From positions 1 through 64,000 of the forward strand of contig NZ_JAUSUQ010000014.1 in assembly GCF_030814135.1 (NCBI RefSeq): 64,000 nt of DNA. Reading direction: 5' to 3'. Below are positions 1 through 64,000 of the stretch, piece by piece. Each line of letters starts with the position of its first letter. Positions within the stretch are counted from its first letter, which is position 1. The notes beneath the pieces were generated by a model. The model had not been told where the DNA came from. It saw only the letters and a program-made list of their open reading frames with translations, and made no database searches. The DNA comes from Caldalkalibacillus uzonensis (GTDB lineage: Bacteria; Bacillota; Bacilli; Caldalkalibacillales; Caldalkalibacillaceae). Both the position numbers and the translations under genes were made by a program.

Positions 1-79
1 AAGCTTCACGCGCTCGACTTGCATGTATTAGGCGTGCCGCCAGCGTTCGTCCTGAGCCAGGATCAAACTCTCCGTAAAA
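1..79 (-). rRNA. rrs: 16S ribosomal RNA, 5' end only
   Basis: Read on the minus strand this is the canonical bacterial 16S start, with GAGAGTTTGATCCTGGC followed by the universally conserved first helix region and the V1 start. The gene runs off the left edge, so only about 79 bases are present. The mature 5' end is placed near 79 by analogy with Bacillus and may be off by a few bases. The upstream motif CTTGAAAACTGAACAAAGC at about 117-135 is the usual Bacillus pre-16S leader element. Confidence 0.97.
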
Positions 80-157
80 GTCATTCCCAAAGGAATGAGC
101 CTCGCACGCTTGTGCTTTGTTCAGTTTTCAAGGTTCTGTTTTGAAGCGACATTCCTT

Positions 158-185
158 AGTATAACACAACTTAGTTTAATGTCAA
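158..185 (-). promoter_or_regulatory. rrn promoter P2
   Basis: On the minus strand TTGACA (180-185), 16 bases, TATACT (158-163). It lies about 80-100 bases before the 16S 5' end and, with the second promoter further upstream, gives the tandem promoter arrangement typical of Bacillus rrn operons. Confidence 0.85.
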
Positions 186-273
186 TAGTTAATTTTTGCT
201 AGGAGGAATTAAAAATAACTTTAGTAACGGTGTGCTCCTATCATTTAAAGCCGCTTTCGCAGCGACAAGAGAT

Positions 274-302
274 AATATATCATAGCCCTGTACCGATTGC
301 AA
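274..302 (-). promoter_or_regulatory. rrn promoter P1
   Basis: On the minus strand TTGCAA (297-302), 17 bases, TATATT (274-279), about 115 bases upstream of P2 and in the same direction as the 16S gene. Confidence 0.75.
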
Positions 303-540
303 CTAGAATATTTTTCCATCTCCTTGATAAACCAATTGGAGCAACACTATAGGATGGGCAGCAATGAGCAGAAAATTTGTATGACGGGAGAAAATTTTGC
401 CGCAATAAAAAAGCCACAATGTGGTTGCACTAGCTAATAATAAGTACACTTGAGTCATCCGCTGTTTCTCCTCCGTACCAGCCCCCGCTTCACAAAACGA
501 GTTGATGGCTTTCTTACCACAAAATTATTTCGTTACACGA
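303..540. other. Intergenic DNA between rrn promoters and the pbuG terminator
   Basis: No gene is supported here. The only structure seen is a very short hairpin on the minus strand near 403-418 (CCAC/GTGG) followed by a T tract, too weak to call a terminator. A 77-residue reading frame starting at 502 has no ribosome binding site and runs antisense to pbuG. Confidence 0.5.
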
Positions 541-579
541 AATAAAATGCCTTGCGAGTTCCGACGACTCACAAGGCAT
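541..579 (-). terminator. Rho-independent terminator of the purine permease gene
   Basis: Minus-strand hairpin with arms ATGCCTTG/CAAGGCAT extended by GAG/CTC (547-579), followed by TTTATTT. It sits 58 bases after the permease stop codon. Confidence 0.8.
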
Positions 580-636
580 CTTTTTCATTTTAATACCTGG
601 AAGCCTATTTTAAGCAAAGATCGGCCGCGCAGCGGT

Positions 637-1953
637 CTATTCGACCAACCAAATAAAGTAAGCCAGGAAGATGAAGAACATGACGTACATAATGGGGTGT
701 ACGTCTTTATATTCCCCTTTAAAAATCTTAGTTAAGGGATACATGATAAAGCCTAAGGCGATCCCCGTGGCAATACTATATGTCAAGGGCATGGCGATAA
801 TCGTGACAAAAGCCGGTAAAGCAAACTCAAGTTTGTTCCATTCAATCGACCCCAAAGCTCCTGCCATTAGCACACCCACGATAATTAAAGCAGGTGATGT
901 TAACCCCGGATTTTCCAAAAAGATTTCCAGTAAGGGAGAGAAAAAGAGAGCAACTAAAAACAGCCCTGCCACAACGACCGATGTAAAGCCTGTCCGTCCT
1001 CCAGCAGCGACACCGGCTGAAGACTCAATATAAGATGTGGTCGTGGAAGTTCCCAAAACAGCACCTACCACAGTAGCAACAGAATCAGATGAGAGCGCTC
1101 TGGATGCCCGGGGCAGCTTATTGTTTTTCAGAAACCCGGCTTGATTGGCAACAGCCATCAATGTTCCGGCTGTATCAAAAAAGTCCACAAACAAGAAGGT
1201 AAAGATAACAACCAGCATTTGGGCCGTAAAAAATTGTTCCGGATGACTCAAAGGGTAAGCGATGGCAGCCCCAAATGTGGGGGCAAGGCTGGGTATGCTG
1301 GACACAATGGCCGATGGCATGGAGACAATGCCTACCACCATACCAGCTAATGCAGTCAGGATCATCCCATAGAAAATGCCGCCTTTAAAACCGCGAATCA
1401 TAAATAATGCCGTAATCACCAAGCCGAAGATGGCCAGCAGGGTGGACGGTGTCATTAATTCACCCAATTGTACGAGTGTCACCTCATCAGCGACGATAAT
1501 GCCAGCATTTTGCATCCCAATAAAGGCAATAAAGAAACCAATACCGGCTCCAGCAGCCAATTTGAGCTGCAGAGGAATGGCATTAATAATCGTTTCGCGC
1601 ACCTTGGTCAGGGTCAAAATAAAGAAAATAAGACCAGATACCATCACACCAGCTAAGGCTGCCTGCCAGGGAATGCCCATACCCAGCACCACCGTATAGG
1701 CGAAAAAAGCATTAAGTCCCATTCCAGGCGCCAACGCAATCGGGTATTTAGCCCATAAACCCATGATTAAACAGCCGAGAGCAGAAGCCAGTGCCGTGGC
1801 CACAAAAACAGCACCCGGATCCATTCCGGCATCAGCTAAAATAAAGGCATTGACAAACAAGATATAAGCCATGGCCAAAAAGGTGGTTAGGCCCGCAATA
1901 AATTCTTGCCGGTACGAGGTGTTATGTTTCTCAAATTCAAAGTACCGTTCCAT
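637..1953 (-). CDS. pbuG: NCS2-family guanine/hypoxanthine permease (PbuG/PbuO type)
   Basis: A 438-residue integral membrane protein that imports purine bases by cation symport. The sequence opens with MERYFEFEKHNTSYRQE, the AzgA-type start of this family, and contains the conserved membrane motif ALAPGMGLNAFF and a late FVDFFDTAGTL segment that is typical of adenine/guanine/hypoxanthine NCS2 carriers. I start at 1953 because AGGAGG lies 7 bases upstream; an in-frame ATG 12 codons earlier has no ribosome binding site. A guanine riboswitch and a terminator precede it, so expression should fall when guanine is plentiful. Substrate (guanine/hypoxanthine rather than adenine) is inferred from the riboswitch and family; PbuG and PbuO cannot be separated here. 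Confidence 0.93.
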   Translation of the reverse strand: MERYFEFEKHNTSYRQEFIAGLTTFLAMAYILFVNAFILADAGMDPGAVFVATALASALGCLIMGLWAKYPIALAPGMGLNAFFAYTVVLGMGIPWQAALAGVMVSGLIFFILTLTKVRETIINAIPLQLKLAAGAGIGFFIAFIGMQNAGIIVADEVTLVQLGELMTPSTLLAIFGLVITALFMIRGFKGGIFYGMILTALAGMVVGIVSMPSAIVSSIPSLAPTFGAAIAYPLSHPEQFFTAQMLVVIFTFLFVDFFDTAGTLMAVANQAGFLKNNKLPRASRALSSDSVATVVGAVLGTSTTTSYIESSAGVAAGGRTGFTSVVVAGLFLVALFFSPLLEIFLENPGLTSPALIIVGVLMAGALGSIEWNKLEFALPAFVTIIAMPLTYSIATGIALGFIMYPLTKIFKGEYKDVHPIMYVMFFIFLAYFIWLVE

Positions 1954-2057
1954 GTCGATCCTCCTCATGTTACTTCTGTTAACAGTCACAGCAGAGCACT
2001 TTTATTTTTTCGCCGAATTGGGGTGACCGCATTTAGCAGATGGTGCTCTAAAGCAAC

Positions 2058-2097
2058 AAAAAAGCAAAGCCAAGGCTCTTTCTACCTAGGCTTTGCT
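2058..2097 (-). terminator. Terminator in the pbuG leader, expression platform of the riboswitch
   Basis: Minus-strand hairpin AGCAAAGCCTAGG/CCTTGGCTTTGCT (2063-2097, one mismatch) followed by a run of six T. It lies between the purine aptamer and pbuG, 66 bases downstream of the aptamer, which fits the attenuation arrangement used by purine riboswitches. The antiterminator pairing was not worked out. Confidence 0.8.
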
Positions 2098-2162
2098 TAT
2101 CTGTTAAATGACATGCAGAGATGATGAAATGACAGAGGAGGACCTCTTCATTCCTGTCACTC

Positions 2163-2233
2163 CGCACGTAGTCAAGCAATTTACGGTTGCCTGGTAGAGA
2201 CACCTGAGCCATATTCTCAGGCATATACGCGCG
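2163..2233 (-). promoter_or_regulatory. Purine (guanine-class) riboswitch aptamer
   Basis: On the minus strand the three-helix purine aptamer is recognisable. P1 pairs CGCGCGT (2227-2233) with ACGTGCG (2163-2169). P2 has the loop AATATGG, J2/3 reads GTCTCTACC, and P3 carries the L3 signature ACCGTAAAT. J3/1 reads GACTACG, with C at the specificity position equivalent to xpt C74, so the ligand should be guanine or hypoxanthine rather than adenine. It lies in the leader of the purine permease gene. Confidence 0.93.
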
Positions 2234-2275
2234 AAACAATAATATTGATGTTAAGACATGCCTGTAACCATCTTT

Positions 2276-2304
2276 AGTGTAAATGAAATGTAGATTTTCG
2301 TCAA
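2276..2304 (-). promoter_or_regulatory. Promoter of the riboswitch-pbuG unit
   Basis: Minus strand TTGACG (2299-2304), 17 bases, TACACT (2276-2281). Transcription would start near 2269, about 36 bases before the aptamer P1 helix. Confidence 0.75.
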
Positions 2305-2386
2305 CAAAAAACCGAACATTTCCTTGAATATTTACCAGAAGGTTCGTGTTATACTTGGGACATATTGGCCGTTTATTCCTGACCCA

Positions 2387-3925
2387 TTATTCCCATTCAA
2401 TCGTAGCCGGGGGTTTAGAGGTAATGTCATACACCACCCGGTTGACACCGGGCACTTCATTACAAATCCGGTTAGAAATCCGTTCTAACACATCATAAGG
2501 GATACGTGCCCAATCAGCCGTCATGCCGTCCACAGAGGTGACCGCCCTGATTCCAACGGTATAATCATAAGTACGGGCATCACCCATGACACCTACGGAG
2601 CGAATATTAGGCAGGGTGGTGAAGTACTGCCAGATGTCACGCTCCAGCCCTGCTTTTTTAATCTCCTCACGTAAAATGTAATCTGATTCACGCACAATCT
2701 CCAGTTTCTCTTCTGTCACTTCGCCCAAAACACGGATCGCAAGGCCTGGACCGGGGAAAGGTTGGCGCCAGACAATTTCGGGCGGAAGCCCAAGTTCTTC
2801 ACCCAGCTTACGCACCTCATCCTTAAACAGCGTATTAAGAGGCTCGATTAAATCCATTTTCATTTCTTCCGGCAACCCGCCTACATTATGGTGTGACTTA
2901 ATGGTTTGAGCTGTCTCTGTTCCGCTCTCAATAATGTCCGTATACAATGTTCCCTGAGCCAGGAAATCCATCTCTTCAAGTTTACTGGCTTCTTCCTCAA
3001 ACACATAAATAAATTCATTACCAATGATTTTCCGTTTTTGCTCCGGGTCAGATACCCCTTTTAACTTTTGTAAAAAGCGTTCCCGGGCGTCCACCTTTAC
3101 TACGTTCATTTGGAACTTGTCAGCAAAAGTTTGCATGACACTGTCAGCTTCACCTTTGCGCAGCAAACCATGATCCACAAACATACAGGTTAACTGGTCA
3201 CCGATGGCCCTGTGAACCAGAGCAGCAACAACCGATGAGTCTACCCCTCCGCTTAAGGCGCACAGCACTTTTTTGTCCCCCACTTGTTGGCGAATAGCTG
3301 CCACAGCCTGATCAATAAAGGCATCCATCGTCCATTCACCTTTGCACTGACACACACCATACACAAACTGTCTCAGTATCTCCATGCCCTTTAATGTGTG
3401 TCTGACCTCTGGATGGAACTGCACAGCATACAACTTTCTGTCCCTATCCTCCATAGCAGCCACCGGACAAGTGGGACTCACTGCGGTGACTTCAAAACCA
3501 GCCGGAGGTTCCTGGACAAGGTCTCCATGGCTCATCCATACCACTTGCTCCTCTTCAAGCCCTTGCAACAAAACAGAACCGGCTCGCAGGGAAAGTGTGG
3601 CCTTGCCATATTCACGGTGCTGGGCTTTTTCCACACGCCCTCCCAAATGATGAGCCAAGAGCTGCATCCCATAACAAATACCCAAAATGGGGATGTTCAG
3701 CTCAAAAATGCGCTGGTCACACCGGGGAGCTCCTTCATCATATACGCTGTTGGGACCACCTGAGAAGATAATCCCTTTAGGATTGAGCTCCTTCAATTTT
3801 TCCACAGGAATATGATAAGGCAAGAGCTCACTGTATACCCCCAGCTCACGAATGCGCCTGGCAATGAGCTGATTGTACTGCCCCCCAAAATCAAGTACTA
3901 CAATCATTTCGTCTGGTCTTTCCAT
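2387..3925 (-). CDS. guaA: GMP synthase (glutamine-hydrolysing)
   Basis: 512 residues, the normal length. It converts XMP to GMP using glutamine and ATP. The N-terminal class I amidotransferase domain shows the catalytic cysteine in GICYGMQ (Cys84) and the histidine in QFHPEV. The ATP-pyrophosphatase domain has the P-loop GGVDSSV, and the C-terminal dimerisation domain ends with [11 protein letters not shown], typical of GuaA. AGGAGG stands 9 bases before the chosen ATG. It lies directly upstream of the guanine-riboswitch permease gene, placing GMP synthesis next to guanine uptake, but I see no purine aptamer in its own 93-base upstream gap. Confidence 0.97.
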
Positions 3926-4018
3926 TGTGTTGTCCTCCTATTCTCGCATTTCTTCTGCATGTCATCAGGCATCACGTTCTTTTCTATTTCTAACAAGTCA
4001 GCTGACAAAGGTCAACCT

Positions 4019-6268
4019 TTATTTTTTCCCTGGTGAAGATTTTAATTGTTTCATGACTGAGAGCCAGAGCTGGTAAATCTGCCGCATGCTTGAGGCTGAA
4101 AGGGAATGGTTACCATAGCGCGTTTCTTCAAAGCGGCGGATTAAGGGGATTAACTGCTGGATCTCCAACTCGCTTTCCAGGCTTAACACATATTCACGCA
4201 ATGTTTGGGAAGGGTGCTTCGGTTTGATAAAACGTCCCAAATAGCGGAGCAACACAGCGTATGTGTTCATCAACCACCGCTGATCTGTACCCTGCCGGTA
4301 ACGCCAAATAATCCAGGACAAGATCACTCTCCGCCAAGTGAAAACAAAAACCAAGCTGACGATACACATAAACCCCAAAGCTATAGCGATCATCCAACCC
4401 ACGGGCTGCAGACCATGTGTCAGGTTTTGATTATCCACCTGTGCGGCTGCCGATTCACTTTCCTGCTCTAAGTACTGTTCAGACCGCTGTTCCTCTAGAA
4501 ACTCTTGCTGTGCAGTTGCACTGTCCCACTCCTGAGTGAGGTCCAGATCATCCCGTTCGAATTGGTAAGGATTCTGGAAGGTACGCGTTGGCTCAAAAGG
4601 AACCCAGCCGACGCCTGGAAAATAAACTTCCACCCAAGAATGAGCATTTTTATTGCGCACCACTGTGTTATAAGTACGGTCATGACGGTCCACGACTTCT
4701 CCAGACGTAAAGCCCTTGACCCAGCGGGCCGGAATATCCAAAGTGCGCAACATCACCACCATGGCAGAGGAAAAGTTATCACAATAACCACGCTGTGTTT
4801 CAAACAAGAACTGATCCACATAATCCTCACCGGGTCCCGGCACAGGCACATCCTCTGTTTCATATTCGAAGCCGTTCAGCCGAAAATAAGCCTCAATGGC
4901 CCGTACCTGGTCATACATGGTCTCTTCCCCTTCAACCGCTTCAAGCGCCAGCTGGCCCACCCTGTCTGGAAGAGTATCAGGCAGCTGGGTGTAACGGTTG
5001 CGGATCTCTGCAGGTATTTGCTCTGTATTTGCTTCCCTCAGGGCTTTCACTGAATAGGACGGGAAGGCACTAACCAGTTCATATCCTGAGAGCGGGGCCG
5101 GTTGATAATGATGAAGACGATCATAACTGAACCAACGCCCGGAAAACCTCTCCCATCCGGCAACGACGTCTGTATTGGTAAAGACTTTGACTTCAAGTGG
5201 ATCTCCTGGGTAAAACAGCTGGGCCCGTTCCCCGGCAAAATACAACTCGGCCCGGATCATGTCAGTCTCCGTTGCTGGATCCGCCAAGAAGAGATCCATG
5301 TTAGTTCTGACCTGTTCCACATCGTCGAAGGCAAAGAAAATTTCCATGCTGTCAGAGTTTTCCCATCCCTGACCATTATAATAATCCCGAGACTCCCCAC
5401 GCCAATAATGAAGGGTCTCCGTCACAGCCTGAAACACAATGGTATCATCTTCAATAAAAGGACCACCCAGCACTTCATCCGCTCCATCGTATCCAACCCG
5501 CTGCACCGCTCTTGCTCCGGAGCCTTCTGAATAAGCTTGAATAAAAGCCACCGGGTCGGGCCAGGCAGGCTCAGCCTTTGGCGCCGTATAAGCGACACTT
5601 GCTGCTGCCACAATAAAAACCAGACTGAGCACCATCCAGCTTGCAGGACGGAATGCTGCACCCGTCCCTCCCTGTTGTTCAGCTTTACTGGCAATATGCC
5701 TCCAGTGAACCACAGACAAAAGCAGAAATCCACCCAGCACCGTCCTAATGACCGGGCCTTTAGCGTCAAAGGGGGTAAAAGTGTCCAAGACAGCCAGATA
5801 GGTGATGGTCATCACGACAAAGTACAACACCCGCTGCCTTAGAAACACACTTTCATACAAAGAGAGAGCAATTAGCCATATCAACATGAAGAAGAAAAAG
5901 GTCCGGCTTAAAAATGACACACTGCTCCAATCGCGCTCTAAAATAAAGGGAATAGCATAAACAAGTTCCTGAACAAGATAGGAAAGCCAGCTGAGACTGA
6001 ACAAAGGGCCGGTGAAGTACAAGTGATGAAGTAAGAACAGCCACACTAAACTAACCAGCGGCACGGAAAAGTACCAGGCCAACCTTAAAACTTTTAGCAC
6101 CATTACAATCACAAAGAAAATCACAAAAGGGTAAACCGCATGAGTCTCGGTCAATAAGGGAAGAGGGCGCAACCACTCCCAAAACAGCAAGGTGAGCAAG
6201 GCTAACATAACACTGGTTAACAAAGGGCTTGCTGAACCTTGCCTTTGATCATTGTACAAGAGAAGCAT
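4019..6268 (-). CDS. Membrane-anchored transglutaminase-like protein (TgpA/YebA type)
   Basis: 749 residues. About 200 N-terminal residues hold seven or so hydrophobic segments (DUF3488-like), followed by an outside region with a transglutaminase core: cysteine in RGYCDNFSSAM, histidine in NKNAHSWVEVYF, and WVPFEPTRTF where the third member of the triad is expected. One more membrane segment (near residue 600) precedes a cytoplasmic DUF4129-like tail. The ATG at 6268 has AAGGAG 8 bases upstream, so I prefer it over the GTG at 6277. It overlaps the DUF58 gene by 20 bases and forms an operon with it and the MoxR ATPase, the usual arrangement of this conserved trio; the biological substrate is unknown. 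Confidence 0.85.
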   Translation of the reverse strand: MLLLYNDQRQGSASPLLTSVMLALLTLLFWEWLRPLPLLTETHAVYPFVIFFVIVMVLKVLRLAWYFSVPLVSLVWLFLLHHLYFTGPLFSLSWLSYLVQELVYAIPFILERDWSSVSFLSRTFFFFMLIWLIALSLYESVFLRQRVLYFVVMTITYLAVLDTFTPFDAKGPVIRTVLGGFLLLSVVHWRHIASKAEQQGGTGAAFRPASWMVLSLVFIVAAASVAYTAPKAEPAWPDPVAFIQAYSEGSGARAVQRVGYDGADEVLGGPFIEDDTIVFQAVTETLHYWRGESRDYYNGQGWENSDSMEIFFAFDDVEQVRTNMDLFLADPATETDMIRAELYFAGERAQLFYPGDPLEVKVFTNTDVVAGWERFSGRWFSYDRLHHYQPAPLSGYELVSAFPSYSVKALREANTEQIPAEIRNRYTQLPDTLPDRVGQLALEAVEGEETMYDQVRAIEAYFRLNGFEYETEDVPVPGPGEDYVDQFLFETQRGYCDNFSSAMVVMLRTLDIPARWVKGFTSGEVVDRHDRTYNTVVRNKNAHSWVEVYFPGVGWVPFEPTRTFQNPYQFERDDLDLTQEWDSATAQQEFLEEQRSEQYLEQESESAAAQVDNQNLTHGLQPVGWMIAIALGFMCIVSLVFVFTWRRVILSWIIWRYRQGTDQRWLMNTYAVLLRYLGRFIKPKHPSQTLREYVLSLESELEIQQLIPLIRRFEETRYGNHSLSASSMRQIYQLWLSVMKQLKSSPGKK

Positions 6269-7481
6269 TAAGCTCACTCCTTGACAGGTGAGACGGGAAT
6301 AAAGGGGAGGTGATGGGGTATACTGGGATCCCCTCCCTGTTGAGCACTGACAGCGCGTCTTTTTCAGCAGATGTCATTTCCCGTCCTCCTTTTATCCAAA
6401 AAAATTCTGCTTGAATCTTACGATAGGCTAAATCAGCCAGCATCATGGTCATCTTCTTATTTAAGACCGGAGAAACAATAACAACAGTTGTGCCCTGCGG
6501 AAGATGAGCCACCTCACGCAACACCGTCTTGATAAAAGGATAGGCAGCATCCGCTTTAATATGGGCCAAATGATCAAAGATGCGATACAGTTGTTCCCCT
6601 GCTCGCTCCAGGGGCAATACGGTCTGGGTCTTTCCGTAAGAAACCAATCCGCAGGCAAAATGATGTTTTAATGTATAGCGTACCAAAGTTGCGGTGAGGG
6701 ATATGGCCCACTCGAACAAGGGATGTTCCTCATCACCGTAAGCCTGTTTTTCCCTGTCTAAAAACAGCATTACATCGCGACGGAGCTTATGCTCAAATTC
6801 TTTGGTTTTAAGTCCCCCGCTTTTGGCACTTGCTTTCCAATGGATACGGGCCAAGCGGTCACCTGGGACATACTCCCGGGTGCCAATAACCGAGGCCATC
6901 TCCTCACTTTTCTTGACATGGCGGGCACGACCCAGGCCCGTATTGCGGTCATTTACAACAGGCCAGCTGAAAATCTCCTGATAACGGGGGTAGACCACGA
7001 CTGTCTGTCGTGCTTCCACTTGCTTTGTACACTTGACAAAACCAAACCAATCACCTGTCTTGAGTTCGACCCGCTGCCATTGATAGCGGCCTCTGGGAAG
7101 CTCGTCAATCCGATAAGTCACTTTAAACATGCGTTTAAACCACGGGAAGACCATGATCTCCTTTACTGATGTTCTTGCTTTCAGCTGTGCAGGAAGATGA
7201 TCAGCAAGAACGAGGTAGACCAAGGGCAAACGATAAGGATTATGCACAATAAGGCTCACTTGGAGCGCCTCCCCGGCCACACAGCGTTCTCTACTGACTT
7301 CCCGTTCAACAGTCACCCCGCTTAATCCAAAAAAATATTGGAGTACAGCTAAGAAAGCAACGGGTGCATACGTGTAAAAAATAAACCAACTGATAAACCC
7401 GCCCTGAAATTTGGCAAAGGCGTAAGTGACCAGCAGCAAGACCAAAATGGTGAACAATCCTGTCGATGAGCGCAGGGACAT
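6249..7481 (-). CDS. DUF58 domain protein (YeaD type)
   Basis: 410 residues. Two hydrophobic segments fill the first 55 residues; the rest is predicted soluble and ends in a von Willebrand-like fold. The DUF58 signature PGDRLARIHWKASAK is clear near residue 205. AGGAG lies 8 bases before the ATG. Genes of this family sit between a MoxR ATPase and a TgpA-like transglutaminase, exactly as here, and MoxR-VWA pairs usually act as chaperone-like assembly factors. A specific role cannot be deduced from the sequence. Confidence 0.85.
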   Translation of the reverse strand: MSLRSSTGLFTILVLLLVTYAFAKFQGGFISWFIFYTYAPVAFLAVLQYFFGLSGVTVEREVSRERCVAGEALQVSLIVHNPYRLPLVYLVLADHLPAQLKARTSVKEIMVFPWFKRMFKVTYRIDELPRGRYQWQRVELKTGDWFGFVKCTKQVEARQTVVVYPRYQEIFSWPVVNDRNTGLGRARHVKKSEEMASVIGTREYVPGDRLARIHWKASAKSGGLKTKEFEHKLRRDVMLFLDREKQAYGDEEHPLFEWAISLTATLVRYTLKHHFACGLVSYGKTQTVLPLERAGEQLYRIFDHLAHIKADAAYPFIKTVLREVAHLPQGTTVVIVSPVLNKKMTMMLADLAYRKIQAEFFWIKGGREMTSAEKDALSVLNREGIPVYPITSPLFPSHLSRSELNASLVQ

Positions 7482-7491
7482 TCAATCACTC

Positions 7492-8472
7492 CTAGCTTTT
7501 CATCACTTCTTCCACTACAGGGACACTGACATGCTTCAAAACCTCAGCGATGATGAGTTCCACACTGGCCCCATTTAAGCGTGCTTCAGATGTGAGGATG
7601 ATACGATGGCCCAGAGTATAAGGAGCCAAATATTTCACATCATCAGGAATCACATAATCCCGCCCCCGGATAAAGGCCAGGGCTTGTGCGGCATGAAGCA
7701 GGGCAATCGAACCACGCGGACTGGCTCCAAGGTAGACACTGGGATGCTCCCGGGTAGCACGGGCTAGGGCTACCATATACCGTGCAACCGAATCCTCAAC
7801 ATACACTTTGCGAACCTCCTCCTGCAGGTTGACCAGTTCTTCGATAGACATCACCGCTTCCAGCTTGTCAATGGGATGTCCTGCTCTGAGGCGGACTAAT
7901 AAGTCTACTTCTTGATCTTTAGAAGGATAGCCAAGCTTTAATTTTAATAGAAAACGGTCCAATTGGGCCTCGGGCAACGGATAAGTGCCTTCATACTCGA
8001 TGGGATTTTGGGTGGCCATCACCAAAAAAGGCGATGGCAGCGGCCGGGTTTCACCATCTACTGTCACACTGCCCTCTTCCATTGCTTCCAGCAAGGCAGA
8101 CTGGGTTTTGGGAGAAGTCCGGTTGATCTCATCGGCCAATACAATGTGTCCAAAAATGGGGCCTGGGCGAAACTCAAACTTAAGTTCCTTCTGATTAAAA
8201 ATCGACACACCCGTGACATCCGACGGCAACAGGTCCGGGGTAAATTGAATGCGTTTAAATGTACAGCCCAGAGAACGGGCCAGAGAACGGACAAGCATGG
8301 TTTTACCAACCCCAGGCACATCTTCCAGCAATATATGTCCTTTGGCCAATATAGCGACTAAAGTCAGTTCCACAACCTGTTCTTTGCCCACCATCACCTT
8401 ATGCACATTGTTCATGACTTCTGCTAGTTTAGGATGATACTGATCCACTGAAACAAGATTTGAATCGGTCAT
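7492..8472 (-). CDS. MoxR-family AAA ATPase (YeaC type)
   Basis: 326 residues. Walker A is GVGKT within [13 protein letters not shown], Walker B is LADEINR, and sensor 1 lies in [19 protein letters not shown], all typical of MoxR AAA+ proteins. I start at 8472 because AAGGAGG lies 5 bases ahead of that ATG; a reading frame starting 16 codons earlier lacks a site. It is the first gene of the MoxR-DUF58-transglutaminase operon, with a 10-base gap to the next gene. Family members act as ATP-driven chaperones for VWA-domain partners, here presumably the DUF58 protein. Confidence 0.9.
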
Positions 8473-8650
8473 AAGCGCCTCCTTGTTCTCTCGTTCCTTT
8501 TCTATGATTCTATTTCCCATTATTCCATTAATACCATTCCACCCTGCTTTTAATCCTTTTCTTTGATGTTAACATACTGCAAGTGAAGAAGGAATTTTAG
8601 AGATAAAAGACGAATACGTTGAAGAAAAGTTCTAGAACGGAGAAAAAAAC

Positions 8651-9580
8651 ATGTATATCTTTATTGTCAATCCTGTATCAGGGAATGGTAAAGGGTTAAA
8701 AATATGGAAAAAAGTACGCAAGGAGCTGGATAAACGGCAAGTTCCTTACCGCTCCTTTTTTACCAAACAAGCTGGTCATGGTACAGAGCTGGCTAAACAA
8801 CTGGCCGAACTCTACCAAGAAAAAATAACAGCCATCATCGCCGTAGGCGGTGATGGCACCGTACACGAAATCATTAATGGATTGTCTAAGTACCCCCGAA
8901 TCCCGTTTAGTGCGATTTCAGCCGGTTCCGGCAACGACTTTGCCCGGGGTTTTGGCCTGCCCCGACGTCCCTTGCCTGCCTTAAACCACATTTTGGCCAC
9001 TTCTTCCTCATCCCTTGCCCGCTATGATATGGGGGTTTACCACCTGGGCCATAAGCGTAAGGGAAAAGGTTATTTTATCAACGGGATTGGTGTCGGTTTT
9101 GACGGTGAAGTGGCTAAATATACCAACCAGGCGCGCTATAAAAAATGGCTGAACACCTTTAAGCTGGGGATATTGGCTTATGTGATCTCAGCACTTAAAT
9201 TATTGTTCAAATACCGGACACAGGAAGTCATCATCAGGGTCGACGGGCAGGAATACACCTTTAGGGATGTGTGGCTGGTAGCTATATGTAATATCCCTTA
9301 TTATGGGGGCGGTATGAAAATCATTCCCCAAGCTCGCCCCAACGATGGACTGCTTAATGTTTGCGTGGTCCATCAGCTTAAGCCATGGCAGGTGATGTTA
9401 GCCCTTGGCTCTGTTTATCTTGGCTGGCACACACGGCTTAAAGCTGTCAAGCTGATTAAAGGGGAAATGATCCAAGTGAGCAGCGAGGAGCCGATGACGG
9501 TTCATGCTGATGGTGAGATCATCGGAACCTCTCCCATCTTGTTAACCATCGAAAAAAGAACCCGGACCATATGGAGATGA
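8651..9580 (+). CDS. Diacylglycerol kinase-family lipid kinase (YegS/BmrU/DgkB type)
   Basis: 309 residues. The DAGK catalytic signature AVGGDGTVHEIINGL and the second loop ISAGSGNDFARGFGLP are intact, and the start IVNPVSGNGKG is typical. Such enzymes phosphorylate diacylglycerol or related lipids at the inner membrane face; in Bacillales DgkB recycles diacylglycerol made during lipoteichoic acid synthesis. The C-terminal half holds the beta-sandwich domain (HADGEIIGT). It is monocistronic and divergent from the MoxR operon. Which lipid it uses is not visible from the sequence. Confidence 0.85.
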   Translation: MYIFIVNPVSGNGKGLKIWKKVRKELDKRQVPYRSFFTKQAGHGTELAKQLAELYQEKITAIIAVGGDGTVHEIINGLSKYPRIPFSAISAGSGNDFARGFGLPRRPLPALNHILATSSSSLARYDMGVYHLGHKRKGKGYFINGIGVGFDGEVAKYTNQARYKKWLNTFKLGILAYVISALKLLFKYRTQEVIIRVDGQEYTFRDVWLVAICNIPYYGGGMKIIPQARPNDGLLNVCVVHQLKPWQVMLALGSVYLGWHTRLKAVKLIKGEMIQVSSEEPMTVHADGEIIGTSPILLTIEKRTRTIWR

Positions 9581-9608
9581 TTTCAACATCGCACCCAAGA
9601 CCGTCTAT

Positions 9609-9935
9609 TTAATGCACATGAGACCTGGGCTTGGTTGATGATAAAAAACGCTGGGGATCCCCTGCTGTTAAACACCTATAGATTGAACACCAGGAACGCT
9701 TAGCAAAATAGATCGGTACTCTCTGTTCCTTGGCCCGTTGTTTAATCACTTTAGATAAATTGTGATTGATATAATCGGTCAGAACCAGCACGGCATCCAC
9801 ATTCTTGGGGATCTCCCGTTTCACTTGCTGACACTTGCGTCCTGACACATGACAAATCTGACAGACACCCAATTCTTTTAATTGATCTGTAATATTACCC
9901 AGGTGATCGCCTCCGACAACCAGTAATGAGCGCAT
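9609..9935 (-). CDS. DUF2325 domain protein, probably iron regulated
   Basis: 108 residues. The start LLVVGGDHLGNI, the central pair CQICHVSGRKC, and the segment AVLVLTDYINHNLSKVIKQRAKE with IYFAKRSWCS match the DUF2325 family, small Rossmann-like proteins of unknown function. Three cysteines and a nearby histidine (CQICHVSGRKC) suggest metal binding, which is inference. GAGGTG lies 7 bases before the ATG. Its promoter lies between two good Fur boxes, so it should be expressed when iron is scarce. It is transcribed alone and ends 29 bases from the convergent lipid kinase gene. Confidence 0.82.
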   Translation of the reverse strand: MRSLLVVGGDHLGNITDQLKELGVCQICHVSGRKCQQVKREIPKNVDAVLVLTDYINHNLSKVIKQRAKEQRVPIYFAKRSWCSIYRCLTAGDPQRFLSSTKPRSHVH

Positions 9936-9989
9936 CTTTCATCACCTCTGTTCGATTGTTTTATAAACATGGCCGACTTTAACTTTTCA

Positions 9990-10008
9990 GATAATGAGAA
10001 TCAATTTC
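9990..10008 (-). promoter_or_regulatory. Fur box, downstream copy
   Basis: GATAATGAGAATCAATTTC matches the 19-base Fur consensus at 16 positions. It lies 6 bases after the -10 box of the DUF2325 promoter, across the expected transcription start. Confidence 0.72.
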
Positions 10009-10014
10009 AATTAA

Positions 10015-10043
10015 ATTGTAAGAAAAATGCGCCCATTTGTCAA
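10015..10043 (-). promoter_or_regulatory. Promoter of the DUF2325 gene
   Basis: Minus strand TTGACA (10038-10043), exactly 17 bases, TACAAT (10015-10020). Transcription would begin near 10008, giving a leader of about 73 bases. The -35 box abuts one Fur box and the start site lies in another. Confidence 0.82.
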
Positions 10044-10060
10044 TGAAAATGATTATCAAA
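10042..10060 (-). promoter_or_regulatory. Fur box, upstream copy
   Basis: TGAAAATGATTATCA (10044-10058) matches the 7-1-7 Fur consensus TGATAATnATTATCA with one mismatch. It overlaps the upstream edge of the -35 box. Confidence 0.8.
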
Positions 10061-10063
10061 TGA

Positions 10064-10111
10064 AAAAATAACCCCAGCCATTGTGCTCTTCACCTTTAGA
10101 CACAATGGCTG
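10064..10111 (-). terminator. Terminator after the AtoE pseudogene
   Basis: Perfect 11-base stem CAGCCATTGTG/CACAATGGCTG (10075-10111) followed on the minus strand by GGGTTATTTTTT. It insulates the decayed transporter from the Fur-controlled promoter that starts just beyond it. Confidence 0.85.
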
Positions 10112-10152
10112 AGCCTGGTCATACTCTAATTCTCTTTTGGTTGTTAAGCACG

Positions 10153-11001
10153 TTAAAACACTAATAAACCAATGGAAATAATCAAGCCGCTGACAATTAG
10201 AGCCATGATACAGAATCCCATAATATCTTTTGCCCGCAGTCCGGCAATAGCAAGCGCCGGTAAAGCCCAGAAAGGTTGGATCATGTTTGTCCACGCATCT
10301 CCCCAGGCAACAGCCATGGCTGTTTTGGCTGTATCAACGCCCAGCTCCAAAGCAGCCGGAAGCATGACCGGGGCCTGCACAGCCCATTGTCCCCCGCCAG
10401 AAGGCACGAAAAAGTTTACGATACCCGCACTGATAAAGGTAAACAAGGGGAATGTATATTCGTTAGAGATCTGCACAAACCACAGAGACATTTTCTCCGC
10501 CAGCCCGGAAGAGACCATCATGCCCATAATCCCCGCATAAAACGGAAACTGGATCATAATCCCTCCCGCATTTTTAACCGCCTGTTTCACACTTTCCAAA
10601 AACCGCCGCGGTGTGCCATGAAAGAGAATGCCCAGGTTCCCGATTGCACAATGAAATAATATAAAATGAACGCCAGCCCCATGGCACCTGTCAGAAGGGA
10701 AACCAGACGGCTGTTTTCCAGTTTTTCGGCTGGTGTACGGGCAACATACTGATCTTGAGTGGCAGATTCAGCCGGTTCCTCCAGCAGTGTCCGGTCAATG
10801 TAAACCCGGTTTTCAGTTGACGTAAGCATCATCCGGTTAAGAACAGGCAGCACAACCAGTAAAGCAATTACGATAAACAGGTTAAAACCAGCAAAAATTG
10901 TATGACTGGTCGGAATCACGCCAATCAGTTCCTCACAGAAATGGATCAGGCAGATAACGCTGCATCAGGCCGTCAAAAAATATCGTTGCTCGTTTAAACA
11001 T
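10153..11001 (-). pseudogene. Short-chain fatty acid transporter (AtoE family), broken by internal deletions
   Basis: An intact start remains: GGGGGAG before an ATG at 11001, then MFKRATIFFDGLMQRYLPDPFL, the AtoE N-terminus, which hits TGA at once. Sequence resumes in another frame with EELIGVIPTSHTIFAGFNL, normally about 150 residues further on, so a large middle part is gone. A second break near 10,595-10,630 changes frame again, before GILFHGTPRRFLESVKQAV, and removes roughly 15 residues. The final 148 codons (10153-10599) are well preserved, including FFVPSGGGQWAVQAP. The family is normally about 450 residues with ten or more membrane segments, so no functional carrier can be made. A terminator, a cre-like site and a ribosome binding site persist, suggesting recent decay. 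Confidence 0.88.
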
Positions 11002-11044
11002 GCCGCTCCCCCTTTATGACTGCTCATATTGTTCTCACAAGTAA

Positions 11045-11058
11045 GGCAAACGCTTTCA
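11045..11058 (-). promoter_or_regulatory. Possible CcpA (cre) site upstream of the AtoE pseudogene
   Basis: On the minus strand TGAAAGCGTTTGCC matches the cre consensus TGWNANCGNTNWCA except at the last part (G for W and C for A). It lies 44 bases upstream of the pseudogene start. Catabolite repression would suit a fatty acid uptake gene. Confidence 0.45.
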
Positions 11059-11075
11059 TTTGAGCTGAAATTAAC

Positions 11076-11104
11076 AGGCGCATGAATCACTCATGCGCCT
11101 TTTT
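11076..11104. terminator. Hairpin terminator after cstA
   Basis: Perfect 10-base stem AGGCGCATGA/TCATGCGCCT with a 5-base loop, about 60 bases downstream of the cstA stop. The T run (TTTTT) follows it on the plus strand, while the minus side reads GTTAATTTC, so termination of cstA is plausible but the T tract faces the other way. Confidence 0.6.
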
Positions 11105-11159
11105 CAAAGATGACCAAGTGCACCTTGCGTCTCCGCATCCGACCAAGCGATAAAGGTTC

Positions 11160-12785
11160 CTAGCTGTCTGCTTTCACTGTGGTATCCTCATCCTTGGTGG
11201 CAGACAGGGAACGCCACGCCTCCATTATTAAGAACAAACACAGTACAGCCAGGAAAATGGCTGAAATAGCGAGGAAATAATTCCCTGTCGCAAAGTTGCG
11301 CTGGATGAGAACCACTAGGGCACTCAATGTCACAATAAACATAAACACCATGGGAATAATGGTAAAGTAAGATTTAACCCCTTTCTTAATCAGCCATACA
11401 GATACCGCCAGCAAGGCAATGGCCCCTAGCATCTGATTGGCTGAACCGAACAAAGGCCAGACAGTAGACCAAGTACCGGATAGTGCCAAGGCACCTGCAC
11501 CGATCAATACAATCAATGTGGATAAATGGATGTTTTTAGCTAGAGCCGGTACCCTCTGATCAGCCAGCTCCTGTACGGCATAACGGCCAAGACGTGTCGC
11601 TGAATCCAGGGTAGTAAACAGGAAGGCTGAAGCAGTTAAGGCCGCAAAGGTGGTTGCCGTTGTTTCAGCAATACCCCAATGGGACATGAAGTAGCCGATG
11701 CCAGCAGCAAAAGTACCAATCGGCCCGCCCAATTCTGCCAATCTAGCCGCATATTCTGCTTGGGTCAAATAGGCAATAGATCCAATGACGATGATAGCCA
11801 GGAAACCTTCCAGTAACATGCCGCCGTAGGTGATAAATTTCCCGCTTCTTTCATTGTCCAGCTGTTTGGCAGTCGTACCTGAAGACACCAGGGAGTGAAA
11901 TCCGGAAATAGCCCCGCAAGCAATGGTAATAAACAAGATGGGGAACAGATAACCAAGATTTTCATCATAAAAGCCAGTATAAGCGTCCATTTGAATAGCG
12001 GGAGCGGCAATAATGATACCCAGCACCGCACCAACCATCATCCCGTACAACAAGAAGGAGTTGAGATAGTCCCGGGGCTGCAAAAGGACCCACACAGGCA
12101 ATACTGATGCCACATAGGCGTAAATGAGCAAGATCCAAACCCATGTGGTTGCACTTAAGTTCAGCGGATAGTTAATGCCGATCCATACAGAAGCCAGCAT
12201 GGCAATCATACCGAAAATAGTAGCTACCACCAGGTTGACACGCAACTGGTTAACCACAAAACCAAACAGGATGGCCAGCCCCAAAAAGAGCATAGAAGCC
12301 GTAGCTGCTTGAGGGACCGCTACAAAGGTGTCAGCAACGAGGATAACAAATACACCAACAATTAAAATTAGAGCCGAAATAGAGAAAAGTAAGAATAGAA
12401 TTTGGCCGCGGTTGCCAATATACTCTTTTATCACAGCACCAATCGATTGGGCTTTATGACGGATTGATGCTTGCAGTGAACTGTAATCATGCACTCCGCC
12501 GACAAAGATGCTTCCAATCACTACCCACAGCACGGCAGGCAACCAACCAAAGACCGCTGCTGTAATCGGCCCGACAATCGGTCCTCCCCCGGCGATGGAG
12601 GCATAATGGTGCCCTAAAAGAACAGGTTTTTTAGCCGGTACATAGTCCACACCATCATGCATGGTATGAGCAGGTGTGGGACGGTTGGGGTCTATACCCA
12701 GCTTGCGTTCCAGAAATTTGCCGTAAGTAAAGTAAGCAATGATAAAGATAACACCACAAATGAACATCAACGTGAGAAAGTTCAC
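11160..12785 (-). CDS. cstA: Carbon starvation protein A (pyruvate/peptide transporter)
   Basis: 541 residues with about 15 hydrophobic segments. The CstA start, including FLERKLGIDPNRPTPAHTM, GHHYASIAGGGPIVGP and FGWLPAVLWVVIGSIFVGGVHDY, is unmistakable. Homologues import pyruvate or peptides when preferred carbon is exhausted. The start is GTG, with GAGGAGG 9 bases upstream; no ATG fits. It is the third gene of a unit with a small CC-motif protein and an unidentified 176-residue protein, 4 bases after the latter, and the unit follows a perfect cre match, consistent with repression by CcpA. Confidence 0.93.
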   Translation of the reverse strand: MNFLTLMFICGVIFIIAYFTYGKFLERKLGIDPNRPTPAHTMHDGVDYVPAKKPVLLGHHYASIAGGGPIVGPITAAVFGWLPAVLWVVIGSIFVGGVHDYSSLQASIRHKAQSIGAVIKEYIGNRGQILFLLFSISALILIVGVFVILVADTFVAVPQAATASMLFLGLAILFGFVVNQLRVNLVVATIFGMIAMLASVWIGINYPLNLSATTWVWILLIYAYVASVLPVWVLLQPRDYLNSFLLYGMMVGAVLGIIIAAPAIQMDAYTGFYDENLGYLFPILFITIACGAISGFHSLVSSGTTAKQLDNERSGKFITYGGMLLEGFLAIIVIGSIAYLTQAEYAARLAELGGPIGTFAAGIGYFMSHWGIAETTATTFAALTASAFLFTTLDSATRLGRYAVQELADQRVPALAKNIHLSTLIVLIGAGALALSGTWSTVWPLFGSANQMLGAIALLAVSVWLIKKGVKSYFTIIPMVFMFIVTLSALVVLIQRNFATGNYFLAISAIFLAVLCLFLIMEAWRSLSATKDEDTTVKADS

Positions 12786-12789
12786 CTGT

Positions 12790-13320
12790 CTAAGCCTCCT
12801 CTGTCAATTGTTTTTTAAAAGGCTCAACAAACGATTCACCCTTCGGATGAATATGCACTTCCTTAGCTTTGAGATCCACAATGGCCATATAAATTTCAGC
12901 CCAACCATACCAGCCATATTTGATAAACCTCAATTTTCTAAAGCGCCTCACCTCCCTCACAAGATCACGAGTTACTGGCTGATCGGTCACCATCACACCT
13001 AGAAAAATGGTGGACATATGTTCCCGGTGCTCGGGAACATAGTGCTTTATATTCTTGATCAGCTCCTCTTTAAACATCTGAATAAAACCCGAAGTTAACG
13101 GTGCTTTACTGGCCGCAACAAAAACGCACTGCTGATTTTCAACTCCCCAAACTTTAATCGATTTGGTAATCAAATATCGTTCATCTCTGCGTTTATACAA
13201 GGCCATAAAGGCAAGTGGGATTTGTCCAAGGTCTTCATCCCGGTACACATCAAAAAAGTGGACAAACCGGTTAGCGATCTTTTGGATATAGTGCCGAATA
13301 GTCTGTTCGTTTACCGACAT
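12790..13320 (-). CDS. Conserved-looking hypothetical protein co-transcribed with cstA
   Basis: 176 residues, soluble, basic, with no motif I recognise. It contains a run of aromatic residues (RFIKYGWYGWAEIYMAIVD) near residue 140. The ATG at 13320 is chosen because AGAGAGG lies 9 bases upstream; an ATG three codons earlier would touch the site. It lies 23 bases after the CC-motif gene and 4 bases before cstA, so it is almost certainly co-translated with the transporter and may assist or regulate it. That role is inference from position only. Confidence 0.75.
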   Translation of the reverse strand: MSVNEQTIRHYIQKIANRFVHFFDVYRDEDLGQIPLAFMALYKRRDERYLITKSIKVWGVENQQCVFVAASKAPLTSGFIQMFKEELIKNIKHYVPEHREHMSTIFLGVMVTDQPVTRDLVREVRRFRKLRFIKYGWYGWAEIYMAIVDLKAKEVHIHPKGESFVEPFKKQLTEEA

Positions 13321-13343
13321 GTGCTTCATCCTCTCTGCGACAG

Positions 13344-13646
13344 TTAGAAAAGATCGACACCGTTTGCCACAATGATTGATTTAAAGGGGCCAATTCCCCA
13401 TAGTTTGAGGTCTAATGTGTCTTTTTTCAGAAACTGTTCTATATGATATGGGACAAAGATACGCAAACCATCTACTTGAATTTCTTTAAAGCGCTGCAGG
13501 TCATCAGGCTCCCCCAAGTGGGCCGTCAGTTCCATTGGCCCGCCTCCACAACATCCTCGGGCTTTCAACAGTTGCACAGTTAATGTTTTTCCTTTGGCAG
13601 CCAGCCAGGTTTTGGCTTTATCCTCCAGCTGAACGTGGAGGGACAT
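13344..13646 (-). CDS. HesB-like CC/Se-motif small protein (cysteine form)
   Basis: 100 residues. The motif ARGCCGGG (Cys32-Cys33) within a short alpha/beta fold resembles the HesB/IscA superfamily group in which one member of the Cys-Cys pair is selenocysteine in some genomes; here both are cysteine. A good ribosome binding site (AAGGGGG) precedes ATG at 13646. It heads the cstA operon. Function is unknown; metal or Fe-S handling is inferred from family resemblance. A second HesB-like gene in this window (29418) does appear to use selenocysteine. Confidence 0.72.
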   Translation of the reverse strand: MSLHVQLEDKAKTWLAAKGKTLTVQLLKARGCCGGGPMELTAHLGEPDDLQRFKEIQVDGLRIFVPYHIEQFLKKDTLDLKLWGIGPFKSIIVANGVDLF

Positions 13647-13827
13647 CTTTAAAGCCCCCTTTCGTTGTTCAATTTAAAATTGACCAGGTTCATCCTATCT
13701 TGCCAATTATCTGACTAAATTAACAAGACCAGGAGGAATAGGCGCTCCTAAGTAAGAGGTAATAATATTATATCAATTTCCGGACAAATGAAGTAGTGGG
13801 ATGATTAACCTGCCTAATAAATATTTA

Positions 13828-13841
13828 TGAAAGCGCTGTCA
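13828..13841. promoter_or_regulatory. CcpA-binding cre site upstream of the cstA operon
   Basis: TGAAAGCGCTGTCA agrees with every defined position of the cre consensus TGWNANCGNTNWCA. It lies 182 bases upstream of the first gene of the CC-motif/orf/cstA unit and just beyond the groEL terminator. Carbon catabolite control of cstA is known in Bacillales, which supports the call. A TATAAT further downstream (about 13,770) may be the -10 box, but no convincing -35 was found. Confidence 0.7.
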
Positions 13842-13868
13842 TTTTCTATTACTATTATAACTTAGTTT

Positions 13869-13900
13869 AAAAAAACCTGCCACTGTACAGGTGGCAGGTT
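13869..13900 (-). terminator. Terminator of groES-groEL
   Basis: Minus-strand hairpin AACCTGCCAC/GTGGCAGGTT with a 7-base loop, directly followed by seven T. It lies 47 bases after the groEL stop. Confidence 0.92.
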
Positions 13901-13947
13901 GCTTCCTAATCTTGTTTTTATAATCTTGTTTTTATAGAGGAGGGGGA

Positions 13948-15582
<1,635 letters not shown>

Positions 15583-15655
15583 CTATTATGTAATATTATT
15601 TTTACTTAAAAAGTTTTAGACAACCATGGCCTGTATAACGCACACCAAGCTGATG

Positions 15656-15937
15656 TTAGCTTAAAATAGCCAGAATATCGCTCTCGCGCATAATCAGCAA
15701 TTCTTTGTTATCAAATTTAACTTCCGTTCCGGCGTATTTGGAAAAGATAACACGATCGCCTTCTTTCACTTCTAAAGGAATGCGCTCACCGTTTTCAATC
15801 CGGCCACTGCCAACAGCAACCACTTTACCTTCTTGCGGCTTTTCTTTAGCCGTATCAGGAAGCACAATGCCGCTTGCTGTTGTTTCTTCTTTTTCAATGG
15901 GTTCAATAACCACACGATCGCCTAGTGGCTTCAACAT
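15656..15937 (-). CDS. groES: Co-chaperonin GroES (10 kDa)
   Basis: 93 residues. [12 protein letters not shown] at the start and the mobile loop [19 protein letters not shown] are typical, as is [14 protein letters not shown] later. It caps the GroEL chamber. First gene of the heat-shock operon, preceded by a sigma-A promoter and a perfect CIRCE operator for HrcA. AAGGAGG precedes the ATG. Confidence 0.98.
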
Positions 15938-15971
15938 TTCAAACGCCCTCCTTAATATTTGATTTTAATTG

Positions 15972-15998
15972 TTAGCACTCACCCAACACGAGTGCTAA
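15972..15998. promoter_or_regulatory. CIRCE operator (HrcA binding site)
   Basis: TTAGCACTC, nine bases, GAGTGCTAA: a perfect CIRCE inverted repeat. It lies 35 bases before groES and just downstream of the promoter, the standard place for HrcA repression of chaperonin operons. Confidence 0.98.
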
Positions 15999-16006
15999 CA
16001 CCTAAT

Positions 16007-16035
16007 ATATTAATCATTTTAGTTTGGTTTTGCAA
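16007..16035 (-). promoter_or_regulatory. groES-groEL promoter
   Basis: Minus strand TTGCAA (16030-16035), 17 bases, TAATAT (16007-16012). The CIRCE element begins 9 bases downstream of the -10 box. Confidence 0.82.
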
Positions 16036-16090
16036 GTCCCTTTTTCATCTGTTGTATGAAAAAGTTTTGCACTTTAATAGCATATAACTT

Positions 16091-16885
16091 TTACTCCTGA
16101 TTTATTCTTTTTGCTGCCATCCGCCGGTATGTTAGCTGGGACAGCCATACGCTGATCTCATAGAGGATGATCAACGGCACAGTGACCAAAAGGTGGGAAA
16201 GGAGCTCAGGAGGCGTAATTAAGGCCGCAATGACAAACAGGGCAAAATAGGCGTACTTACGCATGCGTTTTAACAGCAACGGGGAAACCACACCCAACCG
16301 GGTGAGAAAGAGAACCAGTAGCGGCATTTGAAAGATGAAACCAAAGGGAACAACCAGCGTGAACATAAACTGAAAATAGTGGATCATACCGTACATCTCT
16401 TCCGCCCCAAGCCGGCTGGCAATCCCCGTCATAAACTGAATGACAAAAGGGAACAACCAATAATAACCGAACGCCAAGCCGGCAACAAACAGAACGGCAG
16501 CCCCTGGAATGTAGGCCAGGGTGATTTTACGTTCTTTCTCGGTTAAACCTGGGCTAACAAAGGCCCAGATTTGGTACAACGCAAATGGAAAGGTTATCAC
16601 CAAACCAACGACGATGGAAAACAGGAAAAAAACCTTAAAGGCATCAGTTAAACCGATGACCACCCAGGGAATCTGAGCAGCCACCGGTTGTTTTTGCAGA
16701 TACTGCACCACGTTATCGGCGAGGAAAAATCCCAATACCATGGACACAAGAAAAAGGATCAAAACATAGATGACCCTTTTTCTCAATTCACCGATATGTT
16801 CCATGACGCTCATATCATCGCTTTGCTTGTGCTTAATATTGGTTCTTTTGATATGTTTGGGTATGGAACGCTGTTCCTGCTCCAT
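16091..16885 (-). CDS. tatC: Twin-arginine translocase subunit TatC
   Basis: 264 residues with six membrane segments. The conserved MSVMEHIGELRKRVIY motif and FVSPGLTEKER near the second segment identify TatC, the receptor for folded twin-arginine substrates. The ATG at 16885 has GGAGG 8 bases upstream; a start 6 codons earlier has none. It lies 38 bases after tatA, forming a minimal two-gene Tat system in the same place as B. subtilis tatAy-tatCy. Confidence 0.96.
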   Translation of the reverse strand: MEQEQRSIPKHIKRTNIKHKQSDDMSVMEHIGELRKRVIYVLILFLVSMVLGFFLADNVVQYLQKQPVAAQIPWVVIGLTDAFKVFFLFSIVVGLVITFPFALYQIWAFVSPGLTEKERKITLAYIPGAAVLFVAGLAFGYYWLFPFVIQFMTGIASRLGAEEMYGMIHYFQFMFTLVVPFGFIFQMPLLVLFLTRLGVVSPLLLKRMRKYAYFALFVIAALITPPELLSHLLVTVPLIILYEISVWLSQLTYRRMAAKRINQE

Positions 16886-16923
16886 TTCTCTCTCCTCCGG
16901 CACCAGGCAGTTTAAACAATTGT

Positions 16924-17109
16924 TTAACGATCGTTTTTCTCTTCTGTTTGCTTCGGTTTATCCTCATCAACCAGGCCATTGGTGGCATTTTTAAATTCAC
17001 GCAAGGTTTTTCCAAAGGCACGGCCCAATTCAGGCAGTTTGCTCGGCCCGAACAAGAGCAGTGCCACTAAAATAATTAAAATTAAACTGACAGGTCCGAT
17101 AGTTGGCAT
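16924..17109 (-). CDS. tatA: Twin-arginine translocase subunit TatA/TatE
   Basis: 61 residues: one N-terminal membrane helix ([21 protein letters not shown]), the [17 protein letters not shown] hinge and amphipathic helix, and a charged tail. This is the pore-forming Tat subunit. It sits 4 bases after rex and 38 bases before tatC, with GGAGG ahead of the ATG. Confidence 0.95.
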
Positions 17110-17113
17110 TTGT

Positions 17114-17779
17114 TTATCCCTCCAATTTATCCAATCCTTCTTCCTTAGAAGGTGAAGGATAATGTTTTAAAAAGTAAATCAGGGTTTGTAATTCGATGGT
17201 CAGATCAATATGATGGATACGGATATGATCTGGCACATCAATTCTGGCAGGGGTAAAGTTAAGGATCCCTTTGATGCCAGCTTTGATCAGCAGGTTTACT
17301 GTCTCTTGAGCCACTTGGGCCGGCACCGTTAAAATGGCAATGGGGGTGTCAGCCAGGTCCCCTTCCTGGAGATTGTCCAAAGCATAAATGGGGATCCCGC
17401 CAATGGTTTGGCCAATCTTGTGCGGATCAACGTCGTAGGCTTTCATAATTTTGATGTTGTGGCTTTTTTGGAAATTATAGCGCAACAGGGCCGTACCCAG
17501 GTTACCAACCCCGATGAGCACCACGCCTGTTTTATTATCTTGTTCTAAGATTTTCCGAAAAAAGGACAATAAATACTCCACATTGTACCCATAACCTTTG
17601 CGGCCCAGCGCTCCAAAGTAGGAAAAATCCCGCCGGATGGTGGCTGCATCTATTTTAACAGCTTCGCTCAGTTCCGTCGATGAGATGCGCTGTTTTCCTG
17701 CCCTTTTAATATTTTCCAGCACCCGGTAATACAACGGCAGCCGCTTGGCTGTGGCTTGCGGAATCCGTTGCTCGCTCAT
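17114..17779 (-). CDS. rex: Redox-sensing transcriptional repressor Rex
   Basis: 221 residues. An N-terminal winged helix ([26 protein letters not shown]) is followed by a Rossmann NAD(H) domain with [12 protein letters not shown]. Rex senses the NADH/NAD ratio and represses fermentation and respiration genes when NADH is low. Start and the moaB stop overlap (TGATG). The order moaC-moaB-rex-tatA-tatC suggests one transcription unit. I did not find a convincing Rex operator in front of the unit. Confidence 0.96.
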
Positions 17780-18267
17780 CAGGCATTAACCCCTTCTTCA
17801 CCACGCAAAATAGTCAAAGCGTTAGGCAATTGATCAATGATTGCTTCTAAACAGGTTTGAGCATCTTGCACAGCACCCGGAAGGTTAATAATGAGCGAGT
17901 TGCCGCGCGTACCGCAAATGGCGCGGGTAAACATGGCCAAGCGGGAGCTCTCCAGTGCTTTGCGCCGCATCTCTTCAGCCATGCCTGGAACGACGCGGTC
18001 AATCACCTGTCTGGTCGCTTCAGGGGTGACGTCATCCGGACTTAAGCCTGTTCCGCCCACAGTGACCAGCAAATCCACTTGGTGACGGTCGGTGATCTCA
18101 ATCATATTTTCTTTCAGGGTTTCGATACAATCCGGCAAGACACGGTAGATGATAACATTGGCTTCCAGATGGTGGGTTAACACATCTTTTACCGCCGGCC
18201 CGCTGTTATCCACCCGCTCCCCCCGTGATGCTTTATTGCTCGCTACAACAATGGCCACTTTCCACAT
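17779..18267 (-). CDS. moaB: Molybdenum cofactor biosynthesis protein MoaB/MogA family
   Basis: 162 residues. The MoCF-binding signature [20 protein letters not shown] is intact, and the conserved [11 protein letters not shown] follows. The family adenylylates molybdopterin (MogA role) before metal insertion. It begins one base after the moaC stop and overlaps rex by one base. B. subtilis ydiG occupies the same position. Confidence 0.92.
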
Positions 18268-18268
18268 A

Positions 18269-18757
18269 CTAACGTTCCTCCCTCTTGAAATCTCCGCTTT
18301 TGCCTCCTGTTTTTTTCAGGAGATAGGTGGGGCCAATCACCATGCCTTTGTCCAATGCTTTACACATATCATAAATGGTCAGGGCGGCCGCTTGTGCAGC
18401 TGTAAGTGCTTCCATTTCTACACCTGTTTTTCCTGTTGTTTTTACTTCCGCATAAATTTTAATCACAGCCTGTTTCCCTTCCCGTACCGGTTCAAAGCGA
18501 ATGTCGATCCCTGTCAAGGGCAAAGGATGACACATGGGAATCCATTGGGGTGTATTTTTAGCGGCCATCACACCAGCCACTTGGGCAACGGCCAGTACAT
18601 CCCCCTTTTTAACCTTCCCTTGTTCAATCTGATCCAAAACTTCACGGGGCATTTGAACCTGGCTGAAGGCCACAGCCGTCCGTTTGGTCTCTTGTTTATC
18701 AGAGACATCGACCATCCTGGCCCTCCCCTGTTCATTAAAATGGGTAAATGACGACAT
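18269..18757 (-). CDS. moaC: Cyclic pyranopterin monophosphate synthase MoaC
   Basis: 162 residues. The conserved segments [31 protein letters not shown] and [23 protein letters not shown] (part) identify MoaC, which converts the GTP-derived intermediate to cyclic pyranopterin monophosphate in molybdenum cofactor synthesis. GGAGG lies 13 bases from the ATG, longer than usual; no better start exists. First gene of the moaC-moaB-rex-tat unit. Confidence 0.94.
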
Positions 18758-18797
18758 GGTTTATGTTGAGCCTCCTGTTTTAAGTGCCAAAATGTTG

Positions 18798-18833
18798 GTG
18801 AACAAATTTGTGCACGATTCCGTATTTATTGTA
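18798..18833 (-). promoter_or_regulatory. Promoter of the moaC-rex unit with a palindromic operator candidate
   Basis: Minus-strand -10 box TACAAT (18828-18833), with a weak -35 AAGACA 18 bases upstream. Starting about where transcription should begin is an 18-base near-perfect palindrome, GTGAACAAATTTGTGCAC (18798-18815, 8 of 9 pairs). It looks like an operator, but the half-sites do not match the Rex consensus, so the regulator is unknown. Confidence 0.45.
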
Positions 18834-18986
18834 CATCATTTCACATATCCTTGTCTTGCACCAAGCGGCTTCCCATTTAAAAAAATGGTGAACTTTTTTT
18901 GAACAATCAGGTGAGCTTGGGACTTTGGCTAGCCTTGAACAACACTTGTCCCTCAGGTACACTGAAAAAGAACTGGGGTGAAGAAC

Positions 18987-20915
18987 ATGCGAATTCTCGG
19001 CACACACCGTTTAACAAAGACCTATGCGGGAATACCGATTCTCACGGACGTCACCATAGACATACAAGCTAAGGACAGAATTGGCCTGGTAGGGCCCAAT
19101 GGTGCAGGCAAATCAACCTTGCTTAAAATTTTAATTGGTGAGACCTCTTACGACAGTGGGGAGATTTACCATCCCAAAGATGTCACGGTTGGTTACCTGG
19201 CTCAAAATGCCGGACTTGTCTCCTCCCGTTCCATCTGGCAAGAGATGCTGAGTGTGTTTCAACATTTGATCGATGAGGAACGGCGTTTGCGGCATATGGA
19301 GCAGCTCATGTCCCAGGGAGAGGTTTACCAAGATCAGGAGCGATACCAGCAACTGCTTGAGGAGTATAGCAGGGCTCAGGATGCGTTTAAAGCCCAAGGG
19401 GGATATGAATACGAGGCCAAGATCCGCAATGTGCTGCACGGTTTGCGCTTTGCCCATAAAGATTATACAGCTCCCGTATCTGTCTTAAGTGGCGGAGAGA
19501 AAACACGGCTGGCCCTGGCCAAACTCCTGCTCCAAGAGCCGGATCTGATCATGTTAGATGAGCCGACCAACTATCTGGATCTGGATACCCTCTCCTGGCT
19601 GGAAAACTATTTGTCAGCTTACCCGGGGGCCATACTGATCGTCTCCCACGACCGCTATTTCCTAGATCGATTAGCCACAGTGATCTATGAATTGGACCAC
19701 ACCAAAATCACATGCTATCAAGGCAACTACTCCGCTTTTATCCAACAAAAAAGCGCCCGTCTTGAGCAGCAGTTGAAACAGTACCGCAGGCAACAACAAG
19801 AGATCGCCCGGGCTGAAGAATTTATCCAACGTAACATTGCCAGGGCTTCCACTTCCAAACGGGCCCAGTCCAAACGCAAGATGCTTGAAAAAATGGAAGT
19901 GGTTGAACGCCCCCGCACAGAGCACAAAACCGCCCTTTTCCGCTTTGAGGCGGGACGTCCCAGCGGGTATGACGTGCTCAAGGTGGAAGGCTTAAAGCTG
20001 GGTTATGATCAGCACCATGTGCTGGCCCAAAATATCTCCTTCTCAGTCTTTCGCGCTGACCGGATCGCGGTTGTGGGTCCTAATGGTATTGGCAAAACTA
20101 CTTTGTTAAAAACAATTACAGGGCAGCTGCCCAGACTGTCCGGTACCATTCAGATCGGAGCGCATGTTAAGTTCGGGTATTTTGACCAGGAGCATGACAA
20201 GCTCCATCCTCACAAAACAGTACTGGCCGAAGTGTGGGATGACTATCCCCATCTCCAGGAACAAGAAGTGCGTTCCCTCTTGGGGCAATTTCTGTTTAGC
20301 GGGGAGGACGTAAACAAAACCGTTTCTGCTTTAAGCGGCGGAGAACGGGCCAGACTGGCTTTGGCCAAATTGATGCTGGAACAAGCCAACACACTCATCT
20401 TGGACGAGCCGACCAATCACTTGGACATCTACGCCAAAGAGGTGTTGGAGGAGGCCTTAGAGGCGTTTCCCGGAACCATTATATTCGTCTCTCATGACCG
20501 CTACTTCCTAAACCGGCTGGCCACTAAAGTGATACGGTTAACCGCCCGCGGAGCGGAGATGTACCTTGGCAATTACGATTATTATCTTGAAAAAAGAAAA
20601 GAACAAGCGGAAATCGAGGCACTTGGCCAACAAAAGGCCCTGGAACAATCCACCAAACCGGAGCAACACAATTATGAACTGGAGAAGGCCCGCCAGCGGG
20701 AATTAAGGAAGCTCAAGCGGCGCAAAGAACAATTGGAAGGGGAAATTAAACAAACGGAAGAGATGATTAAAACGTTGGAAGAGCAGCTTTACTCTCCTGA
20801 TGTCTACCAAGATTACGAACAGGCTCAAGAGGTTCAGCGTCATATTGACGCCGCACGACAAACATTGGATCAGCTGCTGGAAGAGTGGGCAGAACTGGAG
20901 GAACAGCTGCACTGA
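18987..20915 (+). CDS. ABC-F family ATPase (YdiF type)
   Basis: 642 residues with two fused ABC ATPase domains and no membrane segment. Walker A motifs are GPNGAGKST and GPNGIGKTT; signatures are LSGGEKTRLALAKLL and LSGGERARLALAKLM; each is followed by a LDEPTN Walker B. A linker (about 250-320) and a C-terminal coiled coil (about 560-640) complete the ABC-F layout. These proteins act on the ribosome. I start at 18987 since GGGGTG sits 6 bases before that ATG. Position opposite moaC-rex-tat equals B. subtilis ydiF. It might be a translation factor or an antibiotic-protection protein; the YdiF placement favours the first. Confidence 0.9.
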   Translation: MRILGTHRLTKTYAGIPILTDVTIDIQAKDRIGLVGPNGAGKSTLLKILIGETSYDSGEIYHPKDVTVGYLAQNAGLVSSRSIWQEMLSVFQHLIDEERRLRHMEQLMSQGEVYQDQERYQQLLEEYSRAQDAFKAQGGYEYEAKIRNVLHGLRFAHKDYTAPVSVLSGGEKTRLALAKLLLQEPDLIMLDEPTNYLDLDTLSWLENYLSAYPGAILIVSHDRYFLDRLATVIYELDHTKITCYQGNYSAFIQQKSARLEQQLKQYRRQQQEIARAEEFIQRNIARASTSKRAQSKRKMLEKMEVVERPRTEHKTALFRFEAGRPSGYDVLKVEGLKLGYDQHHVLAQNISFSVFRADRIAVVGPNGIGKTTLLKTITGQLPRLSGTIQIGAHVKFGYFDQEHDKLHPHKTVLAEVWDDYPHLQEQEVRSLLGQFLFSGEDVNKTVSALSGGERARLALAKLMLEQANTLILDEPTNHLDIYAKEVLEEALEAFPGTIIFVSHDRYFLNRLATKVIRLTARGAEMYLGNYDYYLEKRKEQAEIEALGQQKALEQSTKPEQHNYELEKARQRELRKLKRRKEQLEGEIKQTEEMIKTLEEQLYSPDVYQDYEQAQEVQRHIDAARQTLDQLLEEWAELEEQLH

Positions 20916-20960
20916 CGGATGGGACTATTCCCGGCACTTTAAAGCTAAGGACTAAAGGAA

Positions 20961-20990
20961 ACGGGTAGCCGCATCATGCGTGCTACCCGT
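20961..20990. terminator. Bidirectional terminator between ydiF and speE
   Basis: Perfect 9-base stem ACGGGTAGC/GCTACCCGT with a 12-base loop, lying between two converging genes and ending 4 bases from the speE stop. Short T-rich stretches follow on both sides. Confidence 0.75.
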
Positions 20991-20994
20991 CTGT

Positions 20995-21855
20995 TTACTT
21001 TTCCAACGCCTGACGCACAGATTCAGGCAGTTGGAAGCAGCCTTGCAAAATTCCCTGATTGACATACTTGGCCTGTTTATCCCACTTAGCATCCAGCTGC
21101 TCCGGACGGTATGTTTTCGAGCCAAGCGTAAAACTCCATAATCCTCCCGGATAAGTGGGCACCACAGCCTGATAAACATGGACAACAGGAAAAAGCTGAC
21201 CTATCCGCTCATAAGTTTGCTTCAAAATATTCATATGAAAGATAGGTGACTGACTCTGGCAGACCATGACACCGTCTGTTTGCAAAGCCCGGTGCACGTC
21301 ACGGTAAAACTCGTAGGAGAAAAGTTGTTCAGCCGGTCCAATGGGATCAGAGGAATCCACAATGACCACATCGTACGTTTCTTGGCGATTTTTGATAAAG
21401 CTTGTCCCGTCTTCGTAGATAAAGTTAACGCGGGGATCGGACAAGTTGCCTGACACATCTGTTAAGTATTGCTTGGAGACTTTGACGACTAATTCATCAA
21501 TTTCAACCATATCAATCTGTTCCACCTGAGGGTATTTACACACCTCTCGGGCCGCCCCGCAGTCACCTCCACCGATAATTAAGACCCGCTTAGGATGGGG
21601 ATGGGTTAAAAGGGGAATGTGTGTGATCATCTCATTGTAAATATGGCCATCCCGGGATGTGGTTTGGACCACACCATCCAGAACGAGCGTCGGTCCAAAA
21701 TCATATGTATCCACAATCATCACATGCTGAAACGGTGATTGTTCCGCATGGATGACTTCTTTGACCCGGTAGCTTAATTTCATATTTTCCCTTTCATCTT
21801 CCACCAGCCACAAGTGACCGTCTATTTCCTTCAACCATTCAAGTTGTGTAATCAC
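20995..21855 (-). CDS. speE: Spermidine synthase (polyamine aminopropyltransferase)
   Basis: 286 residues. It transfers an aminopropyl group from decarboxylated S-adenosylmethionine to putrescine. The binding loop IIGGGDCGAAREVCKY and the catalytic region VVIVDSSDPIGPAEQLFS are intact. The chosen start is GTG at 21855 with GGAGGG 6 bases upstream; earlier starts have no such site. About ten residues longer at the N-terminus than the B. subtilis enzyme. Not in an obvious operon with other polyamine genes. Confidence 0.93.
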   Translation of the reverse strand: MITQLEWLKEIDGHLWLVEDERENMKLSYRVKEVIHAEQSPFQHVMIVDTYDFGPTLVLDGVVQTTSRDGHIYNEMITHIPLLTHPHPKRVLIIGGGDCGAAREVCKYPQVEQIDMVEIDELVVKVSKQYLTDVSGNLSDPRVNFIYEDGTSFIKNRQETYDVVIVDSSDPIGPAEQLFSYEFYRDVHRALQTDGVMVCQSQSPIFHMNILKQTYERIGQLFPVVHVYQAVVPTYPGGLWSFTLGSKTYRPEQLDAKWDKQAKYVNQGILQGCFQLPESVRQALEK

Positions 21856-21954
21856 CAGACACCCTCCCTCGATCAATGATACTTGTATACATGGATTATC
21901 AACACTGGCCTGTTAACTGTACCTCTCTTATCTTACCATGAACAGCCCCGCAGG

Positions 21955-24243
21955 TTAAGCCAGACCCGGGGGCGCAGAACCAGTACGTATGGAATGGCGG
22001 TTAAAGCGTAAAAAAATGAAGGGAAACGTCAGGAAAATGATGGTGGTTGCCGCCGCCACAACTCCGGAATCATTGACCATTAAAATGGTCATCGCACCGA
22101 TAATCATAGTGCGAAAACCCGTCATCCACATGTGATGCTGGGCCATCTCCTCATAGTGTTTATATAACGGATTGCGGCGCAGCCGGAAGGAAACAAGTCC
22201 CATGACCATTAAGGCTGTGGTGAACAGTTTGCCCCATAAGGACACTTTGATCAACCGCCAATTCATCTCCAGTTTACGGGTGAGGATTTCCCCGATTGTT
22301 TGCAGATCCCCCTGTTGGGCTGCCTGTACAAAGGTGCCAATATGCGTGTGTTCGCCTTGCAAATGCAGGTGAATTAAACCAGCCAAGCACAGCACAACCA
22401 GTCCAAACACCGGTGTAAGGTAGCGCCAGCTGACCTTCAGCCGAAACAAGAAGAGCAAAGAGACAGCATAGGTTAATAATGCAGCAATGGTCGCCCCCGC
22501 ATTGGTCCCTAAACGGGGTGCAGCCATACTGTAAATGATCAAGAGATAAAACACACTGATGAACATGACCAACATGCCCTTCACCCGCCGCCGATGCAGC
22601 CATCCTTGGCGGGACAACCACACACTGATTCCTGTCACGGCCAGGAGGGAACTGCCCAACAAGATACCGGCATATTCATTGCCCAACCCATAAAAGCGTG
22701 CTCCAATCAAGGGATCATACCCCAGAAAAGAACGTCTCATCCACACACTTCCGCGCCACAGATCAAACAGGATGACCAACGTATTGGTCAGGCCAATCAG
22801 CGTTAAAAACCACAAATTGCTGACTAGATGATACAAAACAAAACTGGTGACAAAGGCACTGCAAAACAGCAGCACAATCCATCGGTACGGCCCGATTACC
22901 TGAATGAGTGGGGTCAGCCACAAAAAGTAGATAGGTGATACCAACACCGTTCCGATCAACACCTGCACAATCCTGGCCCCCCAGTATTGTTTGGAAAACC
23001 ACCAGTAACATGCCGTAGCAATGAGTAAAAATATCATCACCAGCAGGTAAACGCTAATAATGATTCGCCTTGTTCGATAAATGACGAACAAATATTGTAA
23101 GTCATCAAAGAAGGAGGCAAAGAAAGTTTGCCCCTCTTGTCCCGCTTGCTCTAACGTTTCCTGAAGAGAGATCACCTCTCCGTAAGCCCGGGAAGGAACA
23201 GATAAGCCATAATAGGCCAGCAAGGTTGGCAGAAAATCAACATTGGCCACTACACCAGTCTGTTTCGTCGTGGCGGAACTCAGAATGCCTCCTTGTTGAC
23301 CGGGATGCCAGGTGAGAAAGGGAGCCAAAAGCTGTCCTCTCGCCTTGGCCTCCTTCGACACAGCCGGTGTCATCACCCAGATGGTGACCGAGCGATTCTG
23401 CTCAGCCAGCAGGTGCTGCACCGTGTTCACAAACCAGGTTTGCCACTCGCTTAGCCATTTTTCCTTGTAAATTTGGCTGAGGCGGGCAGTTCTTTTAAAT
23501 TTGTCATAGGCTTGTTCAATTCGCCATAAATCTCCCAGTTCAACAATGGTTAGCGTACGGGGTTGACGGTTCCAGACAGTTTCAAGCTCTGCGGATAACT
23601 GGTCCCAATCCGTTCGCCAGTCTCCCGGCTCATAAGGAGCCGGTGTTAAGATGGTACTGCCAATGTGTCCCCGGGCTTCCCCCTTGCTGTTCATGATCAA
23701 AGTAGCCCCCATCCTTCTCATCATGTGGCGGGTATCACTGTTGCCCAGCGCAAAGGTGAACACTTGATGATTCTGGAGGGTTTCCCCCAAGTAACCCCAA
23801 GGGCGCTGATCGGCAGTCAACAAAAGACCCGAGCGTTTGGAGTGGAGCTCTCTTAACTTTTGCACCGGATGGATTATGGTCTCGCCGGGTAACTGATACC
23901 CATTCCACAAGGGGGGACCTTCGGCAAATTGGCCAGTGGACAGCGTAAACAGGTTATTGACCCAGTCAATTCGTCCAGCTGTGCGCATGGTCATGCCGGC
24001 CAACTGGATGTGGGATTGAATGTCTTCCGGCAAACCATCCATCCACTTTTTCACGTCTTCAAAGCCAAGTGCAGGAACCATGAGCACAACTAAGTGAGGT
24101 GAGGCCAGCATGTCAGTTCCTTTCTCGACAGACTGGGCATAAGCGTGAGAGCTCCCCAACCAGCCTGCCAACACCCCATAACACAAGATAAACAGCATAA
24201 GTACATAGCCAACTCTTCCCGTTAACCTGTTCCTCTCCAACAT
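21955..24243 (-). CDS. Large membrane protein with an alkaline phosphatase-like outer domain, function unknown
   Basis: 762 residues. After an N-terminal hydrophobic segment (about residues 10-35) comes a predicted extracytoplasmic region to about 390 with phosphatase/sulfatase-superfamily touches: LVVLMVPALGFEDV at the start and NVDFLPTLLAYYGL at the end. The rest has about ten membrane helices. The catalytic metal ligands of true phosphatases are not evident, so enzyme activity is doubtful. AAGGAG lies 6 bases before the ATG. A cluster of DnaA boxes begins 11 bases upstream. I do not recognise a named family. Confidence 0.7.
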   Translation of the reverse strand: MLERNRLTGRVGYVLMLFILCYGVLAGWLGSSHAYAQSVEKGTDMLASPHLVVLMVPALGFEDVKKWMDGLPEDIQSHIQLAGMTMRTAGRIDWVNNLFTLSTGQFAEGPPLWNGYQLPGETIIHPVQKLRELHSKRSGLLLTADQRPWGYLGETLQNHQVFTFALGNSDTRHMMRRMGATLIMNSKGEARGHIGSTILTPAPYEPGDWRTDWDQLSAELETVWNRQPRTLTIVELGDLWRIEQAYDKFKRTARLSQIYKEKWLSEWQTWFVNTVQHLLAEQNRSVTIWVMTPAVSKEAKARGQLLAPFLTWHPGQQGGILSSATTKQTGVVANVDFLPTLLAYYGLSVPSRAYGEVISLQETLEQAGQEGQTFFASFFDDLQYLFVIYRTRRIIISVYLLVMIFLLIATACYWWFSKQYWGARIVQVLIGTVLVSPIYFLWLTPLIQVIGPYRWIVLLFCSAFVTSFVLYHLVSNLWFLTLIGLTNTLVILFDLWRGSVWMRRSFLGYDPLIGARFYGLGNEYAGILLGSSLLAVTGISVWLSRQGWLHRRRVKGMLVMFISVFYLLIIYSMAAPRLGTNAGATIAALLTYAVSLLFLFRLKVSWRYLTPVFGLVVLCLAGLIHLHLQGEHTHIGTFVQAAQQGDLQTIGEILTRKLEMNWRLIKVSLWGKLFTTALMVMGLVSFRLRRNPLYKHYEEMAQHHMWMTGFRTMIIGAMTILMVNDSGVVAAATTIIFLTFPFIFLRFNRHSIRTGSAPPGLA

Positions 24244-24254
24244 GACAATCTCCT

Positions 24255-24385
24255 TTTTCCACACATTTTTCCACAACAACTGGACTTAATGTTATCTTTT
24301 CACCTCCCGTCGAAATCATACCTGAGCCACAAAAGTCACAATCTGTCCACAAACTGTGGATAACTTTAACCACATCTGTGGACAA
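24255..24385. promoter_or_regulatory. Cluster of six DnaA boxes
   Basis: Within 131 bases between divergent genes: TTTTCCACA at 24255-24263 and 24267-24275 (one mismatch to TTATCCACA each), CTGTCCACA at 24343-24351 (two mismatches), a perfect TTATCCACA on the minus strand at 24355-24363, TTAACCACA at 24366-24374 (one), and TTGTCCACA on the minus strand at 24377-24385 (one). The last four are 12, 11 and 11 bases apart, close to one helical turn. B. subtilis has regulatory DnaA-box clusters outside oriC, and I recall one between gcp (tsaD) and ydiF, the same neighbourhood as here. Confidence 0.78.
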
Positions 24386-24501
24386 GCAGTTTTTGTCACC
24401 ACTCTGTGTAGGGACAATTCTGAATACCAAGAGGTGAGGTGTGCGGCTGTCATCGTTCTCGTTTATAATAGTGTTAAAAAGGGGGAGTGAGGAGGACGAT
24501 G

Positions 24502-25398
24502 ATGAAATTAGTGGCTATTGATATGGACGGGACATTGTTAAACCATAAAGGACAAATAAGTGAAGAAAATGCATGCGCGCTGCGCAGAGCAGAACAGGAA
24601 GGTTTGCAAGTGATCATCGCCACCGGGCGGTCCTATACCAATGCCAAAGAGCTGTTGGCCGCAGCCGGTTTACATCCGCCGATCATTAGTGTCAATGGGG
24701 CGCTCTTGCACTCAGAGGCAGGAAAACTCATGGCTTGCCAACCGCTCCCTGGTACTGTGCTGAAACCTGTGTGGGCTAAGCTGGCCGCACAGGACATCTA
24801 TCTCGAAGTTTATACAAACAGAGGGATCGTAACCAAAACCAAGAGCAGGACTATACTGGAGTCACAGTGGAGAAACTTCCGCTCTTCACTCCCCTCTCTT
24901 TCGGCTGATCAGTTTTACACCTTTCTTGATCACCATCTGGCCCAGACCACACAAGTCAAAGACCAGGAATTACAGAAGATGCTCACCTATAAAGAGCTGG
25001 AAGTGTATAAACTGCTGCTGTATTCCTTTGATCAGCAACAATTAAAAGAACTGAAACAGGAGCTTAATGAGATCAGCGGGCTTAACGTCACCTCATCAGA
25101 CCGTTACAATTTAGAACTGACCAGCCATGAGGCAACCAAAGGGAAAGCCTTAAAAAAAGCAGCCCATCTCTTGCGCATCCCGCTGAGTGAGGTGGTAGCA
25201 ATCGGAGATAACCTAAACGACGTTTCCATGCTGCAAATCGCTGGGTTTAGCGTCGCCATGGGCAATGCTGAGGAAGAAGTAAAACAAATATGTGATTTTA
25301 TCACGCTGACCAATGACCAGCATGGGGTAGCTCATGTCGTTTACGGTTTACTGGACGGTCAACTCCCTCACGGCGGCCAAGCAAAACAAAACGCCTAG
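24502..25398 (+). CDS. Cof-type HAD phosphatase
   Basis: 298 residues. Motif I is AIDMDGTLLN, motif II lies in VIIATGRSY, and motif IV is AIGDNLNDVSML, all intact, with a Cof-type (C2B) cap between. Such enzymes dephosphorylate sugar phosphates, flavin or other small metabolites; the substrate cannot be told. GGAGG lies 6 bases before the ATG at 24502. It is divergent from the large membrane protein gene and shares the DnaA-box region with it. Confidence 0.88.
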   Translation: MKLVAIDMDGTLLNHKGQISEENACALRRAEQEGLQVIIATGRSYTNAKELLAAAGLHPPIISVNGALLHSEAGKLMACQPLPGTVLKPVWAKLAAQDIYLEVYTNRGIVTKTKSRTILESQWRNFRSSLPSLSADQFYTFLDHHLAQTTQVKDQELQKMLTYKELEVYKLLLYSFDQQQLKELKQELNEISGLNVTSSDRYNLELTSHEATKGKALKKAAHLLRIPLSEVVAIGDNLNDVSMLQIAGFSVAMGNAEEEVKQICDFITLTNDQHGVAHVVYGLLDGQLPHGGQAKQNA

Positions 25399-25476
25399 CA
25401 CTTGGCCAGGCGATTTGTAACCTTCTGTACTTGTACTTGGGCGTTGTTGTACTCTAACGTCGCCTTTCAGCTGACC

Positions 25477-26538
25477 TTATGTAGAGCCCAGCATCAAGCC
25501 GGGACTGGCATTAAGGTCCATGTACTCCCGGTTTCCTTTAAGAAACTCAATGTAACCTGCAGCGGCAATCATCGCTGCATTATCGGTACACAGATAAGCA
25601 GGAGGTATGACCAACGGAAACCCCTCTTGGGCACATGCTGCGGTCATTCTCTCCCGCAAGCGGCTGTTACAGGCGACGCCTCCAGCTAATAATACCTGCT
25701 TGGCGCCATACGCTTGGGCCGCCTTCATGGTTTTGGTAACAAGCACATCCACAACGCTTTCCTGGAAGCTGGCAGCCACGTCCGGTTTCTGAATGGCTTC
25801 TCCTTTCTGGCTGGCTTGGTTCAGATAGTTAAGCACAGCTGATTTTAAACCGCTGAAGCTAAAGTCATAGGAACCCGCCTCCAACCAGGCCCGCGGAAAG
25901 TTGATGGTGTCTTTCCCCTTTTTTGACATACGGTCGATGTGCGGCCCCCCTGGATAGGGAAGATCCAGTGCCCGGGCCACTTTGTCATAAGCTTCACCAG
26001 CTGCATCATCCCGTGTCTCACCCAAAATCTGATACTCTCCGTGTTTTTCCATTAAGATCAGTTCCGTATGTCCCCCAGATACAACCAGGGTCACATTGGG
26101 AAATTGAAACTCTGTCACCAAGCGGTTAGCATAGATGTGACCTGCGATGTGGTGGACACCCACCAAGGGCAGCTGATGGGCAAAGGCCATCGCTTTGGCT
26201 GCAGATACACCGACCAAGAGGGCGCCTACCAGTCCGGGTCCTTTCGTAACGGCAATGGCAGACAATTGAGCGGCAGAGACATTGGCTTTTTTTAAAGCTT
26301 CCTCAATCACCAATGTGATATGCTCTACATGCCGGCGTGAAGCCACTTCGGGGACTACGCCACCGAACCGCTTATGAATATCCATTTGCGAGGCCACTTC
26401 ATTGGCCAAAAGCTCACGCCCGTTCTTCACCACGGCTGCAGCCGTTTCATCACAGCTGGTCTCAATCCCCAAAATGATGACCGGCTCTTCTTGACCATGT
26501 GCCAATCCGCTTGTCTCATTGCTTCTGCTGAAGTCCAT
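25477..26538 (-). CDS. tsaD: tRNA threonylcarbamoyladenosine transferase TsaD
   Basis: 353 residues. It transfers threonylcarbamoyl to A37 of ANN-decoding tRNAs. Start [14 protein letters not shown], metal ligands in SRRHVEHI (HxxxH), VSGGHTEL and the C-terminal [11 protein letters not shown] are typical of the Kae1/Gcp family. The ATG at 26538 follows AAAGGTG by 6 bases and lies inside the 3' end of rimI (23-base overlap). It is last in the thiL-tsaE-tsaB-rimI-tsaD operon. Confidence 0.97.
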
Positions 26539-27043
26539 CGCTTTCACCTTTTCCTACACCTTTTTCTAACCAGTCATCTGCCAAGCATGGTTCAAGGTCC
26601 GCCCACATAATCAGCGCATCTTCTTGGTTATCGGTATAGTAGCCTTTGCGCCGGCCGGTTGTCTCAAAACCCAGTTTACGGTACAAGTTTTGGGCCACCT
26701 GATTGGACACCCTCACTTCCAGTGTCATTTTTAGCGCCCCTTTTAAACGGGCCAAAAGCATGATACTGCGCAACAAGCGTTCTCCCACTTTTTGACCGCG
26801 GAAATCGGGATGAACGGCAATATTGGTAATATGAGCCTCATCCGCAATGACCCACACCCCGCAGTAACCGGCCACTCCCTTGCTGGTTTCGGCCACCAAA
26901 TAGTAGGCAAACCGGTTGTTTATCAATTCGTTGTGAAAAGCCTCTTGTGTCCACGGGGTGGTAAATGAGCTCTTTTCCACTTCGAGAACTTGTTTAATAT
27001 CCTCCAAGTCCATTAAACGGATCTGGATTTCTGTACCGGCCAT
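26516..27043 (-). CDS. rimI: Ribosomal protein bS18 N-acetyltransferase-like GNAT protein RimI
   Basis: 175 residues, a GNAT acetyltransferase. The acetyl-CoA loop is [17 protein letters not shown], preceded by [10 protein letters not shown], and the tail [18 protein letters not shown] matches RimI. The ATG at 27043 is chosen because GGGG stands 7 bases upstream. It is embedded in the t6A operon between tsaB and tsaD, as ydiD is in B. subtilis. The substrate may be S18 or another protein N-terminus. Confidence 0.9.
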
Positions 27044-27119
27044 ACACTGTCCCCTTCCCACAGCCTTAACAAGCCTGCAGTCTTTTCAACCTGGCAGCTA
27101 TAAGTTCCACCCGGACAGG

Positions 27120-27827
27120 TTAACACGATTCTTGTTTCTCCAGCCATTTCTTTTCGGCTTCAGCCAATTGCAGATATTGTGGGGCAAACGCATGAACATT
27201 CCCTGATGCCTTTTCCCTGTAATGCCAGGCCAGCTCGGCCAATGATCGTCCCCTGGCAAAGTTGTCGGTTCGGGCAGCAAAACCGGCTTGTGTCCCCAGC
27301 TGCTCTCTTATGGCATCACGGTGAACCCCCACACCTTCCCCGATAAACAGTAAAGGACCTTCCCCTATGGCCATGATCTCCTTTAAAAACACGCCCAGAG
27401 GCTGAATACGGTCATGAACAACAGGTGTCACCAAACCGCCTTCACTTTTGTATACACCGCCATACACATGTTCCCTTCTGGCATCAAACACGGGGATGAT
27501 GAAACCCTTAAAGTCGGCCCTGTTTTGAGCAACGGCCTGTAAGCTGGATAAACCTAATATAGGCCGCTCCAAACTCCAGGCCAGGGTTTTGGCTGTGGTG
27601 ACGCCGATGCGCACACCCGTGTACGAACCCGGGCCATGGGCGACAGCGACAAGATCCAGAGCGGAAGGTTTTAGGTCCAGTCCAGCCAGCAGCTGTTCAA
27701 TGGCCGGCATCAGGCGCAAAGAATGATTTTTTTGCACATAGGTGTTAAACTCTCCCAGCAGGCGTCCATTGTCCGTCACACCAATGGCCAAGGCCCAGGT
27801 TGATGTATCTATGGCTAATATCTTCAT
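27120..27827 (-). CDS. tsaB: tRNA t6A biosynthesis protein TsaB
   Basis: 235 residues of the ASKHA fold, beginning [17 protein letters not shown] and containing VAHGPGSYTGVRIGVTTAK. It is the catalytically inactive partner of TsaD in the TsaBDE complex. It overlaps the tsaE stop by four bases and lies 76 bases before rimI, the only sizeable gap in this operon; no terminator was seen there. Confidence 0.94.
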   Translation of the reverse strand: MKILAIDTSTWALAIGVTDNGRLLGEFNTYVQKNHSLRLMPAIEQLLAGLDLKPSALDLVAVAHGPGSYTGVRIGVTTAKTLAWSLERPILGLSSLQAVAQNRADFKGFIIPVFDARREHVYGGVYKSEGGLVTPVVHDRIQPLGVFLKEIMAIGEGPLLFIGEGVGVHRDAIREQLGTQAGFAARTDNFARGRSLAELAWHYREKASGNVHAFAPQYLQLAEAEKKWLEKQESC

Positions 27828-28288
27828 GCCAACACCTCTTTAACCAGCTTGACAAAACGTTCTCCGTGCGGAAGCAAATAAATGTTCCGCTCCGTTTCCC
27901 CGCGCTTTTCGATACGGATGTGTAAGCGCGCCTCAGGCAGATAAGGCGCAATCCGTTCAGGCCATTCGATCACCGTCACACCGTCTCCATAAATATACTC
28001 CTCAAAACCAACATCTTCCGTTTCATCTTCCAAACGGTAGGCATCTATATGATAAAGGGGGAATTGGCTCCCCTGATATTCTTTAATAATGGTAAACGTG
28101 GGACTGTTGACCTTCCGCGTAATCCCCAAACCACGGGCCAGACCTTGCACAAAGCTGGTTTTACCTGCCCCTAAATCTCCGCTGAGCGTAATCACTTCGC
28201 CCCCGGTAAGCTTATCAGCCAATGCTTCGGCCAACGCTTGAGTATGCCCGACAGAATGACTGTAAACTACGTGTTCGTATGTTTGCAT
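27824..28288 (-). CDS. tsaE: tRNA t6A biosynthesis ATPase TsaE
   Basis: 154 residues. Walker [21 protein letters not shown] and the segment [24 protein letters not shown] identify TsaE, the ATPase that drives the TsaB-TsaD cycle. ATG at 28288 follows AGAGGG by 8 bases and begins just after the thiL stop. Confidence 0.95.
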
Positions 28289-28291
28289 CAC

Positions 28292-29326
28292 TTAATCCCT
28301 CTTTTGCCTGAAATGATTATACCCGGCAGGGGCCAAACATTTTTTGGTTTTATCCGTTTCCAGCCACACCCGTCCTGTCCCCTCTGATGTATAACCAATG
28401 GGGTAAAAAGCAAAACCTTGGTCTCTAAACGCCTGACGGATCCGCCCCACAACCTCAGCCTGTGCTGTGCCCACCAGGACGAAATCTTCCCCGCCGCCAA
28501 GTACCCATGTATACGGGTCTACACCACGCTGCCGGGCATAGCTGAGCAAGACGTCACTGACAGGCAACTGTTCTTTCCGAATCACCACATCAACTCCGCT
28601 GGCTGCAGCTATCTCATTGGCTTCACTGGCCAGACCATCGCTGACATCGTTGAGGGAAATAGTGTGCGCTTTGGCAAAACGGGCCAGTATACGCCCCTGA
28701 TCCACATGGGGGAGCGGCTGCTGGTGGGCATCTAAGAGCAGCTGCCATACTTTTTGTTCCCGATCAGCGGTGTATCCGTGCAGCAGCAGATCCAGCCCCG
28801 CTGCTGCATGGCCCAGCGGACCGGTGACAAACACAACATGTCCGGCTTGGGCTTGTGAACGAAGGAGGCGGACCTCTTCTTCCACCTCCCCGATGGCGGT
28901 AATGGTGATCACCAAGTGATCAGGGGTGGAAACGGTGTCCCCTCCGAGCAGGTCCACTTTAAACCGGTCCGCCAGCGCCTGCATACCTTTATAGATGTCC
29001 AGCAGCTCCGTATATGTCCAATCCTGAGGAATGGCAATGGATATAATGAAATAAGCGGGTTTTCCTCCCATGGCAGCAATATCACTTAAATTGGCAGCCA
29101 GCGCTTTATAACCGATTTGCCAGCAAGACATGGTTTCCCGTTTAAAATGAACGCCTTCCACCATCGTGTCCACTGTGACCACTTGCCCCATACCTTTTCC
29201 GGGGCTGTAGACAGCGGCATCGTCCCCTACTGGAACAAGCGTTTGACCAGCCCGGTAGTTCCGGAAAAGAGAGGAAACATCCCTGATAAAGGCAAATTCA
29301 TTATCTAGCTTTTGTTGATCTCCCAC
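28292..29326 (-). CDS. thiL: Thiamine-monophosphate kinase
   Basis: 344 residues. It phosphorylates thiamine monophosphate to the diphosphate. VGDDAAVYSPG, DTMVEGVHFKRE, ALAANLSDIAAMG and LGGDTVSTPD are the conserved AIR-synthase-like motifs. I place the start at a GTG (29326) 7 bases after GGGGG; the ATG at 29374 has no ribosome binding site and a TATAAT sequence lies within the extra codons, suggesting a promoter there. It heads the thiL-tsaE-tsaB-rimI-tsaD operon, as in B. subtilis ydiA-E. Confidence 0.93.
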   Translation of the reverse strand: MGDQQKLDNEFAFIRDVSSLFRNYRAGQTLVPVGDDAAVYSPGKGMGQVVTVDTMVEGVHFKRETMSCWQIGYKALAANLSDIAAMGGKPAYFIISIAIPQDWTYTELLDIYKGMQALADRFKVDLLGGDTVSTPDHLVITITAIGEVEEEVRLLRSQAQAGHVVFVTGPLGHAAAGLDLLLHGYTADREQKVWQLLLDAHQQPLPHVDQGRILARFAKAHTISLNDVSDGLASEANEIAAASGVDVVIRKEQLPVSDVLLSYARQRGVDPYTWVLGGGEDFVLVGTAQAEVVGRIRQAFRDQGFAFYPIGYTSEGTGRVWLETDKTKKCLAPAGYNHFRQKRD

Positions 29327-29417
29327 ATCTATTCCCCCAGCCCGACAGATGCTTACTCTTTGATTATATCCCATCTAACGGTTACAATAAAAGCGAAGGG
29401 ACACGAGGAGGTGGCCT

Positions 29418-29726
29418 ATGATGAAGTTGCATGTGACTAAAGCAGCCTTGGCTGAATTGCAAGATTACGCCATTCCAGAAGGAAAAGGGTTGCGTATTGA
29501 TGCACAAATAACCGGTGGCTGAAGCTGCACGGTGGATATACAGCTGGCTCTGGATGAGCCCAGACCCAATGATAAAATAATCAATATTGATCATCTTACC
29601 TTTTTTATTGACCGTTTCACCCAGCGTTATGTTGGGGAATCACTCACGCTTGATTTTGATCCGGCACAAGGTTTTCGTTTGTCTAGCCCCGAAGAAATTC
29701 TGTGCCAAGGCATCACGATTTATTAA
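29418..29726 (+). CDS. HesB-like selenoprotein with in-frame TGA (Sec35)
   Basis: 102 residues if TGA at 29520-29522 is read as selenocysteine. GAGGAGG stands 6 bases before the ATG. Codons 1-34 end in DAQITGG and codons 36 onward begin SCTVDIQLALDEP, one continuous HesB/IscA-like fold: the TGA falls at the conserved first cysteine (family motif GGCSG). The reading frame downstream stays open for 67 codons with normal codon use and a late cysteine (LCQGITIY). HesB-like selenoproteins are an established family; the Sec residue replaces a metal- or cluster-binding cysteine. A stem-loop suited to be a SECIS lies 28 bases after the TGA. The alternative is a recent nonsense mutation. Divergent from thiL. 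Confidence 0.78.
29544..29563 (+). promoter_or_regulatory. Candidate bacterial SECIS element
   Basis: Stem GGCTC (29546-29550) / GAGCC (29556-29560), extended by CT/AG across a one-base bulge, with the five-base apical loop TGGAT. The loop starts 29 bases after the TGA and carries G at its second and third positions, which satisfies the published bacterial SECIS rule (G among the first two loop bases, 16-37 bases from UGA). It is part of the coding sequence, as expected in bacteria. Confidence 0.55.
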
Positions 29727-29774
29727 AAGGTTTTGTTCCCTGCTTTGAACATATGATAGAACACCATTTATCAG

Positions 29775-29809
29775 CAAGGGCTGTCTCAAAGCGTTTGAGA
29801 CAGCCCTTG
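29775..29809. repeat. Perfect long inverted repeat between converging units
   Basis: 16-base arms CAAGGGCTGTCTCAAA/TTTGAGACAGCCCTTG with a 3-base loop. It lies between the HesB-like gene and the convergent tRNA-Pro/tRNA-Gly unit and probably serves both as a terminator, although no T run follows on either side. The arm sequence resembles ends of insertion sequences that have been reused as hairpins in Bacillales; that origin is a guess. Confidence 0.7.
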
Positions 29810-29839
29810 TATGTACTCGTCATTTAAACATAAAAATGG

Positions 29840-29910
29840 AGCGGGTGACGGGAATCGAACCCGCGCTGCCAGCTTGGGAAGCTGGAGTTCTACCACTGAA
29901 CTACACCCGC
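29840..29910 (-). tRNA. tRNA-Gly (CCC)
   Basis: Cloverleaf on the minus strand: acceptor GCGGGTG/CACCCGC, D-arm with GTTCAGTGGTAGAAC, anticodon stem CCAGC/GCTGG with loop TTCCCAA (anticodon CCC), T-arm GGTTCGATTCC. Discriminator T and an encoded CCA (29837-29839) follow. Second gene after tRNA-Pro. Confidence 0.95.
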
Positions 29911-29922
29911 TCGCTCACATGG

Positions 29923-29996
29923 TCGGGAAGACAGGATTGTGAACCTGCGACCCCTGGTCCCAAACCAGGTGCTCTACCAAGCTGAGCCACTTCCCG
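29923..29996 (-). tRNA. tRNA-Pro (TGG)
   Basis: Acceptor CGGGAAG/CTTCCCG, anticodon stem CCTGG/CCAGG with loop TTTGGGA (anticodon TGG), T-arm with GGTTCACAATCC. Encoded CCA at 29920-29922. First gene of a two-tRNA unit. Confidence 0.95.
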
Positions 29997-30034
29997 AGTG
30001 ATTTCATAGTTTGCTAGTGACAACTGCGTATCCA

Positions 30035-30063
30035 AATATAGCACAGATGACCGGGAAAGTCAA
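30035..30063 (-). promoter_or_regulatory. Promoter of the tRNA-Pro/tRNA-Gly unit
   Basis: Minus strand TTGACT (30058-30063), 17 bases, TATATT (30035-30040), 39 bases before tRNA-Pro. Confidence 0.82.
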
Positions 30064-30077
30064 TTCTATCATTTTTA

Positions 30078-30177
30078 CCTCTCGAAGTATATTCCTTCAC
30101 AGATTCGTCAATGCTGGTTAATAGCCAACAGCCTTAGTCCATGGCTGCTGGGCCAAAATCTTGCAATCTTCGAGAGG
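30078..30177 (+). promoter_or_regulatory. Structured leader covering the ribosome binding site of the SleB-like gene
   Basis: Arms CCTCTCGAAG (30078-30087) and CTTCGAGAGG (30168-30177) are a perfect 10-base inverted repeat; the second arm overlaps the GGAGG ribosome binding site. An inner imperfect stem (GCC..CAGCC / GGCTG..GGGC near 30124-30152) lies between. If both arms are transcribed, the site would be masked. Whether the transcript starts early enough is not known. Confidence 0.4.
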
Positions 30178-30186
30178 AGGGATAGC

Positions 30187-30801
30187 GTGCGCAGGACGTT
30201 GCTGATCCTCACAGTTCTGGCAGTGATCCTTGTTGTGCCGGGTCTTGCCAGCGCTTACACCATTAAGCCTGGTGATACATTGAGTGAACTGGCTCAAAAG
30301 TTGGGATTAGGTGTGGATGATATCCTTAAGCTCAACCCTGAAATTAAGGATCCCGATCTCATTTATGCCGGCGATTCTCTTAATCTACCGGATGGAGAGT
30401 CTGAAGCTAAACAAACGAAGAAGAGTGGTAACAAGTCACACAACATTACTGCTAAAGAAAAGGACTTGTTAGCCAGGATCGTTCATGCCGAAGCAAAAGG
30501 TGAACCTTTCGCCGGTAAGGTCGCCGTTGCACATGTTGTGTTGAATCGGGTGGAGCACGATGCCTTTCCAGATACGATCACCGAAGTCATTTTCCAGCCC
30601 AGACAGTTCCAGCCTGTTGCTAACGGCGCCATTAACCAGTCACCCGACACAGAATCAGTCAGAGCTGTTGAGGAAGCACTAAAAACCCGTGGCAGCAGTA
30701 AGGGGTCTTTATATTTCTACAATCCCCAGACTGCCACAAATTCGTGGGTTTTCTCACGCGAGACAGTCAAAGTGATAGGTAACCATGTATTTGCCAGATA
30801 G
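30187..30801 (+). CDS. Secreted LysM cell wall hydrolase of the SleB/CwlJ type
   Basis: 204 residues, with a signal peptide (about 1-24, VPGLASA cleavage), a LysM peptidoglycan-binding domain (YTIKPGDTLSELAQKLGL to about 72), a basic linker, and a Hydrolase_2 domain (about 85-204) with LLARIVHAEAKGEPFAGKVAVA, where the glutamate in HAEA is the expected catalytic acid. Such enzymes cut peptidoglycan, often spore cortex during germination. GTG start, GGAGGG 5 bases upstream. SleB proper carries a different binding domain, so this is a YkvT/SleB relative rather than certain SleB. A ypeB remnant lies 1 kb away on the other strand. Confidence 0.87.
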   Translation: MRRTLLILTVLAVILVVPGLASAYTIKPGDTLSELAQKLGLGVDDILKLNPEIKDPDLIYAGDSLNLPDGESEAKQTKKSGNKSHNITAKEKDLLARIVHAEAKGEPFAGKVAVAHVVLNRVEHDAFPDTITEVIFQPRQFQPVANGAINQSPDTESVRAVEEALKTRGSSKGSLYFYNPQTATNSWVFSRETVKVIGNHVFAR

Positions 30802-30843
30802 TTTACAGAAATAATAGTCTTTGAAATTGTGCTGATTAAATAT

Positions 30844-30910
30844 TCCACTTCTTTGTTCCGGCATGCCCGTCCCTTCTAGCTGGGAACAGGCAGAGAAACA
30901 AAGAAGTGGA
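30844..30910. terminator. Long inverted repeat after the SleB-like gene
   Basis: 14-base arms TCCACTTCTTTGTT/AACAAAGAAGTGGA separated by 39 bases that contain a second imperfect stem (TGCCCGTCCC/GGGAACAGGCA). It separates two converging genes and probably terminates one or both; T tracts are poor. Confidence 0.5.
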
Positions 30911-30937
30911 TCTTTGTGCGCTGATGATGAACCTCTG

Positions 30938-31675
30938 CTAATGGTGCAAAGGAGGCGCTTCATTTTCTAAGCGCATCTGATCATTGTTTAAGGTCACATG
31001 CAGAATGCCCTGCTCAGTGACCGAGGCAAAAAAAATGTCATCGACATCCCTTATGTTTAGGTTTGATAATTGCCTATTCAACCACTCCTCATCCAGTCCC
31101 AGTTTATCCAACACATCATGATATGTCTTCCCTTCTACGATAACAGGATAAGCAATGCCCGGTGAGGCTTTGGCGATCCCCATATCTTCAATGGTGACAT
31201 TGGCTTTGGTCGGTTTTCTATGCACGGTCAACCGGCCGTTAGGCTCAATCAAAGCCAGCTCCACATCATTAATGTCAAAAACATCTTTTTCCCTGAGCAT
31301 TTGCAACACATTATCGATGGAGTAACGGATCCTGTGCATGTTATCCACCAACAATTGACCGTTGTATACAACCGGAGTGGGTTCAAAGGTGAGCCAACGC
31401 CCCACCTTTCTGTTCGATATTTTCCACTTGGCTACTATCACTTGAAACAAACCAATTGCCAAAACAGCTACAGCTGTGTGGATGTGCTTAATGTCGATAT
31501 CAGCAATATCTGCCCCAACAACCGCACCCAAAGTAATAATGATAAGGAAATCAAAAACGGGCAATTCTCCAATGGAACGTTTACCCATCAAGAGCGTGAT
31601 GATGAGTAACAGGGGTATAATGGTGATGATGCGTCCCAAAAGAATCAAGAGTTCCTTAACAAGTTCCATGACCAT
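30938..31675 (-). CDS. DUF421 membrane protein (YetF type)
   Basis: 245 residues. Three hydrophobic segments fill residues 5-85 (RIITIIPLLLIITLLMGKRS then ELPVFDFLIIITLGAVVGA), followed by the soluble DUF421 domain with PTPVVYNGQLL and the conserved NVLQMLREKDVFDINDVELA region. B. subtilis has several paralogues (YetF, YkjA, YrbG and others), some tied to sporulation or stress; no biochemical role is established. AAGG or GGAG can serve either of two ATGs (31675 or 31669). Confidence 0.85.
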   Translation of the reverse strand: MVMELVKELLILLGRIITIIPLLLIITLLMGKRSIGELPVFDFLIIITLGAVVGADIADIDIKHIHTAVAVLAIGLFQVIVAKWKISNRKVGRWLTFEPTPVVYNGQLLVDNMHRIRYSIDNVLQMLREKDVFDINDVELALIEPNGRLTVHRKPTKANVTIEDMGIAKASPGIAYPVIVEGKTYHDVLDKLGLDEEWLNRQLSNLNIRDVDDIFFASVTEQGILHVTLNNDQMRLENEAPPLHH

Positions 31676-31759
31676 GCTCCATCCTTTTTACCCCTATTTT
31701 TTACCACAAGTCCTAGCTTATTCCCTTTAGCCATATATTATTGTTTTATTTTCATAAAA

Positions 31760-32677
31760 TCAGTCGAGATACAACCGATAACCCTCTTCATGACCATTTA
31801 TAGCGTTGATATCCACATGGGAAACCGCTGGCACTCCCTCAATGGGAATCCTGTACATTAATACTTCACGACCTTTCCCTCCAAAATCGACGATCAACCT
31901 GGGTTCTCCGGCCACCCTTAGGTAGGGATTCAGCTTCTTCACGGCCTCCTGTGGAGACAAAAGAGGATTAGTGGACAGGTCATCGTTAAATGTAAAATAG
32001 AATGGGGCCGCATGGAAAGAGACCAGTTTGCCCTGATCTAAATCAAATTCAAATTCCACACCGCGTGTCAGGACAGGTATTCCGTTATATTCGGGAACAA
32101 AAGTTAACAAAAGTAATGTACGTTTTTCACCGTCAACCCAATACCAGTTCTGCCGTTTATCAATACGCTCCAGGACAAACGTTTCCGGACGCCAGGCCTC
32201 AAGCAACTTATGGGCAAAGTCGATCGCTAGTTGTTCGGTTGCGATTGGTTCACCGGGCATCAACTTCAGCTTTCTATCTGACAGCAACGGCAAGCTGATC
32301 AAATGCCCTCCGTTCCGGCTCACTTCTGCACAGCGAGGCCCTCCATGATCCGCGTGATGTTTTCTCTTTGAAGCTCTGTCACTTCATCACCACCAAGTTC
32401 AGAGCGTAAATAAGTCAAATAGTTACTTGTCTGTTGTAAAAAGTCCTCATAGGAAGCCATATTCAGGGAAGCAACGCTAAGCTGCCGATTTACCCTCGGG
32501 TCCCACAAGCTTTGGTGTAAAATCCACATTTCTCGATTGGCGTGATATAGATGGTCCATTCTTTTGTCTGCCGAGGTGGTGACCAACAGTCCAGCCAATT
32601 CGTACTCTAACCTGCTGGCACTCCAATAAAACGCCTAATCCCCATATAAGATTTTTGTTTGAAAGTTTCAACTTCAA
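31760..32677 (-). pseudogene. ypeB: ypeB (spore germination protein), broken by internal deletions
   Basis: A TTG at 32677 with GGGGGAG upstream starts KLKLSNKNLIWGLGVLLE, a YpeB-like N-terminus whose membrane helix is cut short; the frame then shifts to SRLEYELAGLLVTTSADKRM. That piece (to 32320) matches the N-terminal half. It stops at TGA and a second frame (31760-32323) continues at SRNGGHLISLPLLSDRKLK, which matches a point about two-thirds through YpeB, and ends with INAINGHEEGYRLYL like the family C-terminus. About 110 residues in the middle are absent. Intact YpeB is about 450 residues and is needed with SleB for cortex lysis. The 4-base GTGA overlap of the two frames has no ribosome binding site, arguing against two real genes. 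Confidence 0.75.
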
Positions 32678-32780
32678 ATGAGCTCCCCCAGCGTATAGCT
32701 TATATAACAAACTTTTACATATTCTATCATATGCCGGATAGGAACACTAACTTACAAGCATACACTCAATTGCAAAGGGA

Positions 32781-33029
32781 CTAGGACTTGAGCAGCGCTT
32801 CTTTTGCTGAACGAGATAACTGTTTAATCTCATACTCACGCTTTAGTGCCCAGCTTTTGCTCTCACCTTGTTCATAATAGACCAGTTCAACAGGTAGTCG
32901 ACTGCGTGTGTATTTGGACGCTTTTCCCTCTCGATGGGCACGAAGCCGCCGGGACAAATCGTTTGTATAGCCGGTATACAAACTGCCGTCCCTGCAACGT
33001 AGAATATAGACACAATAGCAACCAGGCAT
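32781..33029 (-). CDS. GIY-YIG nuclease-superfamily protein (UPF0213/YazA type)
   Basis: 82 residues, one GIY-YIG domain: CVYILRCRDGSLYTGYTNDLSRRLRAH, then YEQGESKSWALKREYEIKQLS. The family is widespread, single-domain and of unknown function. AGGAGG lies 8 bases before the ATG. It stands alone between the ypeB remnant and the tRNA cluster. Confidence 0.93.
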   Translation of the reverse strand: MPGCYCVYILRCRDGSLYTGYTNDLSRRLRAHREGKASKYTRSRLPVELVYYEQGESKSWALKREYEIKQLSRSAKEALLKS

Positions 33030-33090
33030 ACTTTTCCTCCTGTTTTATTCTCTTTTCTAAAACCTGATGTGGTGCTCTCTGTGAATAAAC

Positions 33091-33116
33091 AAAAAATCCC
33101 TTGCTACACAAGGGAT
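33091..33116 (-). terminator. Terminator of the six-tRNA cluster
   Basis: Minus-strand hairpin ATCCCTTG/CAAGGGAT with a 5-base loop, followed by six T, 21 bases after tRNA-Leu. Confidence 0.88.
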
Positions 33117-33136
33117 AGAGCGATTATTATGTATGG

Positions 33137-33219
33137 TGCGGTCGGTGGGATTTGAACCCACACGCCCAATGGGCACTGCCCCCTCAAGACAGCGTGTCTG
33201 CCAGTTCCACCACGACCGC
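33137..33219 (-). tRNA. tRNA-Leu (GAG)
   Basis: Acceptor GCGGTCG/CGACCGC, anticodon stem CTGTC/GGCAG, loop TTGAGGG (anticodon GAG), a long variable arm TGCCCATTGGGC, T-arm GGTTCAAATCC, encoded CCA at 33134-33136. Last gene of the cluster. Confidence 0.95.
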
Positions 33220-33274
33220 AAATTGGCACAATATAAGCACAATATAAGATTAAAATAATAAGAATTTAAAGTGG

Positions 33275-33346
33275 CTGGGCCGGCTGGATTCGAACCAGCG
33301 CATCACGGGGCCAAAACCCGTTGCCTTACCGCTTGGCTACGGCCCA
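33275..33346 (-). tRNA. tRNA-Gln (TTG)
   Basis: Acceptor TGGGCC, anticodon stem ACGGG/CCCGT with loop TTTTGGC (anticodon TTG), T-arm GGTTCGAATCC, CCA encoded at 33272-33274. Confidence 0.95.
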
Positions 33347-33356
33347 ATGTGAATGG

Positions 33357-33430
33357 CGGAGCTGACGGGATTCGAACCCGCGATCTCCTGCGTGACAGGC
33401 AGGCATGTTAGGCCTCTACACCACAGCTCC
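33357..33430 (-). tRNA. tRNA-Asp (GTC)
   Basis: Acceptor GGAGCTG/CAGCTCC, anticodon stem CCTGC/GCAGG with loop CTGTCAC (anticodon GTC), T-arm GGTTCGAATCC, CCA encoded at 33354-33356. Confidence 0.95.
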
Positions 33431-33441
33431 GCTTTAGATGG

Positions 33442-33516
33442 TGACCCGTAGGGGATTCGAACCCCTGAATGCCGGCGTGAAAGGCCGGTGTGTTAAGCCA
33501 CTTCACCAACGGGCCA
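33442..33516 (-). tRNA. tRNA-Glu (TTC)
   Basis: Acceptor GGCCCGT/ACGGGTC (one G-T pair), anticodon stem CCGGC/GCCGG with loop CTTTCAC (anticodon TTC), T-arm GGTTCGAATCC, CCA encoded at 33439-33441. Confidence 0.95.
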
Positions 33517-33547
33517 TAAGATGATTGCTAACACGCGTAAATAATGG

Positions 33548-33637
33548 CGGAGAAAGAGGGATTCGAACCCTCGCGCGGCTGTTAGCCGCCTACTCCCTTA
33601 GCAGGGGAGCCCCTTCAGCCAACTTGGGTATTTCTCC
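33548..33637 (-). tRNA. tRNA-Ser (GCT)
   Basis: Acceptor GGAGAAA/TTTCTCC, anticodon stem CTCCC/GGGAG with loop CTGCTAA (anticodon GCT), a long variable arm (GGCGGCTAACAGCCGC), T-arm GGTTCGAATCC, CCA encoded at 33545-33547. Confidence 0.95.
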
Positions 33638-33645
33638 GCAAATGG

Positions 33646-33717
33646 CTCCGCAGGTAGGATTCGAACCTACGACCAACCGGTTAACAGCCGGTTGCTCTAC
33701 CACTGAGCTACTGCGGA
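33646..33717 (-). tRNA. tRNA-Asn (GTT)
   Basis: Acceptor TCCGCAG/CTGCGGA, anticodon stem ACCGG/CCGGT with loop CTGTTAA (anticodon GTT), T-arm GGTTCGAATCC, CCA encoded at 33643-33645. First gene of the cluster Asn-Ser-Glu-Asp-Gln-Leu. Confidence 0.95.
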
Positions 33718-33749
33718 ATATATTGTCATGTGTGATGGGAACATTTGAT

Positions 33750-33778
33750 ATAATACAATTTCTTGGCCAAAAATGCAA
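33750..33778 (-). promoter_or_regulatory. Promoter of the six-tRNA cluster
   Basis: Minus strand TTGCAT (33773-33778), 17 bases, TATTAT (33750-33755), 32 bases before tRNA-Asn. Confidence 0.78.
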
Positions 33779-33954
33779 GTCCTTTTCCTAAAAAAATGAC
33801 TGGAAAAATTAAGTGAACCGTGTCCGCCAGTGACGCATATACTGCTATCACCATAACTATCATGCTAACTTGTCCGTATCACACAATTTTAACAAGATGG
33901 TAAACATCCTGGTCATAATGCTCATCAGGTCGAGCTTGTGCGGAGGTGCTCCTT

Positions 33955-34092
33955 ATGCCCAGATGGTTACAGAACCAACTGCAGCGTGCCTTTTATGAAA
34001 AGGATCTATATCAAATCCGCTTGTTAAACGAATGCTGGTACTTATATTATACCCGTCTTCAGGGCAAATTCAGGCCTCGTCACTTTGGTTAG
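33955..34092 (+). CDS. cmpA: Cortex morphogenetic protein CmpA
   Basis: 45 residues. The sequence MPRWLQNQLQRAFYEKD, then IRLLNECWYLYY, matches the B. subtilis CmpA pattern closely; the tail is a few residues longer. CmpA is a small sporulation protein that monitors coat assembly and holds back cortex formation by targeting SpoIVA for ClpXP. GGAGGTG lies 6 bases before the ATG. The site can fold on itself (GGAG, loop GTG, CTCC). It lies next to tex, as in B. subtilis; the sprT-like gene that lies between them there is absent. Confidence 0.88.
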   Translation: MPRWLQNQLQRAFYEKDLYQIRLLNECWYLYYTRLQGKFRPRHFG

Positions 34093-34132
34093 ACCAGCCG
34101 CCATGAGATCTTTTTGTGTAAAATACGGGCTC

Positions 34133-34168
34133 GCCAACTCATGTACCGATCCAGTGGACATGGTTGGC
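34133..34168 (-). terminator. Hairpin after tex
   Basis: Minus-strand stem GCCAAC/GTTGGC, extended with ATGT/ACAT across small bulges, then GAGCCCGTATTTT. It lies 26 bases after the tex stop; T tract is moderate. Confidence 0.55.
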
Positions 34169-34193
34169 GGCGTGTTTGACAAGCTCTTTCTCT

Positions 34194-36395
34194 TTAAATG
34201 ACCTCTTGATCCTCAGGGGAAATCATGGTTAAGCCCACTCGCTCCCGTTCCAAGTCAACTTCTTTGACCCACACAGTGACAATGTCACCCACGGCCACCA
34301 CATCAAGGGGATGGCGGACATATTGCCTACTTAATTGGGAAATGTGCACCAAACCATCATTCTTGAGCCCGATGTCCACAAAGGCCCCAAAATCAACCAC
34401 ATTACGAACCGTGCCTTCCAGCTTCAACCCTGCTTGAAGGTCTTCAATCTTCAAGATATCTTTCATTAATAACGGCTGGGCCAGCTCATCGCGGGGGTCC
34501 CGGCGGGGTTTTTGCAATGCTTCAACAATATCTGTCAGAGTGGGAATCCCTATGTTAAGCCGTGCTGCCCAGTCTGTTATCTCCACATCCTGCAGGGCTT
34601 CAATGACCTGGCGGGAACCTATCTCTTGCTTTTCAAAGCCCAATTGGGATAAAAAACGTTCTGCCTCGGCATAGGATTCAGGGTGAATGGGGGTTTGGTC
34701 AAAGGGATCATCCCCTTCAAAAATCCGTAAAAACCCAACAGCCTGTTCATATGTTTTGGCTCCCAGTCGGGGAACGTCCAGCAATTGCCGGCGGTGGGTC
34801 AGCCGTCCATGCTGTTCCCTGTACTTGACAATTTCCTTGGCTACTGATTTGTTCAGCCCTGACACGTACTGCAACAGAGAAACAGAGGCCGTATTCACAT
34901 CAACGCCTACCTGATTGACCACCGTTTCTACAACAAAGGATAAACTCTCACTCAGTCTGCTCTGGGAGACATCATGCTGATACTGTCCCACACCAATCGA
35001 TTTGGGATCGATTTTGACCAATTCGGCCAACGGATCCTGCAGACGCCGGGCAATAGAGATGGCGCTTCGCTCAGCCACGTCAAGATCAGGAAACTCTTCT
35101 TTCGCCAAGGGAGAGGCAGAATATACACTGGCTCCAGCCTCATTAATGATAATATAGGCTAGCTCCCGTCCAGCCTCTTGTATCACTTGAGCCACAAACT
35201 GCTCTGTTTCCCTTGATGCTGTGCCATTGCCAATGGCCACAATGTCAACCTGATGTTTGTCTACCAAAGCCAGCATTTTCTGCTTGGCCTCATCCACTTT
35301 ATTGTGAGGCGGGACAGGGTAAATCACATCAATGGCCAACACTTTCCCTGTAGCATCAACCACGGCCAATTTACAGCCCGTACGGTAGGCGGGGTCAATG
35401 CCCAGTACTGTTTTACCACGAACCGGAGGCTGAAGCAGCAGAGCGCGGAGATTTTTGGCAAAAATGTGGATCGTCTGCTCTTCAGCCTGCTCGGTTAATT
35501 CCCGGCGGATCTCCCGTTCAATAGCCGGAGCAATTAAGCGTTTATAACTGTCGGTTATGGCCAGATGTATGTATGTTGCAGCAGGGGAATGTTCATCTTT
35601 AACCCAGCGCTTCCTGAGATAGCGCTCGATGGCCTCCGTCTCAACCTCAAGCTTAACTTTGATAACCTCTTCTTTCTCAGCCCGGTTGATGGCCAACACC
35701 CGATGGGAAACCACCTGTGAAATTTTACTTTGATAGTCATAATAGATGCGGTACACCTGCTTTGGATCATTGTCTTGGCTCTTTAACTCAGTGATCAGCT
35801 GGCCTTTGGAAAAAGTATAATCCCGGATCCATTGTCTCGCCTCTGCCTCATCGGCAATCCACTCGGCAATAATATCCATCGCCCCTTGCAGGACGTCTTC
35901 CACTGTGTGAAGTTCATGTTCAGAAGAAAGATAGCCTTTCGCTTCCTGCTCCGGACTTTCAGGGTGACAGTTAACCAGCCACTCAGCCAAGGGTTCCAAC
36001 CCTTTTTCCTTGGCGATCGTGGCTCTGGTTCTGCGCTTGGGACGAAAGGGGCGGTAATAATCTTCCACTTCTTGCAATTTCTCAGCTTGCAAAATGTTGT
36101 GTTTCAAGTCCTCGGTCAACTTGCCTTGTTCAGCAATGAGGCGCAGTACTTCTTCCTTGCGCTGCCACAAGTTCTGAAGATAGTGGAATCGTTCCTCAAT
36201 GGCCCGAATTTGTTCTTCATTTAATCCACCGGTCACTTCCTTCCGGTAACGGGCCACAAAAGGCACGGTATTCCCTTCTTGCAAAAGTGCTATTGTTTTT
36301 TTAACCGCTCCGCTTGGAATACCTAATTCCTGGTGTATCGTGGTCATCATTTTTTCCTGTATCATCCACTGTTCTTGTTGCTGTACGTCTGTCAT
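34194..36395 (-). CDS. tex: Tex-family RNA-binding transcription accessory protein (YdcI type)
   Basis: 733 residues. Domains in order: N-terminal helical domain with VPFVARYRKEVTGGLNEEQIRAI, a YqgF-like RNase H fold (VLGIDPAYRTGCKLAVVDATG), helix-hairpin-helix repeats (SVSLLQYVSGLNKSVAKEIV), and a C-terminal S1 domain (GTVRNVVDFGAFVDIGLKNDGLVHISQL, split here as GAFVDIGLKNDGLVHIS). The ATG at 36395 follows GGGAG by 9 bases; it lies 27 bases after the sigB stop, so the two are probably co-transcribed. In B. subtilis rsbX sits between them. Confidence 0.95.
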   Translation of the reverse strand: MTDVQQQEQWMIQEKMMTTIHQELGIPSGAVKKTIALLQEGNTVPFVARYRKEVTGGLNEEQIRAIEERFHYLQNLWQRKEEVLRLIAEQGKLTEDLKHNILQAEKLQEVEDYYRPFRPKRRTRATIAKEKGLEPLAEWLVNCHPESPEQEAKGYLSSEHELHTVEDVLQGAMDIIAEWIADEAEARQWIRDYTFSKGQLITELKSQDNDPKQVYRIYYDYQSKISQVVSHRVLAINRAEKEEVIKVKLEVETEAIERYLRKRWVKDEHSPAATYIHLAITDSYKRLIAPAIEREIRRELTEQAEEQTIHIFAKNLRALLLQPPVRGKTVLGIDPAYRTGCKLAVVDATGKVLAIDVIYPVPPHNKVDEAKQKMLALVDKHQVDIVAIGNGTASRETEQFVAQVIQEAGRELAYIIINEAGASVYSASPLAKEEFPDLDVAERSAISIARRLQDPLAELVKIDPKSIGVGQYQHDVSQSRLSESLSFVVETVVNQVGVDVNTASVSLLQYVSGLNKSVAKEIVKYREQHGRLTHRRQLLDVPRLGAKTYEQAVGFLRIFEGDDPFDQTPIHPESYAEAERFLSQLGFEKQEIGSRQVIEALQDVEITDWAARLNIGIPTLTDIVEALQKPRRDPRDELAQPLLMKDILKIEDLQAGLKLEGTVRNVVDFGAFVDIGLKNDGLVHISQLSRQYVRHPLDVVAVGDIVTVWVKEVDLERERVGLTMISPEDQEVI

Positions 36396-36421
36396 CCATC
36401 CACACTCCCAGCTTGTTTGAC

Positions 36422-37198
36422 TCAAGACACCTGTTTTTTCATCATTTCCCTTAATTTATGGAGTGCCCGTCTTTGTAAACGGGACACATGCATCTGGGAA
36501 ATATTGAGCCGTTCTCCGGTCTCCTTCTGACTTAAACCCTCAAAAAATGTAAGCCTGATAACCTGCTGCTCTCGGTCAGATAAGGCAGGCAGCAATTTTT
36601 CCAGCAACATGCGTCTGTTGACCTGTTCATAACCCTGTTCTGTTTCACCCACCAGATCAAGCAGCGTCACTTTACTGCCATCATAGTCCACTTCAAACTC
36701 ATTATCCATGGACAAAGCTTGGTAACTGCGGGTGATCTCCAGGGTTTCCAACACTTCTTCCACCGAGGCTTCCACCCGCTCTGCGATTTCATCAATCTTA
36801 GGAGAGCGGCCAAGCTCACTGGTTAAATCATCAATGGTCTTTTTAATTTTGGGTGACAGTTCCTTAATCCGTCGGGGAACATGAACACTCCACGTTTTGT
36901 CTCGGATATACCGCTTGATCTCTCCCACGATAGTAGAAACGGCGAAACTTTCAAAAGTCCACCCGTGGGAAGCATCATAGCGGGACAAAGCCGCTAGAAG
37001 GCCGATCATCCCCACCTGGACCAAATCATCGTATACTTGGTCATTGCTGGCAAACTTGCGGGCCAATGATTGAACAAGGGGTTCAAAATAGAGCACCAGC
37101 CTGGTCTTTATGTCTTCGTCCGGTTTCTTTTGGAAAGCATTAATCAGACGGTAAATGTCATCTTTGTTATGAAGATGACGCTTGGATTGGACGGTCAT
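36422..37198 (-). CDS. sigB: RNA polymerase sigma factor SigB
   Basis: 258 residues of the SigB/F/G group. Region 2 has DDLVQVGMIGLLAALSRYD and SFAVSTIVGEIKRYIRDKTW; region 3 has VPRRIKELSPKI; region 4 ends in SQKETGERLNISQMHVSRLQRRAL. The strong match to B. subtilis SigB and the RsbW gene upstream decide for SigB over SigF. GAGGTGG lies 6 bases before the ATG, inside rsbW (32-base overlap). It directs the general stress regulon. The usual downstream rsbX is replaced by tex. Confidence 0.94.
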   Translation of the reverse strand: MTVQSKRHLHNKDDIYRLINAFQKKPDEDIKTRLVLYFEPLVQSLARKFASNDQVYDDLVQVGMIGLLAALSRYDASHGWTFESFAVSTIVGEIKRYIRDKTWSVHVPRRIKELSPKIKKTIDDLTSELGRSPKIDEIAERVEASVEEVLETLEITRSYQALSMDNEFEVDYDGSKVTLLDLVGETEQGYEQVNRRMLLEKLLPALSDREQQVIRLTFFEGLSQKETGERLNISQMHVSRLQRRALHKLREMMKKQVS

Positions 37199-37634
37199 TG
37201 GATGCCACCTCTTTAAATTTGGTCATTTGGATCATGATTCCGTCCTTACTCTGGATCTCCACGCGATCCATCAATGTCTCGATTAAATAAAGGCCTAACC
37301 CTCCCTCATACAACTTTTGAATATCTGTTTCTTGGTTGATTGGACCGGAATGACGCTTGATCCGGTTGATATCGAAACTTTGACCGTGATCAATCACCAT
37401 AATCTCCAAGCGGTTGGGATAAGACAAGCATTTAACCTGAATGGTACCCTCCTGCTCCTGATAAGCATGGGTGACAGCATTGGTACAGGCCTCAGCCACA
37501 GCCACCTTCATATCTTCAATCTCATCAAACGAGAAGCCCAAACGACTGGCCAGACCGGAAATCAGCAAACGAACTACGCCCACATATTCGGGTTTTGCTG
37601 GAATATTCAGTTCCACCACATCATTTGCTTGCAT
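37167..37634 (-). CDS. rsbW: Anti-sigma-B factor, serine kinase RsbW
   Basis: 155 residues, GHKL ATPase fold. IPAKPEYVGVVRLLISGLAS and DMKVAVAEACTNAVTHAY (N box) and EGGLGLYLIETLMD (G2 box) match RsbW. It binds and silences SigB and phosphorylates the anti-anti-sigma factor RsbV. I start at 37634 (GGAGG 9 bases upstream); an ATG two codons earlier is nearly as good. No rsbV lies upstream: the preceding 90 bases hold an open frame without RsbV motifs, then the ndoA terminator. RsbV must be elsewhere or replaced. Confidence 0.92.
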   Translation of the reverse strand: MQANDVVELNIPAKPEYVGVVRLLISGLASRLGFSFDEIEDMKVAVAEACTNAVTHAYQEQEGTIQVKCLSYPNRLEIMVIDHGQSFDINRIKRHSGPINQETDIQKLYEGGLGLYLIETLMDRVEIQSKDGIMIQMTKFKEVASNDRPIQASSS

Positions 37635-37761
37635 CGTCATGATCCTCCCTATTTGATATCCACCGTTCCCCGATCCAGGTGAGAAACTTCCTTTTTCTTT
37701 AATCATAACTGTCCGCTGGCCATTTTGCACGTTTTAACTTTTTCTTATTTATTCGGCCAAA

Positions 37762-37792
37762 AATAAAAAGCCCTGTTCATCGTAAACGGGCT
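37762..37792 (-). terminator. Terminator of the alr/ndoAI/ndoA unit
   Basis: Minus-strand stem AGCCC-GTT/AAC-GGGCT with one bulged A, then TTTTATTTTT. It lies 65 bases after the ndoA stop and ahead of rsbW, so the sigB operon must have its own promoter beyond it. Confidence 0.82.
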
Positions 37793-37857
37793 TTTTTCAT
37801 GCGGATTCCTTTCTTCAATTGTTAACTTGCCAGAAAACCGGGCAAATGCTGCAAAAA

Positions 37858-38208
37858 TTAGAAATCAATTAACCCTAGGCTGATCTGCAGTGCATCATCG
37901 ACTCGCGCCATCATTTCCTCGTCAAGGTGCGTAATTTTATCTGTCAGCCGCTGTTTATCAATGGTCCGTATTTGCTCCAGCAGAATAACGGAATCCTTTT
38001 CAAATCCGTACAATTTAGCATCAATTTCCACGTGTGTCGGCAGCTTCGCTTTTTGGATTTGGGCTGTAATGGCGGCGACAATCACAGTGGGGCTAAAGCG
38101 GTTGCCAATGTCATTTTGAATGACCAGCACGGGGCGTACGCCACCTTGTTCTGAACCTACAACAGGTGACAGATCCGCAAAAAAAACATCGCCTCGTTTA
38201 ACGATCAA
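37858..38208 (-). CDS. ndoA: Endoribonuclease toxin EndoA (MazF family)
   Basis: 116 residues. [36 protein letters not shown] is the family N-terminus (shown here in parts: [18 protein letters not shown] and RPVLVIQND). The enzyme cuts mRNA at UACAU-type sites in B. subtilis. It starts 3 bases after the antitoxin gene stop. Confidence 0.95.
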
Positions 38209-38211
38209 ATG

Positions 38212-38490
38212 CTACACCCCGCTTACTAAGCGGTCTAAGGTGTGATCTGCCTCTTCCTCAGCAAGAAAGGCTTCTGAGGCCATATTCAGATTAATGTTGG
38301 CCATTTCCATATACCCTTTTTTCATGGTCTCCCGCAGCATGCGTTTTTTCCGCTCGCGGAGGTAGAATTTCATGGCTTGGCGAATCAGTTCACTGCGGTT
38401 GGACTGCTCTTTCTTGGCCACCCCATCCACTTCTTTCAGCAAGTTCTGGGGAAGGGTAATCATAATCCGCTTTGTTTTGGAATTAGACAC
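38212..38490 (-). CDS. ndoAI: Antitoxin EndoAI, ribbon-helix-helix protein
   Basis: 92 residues. N-terminal ribbon-helix-helix (RIMITLPQNLLKEVDGVAKKE, then SNRSELIRQAMKFYL) binds DNA; the C-terminal ANINLNMASEAFLAEEEADHTL region binds the toxin. GTG start with GGAGGTG 8 bases upstream. The order alr-ndoAI-ndoA matches B. subtilis. Confidence 0.93.
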   Translation of the reverse strand: MSNSKTKRIMITLPQNLLKEVDGVAKKEQSNRSELIRQAMKFYLRERKKRMLRETMKKGYMEMANINLNMASEAFLAEEEADHTLDRLVSGV

Positions 38491-38648
38491 GATCAACGCA
38501 CCTCCAACAATTGCCGTACAACCAATATTATGTCACGTATCGTTTAAATATACTACCATTATGCAGAGAAACAAAGGAATTTATACGTGAGTCCTTCTTC
38601 CTTTATAGATTCTAACACGGGTGCAAAACGTCCTGCAACACATAATTT

Positions 38649-39842
38649 CTAGACCTCATTTCGTTTCCGGCTGATGAGATCCTGCACTTCCGGTTTGACG
38701 CCCACATGGACCCTGGGCACCCGTTTGGTAATCTGGCAGGGGATTTCATAGTTAATGGTCCCAATCAGCCCGGCCAATTCATCAACACTGACCTCTTGTC
38801 CTCCTTGCCTGCCGATCAGCGTCACTTGTTGATGGCGGCTGTAAGGACGGTCCAGCTTAATCATCATTTGATCCATACATACCCTCCCAACAACAGGGTA
38901 GCGCCGGCCATTAATCAGCACATGGGCCCGGTTGGATAAGAGCCGGCTGTAACCATCGGCATAACCGATAGGAATGGTGCCAATCCATTCCTCCTTCTGG
39001 GCCCGATAAGTACAGCCGTAGCTGATGCCGTGGCCGGCAGTCACCCGCTTCACCTGGCTCAATTTGGAGTGCAGGGAAAAAGCAGGCTCGAGATCAAAGG
39101 GCAGCAGTTCTGCCATCCAGGCGGACGGCAATAAGCCATACATGCTGATCCCCAAGCGGACAAGCGTGGCATGCCGTCCCATGGTTTGCCGGATCAGCCC
39201 GGCACTGTTAGCCAGATGAATACTGTCAGGCTGGATGCCGCTGGCCAGAATCTGGTCCACCATGTAATCAAAAGTCGCCAGTTGCTGGCGTAAATAGGTG
39301 TCGTCCCGCTCATCAGCGGTAGCTAAATGGGAATAAACACCCGTCCACTTCAGCACTTGGCTGGCGGGGTCAGAAGAGCTCCATTGGAGGTACTTACTAA
39401 TCACCTGTTCAAGCTCTTGCTGGGAGCAGATGCCCAGCCGGCCCATGCCGGTGTCCAGCTTCAGATGAAACTGAAGCGGCGGTTCATCGGGGTGAACATG
39501 TGCCGCCATGTCCTTAAAATAAGCGTGATCCGGCACCGTGATATGCAGCTGGTGCCGCTGGGCCAAGGGCAAGTACGTGGGGAGCACATAACCCAGCACC
39601 AATATAGGGGCGCGGATACCTGCCTGGCGCAATTCAATGCCTTCTTCCAAGAGGGCCACTGCCAGCCAATCGGCTCCAGCTCTAAGGGCCGTTTTGGCCG
39701 CAGGAACAGCCCCATGACCGTAACCGTCTGCCTTTACCGTGGCCATAAGCTGTTTATCTTTGGACAGGTACGTTTTAAACCGGGCTACATTATTAAAAAT
39801 GGCGTCTAAATTAATTTCAGCCCATGTCTGCCGGTAAAACAT
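38649..39842 (-). CDS. alr: Alanine racemase
   Basis: 397 residues, PLP-dependent. The cofactor lysine is in ATVKADGYGHG (Lys37) and the catalytic tyrosine region is YGCTYRAQKEEWIGTIPIGYADGY (shown as GTIPIGYADGY). It makes D-alanine for cell wall synthesis. AGAG-type ribosome binding site before the ATG. 158 bases separate it from ndoAI. Confidence 0.96.
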   Translation of the reverse strand: MFYRQTWAEINLDAIFNNVARFKTYLSKDKQLMATVKADGYGHGAVPAAKTALRAGADWLAVALLEEGIELRQAGIRAPILVLGYVLPTYLPLAQRHQLHITVPDHAYFKDMAAHVHPDEPPLQFHLKLDTGMGRLGICSQQELEQVISKYLQWSSSDPASQVLKWTGVYSHLATADERDDTYLRQQLATFDYMVDQILASGIQPDSIHLANSAGLIRQTMGRHATLVRLGISMYGLLPSAWMAELLPFDLEPAFSLHSKLSQVKRVTAGHGISYGCTYRAQKEEWIGTIPIGYADGYSRLLSNRAHVLINGRRYPVVGRVCMDQMMIKLDRPYSRHQQVTLIGRQGGQEVSVDELAGLIGTINYEIPCQITKRVPRVHVGVKPEVQDLISRKRNEV

Positions 39843-39903
39843 CTTGTTTCACTCTCTTTATCTTTTTTTCTCCATCATCCTTTCTCAATCATACCATGAC
39901 AAC

Positions 39904-39938
39904 AAAAAAAGAAGAATAGGAGATCAATGCCTATTCTT
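39904..39938 (-). terminator. Terminator of ydcC
   Basis: Minus-strand stem AAGAATAGG/CCTATTCTT with a 9-base loop, followed by CTTTTTTT, between ydcC and alr. Confidence 0.9.
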
Positions 39939-39993
39939 CCCTGCGGACAAAACTGACCCGGTCTATGTGAAGGCCCCTTGTCTCTCCAGTTGC

Positions 39994-41001
39994 TTATTTA
40001 TCCGCTTGCCCCACCATGGATTGGGCAACAGCCACCATTTCTTCTTTAGGCAGATCACCGGTTAACCAGAAATCGACACCGTCATAGGTCCAGATTAAGC
40101 TTTTGTCAGTCATCACACCAACGGCAAAGCCAAGGTCAACAGGCTCACCCTGGGGAATATGCACCATTTTGGCCTCGGCGTGCTGCTGAATAATGGTGAA
40201 ATGATAATCTCCGGCGTAACGCAGCACCACTTTCGCTTCACCGTCTTGGTTGACCTCTTCTTCTTCAACCAGTTCCACGTTGGGTGGTTCATAAGCCGGG
40301 TAGAAGGTGCCTAAGCTTCTCTTTTCTTCTGTTTCCTCATCGGCCGACATGGTGGGCAAAGCATCCAGCCCGGCCCCTTGCATATTCCGCTGTATATCAA
40401 AAGCGTCATCTTCAAAGGTAGCGTCAAATTCCACATTGGAGAAATGCAATTCGACCAACACATTAAAGTCTGCATCCATAATGTGAACTTTGGTCGGTTT
40501 CAAGTCTTTATCCAGCCAAATGCGTTGATGCTTCAAGGTTTTGTTCTGATAATTAGCCGCTGTGTCGAAGACATACTGGTCCCCCTCAATACTAAACTGG
40601 CGGTTTGAATCACTTAAGATGTCTCTGATCAGGGATTCATACAAATACACTTGAGGCTGGTTGCCGGGCCAGTTGCTTTGGAAACGAAAGCTTTTGTTCA
40701 AATGAGGGGTGAGCACAAAGACACCATCATCGTTTTTGAGAATAATCTGCGTGATGTCCCGTGCCTTGTTTGTCAGGCTGATGCGGTAATAATCCGGTGC
40801 CTTATGCCACACTTCCACTTCATATTCGTGGGGTTCCTGACCGGTCTGGAGCACCAGCTGAATATCAGCTTTATAGCTTTGCAAGGTGTCCAGGCGTTCG
40901 CTTAACTCTCCTACTACTTGCTCTTCATCTTTCGCACCGCAGGCTGCGAGAAGGGAGAGCGTTATTGCCAGTAAAGCAAGGATCAGCCATGCCTTTCTCA
41001 T
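39994..41001 (-). CDS. Lipoprotein of the YdcC/LolA-like family
   Basis: 335 residues. A signal peptide ends in a lipobox (LSLLAACG), so the protein is anchored by lipid. The body (LQTGQEPHEYEVEVWHKAPDYYRISL, split: YEVEVWHKAPDYYRISL; HQRIWLDKDLKPTKVHIMD) resembles LolA/YdcC proteins, which in Gram-positives are sporulation-associated with no defined role. ATG at 41001 follows AAAGGG by 8 bases. The ydcC-alr order is that of B. subtilis. Confidence 0.88.
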   Translation of the reverse strand: MRKAWLILALLAITLSLLAACGAKDEEQVVGELSERLDTLQSYKADIQLVLQTGQEPHEYEVEVWHKAPDYYRISLTNKARDITQIILKNDDGVFVLTPHLNKSFRFQSNWPGNQPQVYLYESLIRDILSDSNRQFSIEGDQYVFDTAANYQNKTLKHQRIWLDKDLKPTKVHIMDADFNVLVELHFSNVEFDATFEDDAFDIQRNMQGAGLDALPTMSADEETEEKRSLGTFYPAYEPPNVELVEEEEVNQDGEAKVVLRYAGDYHFTIIQQHAEAKMVHIPQGEPVDLGFAVGVMTDKSLIWTYDGVDFWLTGDLPKEEMVAVAQSMVGQADK

Positions 41002-41091
41002 ATCATCATCCCTTTCACTCTTTTTACAATCCATATCTATGAGTGAAAAAGAGAAGATATGCAGACTAGCATGACATGCTCAAAAAATATC

Positions 41092-41466
41092 TCAGTGTTC
41101 CAGGATCACCTGGGCAATGGCGTACTGACGTGTATGGGAAATGGACAGATGGATGTTCAGCTGGCCAGCAGCACCATCAGTTAAGGATCGGTGCCAATGG
41201 ACGGAGGGCGCTCCGCCAGGTTGATTTAAGATGGAGACGTGATGCCATGTAAAACGCCGGCCGACCCCACATCCCAGCGCTTTGGCCAATGCCTCCTTCG
41301 CTGCAAACCGGCCCGCCAGATACTCCACTTGCCGGAAAGCAGACAAACCCGCATACTGCTCCCATTCATCATCTGTCAGTATGCGCCTGATCAAACGTGG
41401 CCGTTCTTCACGCAAGCGTTTGATCCTCTCCAACTCTACCATATCAATCCCTGTTCCTATAATCAT
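41092..41466 (-). CDS. acpS: Holo-[acyl-carrier-protein] synthase
   Basis: 124 residues. GTGIDMVELERI at the start and AGRFAAKEALAKALGCG in the middle are the two metal- and CoA-binding motifs. It attaches 4'-phosphopantetheine to acyl carrier protein. ATG at 41466 follows GAGGGG by 7 bases. Divergent from the rhomboid gene, as ydcB is from ydcA in B. subtilis. Confidence 0.96.
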   Translation of the reverse strand: MIIGTGIDMVELERIKRLREERPRLIRRILTDDEWEQYAGLSAFRQVEYLAGRFAAKEALAKALGCGVGRRFTWHHVSILNQPGGAPSVHWHRSLTDGAAGQLNIHLSISHTRQYAIAQVILEH

Positions 41467-41570
41467 TCTTCCGCCCCTCTTCCAATTCATGATTTTCCGC
41501 TATGTAAAATATGATACAATATGGGCAGTATCTCTGTTGGAAGGAATGCTTGTAATGTGAGGTGAACTGC

Positions 41571-42332
41571 TTGTTTGTACGGACGGAAAGCTTTCAACAG
41601 TTTATTCGTTACTACCCTGTGATCACCGCATTGATTGCCATTAACACCGTGCTGTTTGTCTTGATGCGTCTCCCGGTTATCGGCGAAGTGGTCCGTTTTT
41701 ATGGAGTGGGCCAAAATATGGCCGTCGCCATGGGTGAATACTGGCGCTTGATCACCCCTATTTTTTTACATTATGGGTTGATGCACTTTTTGTTTAACAC
41801 CTTTGGCTTAATTATTTTCGCACCTGCCTTGGAACGGCTGCTCGGACGCTGGAAATTTATCGGTCTGTATCTGGCAACAGGCATTGCCGGTAATGTGGGC
41901 ACGTATTTCCTGGGCCCAGACTATTACGCCCACCTGGGTGCATCCGGCGCTTTGTACGGTTTGCTGGGTTTGTACCTGTACATGGTGCTGTTCCGCAAAG
42001 ACCTGATGGACCCAGCCTCCAGTCAGATCGTCACCACCATTCTGATCATCGGTTTTATTTACAGCATTATTATGCCAGGTATCAACTGGTATGCCCACCT
42101 GTTTGGGTTTCTCTGCGGCCTGGCCCTGGGGCCGCTTGTGTTCAAGGGGCAAATGAAGTATTTTACCCTGATGAGCGACCCGGCGCCCACCCGTTCTGCT
42201 GATCCCCATAAGATTCGCTTTGATCCCCGGCGCTGGCAAAAAAGGCACAAGCACAAACAAATAGGCAAGTATGTGCTGATCGGTTTTGTTGTGTTCCTGA
42301 TTGTACTCGGCTTGATCAACAGCCTGCGCTAG
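41571..42332 (+). CDS. Rhomboid-family intramembrane serine protease
   Basis: 253 residues, about six membrane helices plus a short N-terminal segment. The serine is in LGASGALYGLLG and the histidine in WYAHLFGFLCGLALG, giving the Ser-His dyad; YGLMHFLFNTFGL carries the conserved HxxxN pattern. I start at TTG (41571), 6 bases after GAGGTG; a GTG 3 codons earlier has nothing suitable. Equivalent of B. subtilis ydcA; substrates unknown. Confidence 0.88.
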   Translation: MFVRTESFQQFIRYYPVITALIAINTVLFVLMRLPVIGEVVRFYGVGQNMAVAMGEYWRLITPIFLHYGLMHFLFNTFGLIIFAPALERLLGRWKFIGLYLATGIAGNVGTYFLGPDYYAHLGASGALYGLLGLYLYMVLFRKDLMDPASSQIVTTILIIGFIYSIIMPGINWYAHLFGFLCGLALGPLVFKGQMKYFTLMSDPAPTRSADPHKIRFDPRRWQKRHKHKQIGKYVLIGFVVFLIVLGLINSLR

Positions 42333-42346
42333 ACAGCCACATACAC

Positions 42347-42372
42347 GAGCCCGGCCTGTCAGAGGCGGGCTC
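42347..42372. terminator. Hairpin between converging rhomboid and aspartase genes
   Basis: Stem GAGCCC/GGGCTC extended by further pairs around an 11-base loop, 15 bases after the rhomboid stop. T tract is weak on both sides. Confidence 0.6.
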
Positions 42373-42400
42373 TTGGCTTGTCATGTCAACCTATGTGAAC

Positions 42401-43786
42401 CTAAACCAGATGCTCGGGATTTAAGATACGCTCCGCTTCTTCTTCAGTCAAGAGCCTCTCTTCCACCACAACTTCACGCACCGTTTTGCCTTGTTGATAT
42501 GCTTTTTTGGCGATTTGAGACGCACGTTCATACCCCATGTACGGGTTCAGAACTGTGGCCAAAGCGGTGCTTCTCTCCAGCCAATAGGCGCATTGGTCCC
42601 GGTCCACTTCCAATCCTGTGACACACCGTTCCCGGAACACCTTGATGCCGTTACCCAGCAGGGTAACGGAGTTTAAAACATTGTAACCAATCACCGGCAT
42701 CATGGCATTAATCTCCAGCTGGCTTTCACAAGCAGCTGTTGTCACAACCGTGTCATTGCCAATGACCTGGGCACAAATCATGTACATGTTCTCCGGTATT
42801 ACAGGGTTTACTTTTCCCGGCATGATGGAAGATCCTGGCTGCACAGCCGGCAATCGGATTTCGGCCAAGCCGGTACGTGGTCCCGAGCTTAAGAGGCGCA
42901 AATCACTGGAGATTTTGATTAAATGGATGGCCAGCTCTTTTAAAGCATGACTGACACGAACAGCCGCACCTGTGTTTTGCATGAAACTGAACCTGTCCTT
43001 TGGCAGACGGAAGGGCAACTGAGTTCGCCTGGCCACGTCGGACACCGCTTTTCGCGCATAATCAGGATGGGCATTGATCCCTGTTCCCACCGCATTCCCG
43101 CCAAGACCGATCTCATACAGATAGTCAAGACACCCATGAATGTTGTCCCTGGCATAAGCCAACGATTGGGCATAGCCCCCGAAAACTTGTGAATAACGGA
43201 TTGGAACCGCATCCTGCAGGTGGGTGCGCCCCGCTTTAATCACATTATCATAGGTTTCTGCTTTTTCTTTCAATACCGTAATCAAGGCATCCACTTCACC
43301 CAGCAAGCGATGCTGAATGTCCTCTGCAACGGCAATGTTAATAGCTGCATGAATGGTGTCATTGGTCGATTGGGCCATATTCACATGATCGTTGGGATGA
43401 ACCAGGCTGATATCGCCCCGCTCACCCCCCAAAATTTCACTGGACCGGCTGGCAATCACTTCGTTGGCATTCATGTTTTGCGACGTGCCTGCTCCCGCCT
43501 GATAAGCATCCACCACAAACTGATCATCCCATTTGCCTTCAATCACTTCCTCAGCCGCCTGAATGATGGCTTTGGCCACCCGTTCCTCCAGTGCCCCTAC
43601 TTCGCAGTTCGCTTTGGCGGCTGATGCTTTAATAATGCCCTGGGCCCGGATAAACGAACGAGGCAACCGCTGGCCGCTGATGGGAAAATTTTCTACCGCC
43701 CGCTGGGTTTGAGCGCCGTAATAAGCCTCTTTCGGTACTTTAACTTCACCTAGCGGATCACGGGCAATGCGGAAAGCATCAGTCAT
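42401..43786 (-). CDS. Aspartate ammonia-lyase (or class II fumarase)
   Basis: 461 residues of the aspartase/fumarase superfamily with the signature GSSIMPGKVNPVIPE and SNQ-type region GAGTSQNMNANEVIA. Details lean to aspartase: GRTHLQDAVPIRY (fumarases usually have DATPL), NPVIPE, and VIGNDTVVTTAA. Reaction: aspartate to fumarate and ammonia. The start at 43786 follows AGAGAGG by 8 bases; an adjacent ATG would also work. It is monocistronic, convergent with the rhomboid gene and divergent from hom. Fumarase activity is not excluded. Confidence 0.82.
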   Translation of the reverse strand: MTDAFRIARDPLGEVKVPKEAYYGAQTQRAVENFPISGQRLPRSFIRAQGIIKASAAKANCEVGALEERVAKAIIQAAEEVIEGKWDDQFVVDAYQAGAGTSQNMNANEVIASRSSEILGGERGDISLVHPNDHVNMAQSTNDTIHAAINIAVAEDIQHRLLGEVDALITVLKEKAETYDNVIKAGRTHLQDAVPIRYSQVFGGYAQSLAYARDNIHGCLDYLYEIGLGGNAVGTGINAHPDYARKAVSDVARRTQLPFRLPKDRFSFMQNTGAAVRVSHALKELAIHLIKISSDLRLLSSGPRTGLAEIRLPAVQPGSSIMPGKVNPVIPENMYMICAQVIGNDTVVTTAACESQLEINAMMPVIGYNVLNSVTLLGNGIKVFRERCVTGLEVDRDQCAYWLERSTALATVLNPYMGYERASQIAKKAYQQGKTVREVVVEERLLTEEEAERILNPEHLV

Positions 43787-43896
43787 CATCTCCACCTCTC
43801 TGGTTTTCATTTATGTTCCCTTCTACAGTCTCCCCTAATCCCGCTTTGCCCAACAAGCATCCCTGAAAAAGTTTAGAACATTTTCGCGTAAATCCC

Positions 43897-43925
43897 TTGC
43901 CAAATAACCTTTACAGGAGTATAAT
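43897..43925 (+). promoter_or_regulatory. Promoter of hom-thrC-thrB
   Basis: TTGCCA (43897-43902), 17 bases, TATAAT (43920-43925). Transcription should begin near 43932, giving a leader of about 50 bases with no visible attenuator. Confidence 0.82.
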
Positions 43926-43982
43926 GTCCTCTATATATAGACAATTGTTTCTTTCACAAAAACACACGGGGAGTGGTAGAGA

Positions 43983-45278
43983 ATGACAGATGTGATATCG
44001 GTTGGATTATTAGGGCTGGGGACGGTTGGCTGCGGCGTGGCCCGCATTATCGAGGATCATCAAGAAGAGCTTGAGCATCAAACTGGCTGTGCTATTCGCA
44101 TTAAAAAAGCGTTGGTACAGCATTTAGATAAAGAACGGGACGTTAAGCTGGACCCAGACTTATTAACCAATCATGCCGAAGAGGTGATATTTGATCCGGA
44201 AATCGATGTGATTGTAGAAGTGATGGGTGGGATTGAACAAACCAGGGAGTATGTCCTGGACGCCTTGCGCCAGAAAAAACATGTGGTCACCGCCAACAAA
44301 GATTTAATCGCCTTGCATGGGGCCGAGCTTTTGCAAGCGGCTCAGGAAAACGGCTGCGACTTGTATTATGAAGCCAGCGTTGCCGGCGGCATTCCCATCC
44401 TCCGCAGTTTGGTCGAAGGGCTTGCTTCTGACCGTATTCTTAAGATCATGGGGATTGTCAATGGCACGACCAACTACATCTTAACCAAAATGAGCAAAGA
44501 AGGGGCCGCCTATGAAGAAGCACTGCGGGAAGCGCAAAAGCTGGGTTATGCGGAAGCCGATCCCACCGCTGATGTGGAAGGGTTGGATGCGGCCCGCAAA
44601 ATGGCCATCTTAAGCACCCTCGGTTTTTTGACCAATGTGGAATTGGATGACGTCTCTGTACAGGGCATTTCCCAAGTGACAGCTGAAGATATTGCTTACT
44701 GCGCCAAACTGGGCTATACCATGAAACTGATCGGCATTGCCCAGCGGGATGAGGGGCGCATTGAAGTCAGCGTTCAGCCCACCCTTTTGCCACATGACCA
44801 TCCTCTGGCCGCGGTCAGCAATGAATATAATGCGGTCTATGTTTACGGAGAGAGTGTGGGGCAAACCATGTTTTACGGCCCGGGAGCCGGGCAGCTGCCC
44901 ACCGCCACAGCTGTTGTCTCCGATTTGGTCACTGTCGTCAAACACATGCGCCTTGGAGTGAGCGGGCGCAGTATGGTGGCTCCCTTGTATCCTAAGCATC
45001 TCAAAACAAAGGAGGAAATTTTATCTAAATACTTTTTGCGCCTGCATGTGAAAGATCAAACGGGAGCGTTCGCCACTATCACTTCCCTGTTTTCAGAGCA
45101 TGGCGTTAGCCTGGAACGGGTGCTGCAACTGCCTCTAAAAGAAGCAGGGTTGGCCGAAGTGGTGATCATGACTCATCAAACCAATAAAAAAGCCTTTGAT
45201 GAGGTGTGCCAGGCACTGGAATGTCTAGAAGTGATTCAAGCCGTCAAGAGTCGTTACCGCGTGGAAGGAGAGTCATAA
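43983..45278 (+). CDS. hom: Homoserine dehydrogenase
   Basis: 431 residues. NAD(P) loop [15 protein letters not shown], substrate region [16 protein letters not shown] and [19 protein letters not shown], and a C-terminal ACT domain (about 350-430) for threonine feedback. It reduces aspartate semialdehyde to homoserine. First gene of hom-thrC-thrB, 2 bases before thrC. Confidence 0.97.
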
Positions 45279-45280
45279 GC

Positions 45281-46342
45281 ATGAGTTGGAAAGGACTATT
45301 AGATCATTATGCCCCGTATCTGCCTATTACCGAGCAAACACCCCGTTTGTCACTCAATGAGGGCAATACCCCCCTCATCCGTTTAGAGACACTGTCAGAG
45401 CGCTGGAATGTGGATCTGTATGTCAAAGTGGAGGGAGCCAATCCCACCGGATCATTTAAAGACAGAGGGATGGTGCTGGCCGTTGCCAAGGCCAAAGAAG
45501 AAGGCAGTGAAGCCATCATCTGCGCTTCCACCGGCAACACCTCTGCTTCAGCTGCCGCCTATGCCGCCCGGGCCAAGCTGCGCTGTATCATTGTCATCCC
45601 GGAAGGAAAGATCGCTTTAGGCAAACTGGCTCAGGCGGTCATGTATGGTGCTGAGATTTACGCCATTGAGGGCAATTTTGACCAAGCGCTGGCCATGGTG
45701 CGGGACATTGCGGCAGAAGAACCGCTGACGCTGGTCAATTCAGTGAACCCTTACCGGATTGAAGGCCAGAAAACAGCCGCTTTTGAAATCTGCGATTCGT
45801 TAGGGCAAGCACCGGACATTTTGGCCATTCCAGTGGGCAATGCCGGCAACATCAGCGCTTATTGGAAAGGATTTAAAGAATATGACCGCTGCCATCACAC
45901 CGGGCTCCCTGAGATGCACGGCTTTGAAGCAGAGGGTGCGGCAGCAATCGTGCAAGGCCGGGTGATCGAATACCCCGAAACGATTGCCACAGCCATTCGC
46001 ATTGGCAATCCGGCCAGCTGGCAAACCGCTGTTGCCGCCGCTCAGGAGTCCGGCGGACAAATCGATGCTGTGACCGATGAAGAGATTCTTGAGGCTTATC
46101 GTCTGCTGGCTCGTGAAGAAGGTTTGTTTGCCGAACCGGCCTCCTGCGCCTCCTTGGCCGGCGTCAAAAAACAACTTGAAACAGGACAAATCAAAGCAGG
46201 CAGCCGTATCGTTTGCGTTTTGACCGGCAACGGGTTAAAAGATCCCAACACAGCCATGGAAGCGGTCAGCATGAAGCCACAGGTGATCCCCAATGACAAA
46301 CAGGCTTTGTTACACAAGCTAAAAGAAGGTGTACGCTCATGA
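45281..46342 (+). CDS. thrC: Threonine synthase
   Basis: 353 residues, PLP type II fold. The cofactor lysine is in [11 protein letters not shown] (Lys60), and the phosphate-binding turn follows at [15 protein letters not shown]. It converts O-phosphohomoserine to threonine. The start ATG at 45281 has AAGGAG 10 bases upstream; the frame is open upstream inside hom but that part is not coding. It overlaps thrB by 4 bases. Confidence 0.96.
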
Positions 46343-47250
46343 ATGAACCTTCCTTTATAATCCGTGTCCCTGGAAGTACGGCTAACTTGGGACCGGGCTT
46401 CGACTCCATCGGTTTGGCTGTTAACCGCTACCTTGAGCTGACTGTCACCCCGGGGGAAAGCTGGTTGTTTGTCGGTGACGGTGAGCTGCGTGACTTGCCT
46501 CCTCTTGAGGATAACTTGATTTACCAGGTGGCCCAGCAAGTGGCCGAACAACATGGACGGTCACTCCCTCCCCGCCAAGTGGCGATGCAAAGCACGATTC
46601 CCTTGGCCAAAGGGTTGGGCAGCAGTGCAGCTGCCATTGTGGCCGCCATTGAGCTGGCCAATCAAGTCTTGGAGCTCGGGCTGACACAGAATGAAAAATT
46701 ACGCCTGGCTGCTTTAATCGAAGGGCATCCAGACAATGTCTCCGCTTCAGTGTTTGGGGGGTTGGTCATCGGCAGCCATTGCCAAGAGTGGACTGATGTG
46801 GTGCCTTGCGGTGTTCCACCTGTGGACATGGTGCTCATGGTCCCGGACAGCCAATTGTTAACCAAGAAGGCACGTAACATTCTCCCTGACCGCTTGGCAT
46901 TCAAAGAAGCAGTTACAGCAAGCAGCATCAGCAATGTCCTGGTCGCTGCTCTCTTAAACAATGACTGGGCCACAGCAGGAAAAATGATGAGGCGCGACCG
47001 TTTCCATCACCCCTACAGAACCCAGTTGATTCCGGAACTGGCATCAATATTACAGGAGCAAGACCACTTCCCTGCTTACGGAGCTGCATTAAGTGGCGCC
47101 GGACCTTCCATTATCTGGTTTTCTCCTGTGGGAGAAGGGAAATATCTTGAACAGCTCTTGGCTAAGCGTTACCCTCAGTACAGTTTTGAACAGCTGCAAC
47201 CTGATTCCCACGGGGTCACAGTGATCAAATCAAGTATATGCCGTTCTTGA
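46339..47250 (+). CDS. thrB: Homoserine kinase
   Basis: 303 residues of the GHMP kinase fold. The ATP loop is [16 protein letters not shown], with [17 protein letters not shown] near the start and [15 protein letters not shown] near the end. It phosphorylates homoserine for threonine synthase. Starts within the thrC stop (ATGA). Confidence 0.96.
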
Positions 47251-47257
47251 CACACAA

Positions 47258-47303
47258 AACCACACTAAAATAGGCTGTTACGCCTATTTTAGTGTGGTTT
47301 TTT
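47258..47303 (+). terminator. Terminator of hom-thrC-thrB
   Basis: Perfect 17-base stem AACCACACTAAAATAGG/CCTATTTTAGTGTGGTT with an 8-base loop, followed by TTTTCT, starting 8 bases after the thrB stop. The A-rich left side would let it work in reverse too. Confidence 0.95.
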
Positions 47304-47483
47304 CTAGCACAACATATTTGGCCCTAACTTCTCATATATATAAACTACCCCCACCAAATATGCCCTTGTATTCCCTTAAACATCTGTACAAGCCAAAAGA
47401 TAGTAAGAAAGCATCTCTATAATAAAGACAAGATGATTATATTTTCTAAATATTTATATATTTGGTCCTATTAGACTACTGTG
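47304..47483. other. AT-rich intergenic stretch before the toxin locus
   Basis: No reading frame with a ribosome binding site. A 9-base inverted repeat CATATTTGG/CCAAATATG occurs near 47317-47365. Nothing else recognisable. Confidence 0.4.
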
Positions 47484-47512
47484 TTGGGTTGGAAATTGTT
47501 GTATGATAAAAT
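47484..47512 (+). promoter_or_regulatory. Promoter of the small membrane toxin gene
   Basis: TTGGGT (47484-47489), 17 bases, TAAAAT (47507-47512) with a TG extension one base upstream. Confidence 0.6.
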
Positions 47513-47565
47513 TAGAGCCCTACTTTGGGGTGGGGAAAAAAAAGAGGCAAAAGGGGGGAGATGAG

Positions 47566-47664
47566 ATGGAGCTTACCATCGCTACAGCCATCATTGCTGC
47601 CGGAATGTTTGTAATCTCTCTGGTCAATTTGGTCATTACACTCATCGACAAGATGAAAAAGTAA
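47566..47664 (+). CDS. Small holin-like membrane toxin of a type I toxin-antitoxin system
   Basis: 32 residues, MELTIATAIIAAGMFVISLV followed by NLVITLIDKMKK: one membrane helix and a lysine-rich end. This is the layout of the putative holin-like toxins and TxpA/BsrG-type type I toxins of Bacillales. GGGGGGAG lies 5 bases before the ATG, unusually strong. A convergent promoter and a terminator for an overlapping antisense RNA follow (47656-47765), as in txpA/ratA. Too short to assign to a named family with certainty. Confidence 0.72.
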   Translation: MELTIATAIIAAGMFVISLVNLVITLIDKMKK

Positions 47665-47765
47665 CCCACCTCCCGACAAGGCAGGTTACTTTTTCCCGCT
47701 GAGTAGACGACGGATGACAGCCTACCCTTTGCGGATAACCGAGGTGCGGCAACACCTCGGTTATC
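47656..47765 (-). ncRNA. Candidate antisense RNA antitoxin overlapping the toxin 3' end
   Basis: Minus-strand promoter TTGTAT (47791-47796), 17 bases, TATATA (47768-47773; TATAAT two bases further). The RNA would begin with a perfect 13-base stem GATAACCGAGGTG/CACCTCGGTTATC (47734-47765) and end in AAAGTAACC...GGTTACTTTTT (47656-47694), a hairpin that works in both directions and covers the toxin stop codon. Length about 110 bases. Convergent overlap with the toxin mRNA is the hallmark of this class. Confidence 0.6.
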
Positions 47766-47906
47766 ATTATATAACAAACATAATTACATTATACAATGTT
47801 TTTTTAAAATTTAAACCTCTATTTTTGGAAAGCAGGGCCCATTTTTATGTGACCATAGGCCTACACTTTCTTAAAAAGGAACAAATAATGTACTGGAGGG
47901 ATCCTG

Positions 47907-48284
47907 ATGCCTTTCACACGACAGAAGAGACACGCCCACCCCCTGATTCGCCTGGCTGTCAGTTATATCTTTCTGTTGGCCGCTATTCAAAAATGGCTCC
48001 ATATGGACCAAAGCACCCAGCTTTTCGGAGAGTTAGGAATCCCATTTCCACAGTGGTCAATATTGGCCGTCGCAAGTGTGGAAACTGTGGGCGCCATTCT
48101 GATTTTGTTCAATTGGCGTGTTAAACTGGCCACTATCCCCTTGTTAGTCATCATGTTGGGAGCCCTGGTCTGGGTAAAGCTTCCGCTTTTATCTTCTGAC
48201 GGATTATGGACTATGCTGAATGAGTCCCGCATTGATGTATTGATGATTTTTTTGCTTGTGTATTTAAGGCAAACGGGACGTTAG
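47907..48284 (+). CDS. DoxX/MauE-like small membrane protein
   Basis: 125 residues with four hydrophobic segments. SYIFLLAAIQKWLHMD near the start and GIPFPQWSILAVASVETVGAI (part) follow the DoxX pattern; the tail RIDVLMIFLLVYL is the last helix. Family members are linked to redox or thiol metabolism, without a settled role. GGAGGG lies 7 bases before the ATG. Confidence 0.8.
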   Translation: MPFTRQKRHAHPLIRLAVSYIFLLAAIQKWLHMDQSTQLFGELGIPFPQWSILAVASVETVGAILILFNWRVKLATIPLLVIMLGALVWVKLPLLSSDGLWTMLNESRIDVLMIFLLVYLRQTGR

Positions 48285-48312
48285 TTAACAGTCCTCCCAG
48301 GTCAGCTGTAAA

Positions 48313-48938
48313 CTACTTTTCTACGTCATCTAGGTGGTCGGCAGCATATGAGTATTTTCGGTCAGTTAACCAATCGCCGATACACACACCCACTATGGCT
48401 AAAAAGCCTCCTGTCAGTTGAATCCAGCTGGTTGACTCTCCCAACAAAACAGCAAATAAGAGGCCGAAAACGGGAATGAGACTGGTATACAACGACGCAA
48501 CTGAGGCATCCAGTATCCTTAGGGCATAGTTCCACAGAAAAAGCGTTAATGCTGTGGCACCCAATCCTAGATAAAAAATAATGATCCAACTCAGCCCACT
48601 CATCTGGGGGTAGCCTGTAAACAGCCCATCGACTATAGCAGCGGGGATCAAAAACAATAATCCTGCCGCAAACCCCGCTGTAGTGATGACAATGGGGTCA
48701 TGATAACTGTTTAGCTGAGAATCACAGGCTGTTTGATGATGTTAAAACGAAACCCTCTTTGATAGGCAAAGGGAAGCAATATACCAAAACCGATGATAAA
48801 ACGTAAAGAGGTAAGGAGGAAAGGAGGGACTTCATTCAGAGCGATTTTTGTCGTTATAAATGTCGAACCCCACAAGGCCATGGCTGTCAACAAAGCAACT
48901 GTGCTTTTTAAATAATCACGCTCATAGGTTGTTCTCAA
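48313..48938 (-). pseudogene. EamA/DMT-family permease with a central deletion
   Basis: The first 75 codons (48711-48938) give an EamA N-terminus, LLTAMALWGSTFITTKIAL then PPFLLTSLRFIIGFGILLPF. They end at TAA, and the frame resuming at HDPIVITTAGFAAGLLFLIP runs to 48313 with AVLLGESTSWIQLTGGFLAI (EamA C-terminus). Intact proteins have about 300 residues in ten helices; about 100 from the middle are missing here. The two halves cannot make a working carrier. Confidence 0.85.
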
Positions 48939-49138
48939 GCCTCCTACAAACCACCGATATATGAATGATATGCCAAATCCCTTAAATTAGCAATATTCCT
49001 GTATACTTGGCTTTTAATAGCATAATTAAAATGATCTCCCCAAAAATCTATCAAAATTAAATCGCAAAAACAGCACACGACTTGTTTGACATCTGTGTGA
49101 TATTTAAGAGTTAAACCATTCTTAGAGGGGGAGATCAC

Positions 49139-50431
49139 ATGAGTTCTTACAACCGCTCCATCACGTTATCCCAAGGGATTGCTTTATATGTTGCCGCCAT
49201 TTTAGGTTCAGGTATTTTATTCCTTTCTGCAAGCACAGCAACAGTCGCCGGACCGGCTTCCATATTGGCTTGGCTGATAATGATTCTGTTTAGTTTTCCT
49301 CTGGCCTATACATTTGCTGTTTTATCACGTTCTTATCCCGATGCAGGTGGAGCAGCCACCTTTGTGCGGCTGGCTTTCGGTCAACATTTAGGCAATCTGG
49401 TTGGCTGGTTTTACTTTTTAACAGCAGCGGTGGGACAAATGATTGTCGCCTTAACAGGTGCTAATTATATAGGGGTTGCTTTTCAACTATCAGCCGCTGA
49501 GGTGGCAATGATTGCTTGCGGCATTTTGGTCAGCGCCGGTGTATCCAATCATTTTGGTCTCCAAGTAAGCGGGCGGGTTTCCCTGGTCCTCAGCACGATT
49601 TTACTCACCATGCTCTGTGCAGCTGTCGTTGTCACATTCCCGTATATGAACTGGGACCAGTTTCAACCCCTTGCCCCACATGGATGGCTCCCAGTGGGAA
49701 CAGCTATTGTGATGATTTTTTGGTCCTTTTTCGGCTGGGAAGCAATAAGCAATCTGGCGGAACGCTTTAAACATCCGCAAAAGGATTTGATTCGCAGTGC
49801 ACTGCTGAGTGCTACCATCATTGGGATTGTGTTTCTCCTGTTAAGCATCGTCACCGTTGGCAGCGGTACTTATGGCAGCATCCAAACCAATACCTCACCA
49901 ATCGGGGTCATGATTCACCGTGGTTTAGGGTTTCAAGCACAAGTGATAACAGCCATCCTTGCCCTGATTATATGTATGGGGACCACCAATGCTTTTGTGG
50001 CCAGCCTTGCTCAACTTGGGTATGCCTTAAGCCGGGATGGCGCCTTTCCTGCTTGGCTGTTCTATTTAAATGCCCGAACCCAGACGCCGACGCGTGTCGT
50101 CTGGCTGGTAATTCTCTTTGCCGGACTGGGGGTTATTTTGACAACCATGATGCATGTCCATTTTACCCAGTTATTGTTTATCCCTAATTCGTTGGGTATG
50201 ATGGTGTATATCCTTTCCATGGCAGCAGCACTTAAACTATGTGAAAAATATTCTAAACCATGGCTTAGCGGACTGTTTTGCTTACTCATGCTAGTCTTGT
50301 TCATGCCATTTTTAAGTTGGCACATATTGGTGCCGCTTTTGGTCACTGGTATGTATTGGCTGTATCAAAAGGGACTTGGAAAAGTAAGCGTGAAAGACCG
50401 TAAACAGATGTTGGGGAGATGGAAGGTATGA
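49139..50431 (+). CDS. APC-family amino acid permease (YjeH type)
   Basis: 430 residues with about 12 membrane helices. The first helix holds ILGSGILFLSASTAT, the unwound glycine motif of the APC superfamily. Substrate unknown; the similarity in layout is to YjeH-type amino acid exporters or uptake carriers. GGGGGAG lies before the ATG. Its last codons overlap adaA (ATGA). Confidence 0.87.
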   Translation: MSSYNRSITLSQGIALYVAAILGSGILFLSASTATVAGPASILAWLIMILFSFPLAYTFAVLSRSYPDAGGAATFVRLAFGQHLGNLVGWFYFLTAAVGQMIVALTGANYIGVAFQLSAAEVAMIACGILVSAGVSNHFGLQVSGRVSLVLSTILLTMLCAAVVVTFPYMNWDQFQPLAPHGWLPVGTAIVMIFWSFFGWEAISNLAERFKHPQKDLIRSALLSATIIGIVFLLLSIVTVGSGTYGSIQTNTSPIGVMIHRGLGFQAQVITAILALIICMGTTNAFVASLAQLGYALSRDGAFPAWLFYLNARTQTPTRVVWLVILFAGLGVILTTMMHVHFTQLLFIPNSLGMMVYILSMAAALKLCEKYSKPWLSGLFCLLMLVLFMPFLSWHILVPLLVTGMYWLYQKGLGKVSVKDRKQMLGRWKV

Positions 50432-51012
50432 TGGTGGATATCCATAAAGCAGCGTTATGGCAAGCAGTTGTGGAATGTGATCGCAAATACGACGGAATCT
50501 TTTACTATGCTGTAAAGACAACCGGCATTTTTTGCCGTCCTTCCTGCCCTTCTAAGCCTCCCAAACGGGAAAACGCAGTCTTCTTTTTTGATCGGGATGA
50601 AGCAGTTCAGCAAGGCTACCGTGCATGCAAACGCTGCCGTCCTGACTTACCCTTATCGGCTTATGACCCTCAACAGGAAGTGATCAACAACGCAAAGCAC
50701 ATCATGCAGCTAGAATATCATAAACCGTGGACGCTACAATCTCTATCACAGCGCTTAGGGGTTAGTCCATACCATCTGCAACGCTTATTTAAACAAAGAG
50801 TGGGCGTCAGTCCCAAACAATTTCTGAAGCAGGTTCGTATCCAACAGGCTAAACTTTTACTGATTAAAGGGGAACACTCTAATACTGAGATCTGTTTTTC
50901 GGTGGGATTTACTGACCTGTCTCAATTTTATAGATGTTTTCGGCAAGCGACTGGTTTATCCCCACAAGCCTATAAAAGGAGTAAGACACGCCCCAGAGGA
51001 AAAGCAAAATAG
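50428..51012 (+). CDS. adaA: Methylphosphotriester-DNA methyltransferase / AraC-type activator (AdaA)
   Basis: 194 residues. The Ada zinc domain shows four cysteines (GIFCRPSCPSK and YRACKRCRP); the first is the methyl acceptor. A C-terminal AraC-type double helix-turn-helix (SLSQRLGVSPYHLQRLFKQ, CFSVGFTDLSQFYRCFRQ) follows. It repairs methylphosphotriesters and, once methylated, activates the alkylation response. It overlaps the permease stop by 4 bases, so the two are translationally coupled, an unusual pairing. No adaB or alkA is seen nearby. Confidence 0.92.
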   Translation: MMVDIHKAALWQAVVECDRKYDGIFYYAVKTTGIFCRPSCPSKPPKRENAVFFFDRDEAVQQGYRACKRCRPDLPLSAYDPQQEVINNAKHIMQLEYHKPWTLQSLSQRLGVSPYHLQRLFKQRVGVSPKQFLKQVRIQQAKLLLIKGEHSNTEICFSVGFTDLSQFYRCFRQATGLSPQAYKRSKTRPRGKAK

Positions 51013-51079
51013 CCGACAGTATAGTGCTAATTATGTTAAGATACAAATTAAGACACTTAAATGGCTGGGGGGAGTCTGC

Positions 51080-52291
51080 TTGGAACATGAAACATCTTCA
51101 CAAGCGGAAGTAAAATCAAAAGGCTCAGTCTGGGAAGTGTTATCTGTTTCCACCAAGCTGGGCTTAACTTCTTTTGGCGGACCGGTTGCCCATCTGGGTT
51201 TTTTCCGGGAGGAATACATCAAGCGGCGCCGGTGGCTGGATGACCGTACATATGCTGACTTGGTCGCCTTGTGCCAGTTTTTGCCAGGTCCGGCCAGCAG
51301 CCAAGTGGGAATAGGTATCGGCTTGATCCGGGCTGGATTTTGGGGCGCGCTCGCAGCGTGGATTGGGTTTACTTTGCCATCGGTTCTGCTTATGGCTTTA
51401 TTTGCTTTTGTGTTACAAGGGTTAGATTTGACCTCAGCTGGGTGGATTCATGGGCTGAAAATCGCCGCTTTGGCCATTGTCGCTCATGCGGTGTTAGGCA
51501 TGGGCAAAAGCCTGGCCCCAGACCGGGAGCGGGCCTCGATCGCCATACTGGCCACCATCGTCATTTTGTTGTGGCCAACTGCACTCAACCAAATCGTGGT
51601 TATCATCGCCAGCGGAATCATTGGCACATTACTGTTCAAACCTGGAGAGGCAGCCCAAACAGAAGCGTTTCATATTGCCATCAAGCGCCGTTGGGCCATC
51701 CTCAGTTTGGTTTTATTTATTGGCCTGTTGCTCCTTTTGCCCTTGTTGCGCCAGTTGTTTCCTGTCCAGTGGCTGGCCATGGCTGATACGTTTTACCGGG
51801 TCGGATCACTGGTCTTTGGCGGCGGCCATGTTGTCTTGCCTTTGTTGGAACGGGAAGTGGTAGCCGGAGACTGGGTCAGCCAGGAGGCCTTCCTGGCCGG
51901 TTATGGTGCTGCTCAGGCTATTCCTGGTCCCTTGTTTACCTTTGCCGCCTATATTGGTGCACTGGCCAACGGTTGGAGCGGGGCTTTGCTGGCCACGGTG
52001 GCCATCTTCCTGCCGTCATTCTTCTTGGTGATTGGCACCCTTCCCTTTTGGAATATCTTGCGCCGCCATCCCCAGGTGCAAGGGGGGCTGTACGGCGTTA
52101 ATGCAGCCGTGGTTGGCATCTTATTGGCCGCTCTGTACCACCCTCTGTGGACCAACACCGTCACTTCAGCTGCTGACTTTGCTCTGGCCTTAATCTCCTT
52201 TGGCCTGATTATCTTTTGGAAAACCCCACCGTGGCTGGTTGTCATGATAGGCGCCATCGGCGGCAGTGTGATCGCCTTGTTTACATCATAA
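51080..52291 (+). CDS. chrA: Chromate transporter, ChrA (CHR) family
   Basis: 403 residues, two repeats each of about six helices. Each has the family signature, LTSFGGPVAHLGFFREE in the first and SLVFGGGHVVLPLLERE in the second, with LCQFLPGPASSQ and GAAQAIPGPLFTFAAY. It probably expels chromate; related proteins exist with other anions. TTG start, GGGGGGAG 5 bases upstream. Confidence 0.9.
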   Translation: MEHETSSQAEVKSKGSVWEVLSVSTKLGLTSFGGPVAHLGFFREEYIKRRRWLDDRTYADLVALCQFLPGPASSQVGIGIGLIRAGFWGALAAWIGFTLPSVLLMALFAFVLQGLDLTSAGWIHGLKIAALAIVAHAVLGMGKSLAPDRERASIAILATIVILLWPTALNQIVVIIASGIIGTLLFKPGEAAQTEAFHIAIKRRWAILSLVLFIGLLLLLPLLRQLFPVQWLAMADTFYRVGSLVFGGGHVVLPLLEREVVAGDWVSQEAFLAGYGAAQAIPGPLFTFAAYIGALANGWSGALLATVAIFLPSFFLVIGTLPFWNILRRHPQVQGGLYGVNAAVVGILLAALYHPLWTNTVTSAADFALALISFGLIIFWKTPPWLVVMIGAIGGSVIALFTS

Positions 52292-52346
52292 AGCACCACT
52301 GAATTCAAAACAGAGCGACAAACTTGAACAAAGGAGTGAAGTACGC

Positions 52347-53363
52347 ATGAAATATCGCCGCTTAGGCAAAAGTGGTTTGTTTGTTTCCGAATTATGCCTG
52401 GGAACGATGACTTTTGGCCGTGAAACAGATAAGGAGACGGCCACCCGCATGATTCATCACTTCCTTGATGCGGGGGGAAACTTTATTGATACGGCTGACG
52501 TTTATGCTGACGGACGTTCAGAGGAAATTGTCGGCCAGGCCATCAAAGACCGCCGCTCAGAAGTGATTCTGGCCACCAAAGTGCGCATGAAAGTGGGCCC
52601 GCATCCTAACGATGCCGGCTATTCCCGCAAACGGATTATGGACGGTGTGGAGCAGAGTTTGCGCCGCTTAGGGACCGATTATATTGACTTGTACCAGCTG
52701 CATGTGTGGGACCACCTGACACCCATTGAGGAAACCCTGCGCACTCTTGATGACCTGGTTTCATCTGGGAAGGTGCGTTACATTGGCTGCTCCAATTTTT
52801 TGGCCTGGCAGCTGATGAAAGCACTGGCTTACAGTGACTTTAAAAACTATGTGCGCTTTATCTCCATTCAGCCCCAGTACAGCTTGGTGAACAGGGAAAT
52901 GGACCGGGAAGTGCTGTCCCTGTGCCTGGAAGAAGAAGTGGGCGTGATTCCATGGGCACCTTTGGCCGGCGGTTTTTTAACAGGAAAATATCCCCGCACA
53001 AAGGAAAAACCCAATTTTGGCCGTTTTAACAATTCCGCAACCGGAGAGTACATGTGGGAGCGTAAAGCAACGGACCGAAACTTTAAGATCCTGGATAAAG
53101 TGCAGAGCATTGCCGATGAAGTGGGTAAAACTCATGCCCAAGTCGCCCTGAACTGGTTGTTGTGTAAAAAAGGCATCACGTCCCCTATTTTCGGTGCCCG
53201 TACAGCGGAGCAGTTGGAGGAGAACCTGGGCAGCACCGGTTGGAGATTAAGCCCTGAGCACTTTAAAGCCTTGGACGAGGTCAGCCAACTTCCCAGCGAG
53301 TATCCCAACCGTTTCCTTGAAAAATTCCGCCGTGATGTGATTTATGACAATCTTGACGTTTAA
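52347..53363 (+). CDS. Aldo/keto reductase
   Basis: 338 residues, TIM barrel. The tetrad residues are visible: Asp in FIDTADVY with the Tyr, Lys in ILATKVR, His in DLYQLHVWD. NADPH-dependent reduction of carbonyls; substrate unknown. AAAGGAG ahead of ATG. Separate from chrA by 55 bases, followed by a terminator. Confidence 0.9.
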   Translation: MKYRRLGKSGLFVSELCLGTMTFGRETDKETATRMIHHFLDAGGNFIDTADVYADGRSEEIVGQAIKDRRSEVILATKVRMKVGPHPNDAGYSRKRIMDGVEQSLRRLGTDYIDLYQLHVWDHLTPIEETLRTLDDLVSSGKVRYIGCSNFLAWQLMKALAYSDFKNYVRFISIQPQYSLVNREMDREVLSLCLEEEVGVIPWAPLAGGFLTGKYPRTKEKPNFGRFNNSATGEYMWERKATDRNFKILDKVQSIADEVGKTHAQVALNWLLCKKGITSPIFGARTAEQLEENLGSTGWRLSPEHFKALDEVSQLPSEYPNRFLEKFRRDVIYDNLDV

Positions 53364-53371
53364 GCATCAAC

Positions 53372-53398
53372 AGACCTCCCTGCCGAAAAGGGAGGTCT
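53372..53398 (+). terminator. Terminator of the aldo/keto reductase gene
   Basis: Stem AGACCTCCCT/AGGGAGGTCT with a 7-base loop, then TATG. It begins 9 bases after the stop. T tract is short. Confidence 0.65.
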
Positions 53399-53435
53399 TA
53401 TGACATTGACCTGACTTCGTTTGGAGGTGTATAGG

Positions 53436-53819
53436 ATGGATACAAATATGAAGACAGGTGCCATTGTGAAAGCAGTGTATAAAACCGGTGTCTATATTGG
53501 TGAAATTACCGAACTGAAACCTGACCGCGGCAAAGCCGTGGTCAAAGTGCTGGCTGTACTCAAACATCCTGCCCAAGGCGACTTGCACCAGCCTTTGCAA
53601 GCGGATGTGCCCCTGTTCCACCAGCGCCGTGCCCTGGCTTATAAGGAACAGGCGAATATCCCGCTCAGCCACCTGTCCCCCTATGACGGGGAAATACCCG
53701 ACTATACCGCTTCTTTGCATGCAGCCCTTGACACAGAAATTGAGGTACTGCAGCAGCAAAACTCACCCTGGGCAGAGCAAGCAATCAAACATTTACAACA
53801 GTTAAAAGAGGAGTATTAA
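53436..53819 (+). CDS. kapB: Kinase-associated protein B (KapB family)
   Basis: 127 residues. GAIVKAVYKTGVYIGEITEL, then HPAQGDLHQPLQADVPLFHQRRALAYKEQ (in parts) match KapB, which is needed for KinB-dependent entry into the sporulation phosphorelay in B. subtilis. Despite its historical name it has no lipobox here. The ATG at 53436 follows GGAGG by 8 bases. kinB is not adjacent; a KinB-like kinase domain occurs 4 kb downstream in the RsbR fusion. Confidence 0.85.
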   Translation: MDTNMKTGAIVKAVYKTGVYIGEITELKPDRGKAVVKVLAVLKHPAQGDLHQPLQADVPLFHQRRALAYKEQANIPLSHLSPYDGEIPDYTASLHAALDTEIEVLQQQNSPWAEQAIKHLQQLKEEY

Positions 53820-53820
53820 A

Positions 53821-53873
53821 GGAAAAAGACCGGGGGCTGAACAGCTTTTTTGCTGGGTCACAGCCCCCGGTCT
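53821..53873 (-). terminator. Terminator between kapB and the acyl-CoA synthetase gene
   Basis: 13-base stem AGACCGGGGGCTG/CAGCCCCCGGTCT (53827-53873). The T run (TTTTTCC) follows on the minus strand, so it chiefly ends the synthetase unit; it may stop kapB as well. Confidence 0.8.
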
Positions 53874-53889
53874 GGTGTTCTGTGAGTGA

Positions 53890-54002
53890 TTCAGATTCTA
53901 CTGTGAATTAAATTTCTAGAATCGGTGTTACAACTTCAGACACGCAATGCGCCCCAATTTCTTCAGCAATTCAATAGCAACTTCTTTTTCATTTGCCACA
54001 GA
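53890..54002 (-). other. Possible short gene remnant after the acyl-CoA synthetase
   Basis: On the minus strand, VANEKEVAIELLKKLG followed, after one frame change, by AHCVSEVVTPILEI reads like the tail of a protein. It is too short to identify and has no ribosome binding site. It may be chance. Confidence 0.25.
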
Positions 54003-55598
54003 TTAAGAACGGGTTGTAAACTGCTCCTTTTCCCGCTGGCGGAGTTCTACCCGGCGGATCTTGCCCGACGTGGTTTTGGGCAGTGAATCCACGAATTCAA
54101 TTTTGCGTGGATATTTATAAGGCGCAGTGAGTGACTTGACATGTTCCTGCAACCGCTCTACCAGTGTGTGATCTTTGGCGTCCTCAGGATTTTTTAATAC
54201 CACAAACGCTTTAACCACATGGCCCCGGACCTCATCCGGGCTGGCTACGACGGCACACTCTCTCACCGCTGGATGTTTGACCAGCGCATCCTCCACTTCA
54301 AAGGGACCAATGGTATAACCTGAACTGATAATGATATCATCGCTGCGCCCTTCAAACCAAAAATAACCGTCTTCATCTCTGCGGGCCTGGTCTCCCGTCA
54401 GGTAATATTCACCCCGGTAAGCGGCCTGAGTCCGTTCAGGGTCCTTATAATATTCCCTGAACAAGGCAGGTGTCTCGCGATGGACGGCAATATCACCCAC
54501 TTCCCCCACACCAACTGGTTCACCATCCTCATTAATAATCTCAACCTGGTTTCCAGGCGTCGGTTTACCCATGGAGCCAGGCTTGATCTCCATGCCTTTC
54601 AGCGTACCCACCAGCAAGGTGTTTTCAGTCTGGCCGTAACCGTCCCGCACATCTACACTGAAATAACGTCTGAAGGTGTCGATGACTTCTCGATTCAAAG
54701 GCTCACCGGCTGAAACGGCACTTCTTAAGTGGGGCAAAGAATACCGTTCAAGCCCATCTACCTTAGCCATGAGCCGGTATTCGGTTGGCGTGCAACACAA
54801 GACGTTGACTTGATACTCTTCCATAATAGATAAGTAACGGGCGGGGGCAAAAGGACCATGATAAACGACAGCTGTTGCTCCTAATCCAAGCACCGACAAA
54901 AACGGACTCCACACCCATTTGGCCCAACCCGGTCCTGCCGTGGCCCAGACCACATCATTTTCTTTAATATCCAGCCATTGTTTGGCTGCCACCTGCAAAT
55001 GAGCGTACCCCCACCCATGAACATGCACAACCCCTTTAGGATTGCCTGTTGTTCCCGAAGTGTAAGACAAAAAGGCCATATCTTCACGGTGAGTGGACAC
55101 CGCTTCGAAGTAATCGCTTTCATTTTCAACCAACATGTCCACATCTGTCCAGCCAGGCTGTCCTGCTCCAACAACAAACTTATATTGCAGAGACGGAAGG
55201 GGGTCCTCGATCTTCTCAAACTCTGCTACGCTGTCCTGGTAAGCAATCACGGCTTTGGCTTCTCCGTGATTGATACGGTAACTCAAATCTTTGGCTCTTA
55301 ACATTTCAGAACTGGGAATGACAACGAACCCAGCTTTTAAACAAGCTATGTAGGTCACATACGCTTCAGGAACCCGGGGGAGAATCACCAGCACTTTGTC
55401 CCCTTTTTTAAGACCCTGTTTGACCAAAGCATTGGCCAGACGGTTAGCCTGTTTAATGAGCGCCTGATAAGTAATCTCACGCTTGTCTCCGTTGTCGTTC
55501 AGCCAGCGGATGGCTACTTTCTGAGGGTCCGCTGCAAAAGCTTCAAACTCCTGAGTCATGTTGTACTGCTCTGGTGCAAGCAACTGTTCCAGTTTCAC
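54003..55598 (-). CDS. Acyl-CoA synthetase, AMP-forming (AcsM/YtcI type)
   Basis: 531 residues. The AMP-binding motif FLSYTSGTTGNPKGVVH and YGQTENTLLVG are intact, YLTGDQARRDEDGYFWFEGR gives the hinge, and the acetylation-site lysine region is LPKTTSGKIRRVEL. The family activates acetate or medium-chain fatty acids to CoA esters. The GTG at 55598 has GGGAGG 7 bases upstream; the earlier ATG has no site. Monocistronic. Substrate length not determinable. Confidence 0.88.
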   Translation of the reverse strand: MKLEQLLAPEQYNMTQEFEAFAADPQKVAIRWLNDNGDKREITYQALIKQANRLANALVKQGLKKGDKVLVILPRVPEAYVTYIACLKAGFVVIPSSEMLRAKDLSYRINHGEAKAVIAYQDSVAEFEKIEDPLPSLQYKFVVGAGQPGWTDVDMLVENESDYFEAVSTHREDMAFLSYTSGTTGNPKGVVHVHGWGYAHLQVAAKQWLDIKENDVVWATAGPGWAKWVWSPFLSVLGLGATAVVYHGPFAPARYLSIMEEYQVNVLCCTPTEYRLMAKVDGLERYSLPHLRSAVSAGEPLNREVIDTFRRYFSVDVRDGYGQTENTLLVGTLKGMEIKPGSMGKPTPGNQVEIINEDGEPVGVGEVGDIAVHRETPALFREYYKDPERTQAAYRGEYYLTGDQARRDEDGYFWFEGRSDDIIISSGYTIGPFEVEDALVKHPAVRECAVVASPDEVRGHVVKAFVVLKNPEDAKDHTLVERLQEHVKSLTAPYKYPRKIEFVDSLPKTTSGKIRRVELRQREKEQFTTRS

Positions 55599-55782
55599 GA
55601 TTTGGCCTCCCTGATGTGGTGATATTATGCTCGTCTCCATTATACAAAATTAGGCGATAGATTTAAATATTTAGATTAAAACAAAAGGTTGACACTTTTA
55701 GACAATATGTGCATACCGGTTTAACCGAGCATGAAAACCACACCCGTTCTCCTTGATGTAAAGCTTCAAATGGTCTATTGTT

Positions 55783-56622
55783 TTATACCCTTAAAAAGGG
55801 CATAAATCCCTGTTGGCTCGTCAGTACACGTTGTTCCCCAAACACATCCTTGAAGATGGAATAGGTCTCGTCAAACTTGTCAGGCGAATACCAGTCTGCA
55901 TAATCCAACTGATGATAAAGAGACTTGATGCCCAGCTTTTCGGTCCGCTTTCCCCTAGCCCCATCCCCCCGGAAGAAATCATCCAGGCAAACCCAATCCA
56001 CCACTTCCTTCAGTCGCTTGGCAAACAGTTCAGAATAAGGCAAAATGGGGGATACAGCGGCTTGTACGGGAAGACCTGCTTGTTTAAGTGTTGTTAATGC
56101 CTTCAATCTGGCTGCCAGAGGAGGTGCCGCGGGAGAAAGTGTTTTACGCACCTGCTCCAGATCCGTTTCAATGGTGATGCTGATACATAACCTGTCTTTA
56201 AGTTCGAGCAAGAGTTCCATATCTCTTGTGATTAACGGACTTCGGGTTTGTACAAACAAAAAGTCGGGCTTGTTCCTGACCATCACTTCTAACAGGCGCC
56301 GACTTAATTCTATTTGCCCTTCCAGCGGTTGATACGGGTCAGTGCTGGAAGACATAAAGATGGTGACCTTACCTTTCTGCTTCGCCCGCTGTAACTCTTT
56401 TTGCAGCATTTGTGGCGCATTCTCCTTCACATGAACCCAGGTCCCCCATTCTTCCTGGCGAAACAAAGCAACAGGCAGCCGGCGGACATAGCAAAAAGTG
56501 CAAGCAAAGGCACATCCCCCATACGGATTTAACGTATGGGTGTAACCGGTCAAATAACCGCTTGCCGGGTTAAGTAACCTGCCCGGTTGACCATAGGTAA
56601 TATTTAGCCTGCTTGATGCCAT
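55783..56622 (-). CDS. Radical SAM protein of the SPL/Rv2578c-like family
   Basis: 279 residues. The cluster motif is CAFACTFCYV (CxxxCxxC) and the family start NPYGGCAFACTFCYVRRLP is clear. STDPYQPLEGQIELSRRLLE follows the pattern of radical SAM proteins related to spore photoproduct lyase. It is often annotated that way, but the cysteine used by true lyase is not evident, so the reaction is unknown. ATG at 56622 with AAAGGTGG 8 bases upstream. Confidence 0.82.
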   Translation of the reverse strand: MASSRLNITYGQPGRLLNPASGYLTGYTHTLNPYGGCAFACTFCYVRRLPVALFRQEEWGTWVHVKENAPQMLQKELQRAKQKGKVTIFMSSSTDPYQPLEGQIELSRRLLEVMVRNKPDFLFVQTRSPLITRDMELLLELKDRLCISITIETDLEQVRKTLSPAAPPLAARLKALTTLKQAGLPVQAAVSPILPYSELFAKRLKEVVDWVCLDDFFRGDGARGKRTEKLGIKSLYHQLDYADWYSPDKFDETYSIFKDVFGEQRVLTSQQGFMPFLRV

Positions 56623-56671
56623 CTGATTCACCACCTTTTTTAGTCCAGGAAGCGCCTGCGGACTTGCAGAG

Positions 56672-57421
56672 TTATGACAATGCCGTTAAGATAATCGGTT
56701 CTTTCTCTGTCACCACAATCGTCTGTTCAAATTGGGCCACCAGGCTGCCCTGAGGCGCCTTTAACGTCCAGCCATCTTCCGCCTGTTCCACAAGTTCATC
56801 GCCGGTGGAAATAAAGGGCTCAATCGCCAGGACCATGCCCTTTTCCAAACGTGTCTGTTCAAACGGATTATAAAAACTGAAAATATGGTTGGGCTCTTCA
56901 TGCAGGCTGCGGCCGATCCCATGGCCACACAAGTTTTTAACAACCGTAAACCCGGATCGTTTCGCTTCCTCTTCCACCACCCGTCCGATTTCAGACAACG
57001 GCTGTCCGGAAGTGGCTTTTTGCAGTGCTTTCTCCAGTGCCCTTTCAGCGCTAGCACATAAACGCCGGGCCTGTGTTGACACCGGCGGAACAATGAGAGT
57101 GGCACCCGTGTCCGCAAAATATCCATCCAGTTGGGCCGATACATCAATGTTGACTTTGTCACCGGGGTGTAAAACCCGGGTACCGGGAATGCCATGGGCC
57201 ACCTCTTCGTTAACACTGATACAAGTTGCCCCAGGAAAATTGTACTGTCCCCGGGGAGCTGATTGGGCTCCATGCTGTACGAGCACCTTTTCACCGATAG
57301 CATCCAGTTCAGCTGTGCTGATCCCCGGCCGAACATGATTCATCATCTCCTGTAAAGCAAGAGCCACCACCCGGCCCACCTTCTTCAGCGCTTGCAACTC
57401 TTGAACAGTTTCAACCGTCAT
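56672..57421 (-). CDS. map: Methionine aminopeptidase, type I
   Basis: 249 residues. Metal ligands lie in NIDVSAQLDGYFADTG (two Asp), CGHGIGRSLHEEPN (His), and the glutamates of LAIEPF and FEQTIVV. It removes initiator methionine. AAAGGAG lies 8 bases before the ATG at 57421. A housekeeping copy usually sits with adk in the ribosomal cluster, so this may be a second gene (like B. subtilis mapB/yflG). Confidence 0.94.
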   Translation of the reverse strand: MTVETVQELQALKKVGRVVALALQEMMNHVRPGISTAELDAIGEKVLVQHGAQSAPRGQYNFPGATCISVNEEVAHGIPGTRVLHPGDKVNIDVSAQLDGYFADTGATLIVPPVSTQARRLCASAERALEKALQKATSGQPLSEIGRVVEEEAKRSGFTVVKNLCGHGIGRSLHEEPNHIFSFYNPFEQTRLEKGMVLAIEPFISTGDELVEQAEDGWTLKAPQGSLVAQFEQTIVVTEKEPIILTALS

Positions 57422-57462
57422 ATCATTCGCTCCTTTATATCTGATCCCCGAATTGACCACTA

Positions 57463-57492
57463 TTGATTAAAACAATTACGATTTAATATAAT
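57463..57492 (+). promoter_or_regulatory. Promoter of the RsbT-like/kinase-RsbR operon
   Basis: TTGATT (57463-57468), 18 bases, TATAAT (57487-57492), with a leader of about 70 bases to the first gene. Confidence 0.6.
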
Positions 57493-57514
57493 ATTTCTTG
57501 AGCTTGTATGCCCA

Positions 57515-57528
57515 TTTAAACGTTTACA
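57515..57528. promoter_or_regulatory. Possible CcpA (cre) site in the RsbT-like leader
   Basis: On the minus strand TGTAAACGTTTAAA fits the cre consensus with a single mismatch. It overlaps the inverted repeat GTTTAC-ATGG-GTAAAC (57523-57538). It lies downstream of the promoter, where a roadblock type of repression would act. Confidence 0.4.
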
Positions 57529-57571
57529 TGGGTAAACCCGTATAACCCCGGTGAAAGCGGTGGTTGCTATG

Positions 57572-57961
57572 TCCTTACATAAAGTATATATTAAAAACGA
57601 AGATGATGTGTTACAGGCCGTCACCTTAACCCGGCAACTTGTTAAGTTGCTATCCTTTTCCAAAGTCGATGAGCAAAAAATATTGGTCAGCGTCTCCGAA
57701 TTGACCCGAAACATACTGGATCATGCCTCTGGGAAAGGCGTGTTTAAATGCGAGCTGACCCAAGATCAAATTCGCATCACTGTCATTGACGACGGGCCGG
57801 GGATTGATAATGTCCAAGCCGCACTCAGGGGGAAAAAGCGTGCAGGATCACAAGGATTGGGGCTGGGGTTATCCGGTGTTCAACGCCTTATGGATGAGAT
57901 GAGTATCGAAACCTCGACAGGAGGAGGTACGAAAATCATTGCCATCAAAAGAAAAAGTTAA
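57572..57961 (+). CDS. RsbT-like serine/threonine kinase (switch kinase)
   Basis: 129 residues, GHKL fold without other domains. SVSELTRNILDHAS (N box), IDDGPGIDNVQAAL (G1) and SQGLGLGLSGVQRLMDEMSI (G2) follow B. subtilis RsbT closely, including LMDE-S and the [12 protein letters not shown] end. RsbT kinases phosphorylate STAS domains of RsbR and RsbS and, when free, activate the phosphatase RsbU. Here the following gene encodes an RsbR-like STAS protein. The ATG at 57572 has only a modest site (GGTGG); a GTG at 57551 is the alternative. It overlaps the next gene by 23 bases. Confidence 0.85.
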   Translation, partial: SLHKVYIKNEDDVLQAVTLTRQLVKLLSFSKVDEQKILVSVSELTRNILDHASGKGVFKCELTQDQIRITVIDDGPGIDNVQAALRGKKRAGSQGLGLGLSGVQRLMDEMSIETSTGGGTKIIAIKRKS

Positions 57962-59480
57962 TCAAAAAGCGTCTGAAGCAAACGAGTCGCTTTCACGCTT
58001 AGCTTCCATCGGCCAGATCGCCACTGGTATTGCCCATGAGGTAAAAAACCCCCTGACTGCGGTTAAAGGTTTTTTGCAGCTCTTGCAAAATGAGACAGAG
58101 CATAAATATTTACAGATTGCCATGTCACAATTGGATAATGCCTTGGACACATTAAACAACCTCCTGCAAGTTTCCCGACCGGACATACATAACGAACCGT
58201 TTGTGCCCATTAACCTGTGTTCGGAACTGGAATCTATTATCTATTTATTCCAAGAACACATGTATCGTGTTGAGTTTGTTAAAAAATTTAAAGATACCCA
58301 ACAGATGATCCGCGGACGTAAAAATCTGTTGAAGAAGGCATTTTTTAATTTAATTAAAAATGCACTGGAAGCAATCCCTGGGGAAGGAAAAATCACCATT
58401 GAACATTATGTGGACCGGCCACATTTATGTATCAAGTTAAGCGACACTGGTGTGGGGATTCCGGAAGAAAAGCTAAAATTACTTGGCACTCCCTTTTTTT
58501 CTACCAAGGAAAACGGAACAGGCATGGGCCTGACCCAAGTCTATACAACGCTGTACGACCACGGTGCAACGGTAGAAGTCTCCAGTTCCGTCAACGTCGG
58601 TACAACATTTGTGATTAAATTTCCGCTCATCAAAACAAAGGAGGTCACAGTCAAACAGATGGCAAATTTGACCTATACAGCCGGACAAAGCTTAAAGGAT
58701 TTTATATTGGCCAACAGAATGGAGATTGATAAACTGCTAAACGCCAGTACAGATGCCATTTTTAGTGATATAGAGAGATCAGAACTGGTGGATACGAGCC
58801 ATTTGAATGACGTTGCCTATCAATTAATCGGCTATATTGATGACGGAGCAGAGCATGAGCTGATCCTGCTAGCGCACAAAATCGGCATGGCTTGGGCCAA
58901 AAGTGATATTCCGGCCATTCTGAAATTGGAATGGTTCAGATCTTTCCGGGAAATTTACTGGGATCTGCTCTATCATTATTACAAACATGTTCAACTTGAT
59001 TTTGAACAACTGTTTAGTCTGGAAAAAAGTACAAACTATCTGATGGATACATTCCTCACCCATTACTTTAACAAATATAATGAATATAAAAACGAACTGT
59101 TACGCTCCCAGCGTGAGGTGATTGATGAACTGACTGTTCCGGTCATCCCCCTTTCTGATGATATCGCTATTTTACCCTTGATCGGAACACTTGATACCTA
59201 CCGAGCCAAAAAAATACAGGAACGGACCCTGGAACGAATCAACCAAGGCCGAATCTCGCATATTATTTTGGACTTGTCAGGAGTCGCTTATATGGATACC
59301 GGGGTGGTCCAGCATCTTTTCAAAATGGTGGACGGATTTACCCTCTTGGGATGCCAGACCACAGTAACGGGAATCCGGCCTGAAATTGCCAATACTGTAG
59401 TGGAAATGGGCATCGAGATCACCAACAGAGTCAAAACATTCGGTTCTCTTCAACAAGCATTGGAGAAAGAAATAAATTAA
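57939..59480 (+). CDS. Soluble histidine kinase fused to an RsbR-type stressosome protein
   Basis: 513 residues in one frame. Residues 15-85: HisKA domain with [19 protein letters not shown] (His33), the KinA-KinE type H box. Residues 90-230: HATPase with [11 protein letters not shown] (Asn141), DTGVGIPEE and GTGMGL. Residues about 245-390: an RsbR-like N-terminal globin-fold domain. Residues 395-510: STAS domain with [12 protein letters not shown] and [19 protein letters not shown]; Thr420 and Thr454 have the same spacing as the RsbT targets Thr171 and Thr205 of RsbR. No membrane segment or N-terminal sensor. TTG start (57939) lies inside the RsbT-like gene, 11 bases after GGAGG. Stop overlaps that of convergent proA. 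No response regulator, RsbS or RsbU lies nearby. Confidence 0.88.
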
Positions 59481-60721
59481 CGCACCTGGCCGTTGCCGTG
59501 TATCACATATTTGGTTGAGGTTAAGGCAGTAAGGCCCATCGGTCCCCGGGCATGAAGCTTTTGAGTGCTGATCCCGATCTCTGCTCCAAAACCAAACTCG
59601 AACCCGTCAGTAAACCGGGTTGAGGCATTGTGATAAAGGGCGGCCGCATCCACTTGCTGAAAAAATTTAGCCACATTTTCTTCTGTTTCACTAATGATCG
59701 CTTCGGAGTGTTTTGTTCCATAGTGGTTGATATGCTCAATCGCCTGCTCAACATCAGCGACCACTTTCAAGGCTAAAATCAGATCGAGATATTCTTCGTG
59801 CCAATCTTGATCGGTGGCTGGCTCCAAATCAGGAACCAGGGCCCGTGCTCTATCATCAGCTCTGACCTGCACCTGCTTCTCTTTCAGAGCAGTCACTAAG
59901 TCCGGTAAATGTTCCTTGGCCCAACTCTCGTGAACCAACACTGTTTCCACAGCATTACAAACTGACGGACGCTGGGTTTTGCCGTTGACCACCAGTTGAA
60001 TGGCCATCGCTGGATTGGCGCTGTCATCAATATACATATGGCAGTTGCCCACCCCTGTTTCGATCACGGGTACAGAGGCTTGCTCGATCACAGACTGAAT
60101 CAGCTTGGCCCCGCCACGGGGAATCAGCACATCCAGATAGCTGTTCAGGCGAAACATGTGGCTGGCTGTCTTGCGGCTGGTGTCCTCCAACAACTGAACG
60201 GCCCCAGATGGACAATCACACTGCTGTAATGCTTGATGAATAACCTGCACCAATGCTTTATTAGAATGAAGCGCTGACGAACTGCCTCTTAACAGCACGG
60301 CATTTCCCGTTTTTAAACACAGTGTGGCTGCATCAACGGTCACATTGGGTCTGGCCTCATAAATCATGCCGATCACACCAAGTGGAACCCGCACCTGCTC
60401 GATCAGCAGGCCATTGGGCCTCTCCCAGGTGTCAACCACCTCACCAACCGGATCAGGCAAAGCGGCCACTTGCCGAATCCCTGCGGCCATGTCCTCTATC
60501 CGCTGCTCCGTCAATTGCAAGCGGTCCAACAGGGCCTGGCTTAACCCGTTTGCTTGACCCGCCTTAATGTCTTTGGCATTCTCCTCCAGAATGAAAGCGG
60601 AAGCTTTAACCAAACATTCTGCTATCCGTTCCAAGGCCTCATTTTTTTGTTCAGTTGTCAAACTGGCCATCTGTTGTGCTGCTGTTTTCAGCTCTTTCGC
60701 TTTGCGCATCAACTCACTCAT
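59477..60721 (-). CDS. proA: Gamma-glutamyl phosphate reductase
   Basis: 414 residues, aldehyde dehydrogenase fold. The catalytic cysteine lies in [16 protein letters not shown], and [21 protein letters not shown] (part) is typical. It makes glutamate semialdehyde for proline. It overlaps proB by 4 bases and its stop codon overlaps that of the convergent kinase gene, leaving no space for a terminator. Confidence 0.96.
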
Positions 60722-61842
60722 CTTCCGATCCTCTCCTTTCCTAAGCTCACCCAGTTATCACGATGAATCACTTCTTCTGTGCCCCGCCGGGTCCACTGCA
60801 TGGCCTCTCTGCTTGATTTTCCTTTGATTTGTTGAAGTTCAGAGGAGGTATAATTAACCACCCCCTTGCCAATACGTTCACCCTTATGGTTAAGCACCTC
60901 CACCACCTCTCCCGCCTGGAAGTTGCCCTGCACCTGGGTGATGCCGGCTGGCAATAAACTTTTTCCCCGCTCAAGTAAGGCTGTTGCCGCTCCCTGATCC
61001 ACCGTAATCGCCCCTTTAACAGCAGAGTGAAAAGCAATCCATTGCTGCCGGTTTTTCAGCCCGCTGAGGGAGGAGGAGCCGATATAAGTGCCGTTGCCTT
61101 TCCCCTTGATAACGTCCAGTAATTTGTCCTCCCCTTCTCCCTTGCCGATAAATACCTGGGCTCCTACCGATAAGGCCATCTGGGCTGCCTCAAGTTTGGA
61201 GCGCATGCCTCCGGTGCCGACTTTAGATCCTGGCTCTCCGGCCAGGGTTAACAGATCAGCGGTAATCTCAGGCAAAAAGGTATACTTTTTGGCCTTGTCA
61301 CTCCGGCGGGGGTCAGCATCATACAAACCGTCAATATCTGTTAAGATAATCAGCCAGTCGGCATGAATCAATCCGCTGACCAGTGCGGAAAGCATATCGT
61401 TATCCCCAAACGTCAGTTCATCCACGGCCACGGAGTCATTCTCATTGATGATGGGCAAGGCCTCCCGGGCCAGCAGTTCGGTCAATGTCCTATAAGCATT
61501 GTTGTACCGTTCCCGGTCAGCAAAATCATAGCGCGTTAACAAAAGCTGGGCGGTGACAATGCCGTGTTTGGCAAAGGCGCGGGTATAACCTTGCATCAGT
61601 AATCCTTGGCCCACAGCCGCTGCTGCTTGTTTGCCCTTAATCGTGACCGGTCTGGTGGGATAGCCCAGCAGGGTAAAACCTGCTGCTACCGCCCCTGAAG
61701 AAATTAAAATCACTTCATATCCTGTCTGTTTTAATCTGGCCAGCGCCTGCACATGCTCATTCAGTTTTTGTTCACATAAGCCACCATTGGCAGTGGTCAA
61801 TGAGCTGCTGCCGATTTTAACCACGATCCGTTCCGTTCCCAT
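60718..61842 (-). CDS. proB: Glutamate 5-kinase
   Basis: 374 residues. Kinase domain with [23 protein letters not shown]-type ([11 protein letters not shown]) and [18 protein letters not shown]; a C-terminal PUA domain (about 280-374). First step of proline synthesis. Expression is governed by the T-box leader immediately upstream. The stop overlaps the proA start. Confidence 0.96.
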
Positions 61843-61875
61843 TTACCCATCCCTCTTTTGGCCTTGGTCGCTTAA

Positions 61876-62165
61876 ACAAAAAAGTCCTTCTGTCCAACAA
61901 AAGGACGGAAGGACCGCGGTACCACCTTTTTTGACACCTTGCTCAGCACAGAAGGTTTGACAGCAACAAACCACTGTGCAAGGAAACAAGATGTCCACTC
62001 TTGCCCCTATCGCGGGCCAACGGTTGGGTTCATTCCCCAACGGCTCCAGGGTGGGTTCAATGGCTTTGGTAATGATGAAACCTTCCAGCCTGTGGGTTTC
62101 ACTCTCTGTCACTTCAAAGCCATTTACTGGCCCCTTCACCGCCACGTTAAGATGTGTTGAATTAT
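61876..62165 (-). promoter_or_regulatory. T-box riboswitch controlling proBA, proline-specific
   Basis: Minus-strand leader of about 290 bases. The T-box TGGTACCGCG lies at 61915-61924. The terminator GTCCTTC-GTCC/GGAC-GAAGGAC with a T run (61876-61913) follows. In stem I the loop-E partners AGTA and GAA frame the specifier loop; GAA is followed by CCC (62053-62055) then A, a proline codon, which fits proBA. Uncharged tRNA-Pro would favour the antiterminator. The region also contains the AGAGAGTG-type apical element. Confidence 0.92.
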
Positions 62166-62171
62166 TAAACT

Positions 62172-62200
62172 ATTATCCTAAGAATTGAGGTACTTGTCAA
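62172..62200 (-). promoter_or_regulatory. Promoter of the T-box-proBA unit
   Basis: Minus strand TTGACA (62195-62200), 17 bases, GATAAT (62172-62177). Confidence 0.82.
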
Positions 62201-62206
62201 TACTCA

Positions 62207-62374
62207 TCAATCCCTGAGACGGTCCACATCCAATTTCGTCACCCGGGTATAATTGCCCCGTTTAATGTCTTCAGGTGATGCCTCTTCTTCCAATTCGTCC
62301 ATTTCCATACTTGGAGCAATTGTTGGTCCTTCCTCCTGAGCCTTCCGGTCTCGATGCTTACCTGCTTTGTTCAT
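62207..62374 (-). CDS. Small acidic protein, unidentified
   Basis: 55 residues. A basic start (MNKAGKHRDRKAQEEG) gives way to an acidic middle (MEMDELEEEASPED) and ends IKRGNYTRVTKLDVDRLRD. GGAGG lies 9 bases before the ATG, which makes the gene likely real. The end resembles short conserved tails of some Bacillaceae proteins, but I cannot name a family. It lies just upstream of the proBA promoter, in the same direction. Confidence 0.65.
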   Translation of the reverse strand: MNKAGKHRDRKAQEEGPTIAPSMEMDELEEEASPEDIKRGNYTRVTKLDVDRLRD

Positions 62375-62530
62375 TCTGCCTAACCTCCGTTTCTTGATAT
62401 GTATGACAACTTTACATACCCCGGCTTTGTTAGTTTATCACTGTGATCCCGATTCCTTCCCGAAAGATCTTTCCAGTTTTTTATGCACAAACATGGCTGC
62501 TAACGATTAATTTTTCTTCTCTCTATTCAA

Positions 62531-62567
62531 TTTCATGTTAAAATTCTGTTCATTTTCATGTTAAAAT
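62531..62567 (+). repeat. Tandem 14-base repeat with extended -10 boxes before metA
   Basis: TTTCATGTTAAAAT occurs at 62531-62544 and 62554-62567. Each copy contains TGT-TAAAAT, an extended -10 type sequence, so one or both may be promoters of metA. No SAM riboswitch or T-box was seen in this leader. Confidence 0.5.
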
Positions 62568-62605
62568 AAGGCTTAAAACACCATTTGAAAGGAGGATGCC
62601 GGACT

Positions 62606-63514
62606 ATGCCCATCAATATTCCTGATAACTTGCCGGCCAAAGAGACGCTGTTAAATGAAAATATATTTGTTATGGGAGAAAACCGGGCCTACCACCAGGA
62701 TATCCGGCCTTTAAACATCCTTATCCTTAACCTGATGCCTGAAAAAGAAAAAACGGAAACACAGCTTCTGCGCCTCTTGGGCAATACCCCCTTGCAGGTC
62801 AATATCACGCTGTTACGTCCGATCACACATAACTCCAAGACCACCTCCCAAACCCATCTGGAGCAGTTCTACACCACATTTGATAAAGTAGAAGCCCGCA
62901 AATTTGACGGGCTTATCATTACTGGTGCACCAGTGGAACATCTGGCCTTTTCTGATGTCAATTATTGGAATGAATTACAAACCATTATGGATTGGTCCAA
63001 AACCAATGTCACCTCTACCCTGCACATTTGCTGGGGGGCACAGGCAGGCTTATTCCATCATTTTGGAATTCCCAAACACCCGCTTCCGCGGAAGCTGTTC
63101 GGTGTTTTTACCCATCACACCCTTAAGGAGGGCGTGACGTTATTGCGCGGATTTGATGAACAGTTTCTGGTGCCCCATTCCCGTTACACCGAAACGCGTT
63201 TGGAAGATGTGCAACAGGTGTCTGAGCTGGACGTCTTAGCCGTTTCAGACGAGGCAGGTGTCTACCTGGTGGCCACCAAAGACGGCAGACAGATTTTTGT
63301 CACTGGCCATCCGGAATATGATGCTTTAACCTTGGATAACGAATATCGCCGTGATTTGGCAAAAGGACTGACGATTCACCTGCCACAGCATTATTATCCG
63401 AACGATGACCCCGAGCGCACACCTGCCAACAGGTGGCGTTCACATGCCCACTTATTGTTCGCCAATTGGCTCAATTACTACGTCTACCAAGAAACACCCT
63501 ATGATTGGTTCTAA
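62606..63514 (+). CDS. metAA: Homoserine O-acetyltransferase (MetA family)
   Basis: 302 residues. The catalytic cysteine is in [11 protein letters not shown] (Cys142) and the histidine in [10 protein letters not shown]. Residue 111, in TGAPVEHL, is glutamate; in this family Glu111 favours acetyl-CoA and Gly111 succinyl-CoA, so the product should be O-acetylhomoserine for methionine synthesis. AGGAGG lies 10 bases before the ATG. Monocistronic. hom and thrB, which supply or compete for homoserine, lie 16-19 kb away in the same window. Confidence 0.95.
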
Positions 63515-63519
63515 CGTGC

Positions 63520-63552
63520 AAAAAAAAGCTGCCGGGACACAGGGCCCGGCAG
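63520..63552 (-). terminator. Strong terminator reading leftward from the right edge
   Basis: 8-base stem CTGCCGGG/CCCGGCAG (63529-63552), followed on the minus strand by C and eight T. It could stop metA transcripts weakly in the other direction, but the T run shows that a minus-strand unit ends here. Confidence 0.85.
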
Positions 63553-63830
63553 GTTCGGTGTTTAGACACCAACAATGTTGATTTGATCGTTACAGTGTGG
63601 CAATAGCGGCAAGTCTTTTAATCCAACCATCAAACTCGATTCAGATACTGCTCACCTCCTTTCATTAGTTAATCTATTCAAAGGATGCTGCGGTGGTCTA
63701 GGTTAATAGAGTAGGAACGTGTCGATTTTTATAAAAAGTTTCTTAGATTTGAATTCCCAAGTGGAATTCACCAAGGCATTTCCTGCTCTCACCTCCTTTC
63801 GTTACTATACTTTATGTCGGCAGCAGGATT
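63553..63830 (-). other. Short minus-strand transcription unit with two perfect ribosome binding sites
   Basis: GAAAGGAGGTGA occurs twice (63789-63800 and 63652-63663), each a 12-base complement of the 16S 3' end. Start codons at normal distance are missing: the first is followed by an ATG after 12 bases that gives only MPW and TGA, the second by no start within 20 bases. The nearest frame to the terminator is MVGLKDLPLLPHCNDQINIV then GV (63562-63630), 22 residues. No known peptide family is recognised. Beyond 63830 to the right edge nothing is seen. Confidence 0.4.
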
Positions 63831-64000
63831 TTGCTTGTACACCAAACTAGAACAATCATTTATTTTTTTCCCTATAAACCTATTTATCAGTTTTAAAATC
63901 TCAAAAAAATAGGTTTAATGCTAGTCATATACAAGCTAAATACCATATTGTGTGGACAAGAATCCCCCGGCAATTGCCGTTTTTTATCTAAATGTTACGC

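Follow-up and report, generated by a model that had tools for sequence, protein, structure and literature searches.

A divergent HesB/IscA-fold selenoprotein predicted in Caldalkalibacillus uzonensis and other Bacilli

The 64,000-nucleotide stretch of Caldalkalibacillus uzonensis DNA analysed here (the window) almost certainly encodes a HesB/IscA-fold selenoprotein, whose gene is interrupted by an in-frame TGA codon. The computed support consists of coding sequence on both sides of the TGA, exchange between selenocysteine (Sec) and cysteine (Cys) at this site among relatives, the presence of the Sec machinery in the source genome and a conserved SECIS-like structure; on these grounds the product is regarded as a HesB-like selenoprotein, i.e. 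one of a known kind, and from the same evidence we infer that Sec is actually incorporated at residue 35.

Reading frame and the in-frame TGA codon

The coding sequence (29418-29726, + strand) is composed of 34 codons, the TGA (29520-29522, + strand), 67 more codons and a TAA, and yields, when the TGA is read as U, the 102-aa product MMKLHVTKAALAELQDYAIPEGKGLRIDAQITGGUSCTVDIQLALDEPRPNDKIINIDHLTFFIDRFTQRYVGESLTLDFDPAQGFRLSSPEEILCQGITIY, in which Sec is residue 35 counted from 29418. This layout in a single frame had been proposed in an earlier reading made from the letters of the DNA (the sequence-only reading), and was confirmed by translation. The strong ribosome binding site noted in the same reading is the Shine-Dalgarno sequence AGGAGGTGG, seen at 29406-29414 (+ strand), and a GGAGG-type site is also located upstream of several homologues. 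The start could be refined to the second ATG at 29421, 6 nt from the Shine-Dalgarno, which is the likelier one since the homologues begin there. As had also been anticipated, standard gene calling truncates the gene: translation with table 11 leaves downstream only a 64-aa fragment from 29532.

That the table 11 reading halts at codon 35 is what would be expected if the TGA were a genuine stop in a decaying or sequencing-damaged hesB gene, the downstream part of which is dead. However, the same codon is TGA in homologues from 13 genomes, always at the HesB Cys site, the divergence beyond it is biased towards synonymous changes (19 of the 26 codons 3' of the TGA that differ between the window and the related genome G001), and the SECIS is conserved (see below); the pseudogene reading was therefore rejected as highly improbable. 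In a genome of the same genus, the frame is kept with 88% identity and an intact TGA. Furthermore, the Pfam model PF01521 (Fe-S_biosyn, HesB/IscA) spans the TGA, covering residues 2-100 with 51.9 bits (E=1e-13) against a gathering score of 26.3 bits, which places the selenoprotein in the HesB/IscA fold family.

Downstream of the gene, a perfect 16-bp inverted repeat with a 3-nt GCG loop (29775-29809, no strand assigned) lies between the selenoprotein gene and a convergent tRNA-Gly gene, and may be a terminator shared in both directions. The window also contains two tRNA clusters on the - strand (29837-29996: Gly, Pro; 33134-33717: Leu, Gln, Asp, Glu, Ser, Asn), the order of which is partly conserved in the related genomes G001 and G002, and a purine riboswitch at 2149-2250 (- strand, 88.2 bits).

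Exchange with cysteine, synteny and the selenocysteine machinery

The protein was matched in 38 of 121 related genomes. An alignment of the homologues puts Cys at the position of the TGA, in agreement with the earlier proposal that this codon stands at the cysteine of the HesB/IscA motif; the UGA thus lies in frame at a site where Cys is conserved, as is required of a bacterial selenoprotein gene. Within the window clade, i.e. the clade of Bacilli proteins to which the window protein belongs, the aligned homologues have no residue other than Sec or Cys at this site. Unrelated substitutions at this codon in close relatives, which the sequence-only reading had named as evidence that would count against it, were accordingly not seen, the close relatives having either TGA or Cys. 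A read-through of the TGA without Sec, by Trp suppression or a near-cognate tRNA, has nothing specific in its favour; the close relatives substitute Cys, never Trp, and the source genome possesses the Sec machinery including a tRNA-Sec. This possibility was rejected as well, and we consider it just as remote as a true stop.

The machinery genes, for which a search had been advised and whose absence would have spoken against the sequence-only reading, were all found in the source genome (G000; 3.88 Mb, 53 contigs): selA (589.5 bits), selD (420.5 bits), selB (379.9 bits), and, about 1 kb from selB, the tRNA-Sec gene, which was called by both ARAGORN and the Rfam model RF01852 (73.9 bits). The selD gene (L040, G000:C9:182097-183026) is itself interrupted by an in-frame TGA at GGUGCK, and an fdhA-like gene (L085, G000:C8:161298-162044) by one in RIUHSS, both of which are standard Sec sites.

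Since the tRNA-Sec model, applied to 399 genomes at E<=0.001, gave some match in nearly every genome, selA was chosen as the marker of the Sec system. It scored above the cut-off in all 13 genomes with a TGA-bearing homologue versus 5 of the 25 other matched genomes (Fisher p=1.6e-6, a value that ignores shared ancestry, with weak matches to other subfamilies counted among the 25), and the genomes hosting Cys-bearing close homologues are mostly without selA.

The exchange can also be followed at a single locus. In three genomes (the source genome, G001 and G002), the Sec gene adjoins a block of thiL-, tsaE-, tsaB-, rimI- and tsaD-like genes, named from reading their translations, and in G003, a genome without selA, a Cys homologue adjoins the same block. 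The first gene of this conserved block in the window (28292-29374, - strand) is oriented divergently from the selenoprotein gene and encodes a ThiL-like protein of the AIRS family, a distant relative of SelD; it is a syntenic marker of the locus and stands outside the Sec system. A search of a contig collection with the single protein as query returned no match, and the same search with a six-sequence alignment recovered one clear relative, on contig JACDOE010000001.1 of a Bacillaceae MAG. A Cys gene related to the window clade (L021) and a Sec gene of the GUGGP type (L095) coexist in a single genome, G095.

The candidate SECIS element

Past the TGA, the window contains a candidate SECIS, CTGGCTC-UGGAU-GAG(C)CCAG (29544-29563, + strand), with a stem of 7 bp including one bulged base and the apical loop UGGAU. 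The sequence-only reading had placed a stem-loop with a GG-bearing loop 29 bases after the TGA; the stem-loop does exist, and that distance describes its loop rather than its stem, because the stem already begins 21 nt past the TGA, whereas its loop follows at 28 nt. Its description as a candidate SECIS was borne out by comparison across Sec and Cys homologues. All 17 Sec genes have a helix of 6-8 bp that closes a UGGAY loop, positioned at +31 when counted from the first base of the TGA (28 nt past the codon), and the core TCTGGAYGAR occurs at this fixed distance in 17/17 Sec genes versus 0/24 Cys homologues, counts that leave out five TGA-bearing loci (L063, L064 and L068-L070) lying outside the motif filter. 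The stem comes in two registers across the Sec genes, with or without one bulged base, and its pairing is retained through C-G/U-A and G-C/C-G/U-G exchanges. When compared with synonymous-codon shuffles, the Sec segments are more stable than expected (mean z -1.64) and the Cys segments are not (0.00); the strength of this signal lies in the whole set, since the p-values of single genes are mostly modest.

According to a published model of the bacterial SECIS, the element has a loop of 3-9 nt with a G within the first two bases, a stem of 4-16 bp, a spacing of 16-37 nt and an MFE of -7.5 or lower (PMC13188914). With its UGGAU loop, a stem of 7 bp, a spacing of 28 nt and an energy of about -8.0 kcal/mol, the window element agrees with this model. 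In the window RNA alone, however, a slightly more stable alternative at -9.7 kcal/mol competes with it, so that the element is not the fold of lowest energy there and its pairing probability is ~0.1 or less. The SECIS assignment therefore rests on the comparison of homologues, and this competing fold is the weakest point of the SECIS case. If the assignment is right, the stem-loop beginning 21 nt past the UGA would recruit SelB and Sec-tRNA(Sec), and by this route Sec would be inserted at residue 35, where IscA has the first of its metal-ligand cysteines.

Place among HesB-like proteins and possible role

HesB-like proteins are an established selenoprotein family in published surveys (PMC1794560, PMC13188914), and a conversion of Sec to Cys that left a putative SECIS remnant has been reported (PMC1794560); the Sec/Cys pattern described above is thus an expected one. 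The sequence-only reading had likewise stated that such selenoproteins exist in Firmicutes and other bacteria. The HesB-like protein of Methanococcus maripaludis, which is of the TIGR01911 type, is cited as 75Se-labelled in PMC11097638, where the function of this archaeal member is described as not clear. HesB-like selenoproteins have been assigned a UxGP motif (PMC13188914), whereas the window protein reads GGUSCT. Likewise, it scores 23.2 bits with TIGR01911 (HesB_rel_seleno; curated cut-off 66.35) and 33.3 bits with NF038090 (IscA_HesB_Se; cut-off 85), the latter being its best NCBIfam match, over residues 4-94. The first of these models was searched in 398 genomes across the phylum, none of which contained a protein over the cut-off, and most of the matches listed carry a TGA; the TIGR01911-like TGA genes inspected (e.g. 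L092-L111) are mostly of the GU[G/S]GP type.

Proteins of this type share with the window clade the Sec at the same HesB cysteine and, in many of the Bacillota members examined, a SECIS-like loop (UGGAY or GGA) that falls on the homologous LxLDE codons. On the other hand, the window clade has GGU[S/G] without GP, its loop lies 28 nt rather than ~25 nt after the UGA, and the window protein is without the Cys-rich tail. As the loop of many GUxGP-type genes of the same phylum reads UGGAY or GGA and lies 25-26 nt past the UGA, the sequences suggest that the SECIS of the two groups may be shared and ancient. In a phylogenetic tree, from which the mis-framed row L099 of the TIGR01911-like set was omitted, the split between the Bacilli proteins (the window clade and a second Sec clade) and the GP type receives 99/93 support; the branching order of Sec and Cys members inside the window clade is poorly resolved. 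The earlier assignment to HesB-like selenoproteins is supported, and is refined to a divergent branch without GP or CxC. What is new here is this Bacilli clade with GGU[S/G], no C-terminal CxC and scores below the NCBIfam cut-offs, and the novelty is modest.

The AlphaFold2 model of the protein has a pLDDT of 89.9, and its top PDB folds are IscA/SufA. It has the same fold as the IscA/SufA/ErpA structures (PDB 1r94, 1s98, 2d2a and 1x0g), at an identity of about 20-28%, and in the alignment Sec35 takes the place of IscA's first ligand Cys. From this likeness, the selenoprotein could be a true A-type Fe-S carrier that uses Sec for one cluster ligand. However, the C-terminal CxC of these structures, and with it the three-cysteine arrangement of A-type carriers, is absent from the protein and from the window clade; the only thiols besides the selenol of Sec35 are those of Cys37 and Cys96, both unconserved; and the genome already encodes one canonical three-Cys IscA paralogue, with GGC...CGC. 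A standard A-type carrier is less likely because the CxC is missing and this paralogue is kept, and we regard such a role as rather unlikely. Most likely, the protein would work through a lone selenolate, or perhaps through two of them in a dimer, in redox chemistry or in the binding of a metal or an Fe-S species.

A function in selenol redox chemistry or in the binding and detoxification of metals or metalloids, unrelated to Fe-S assembly, would fit the lone conserved Sec/Cys without CxC, and uncharacterised selenoproteins are mostly presumed to be redox proteins (PMC13188914); against it, there is no UxxC or CxxU motif, no redox partner gene is located in the syntenic block, and proteins of this fold are otherwise known for their part in Fe-S biogenesis. 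We consider this a real possibility, albeit one with the odds against it. Somewhat more tentatively still, the Bacilli GGU[S/G] clade might form a functionally distinct lone-selenolate HesB-fold family, in which the species bound or delivered would not be a standard Fe-S cluster.

The finding adds a selenoprotein branch that is well supported by comparison, truncated by standard gene calling and missed by the curated models. The phylum-wide TGA-bearing HesB-like genes, with none of the 398 genomes over the TIGR01911 cut-off, point to a gap in annotation. At one syntenic locus, the exchange of Sec for Cys is accompanied by the absence of selA, and the occurrence of Sec and Cys orthologues within one order provides a compact case for studying the role of selenium in a HesB-fold protein.
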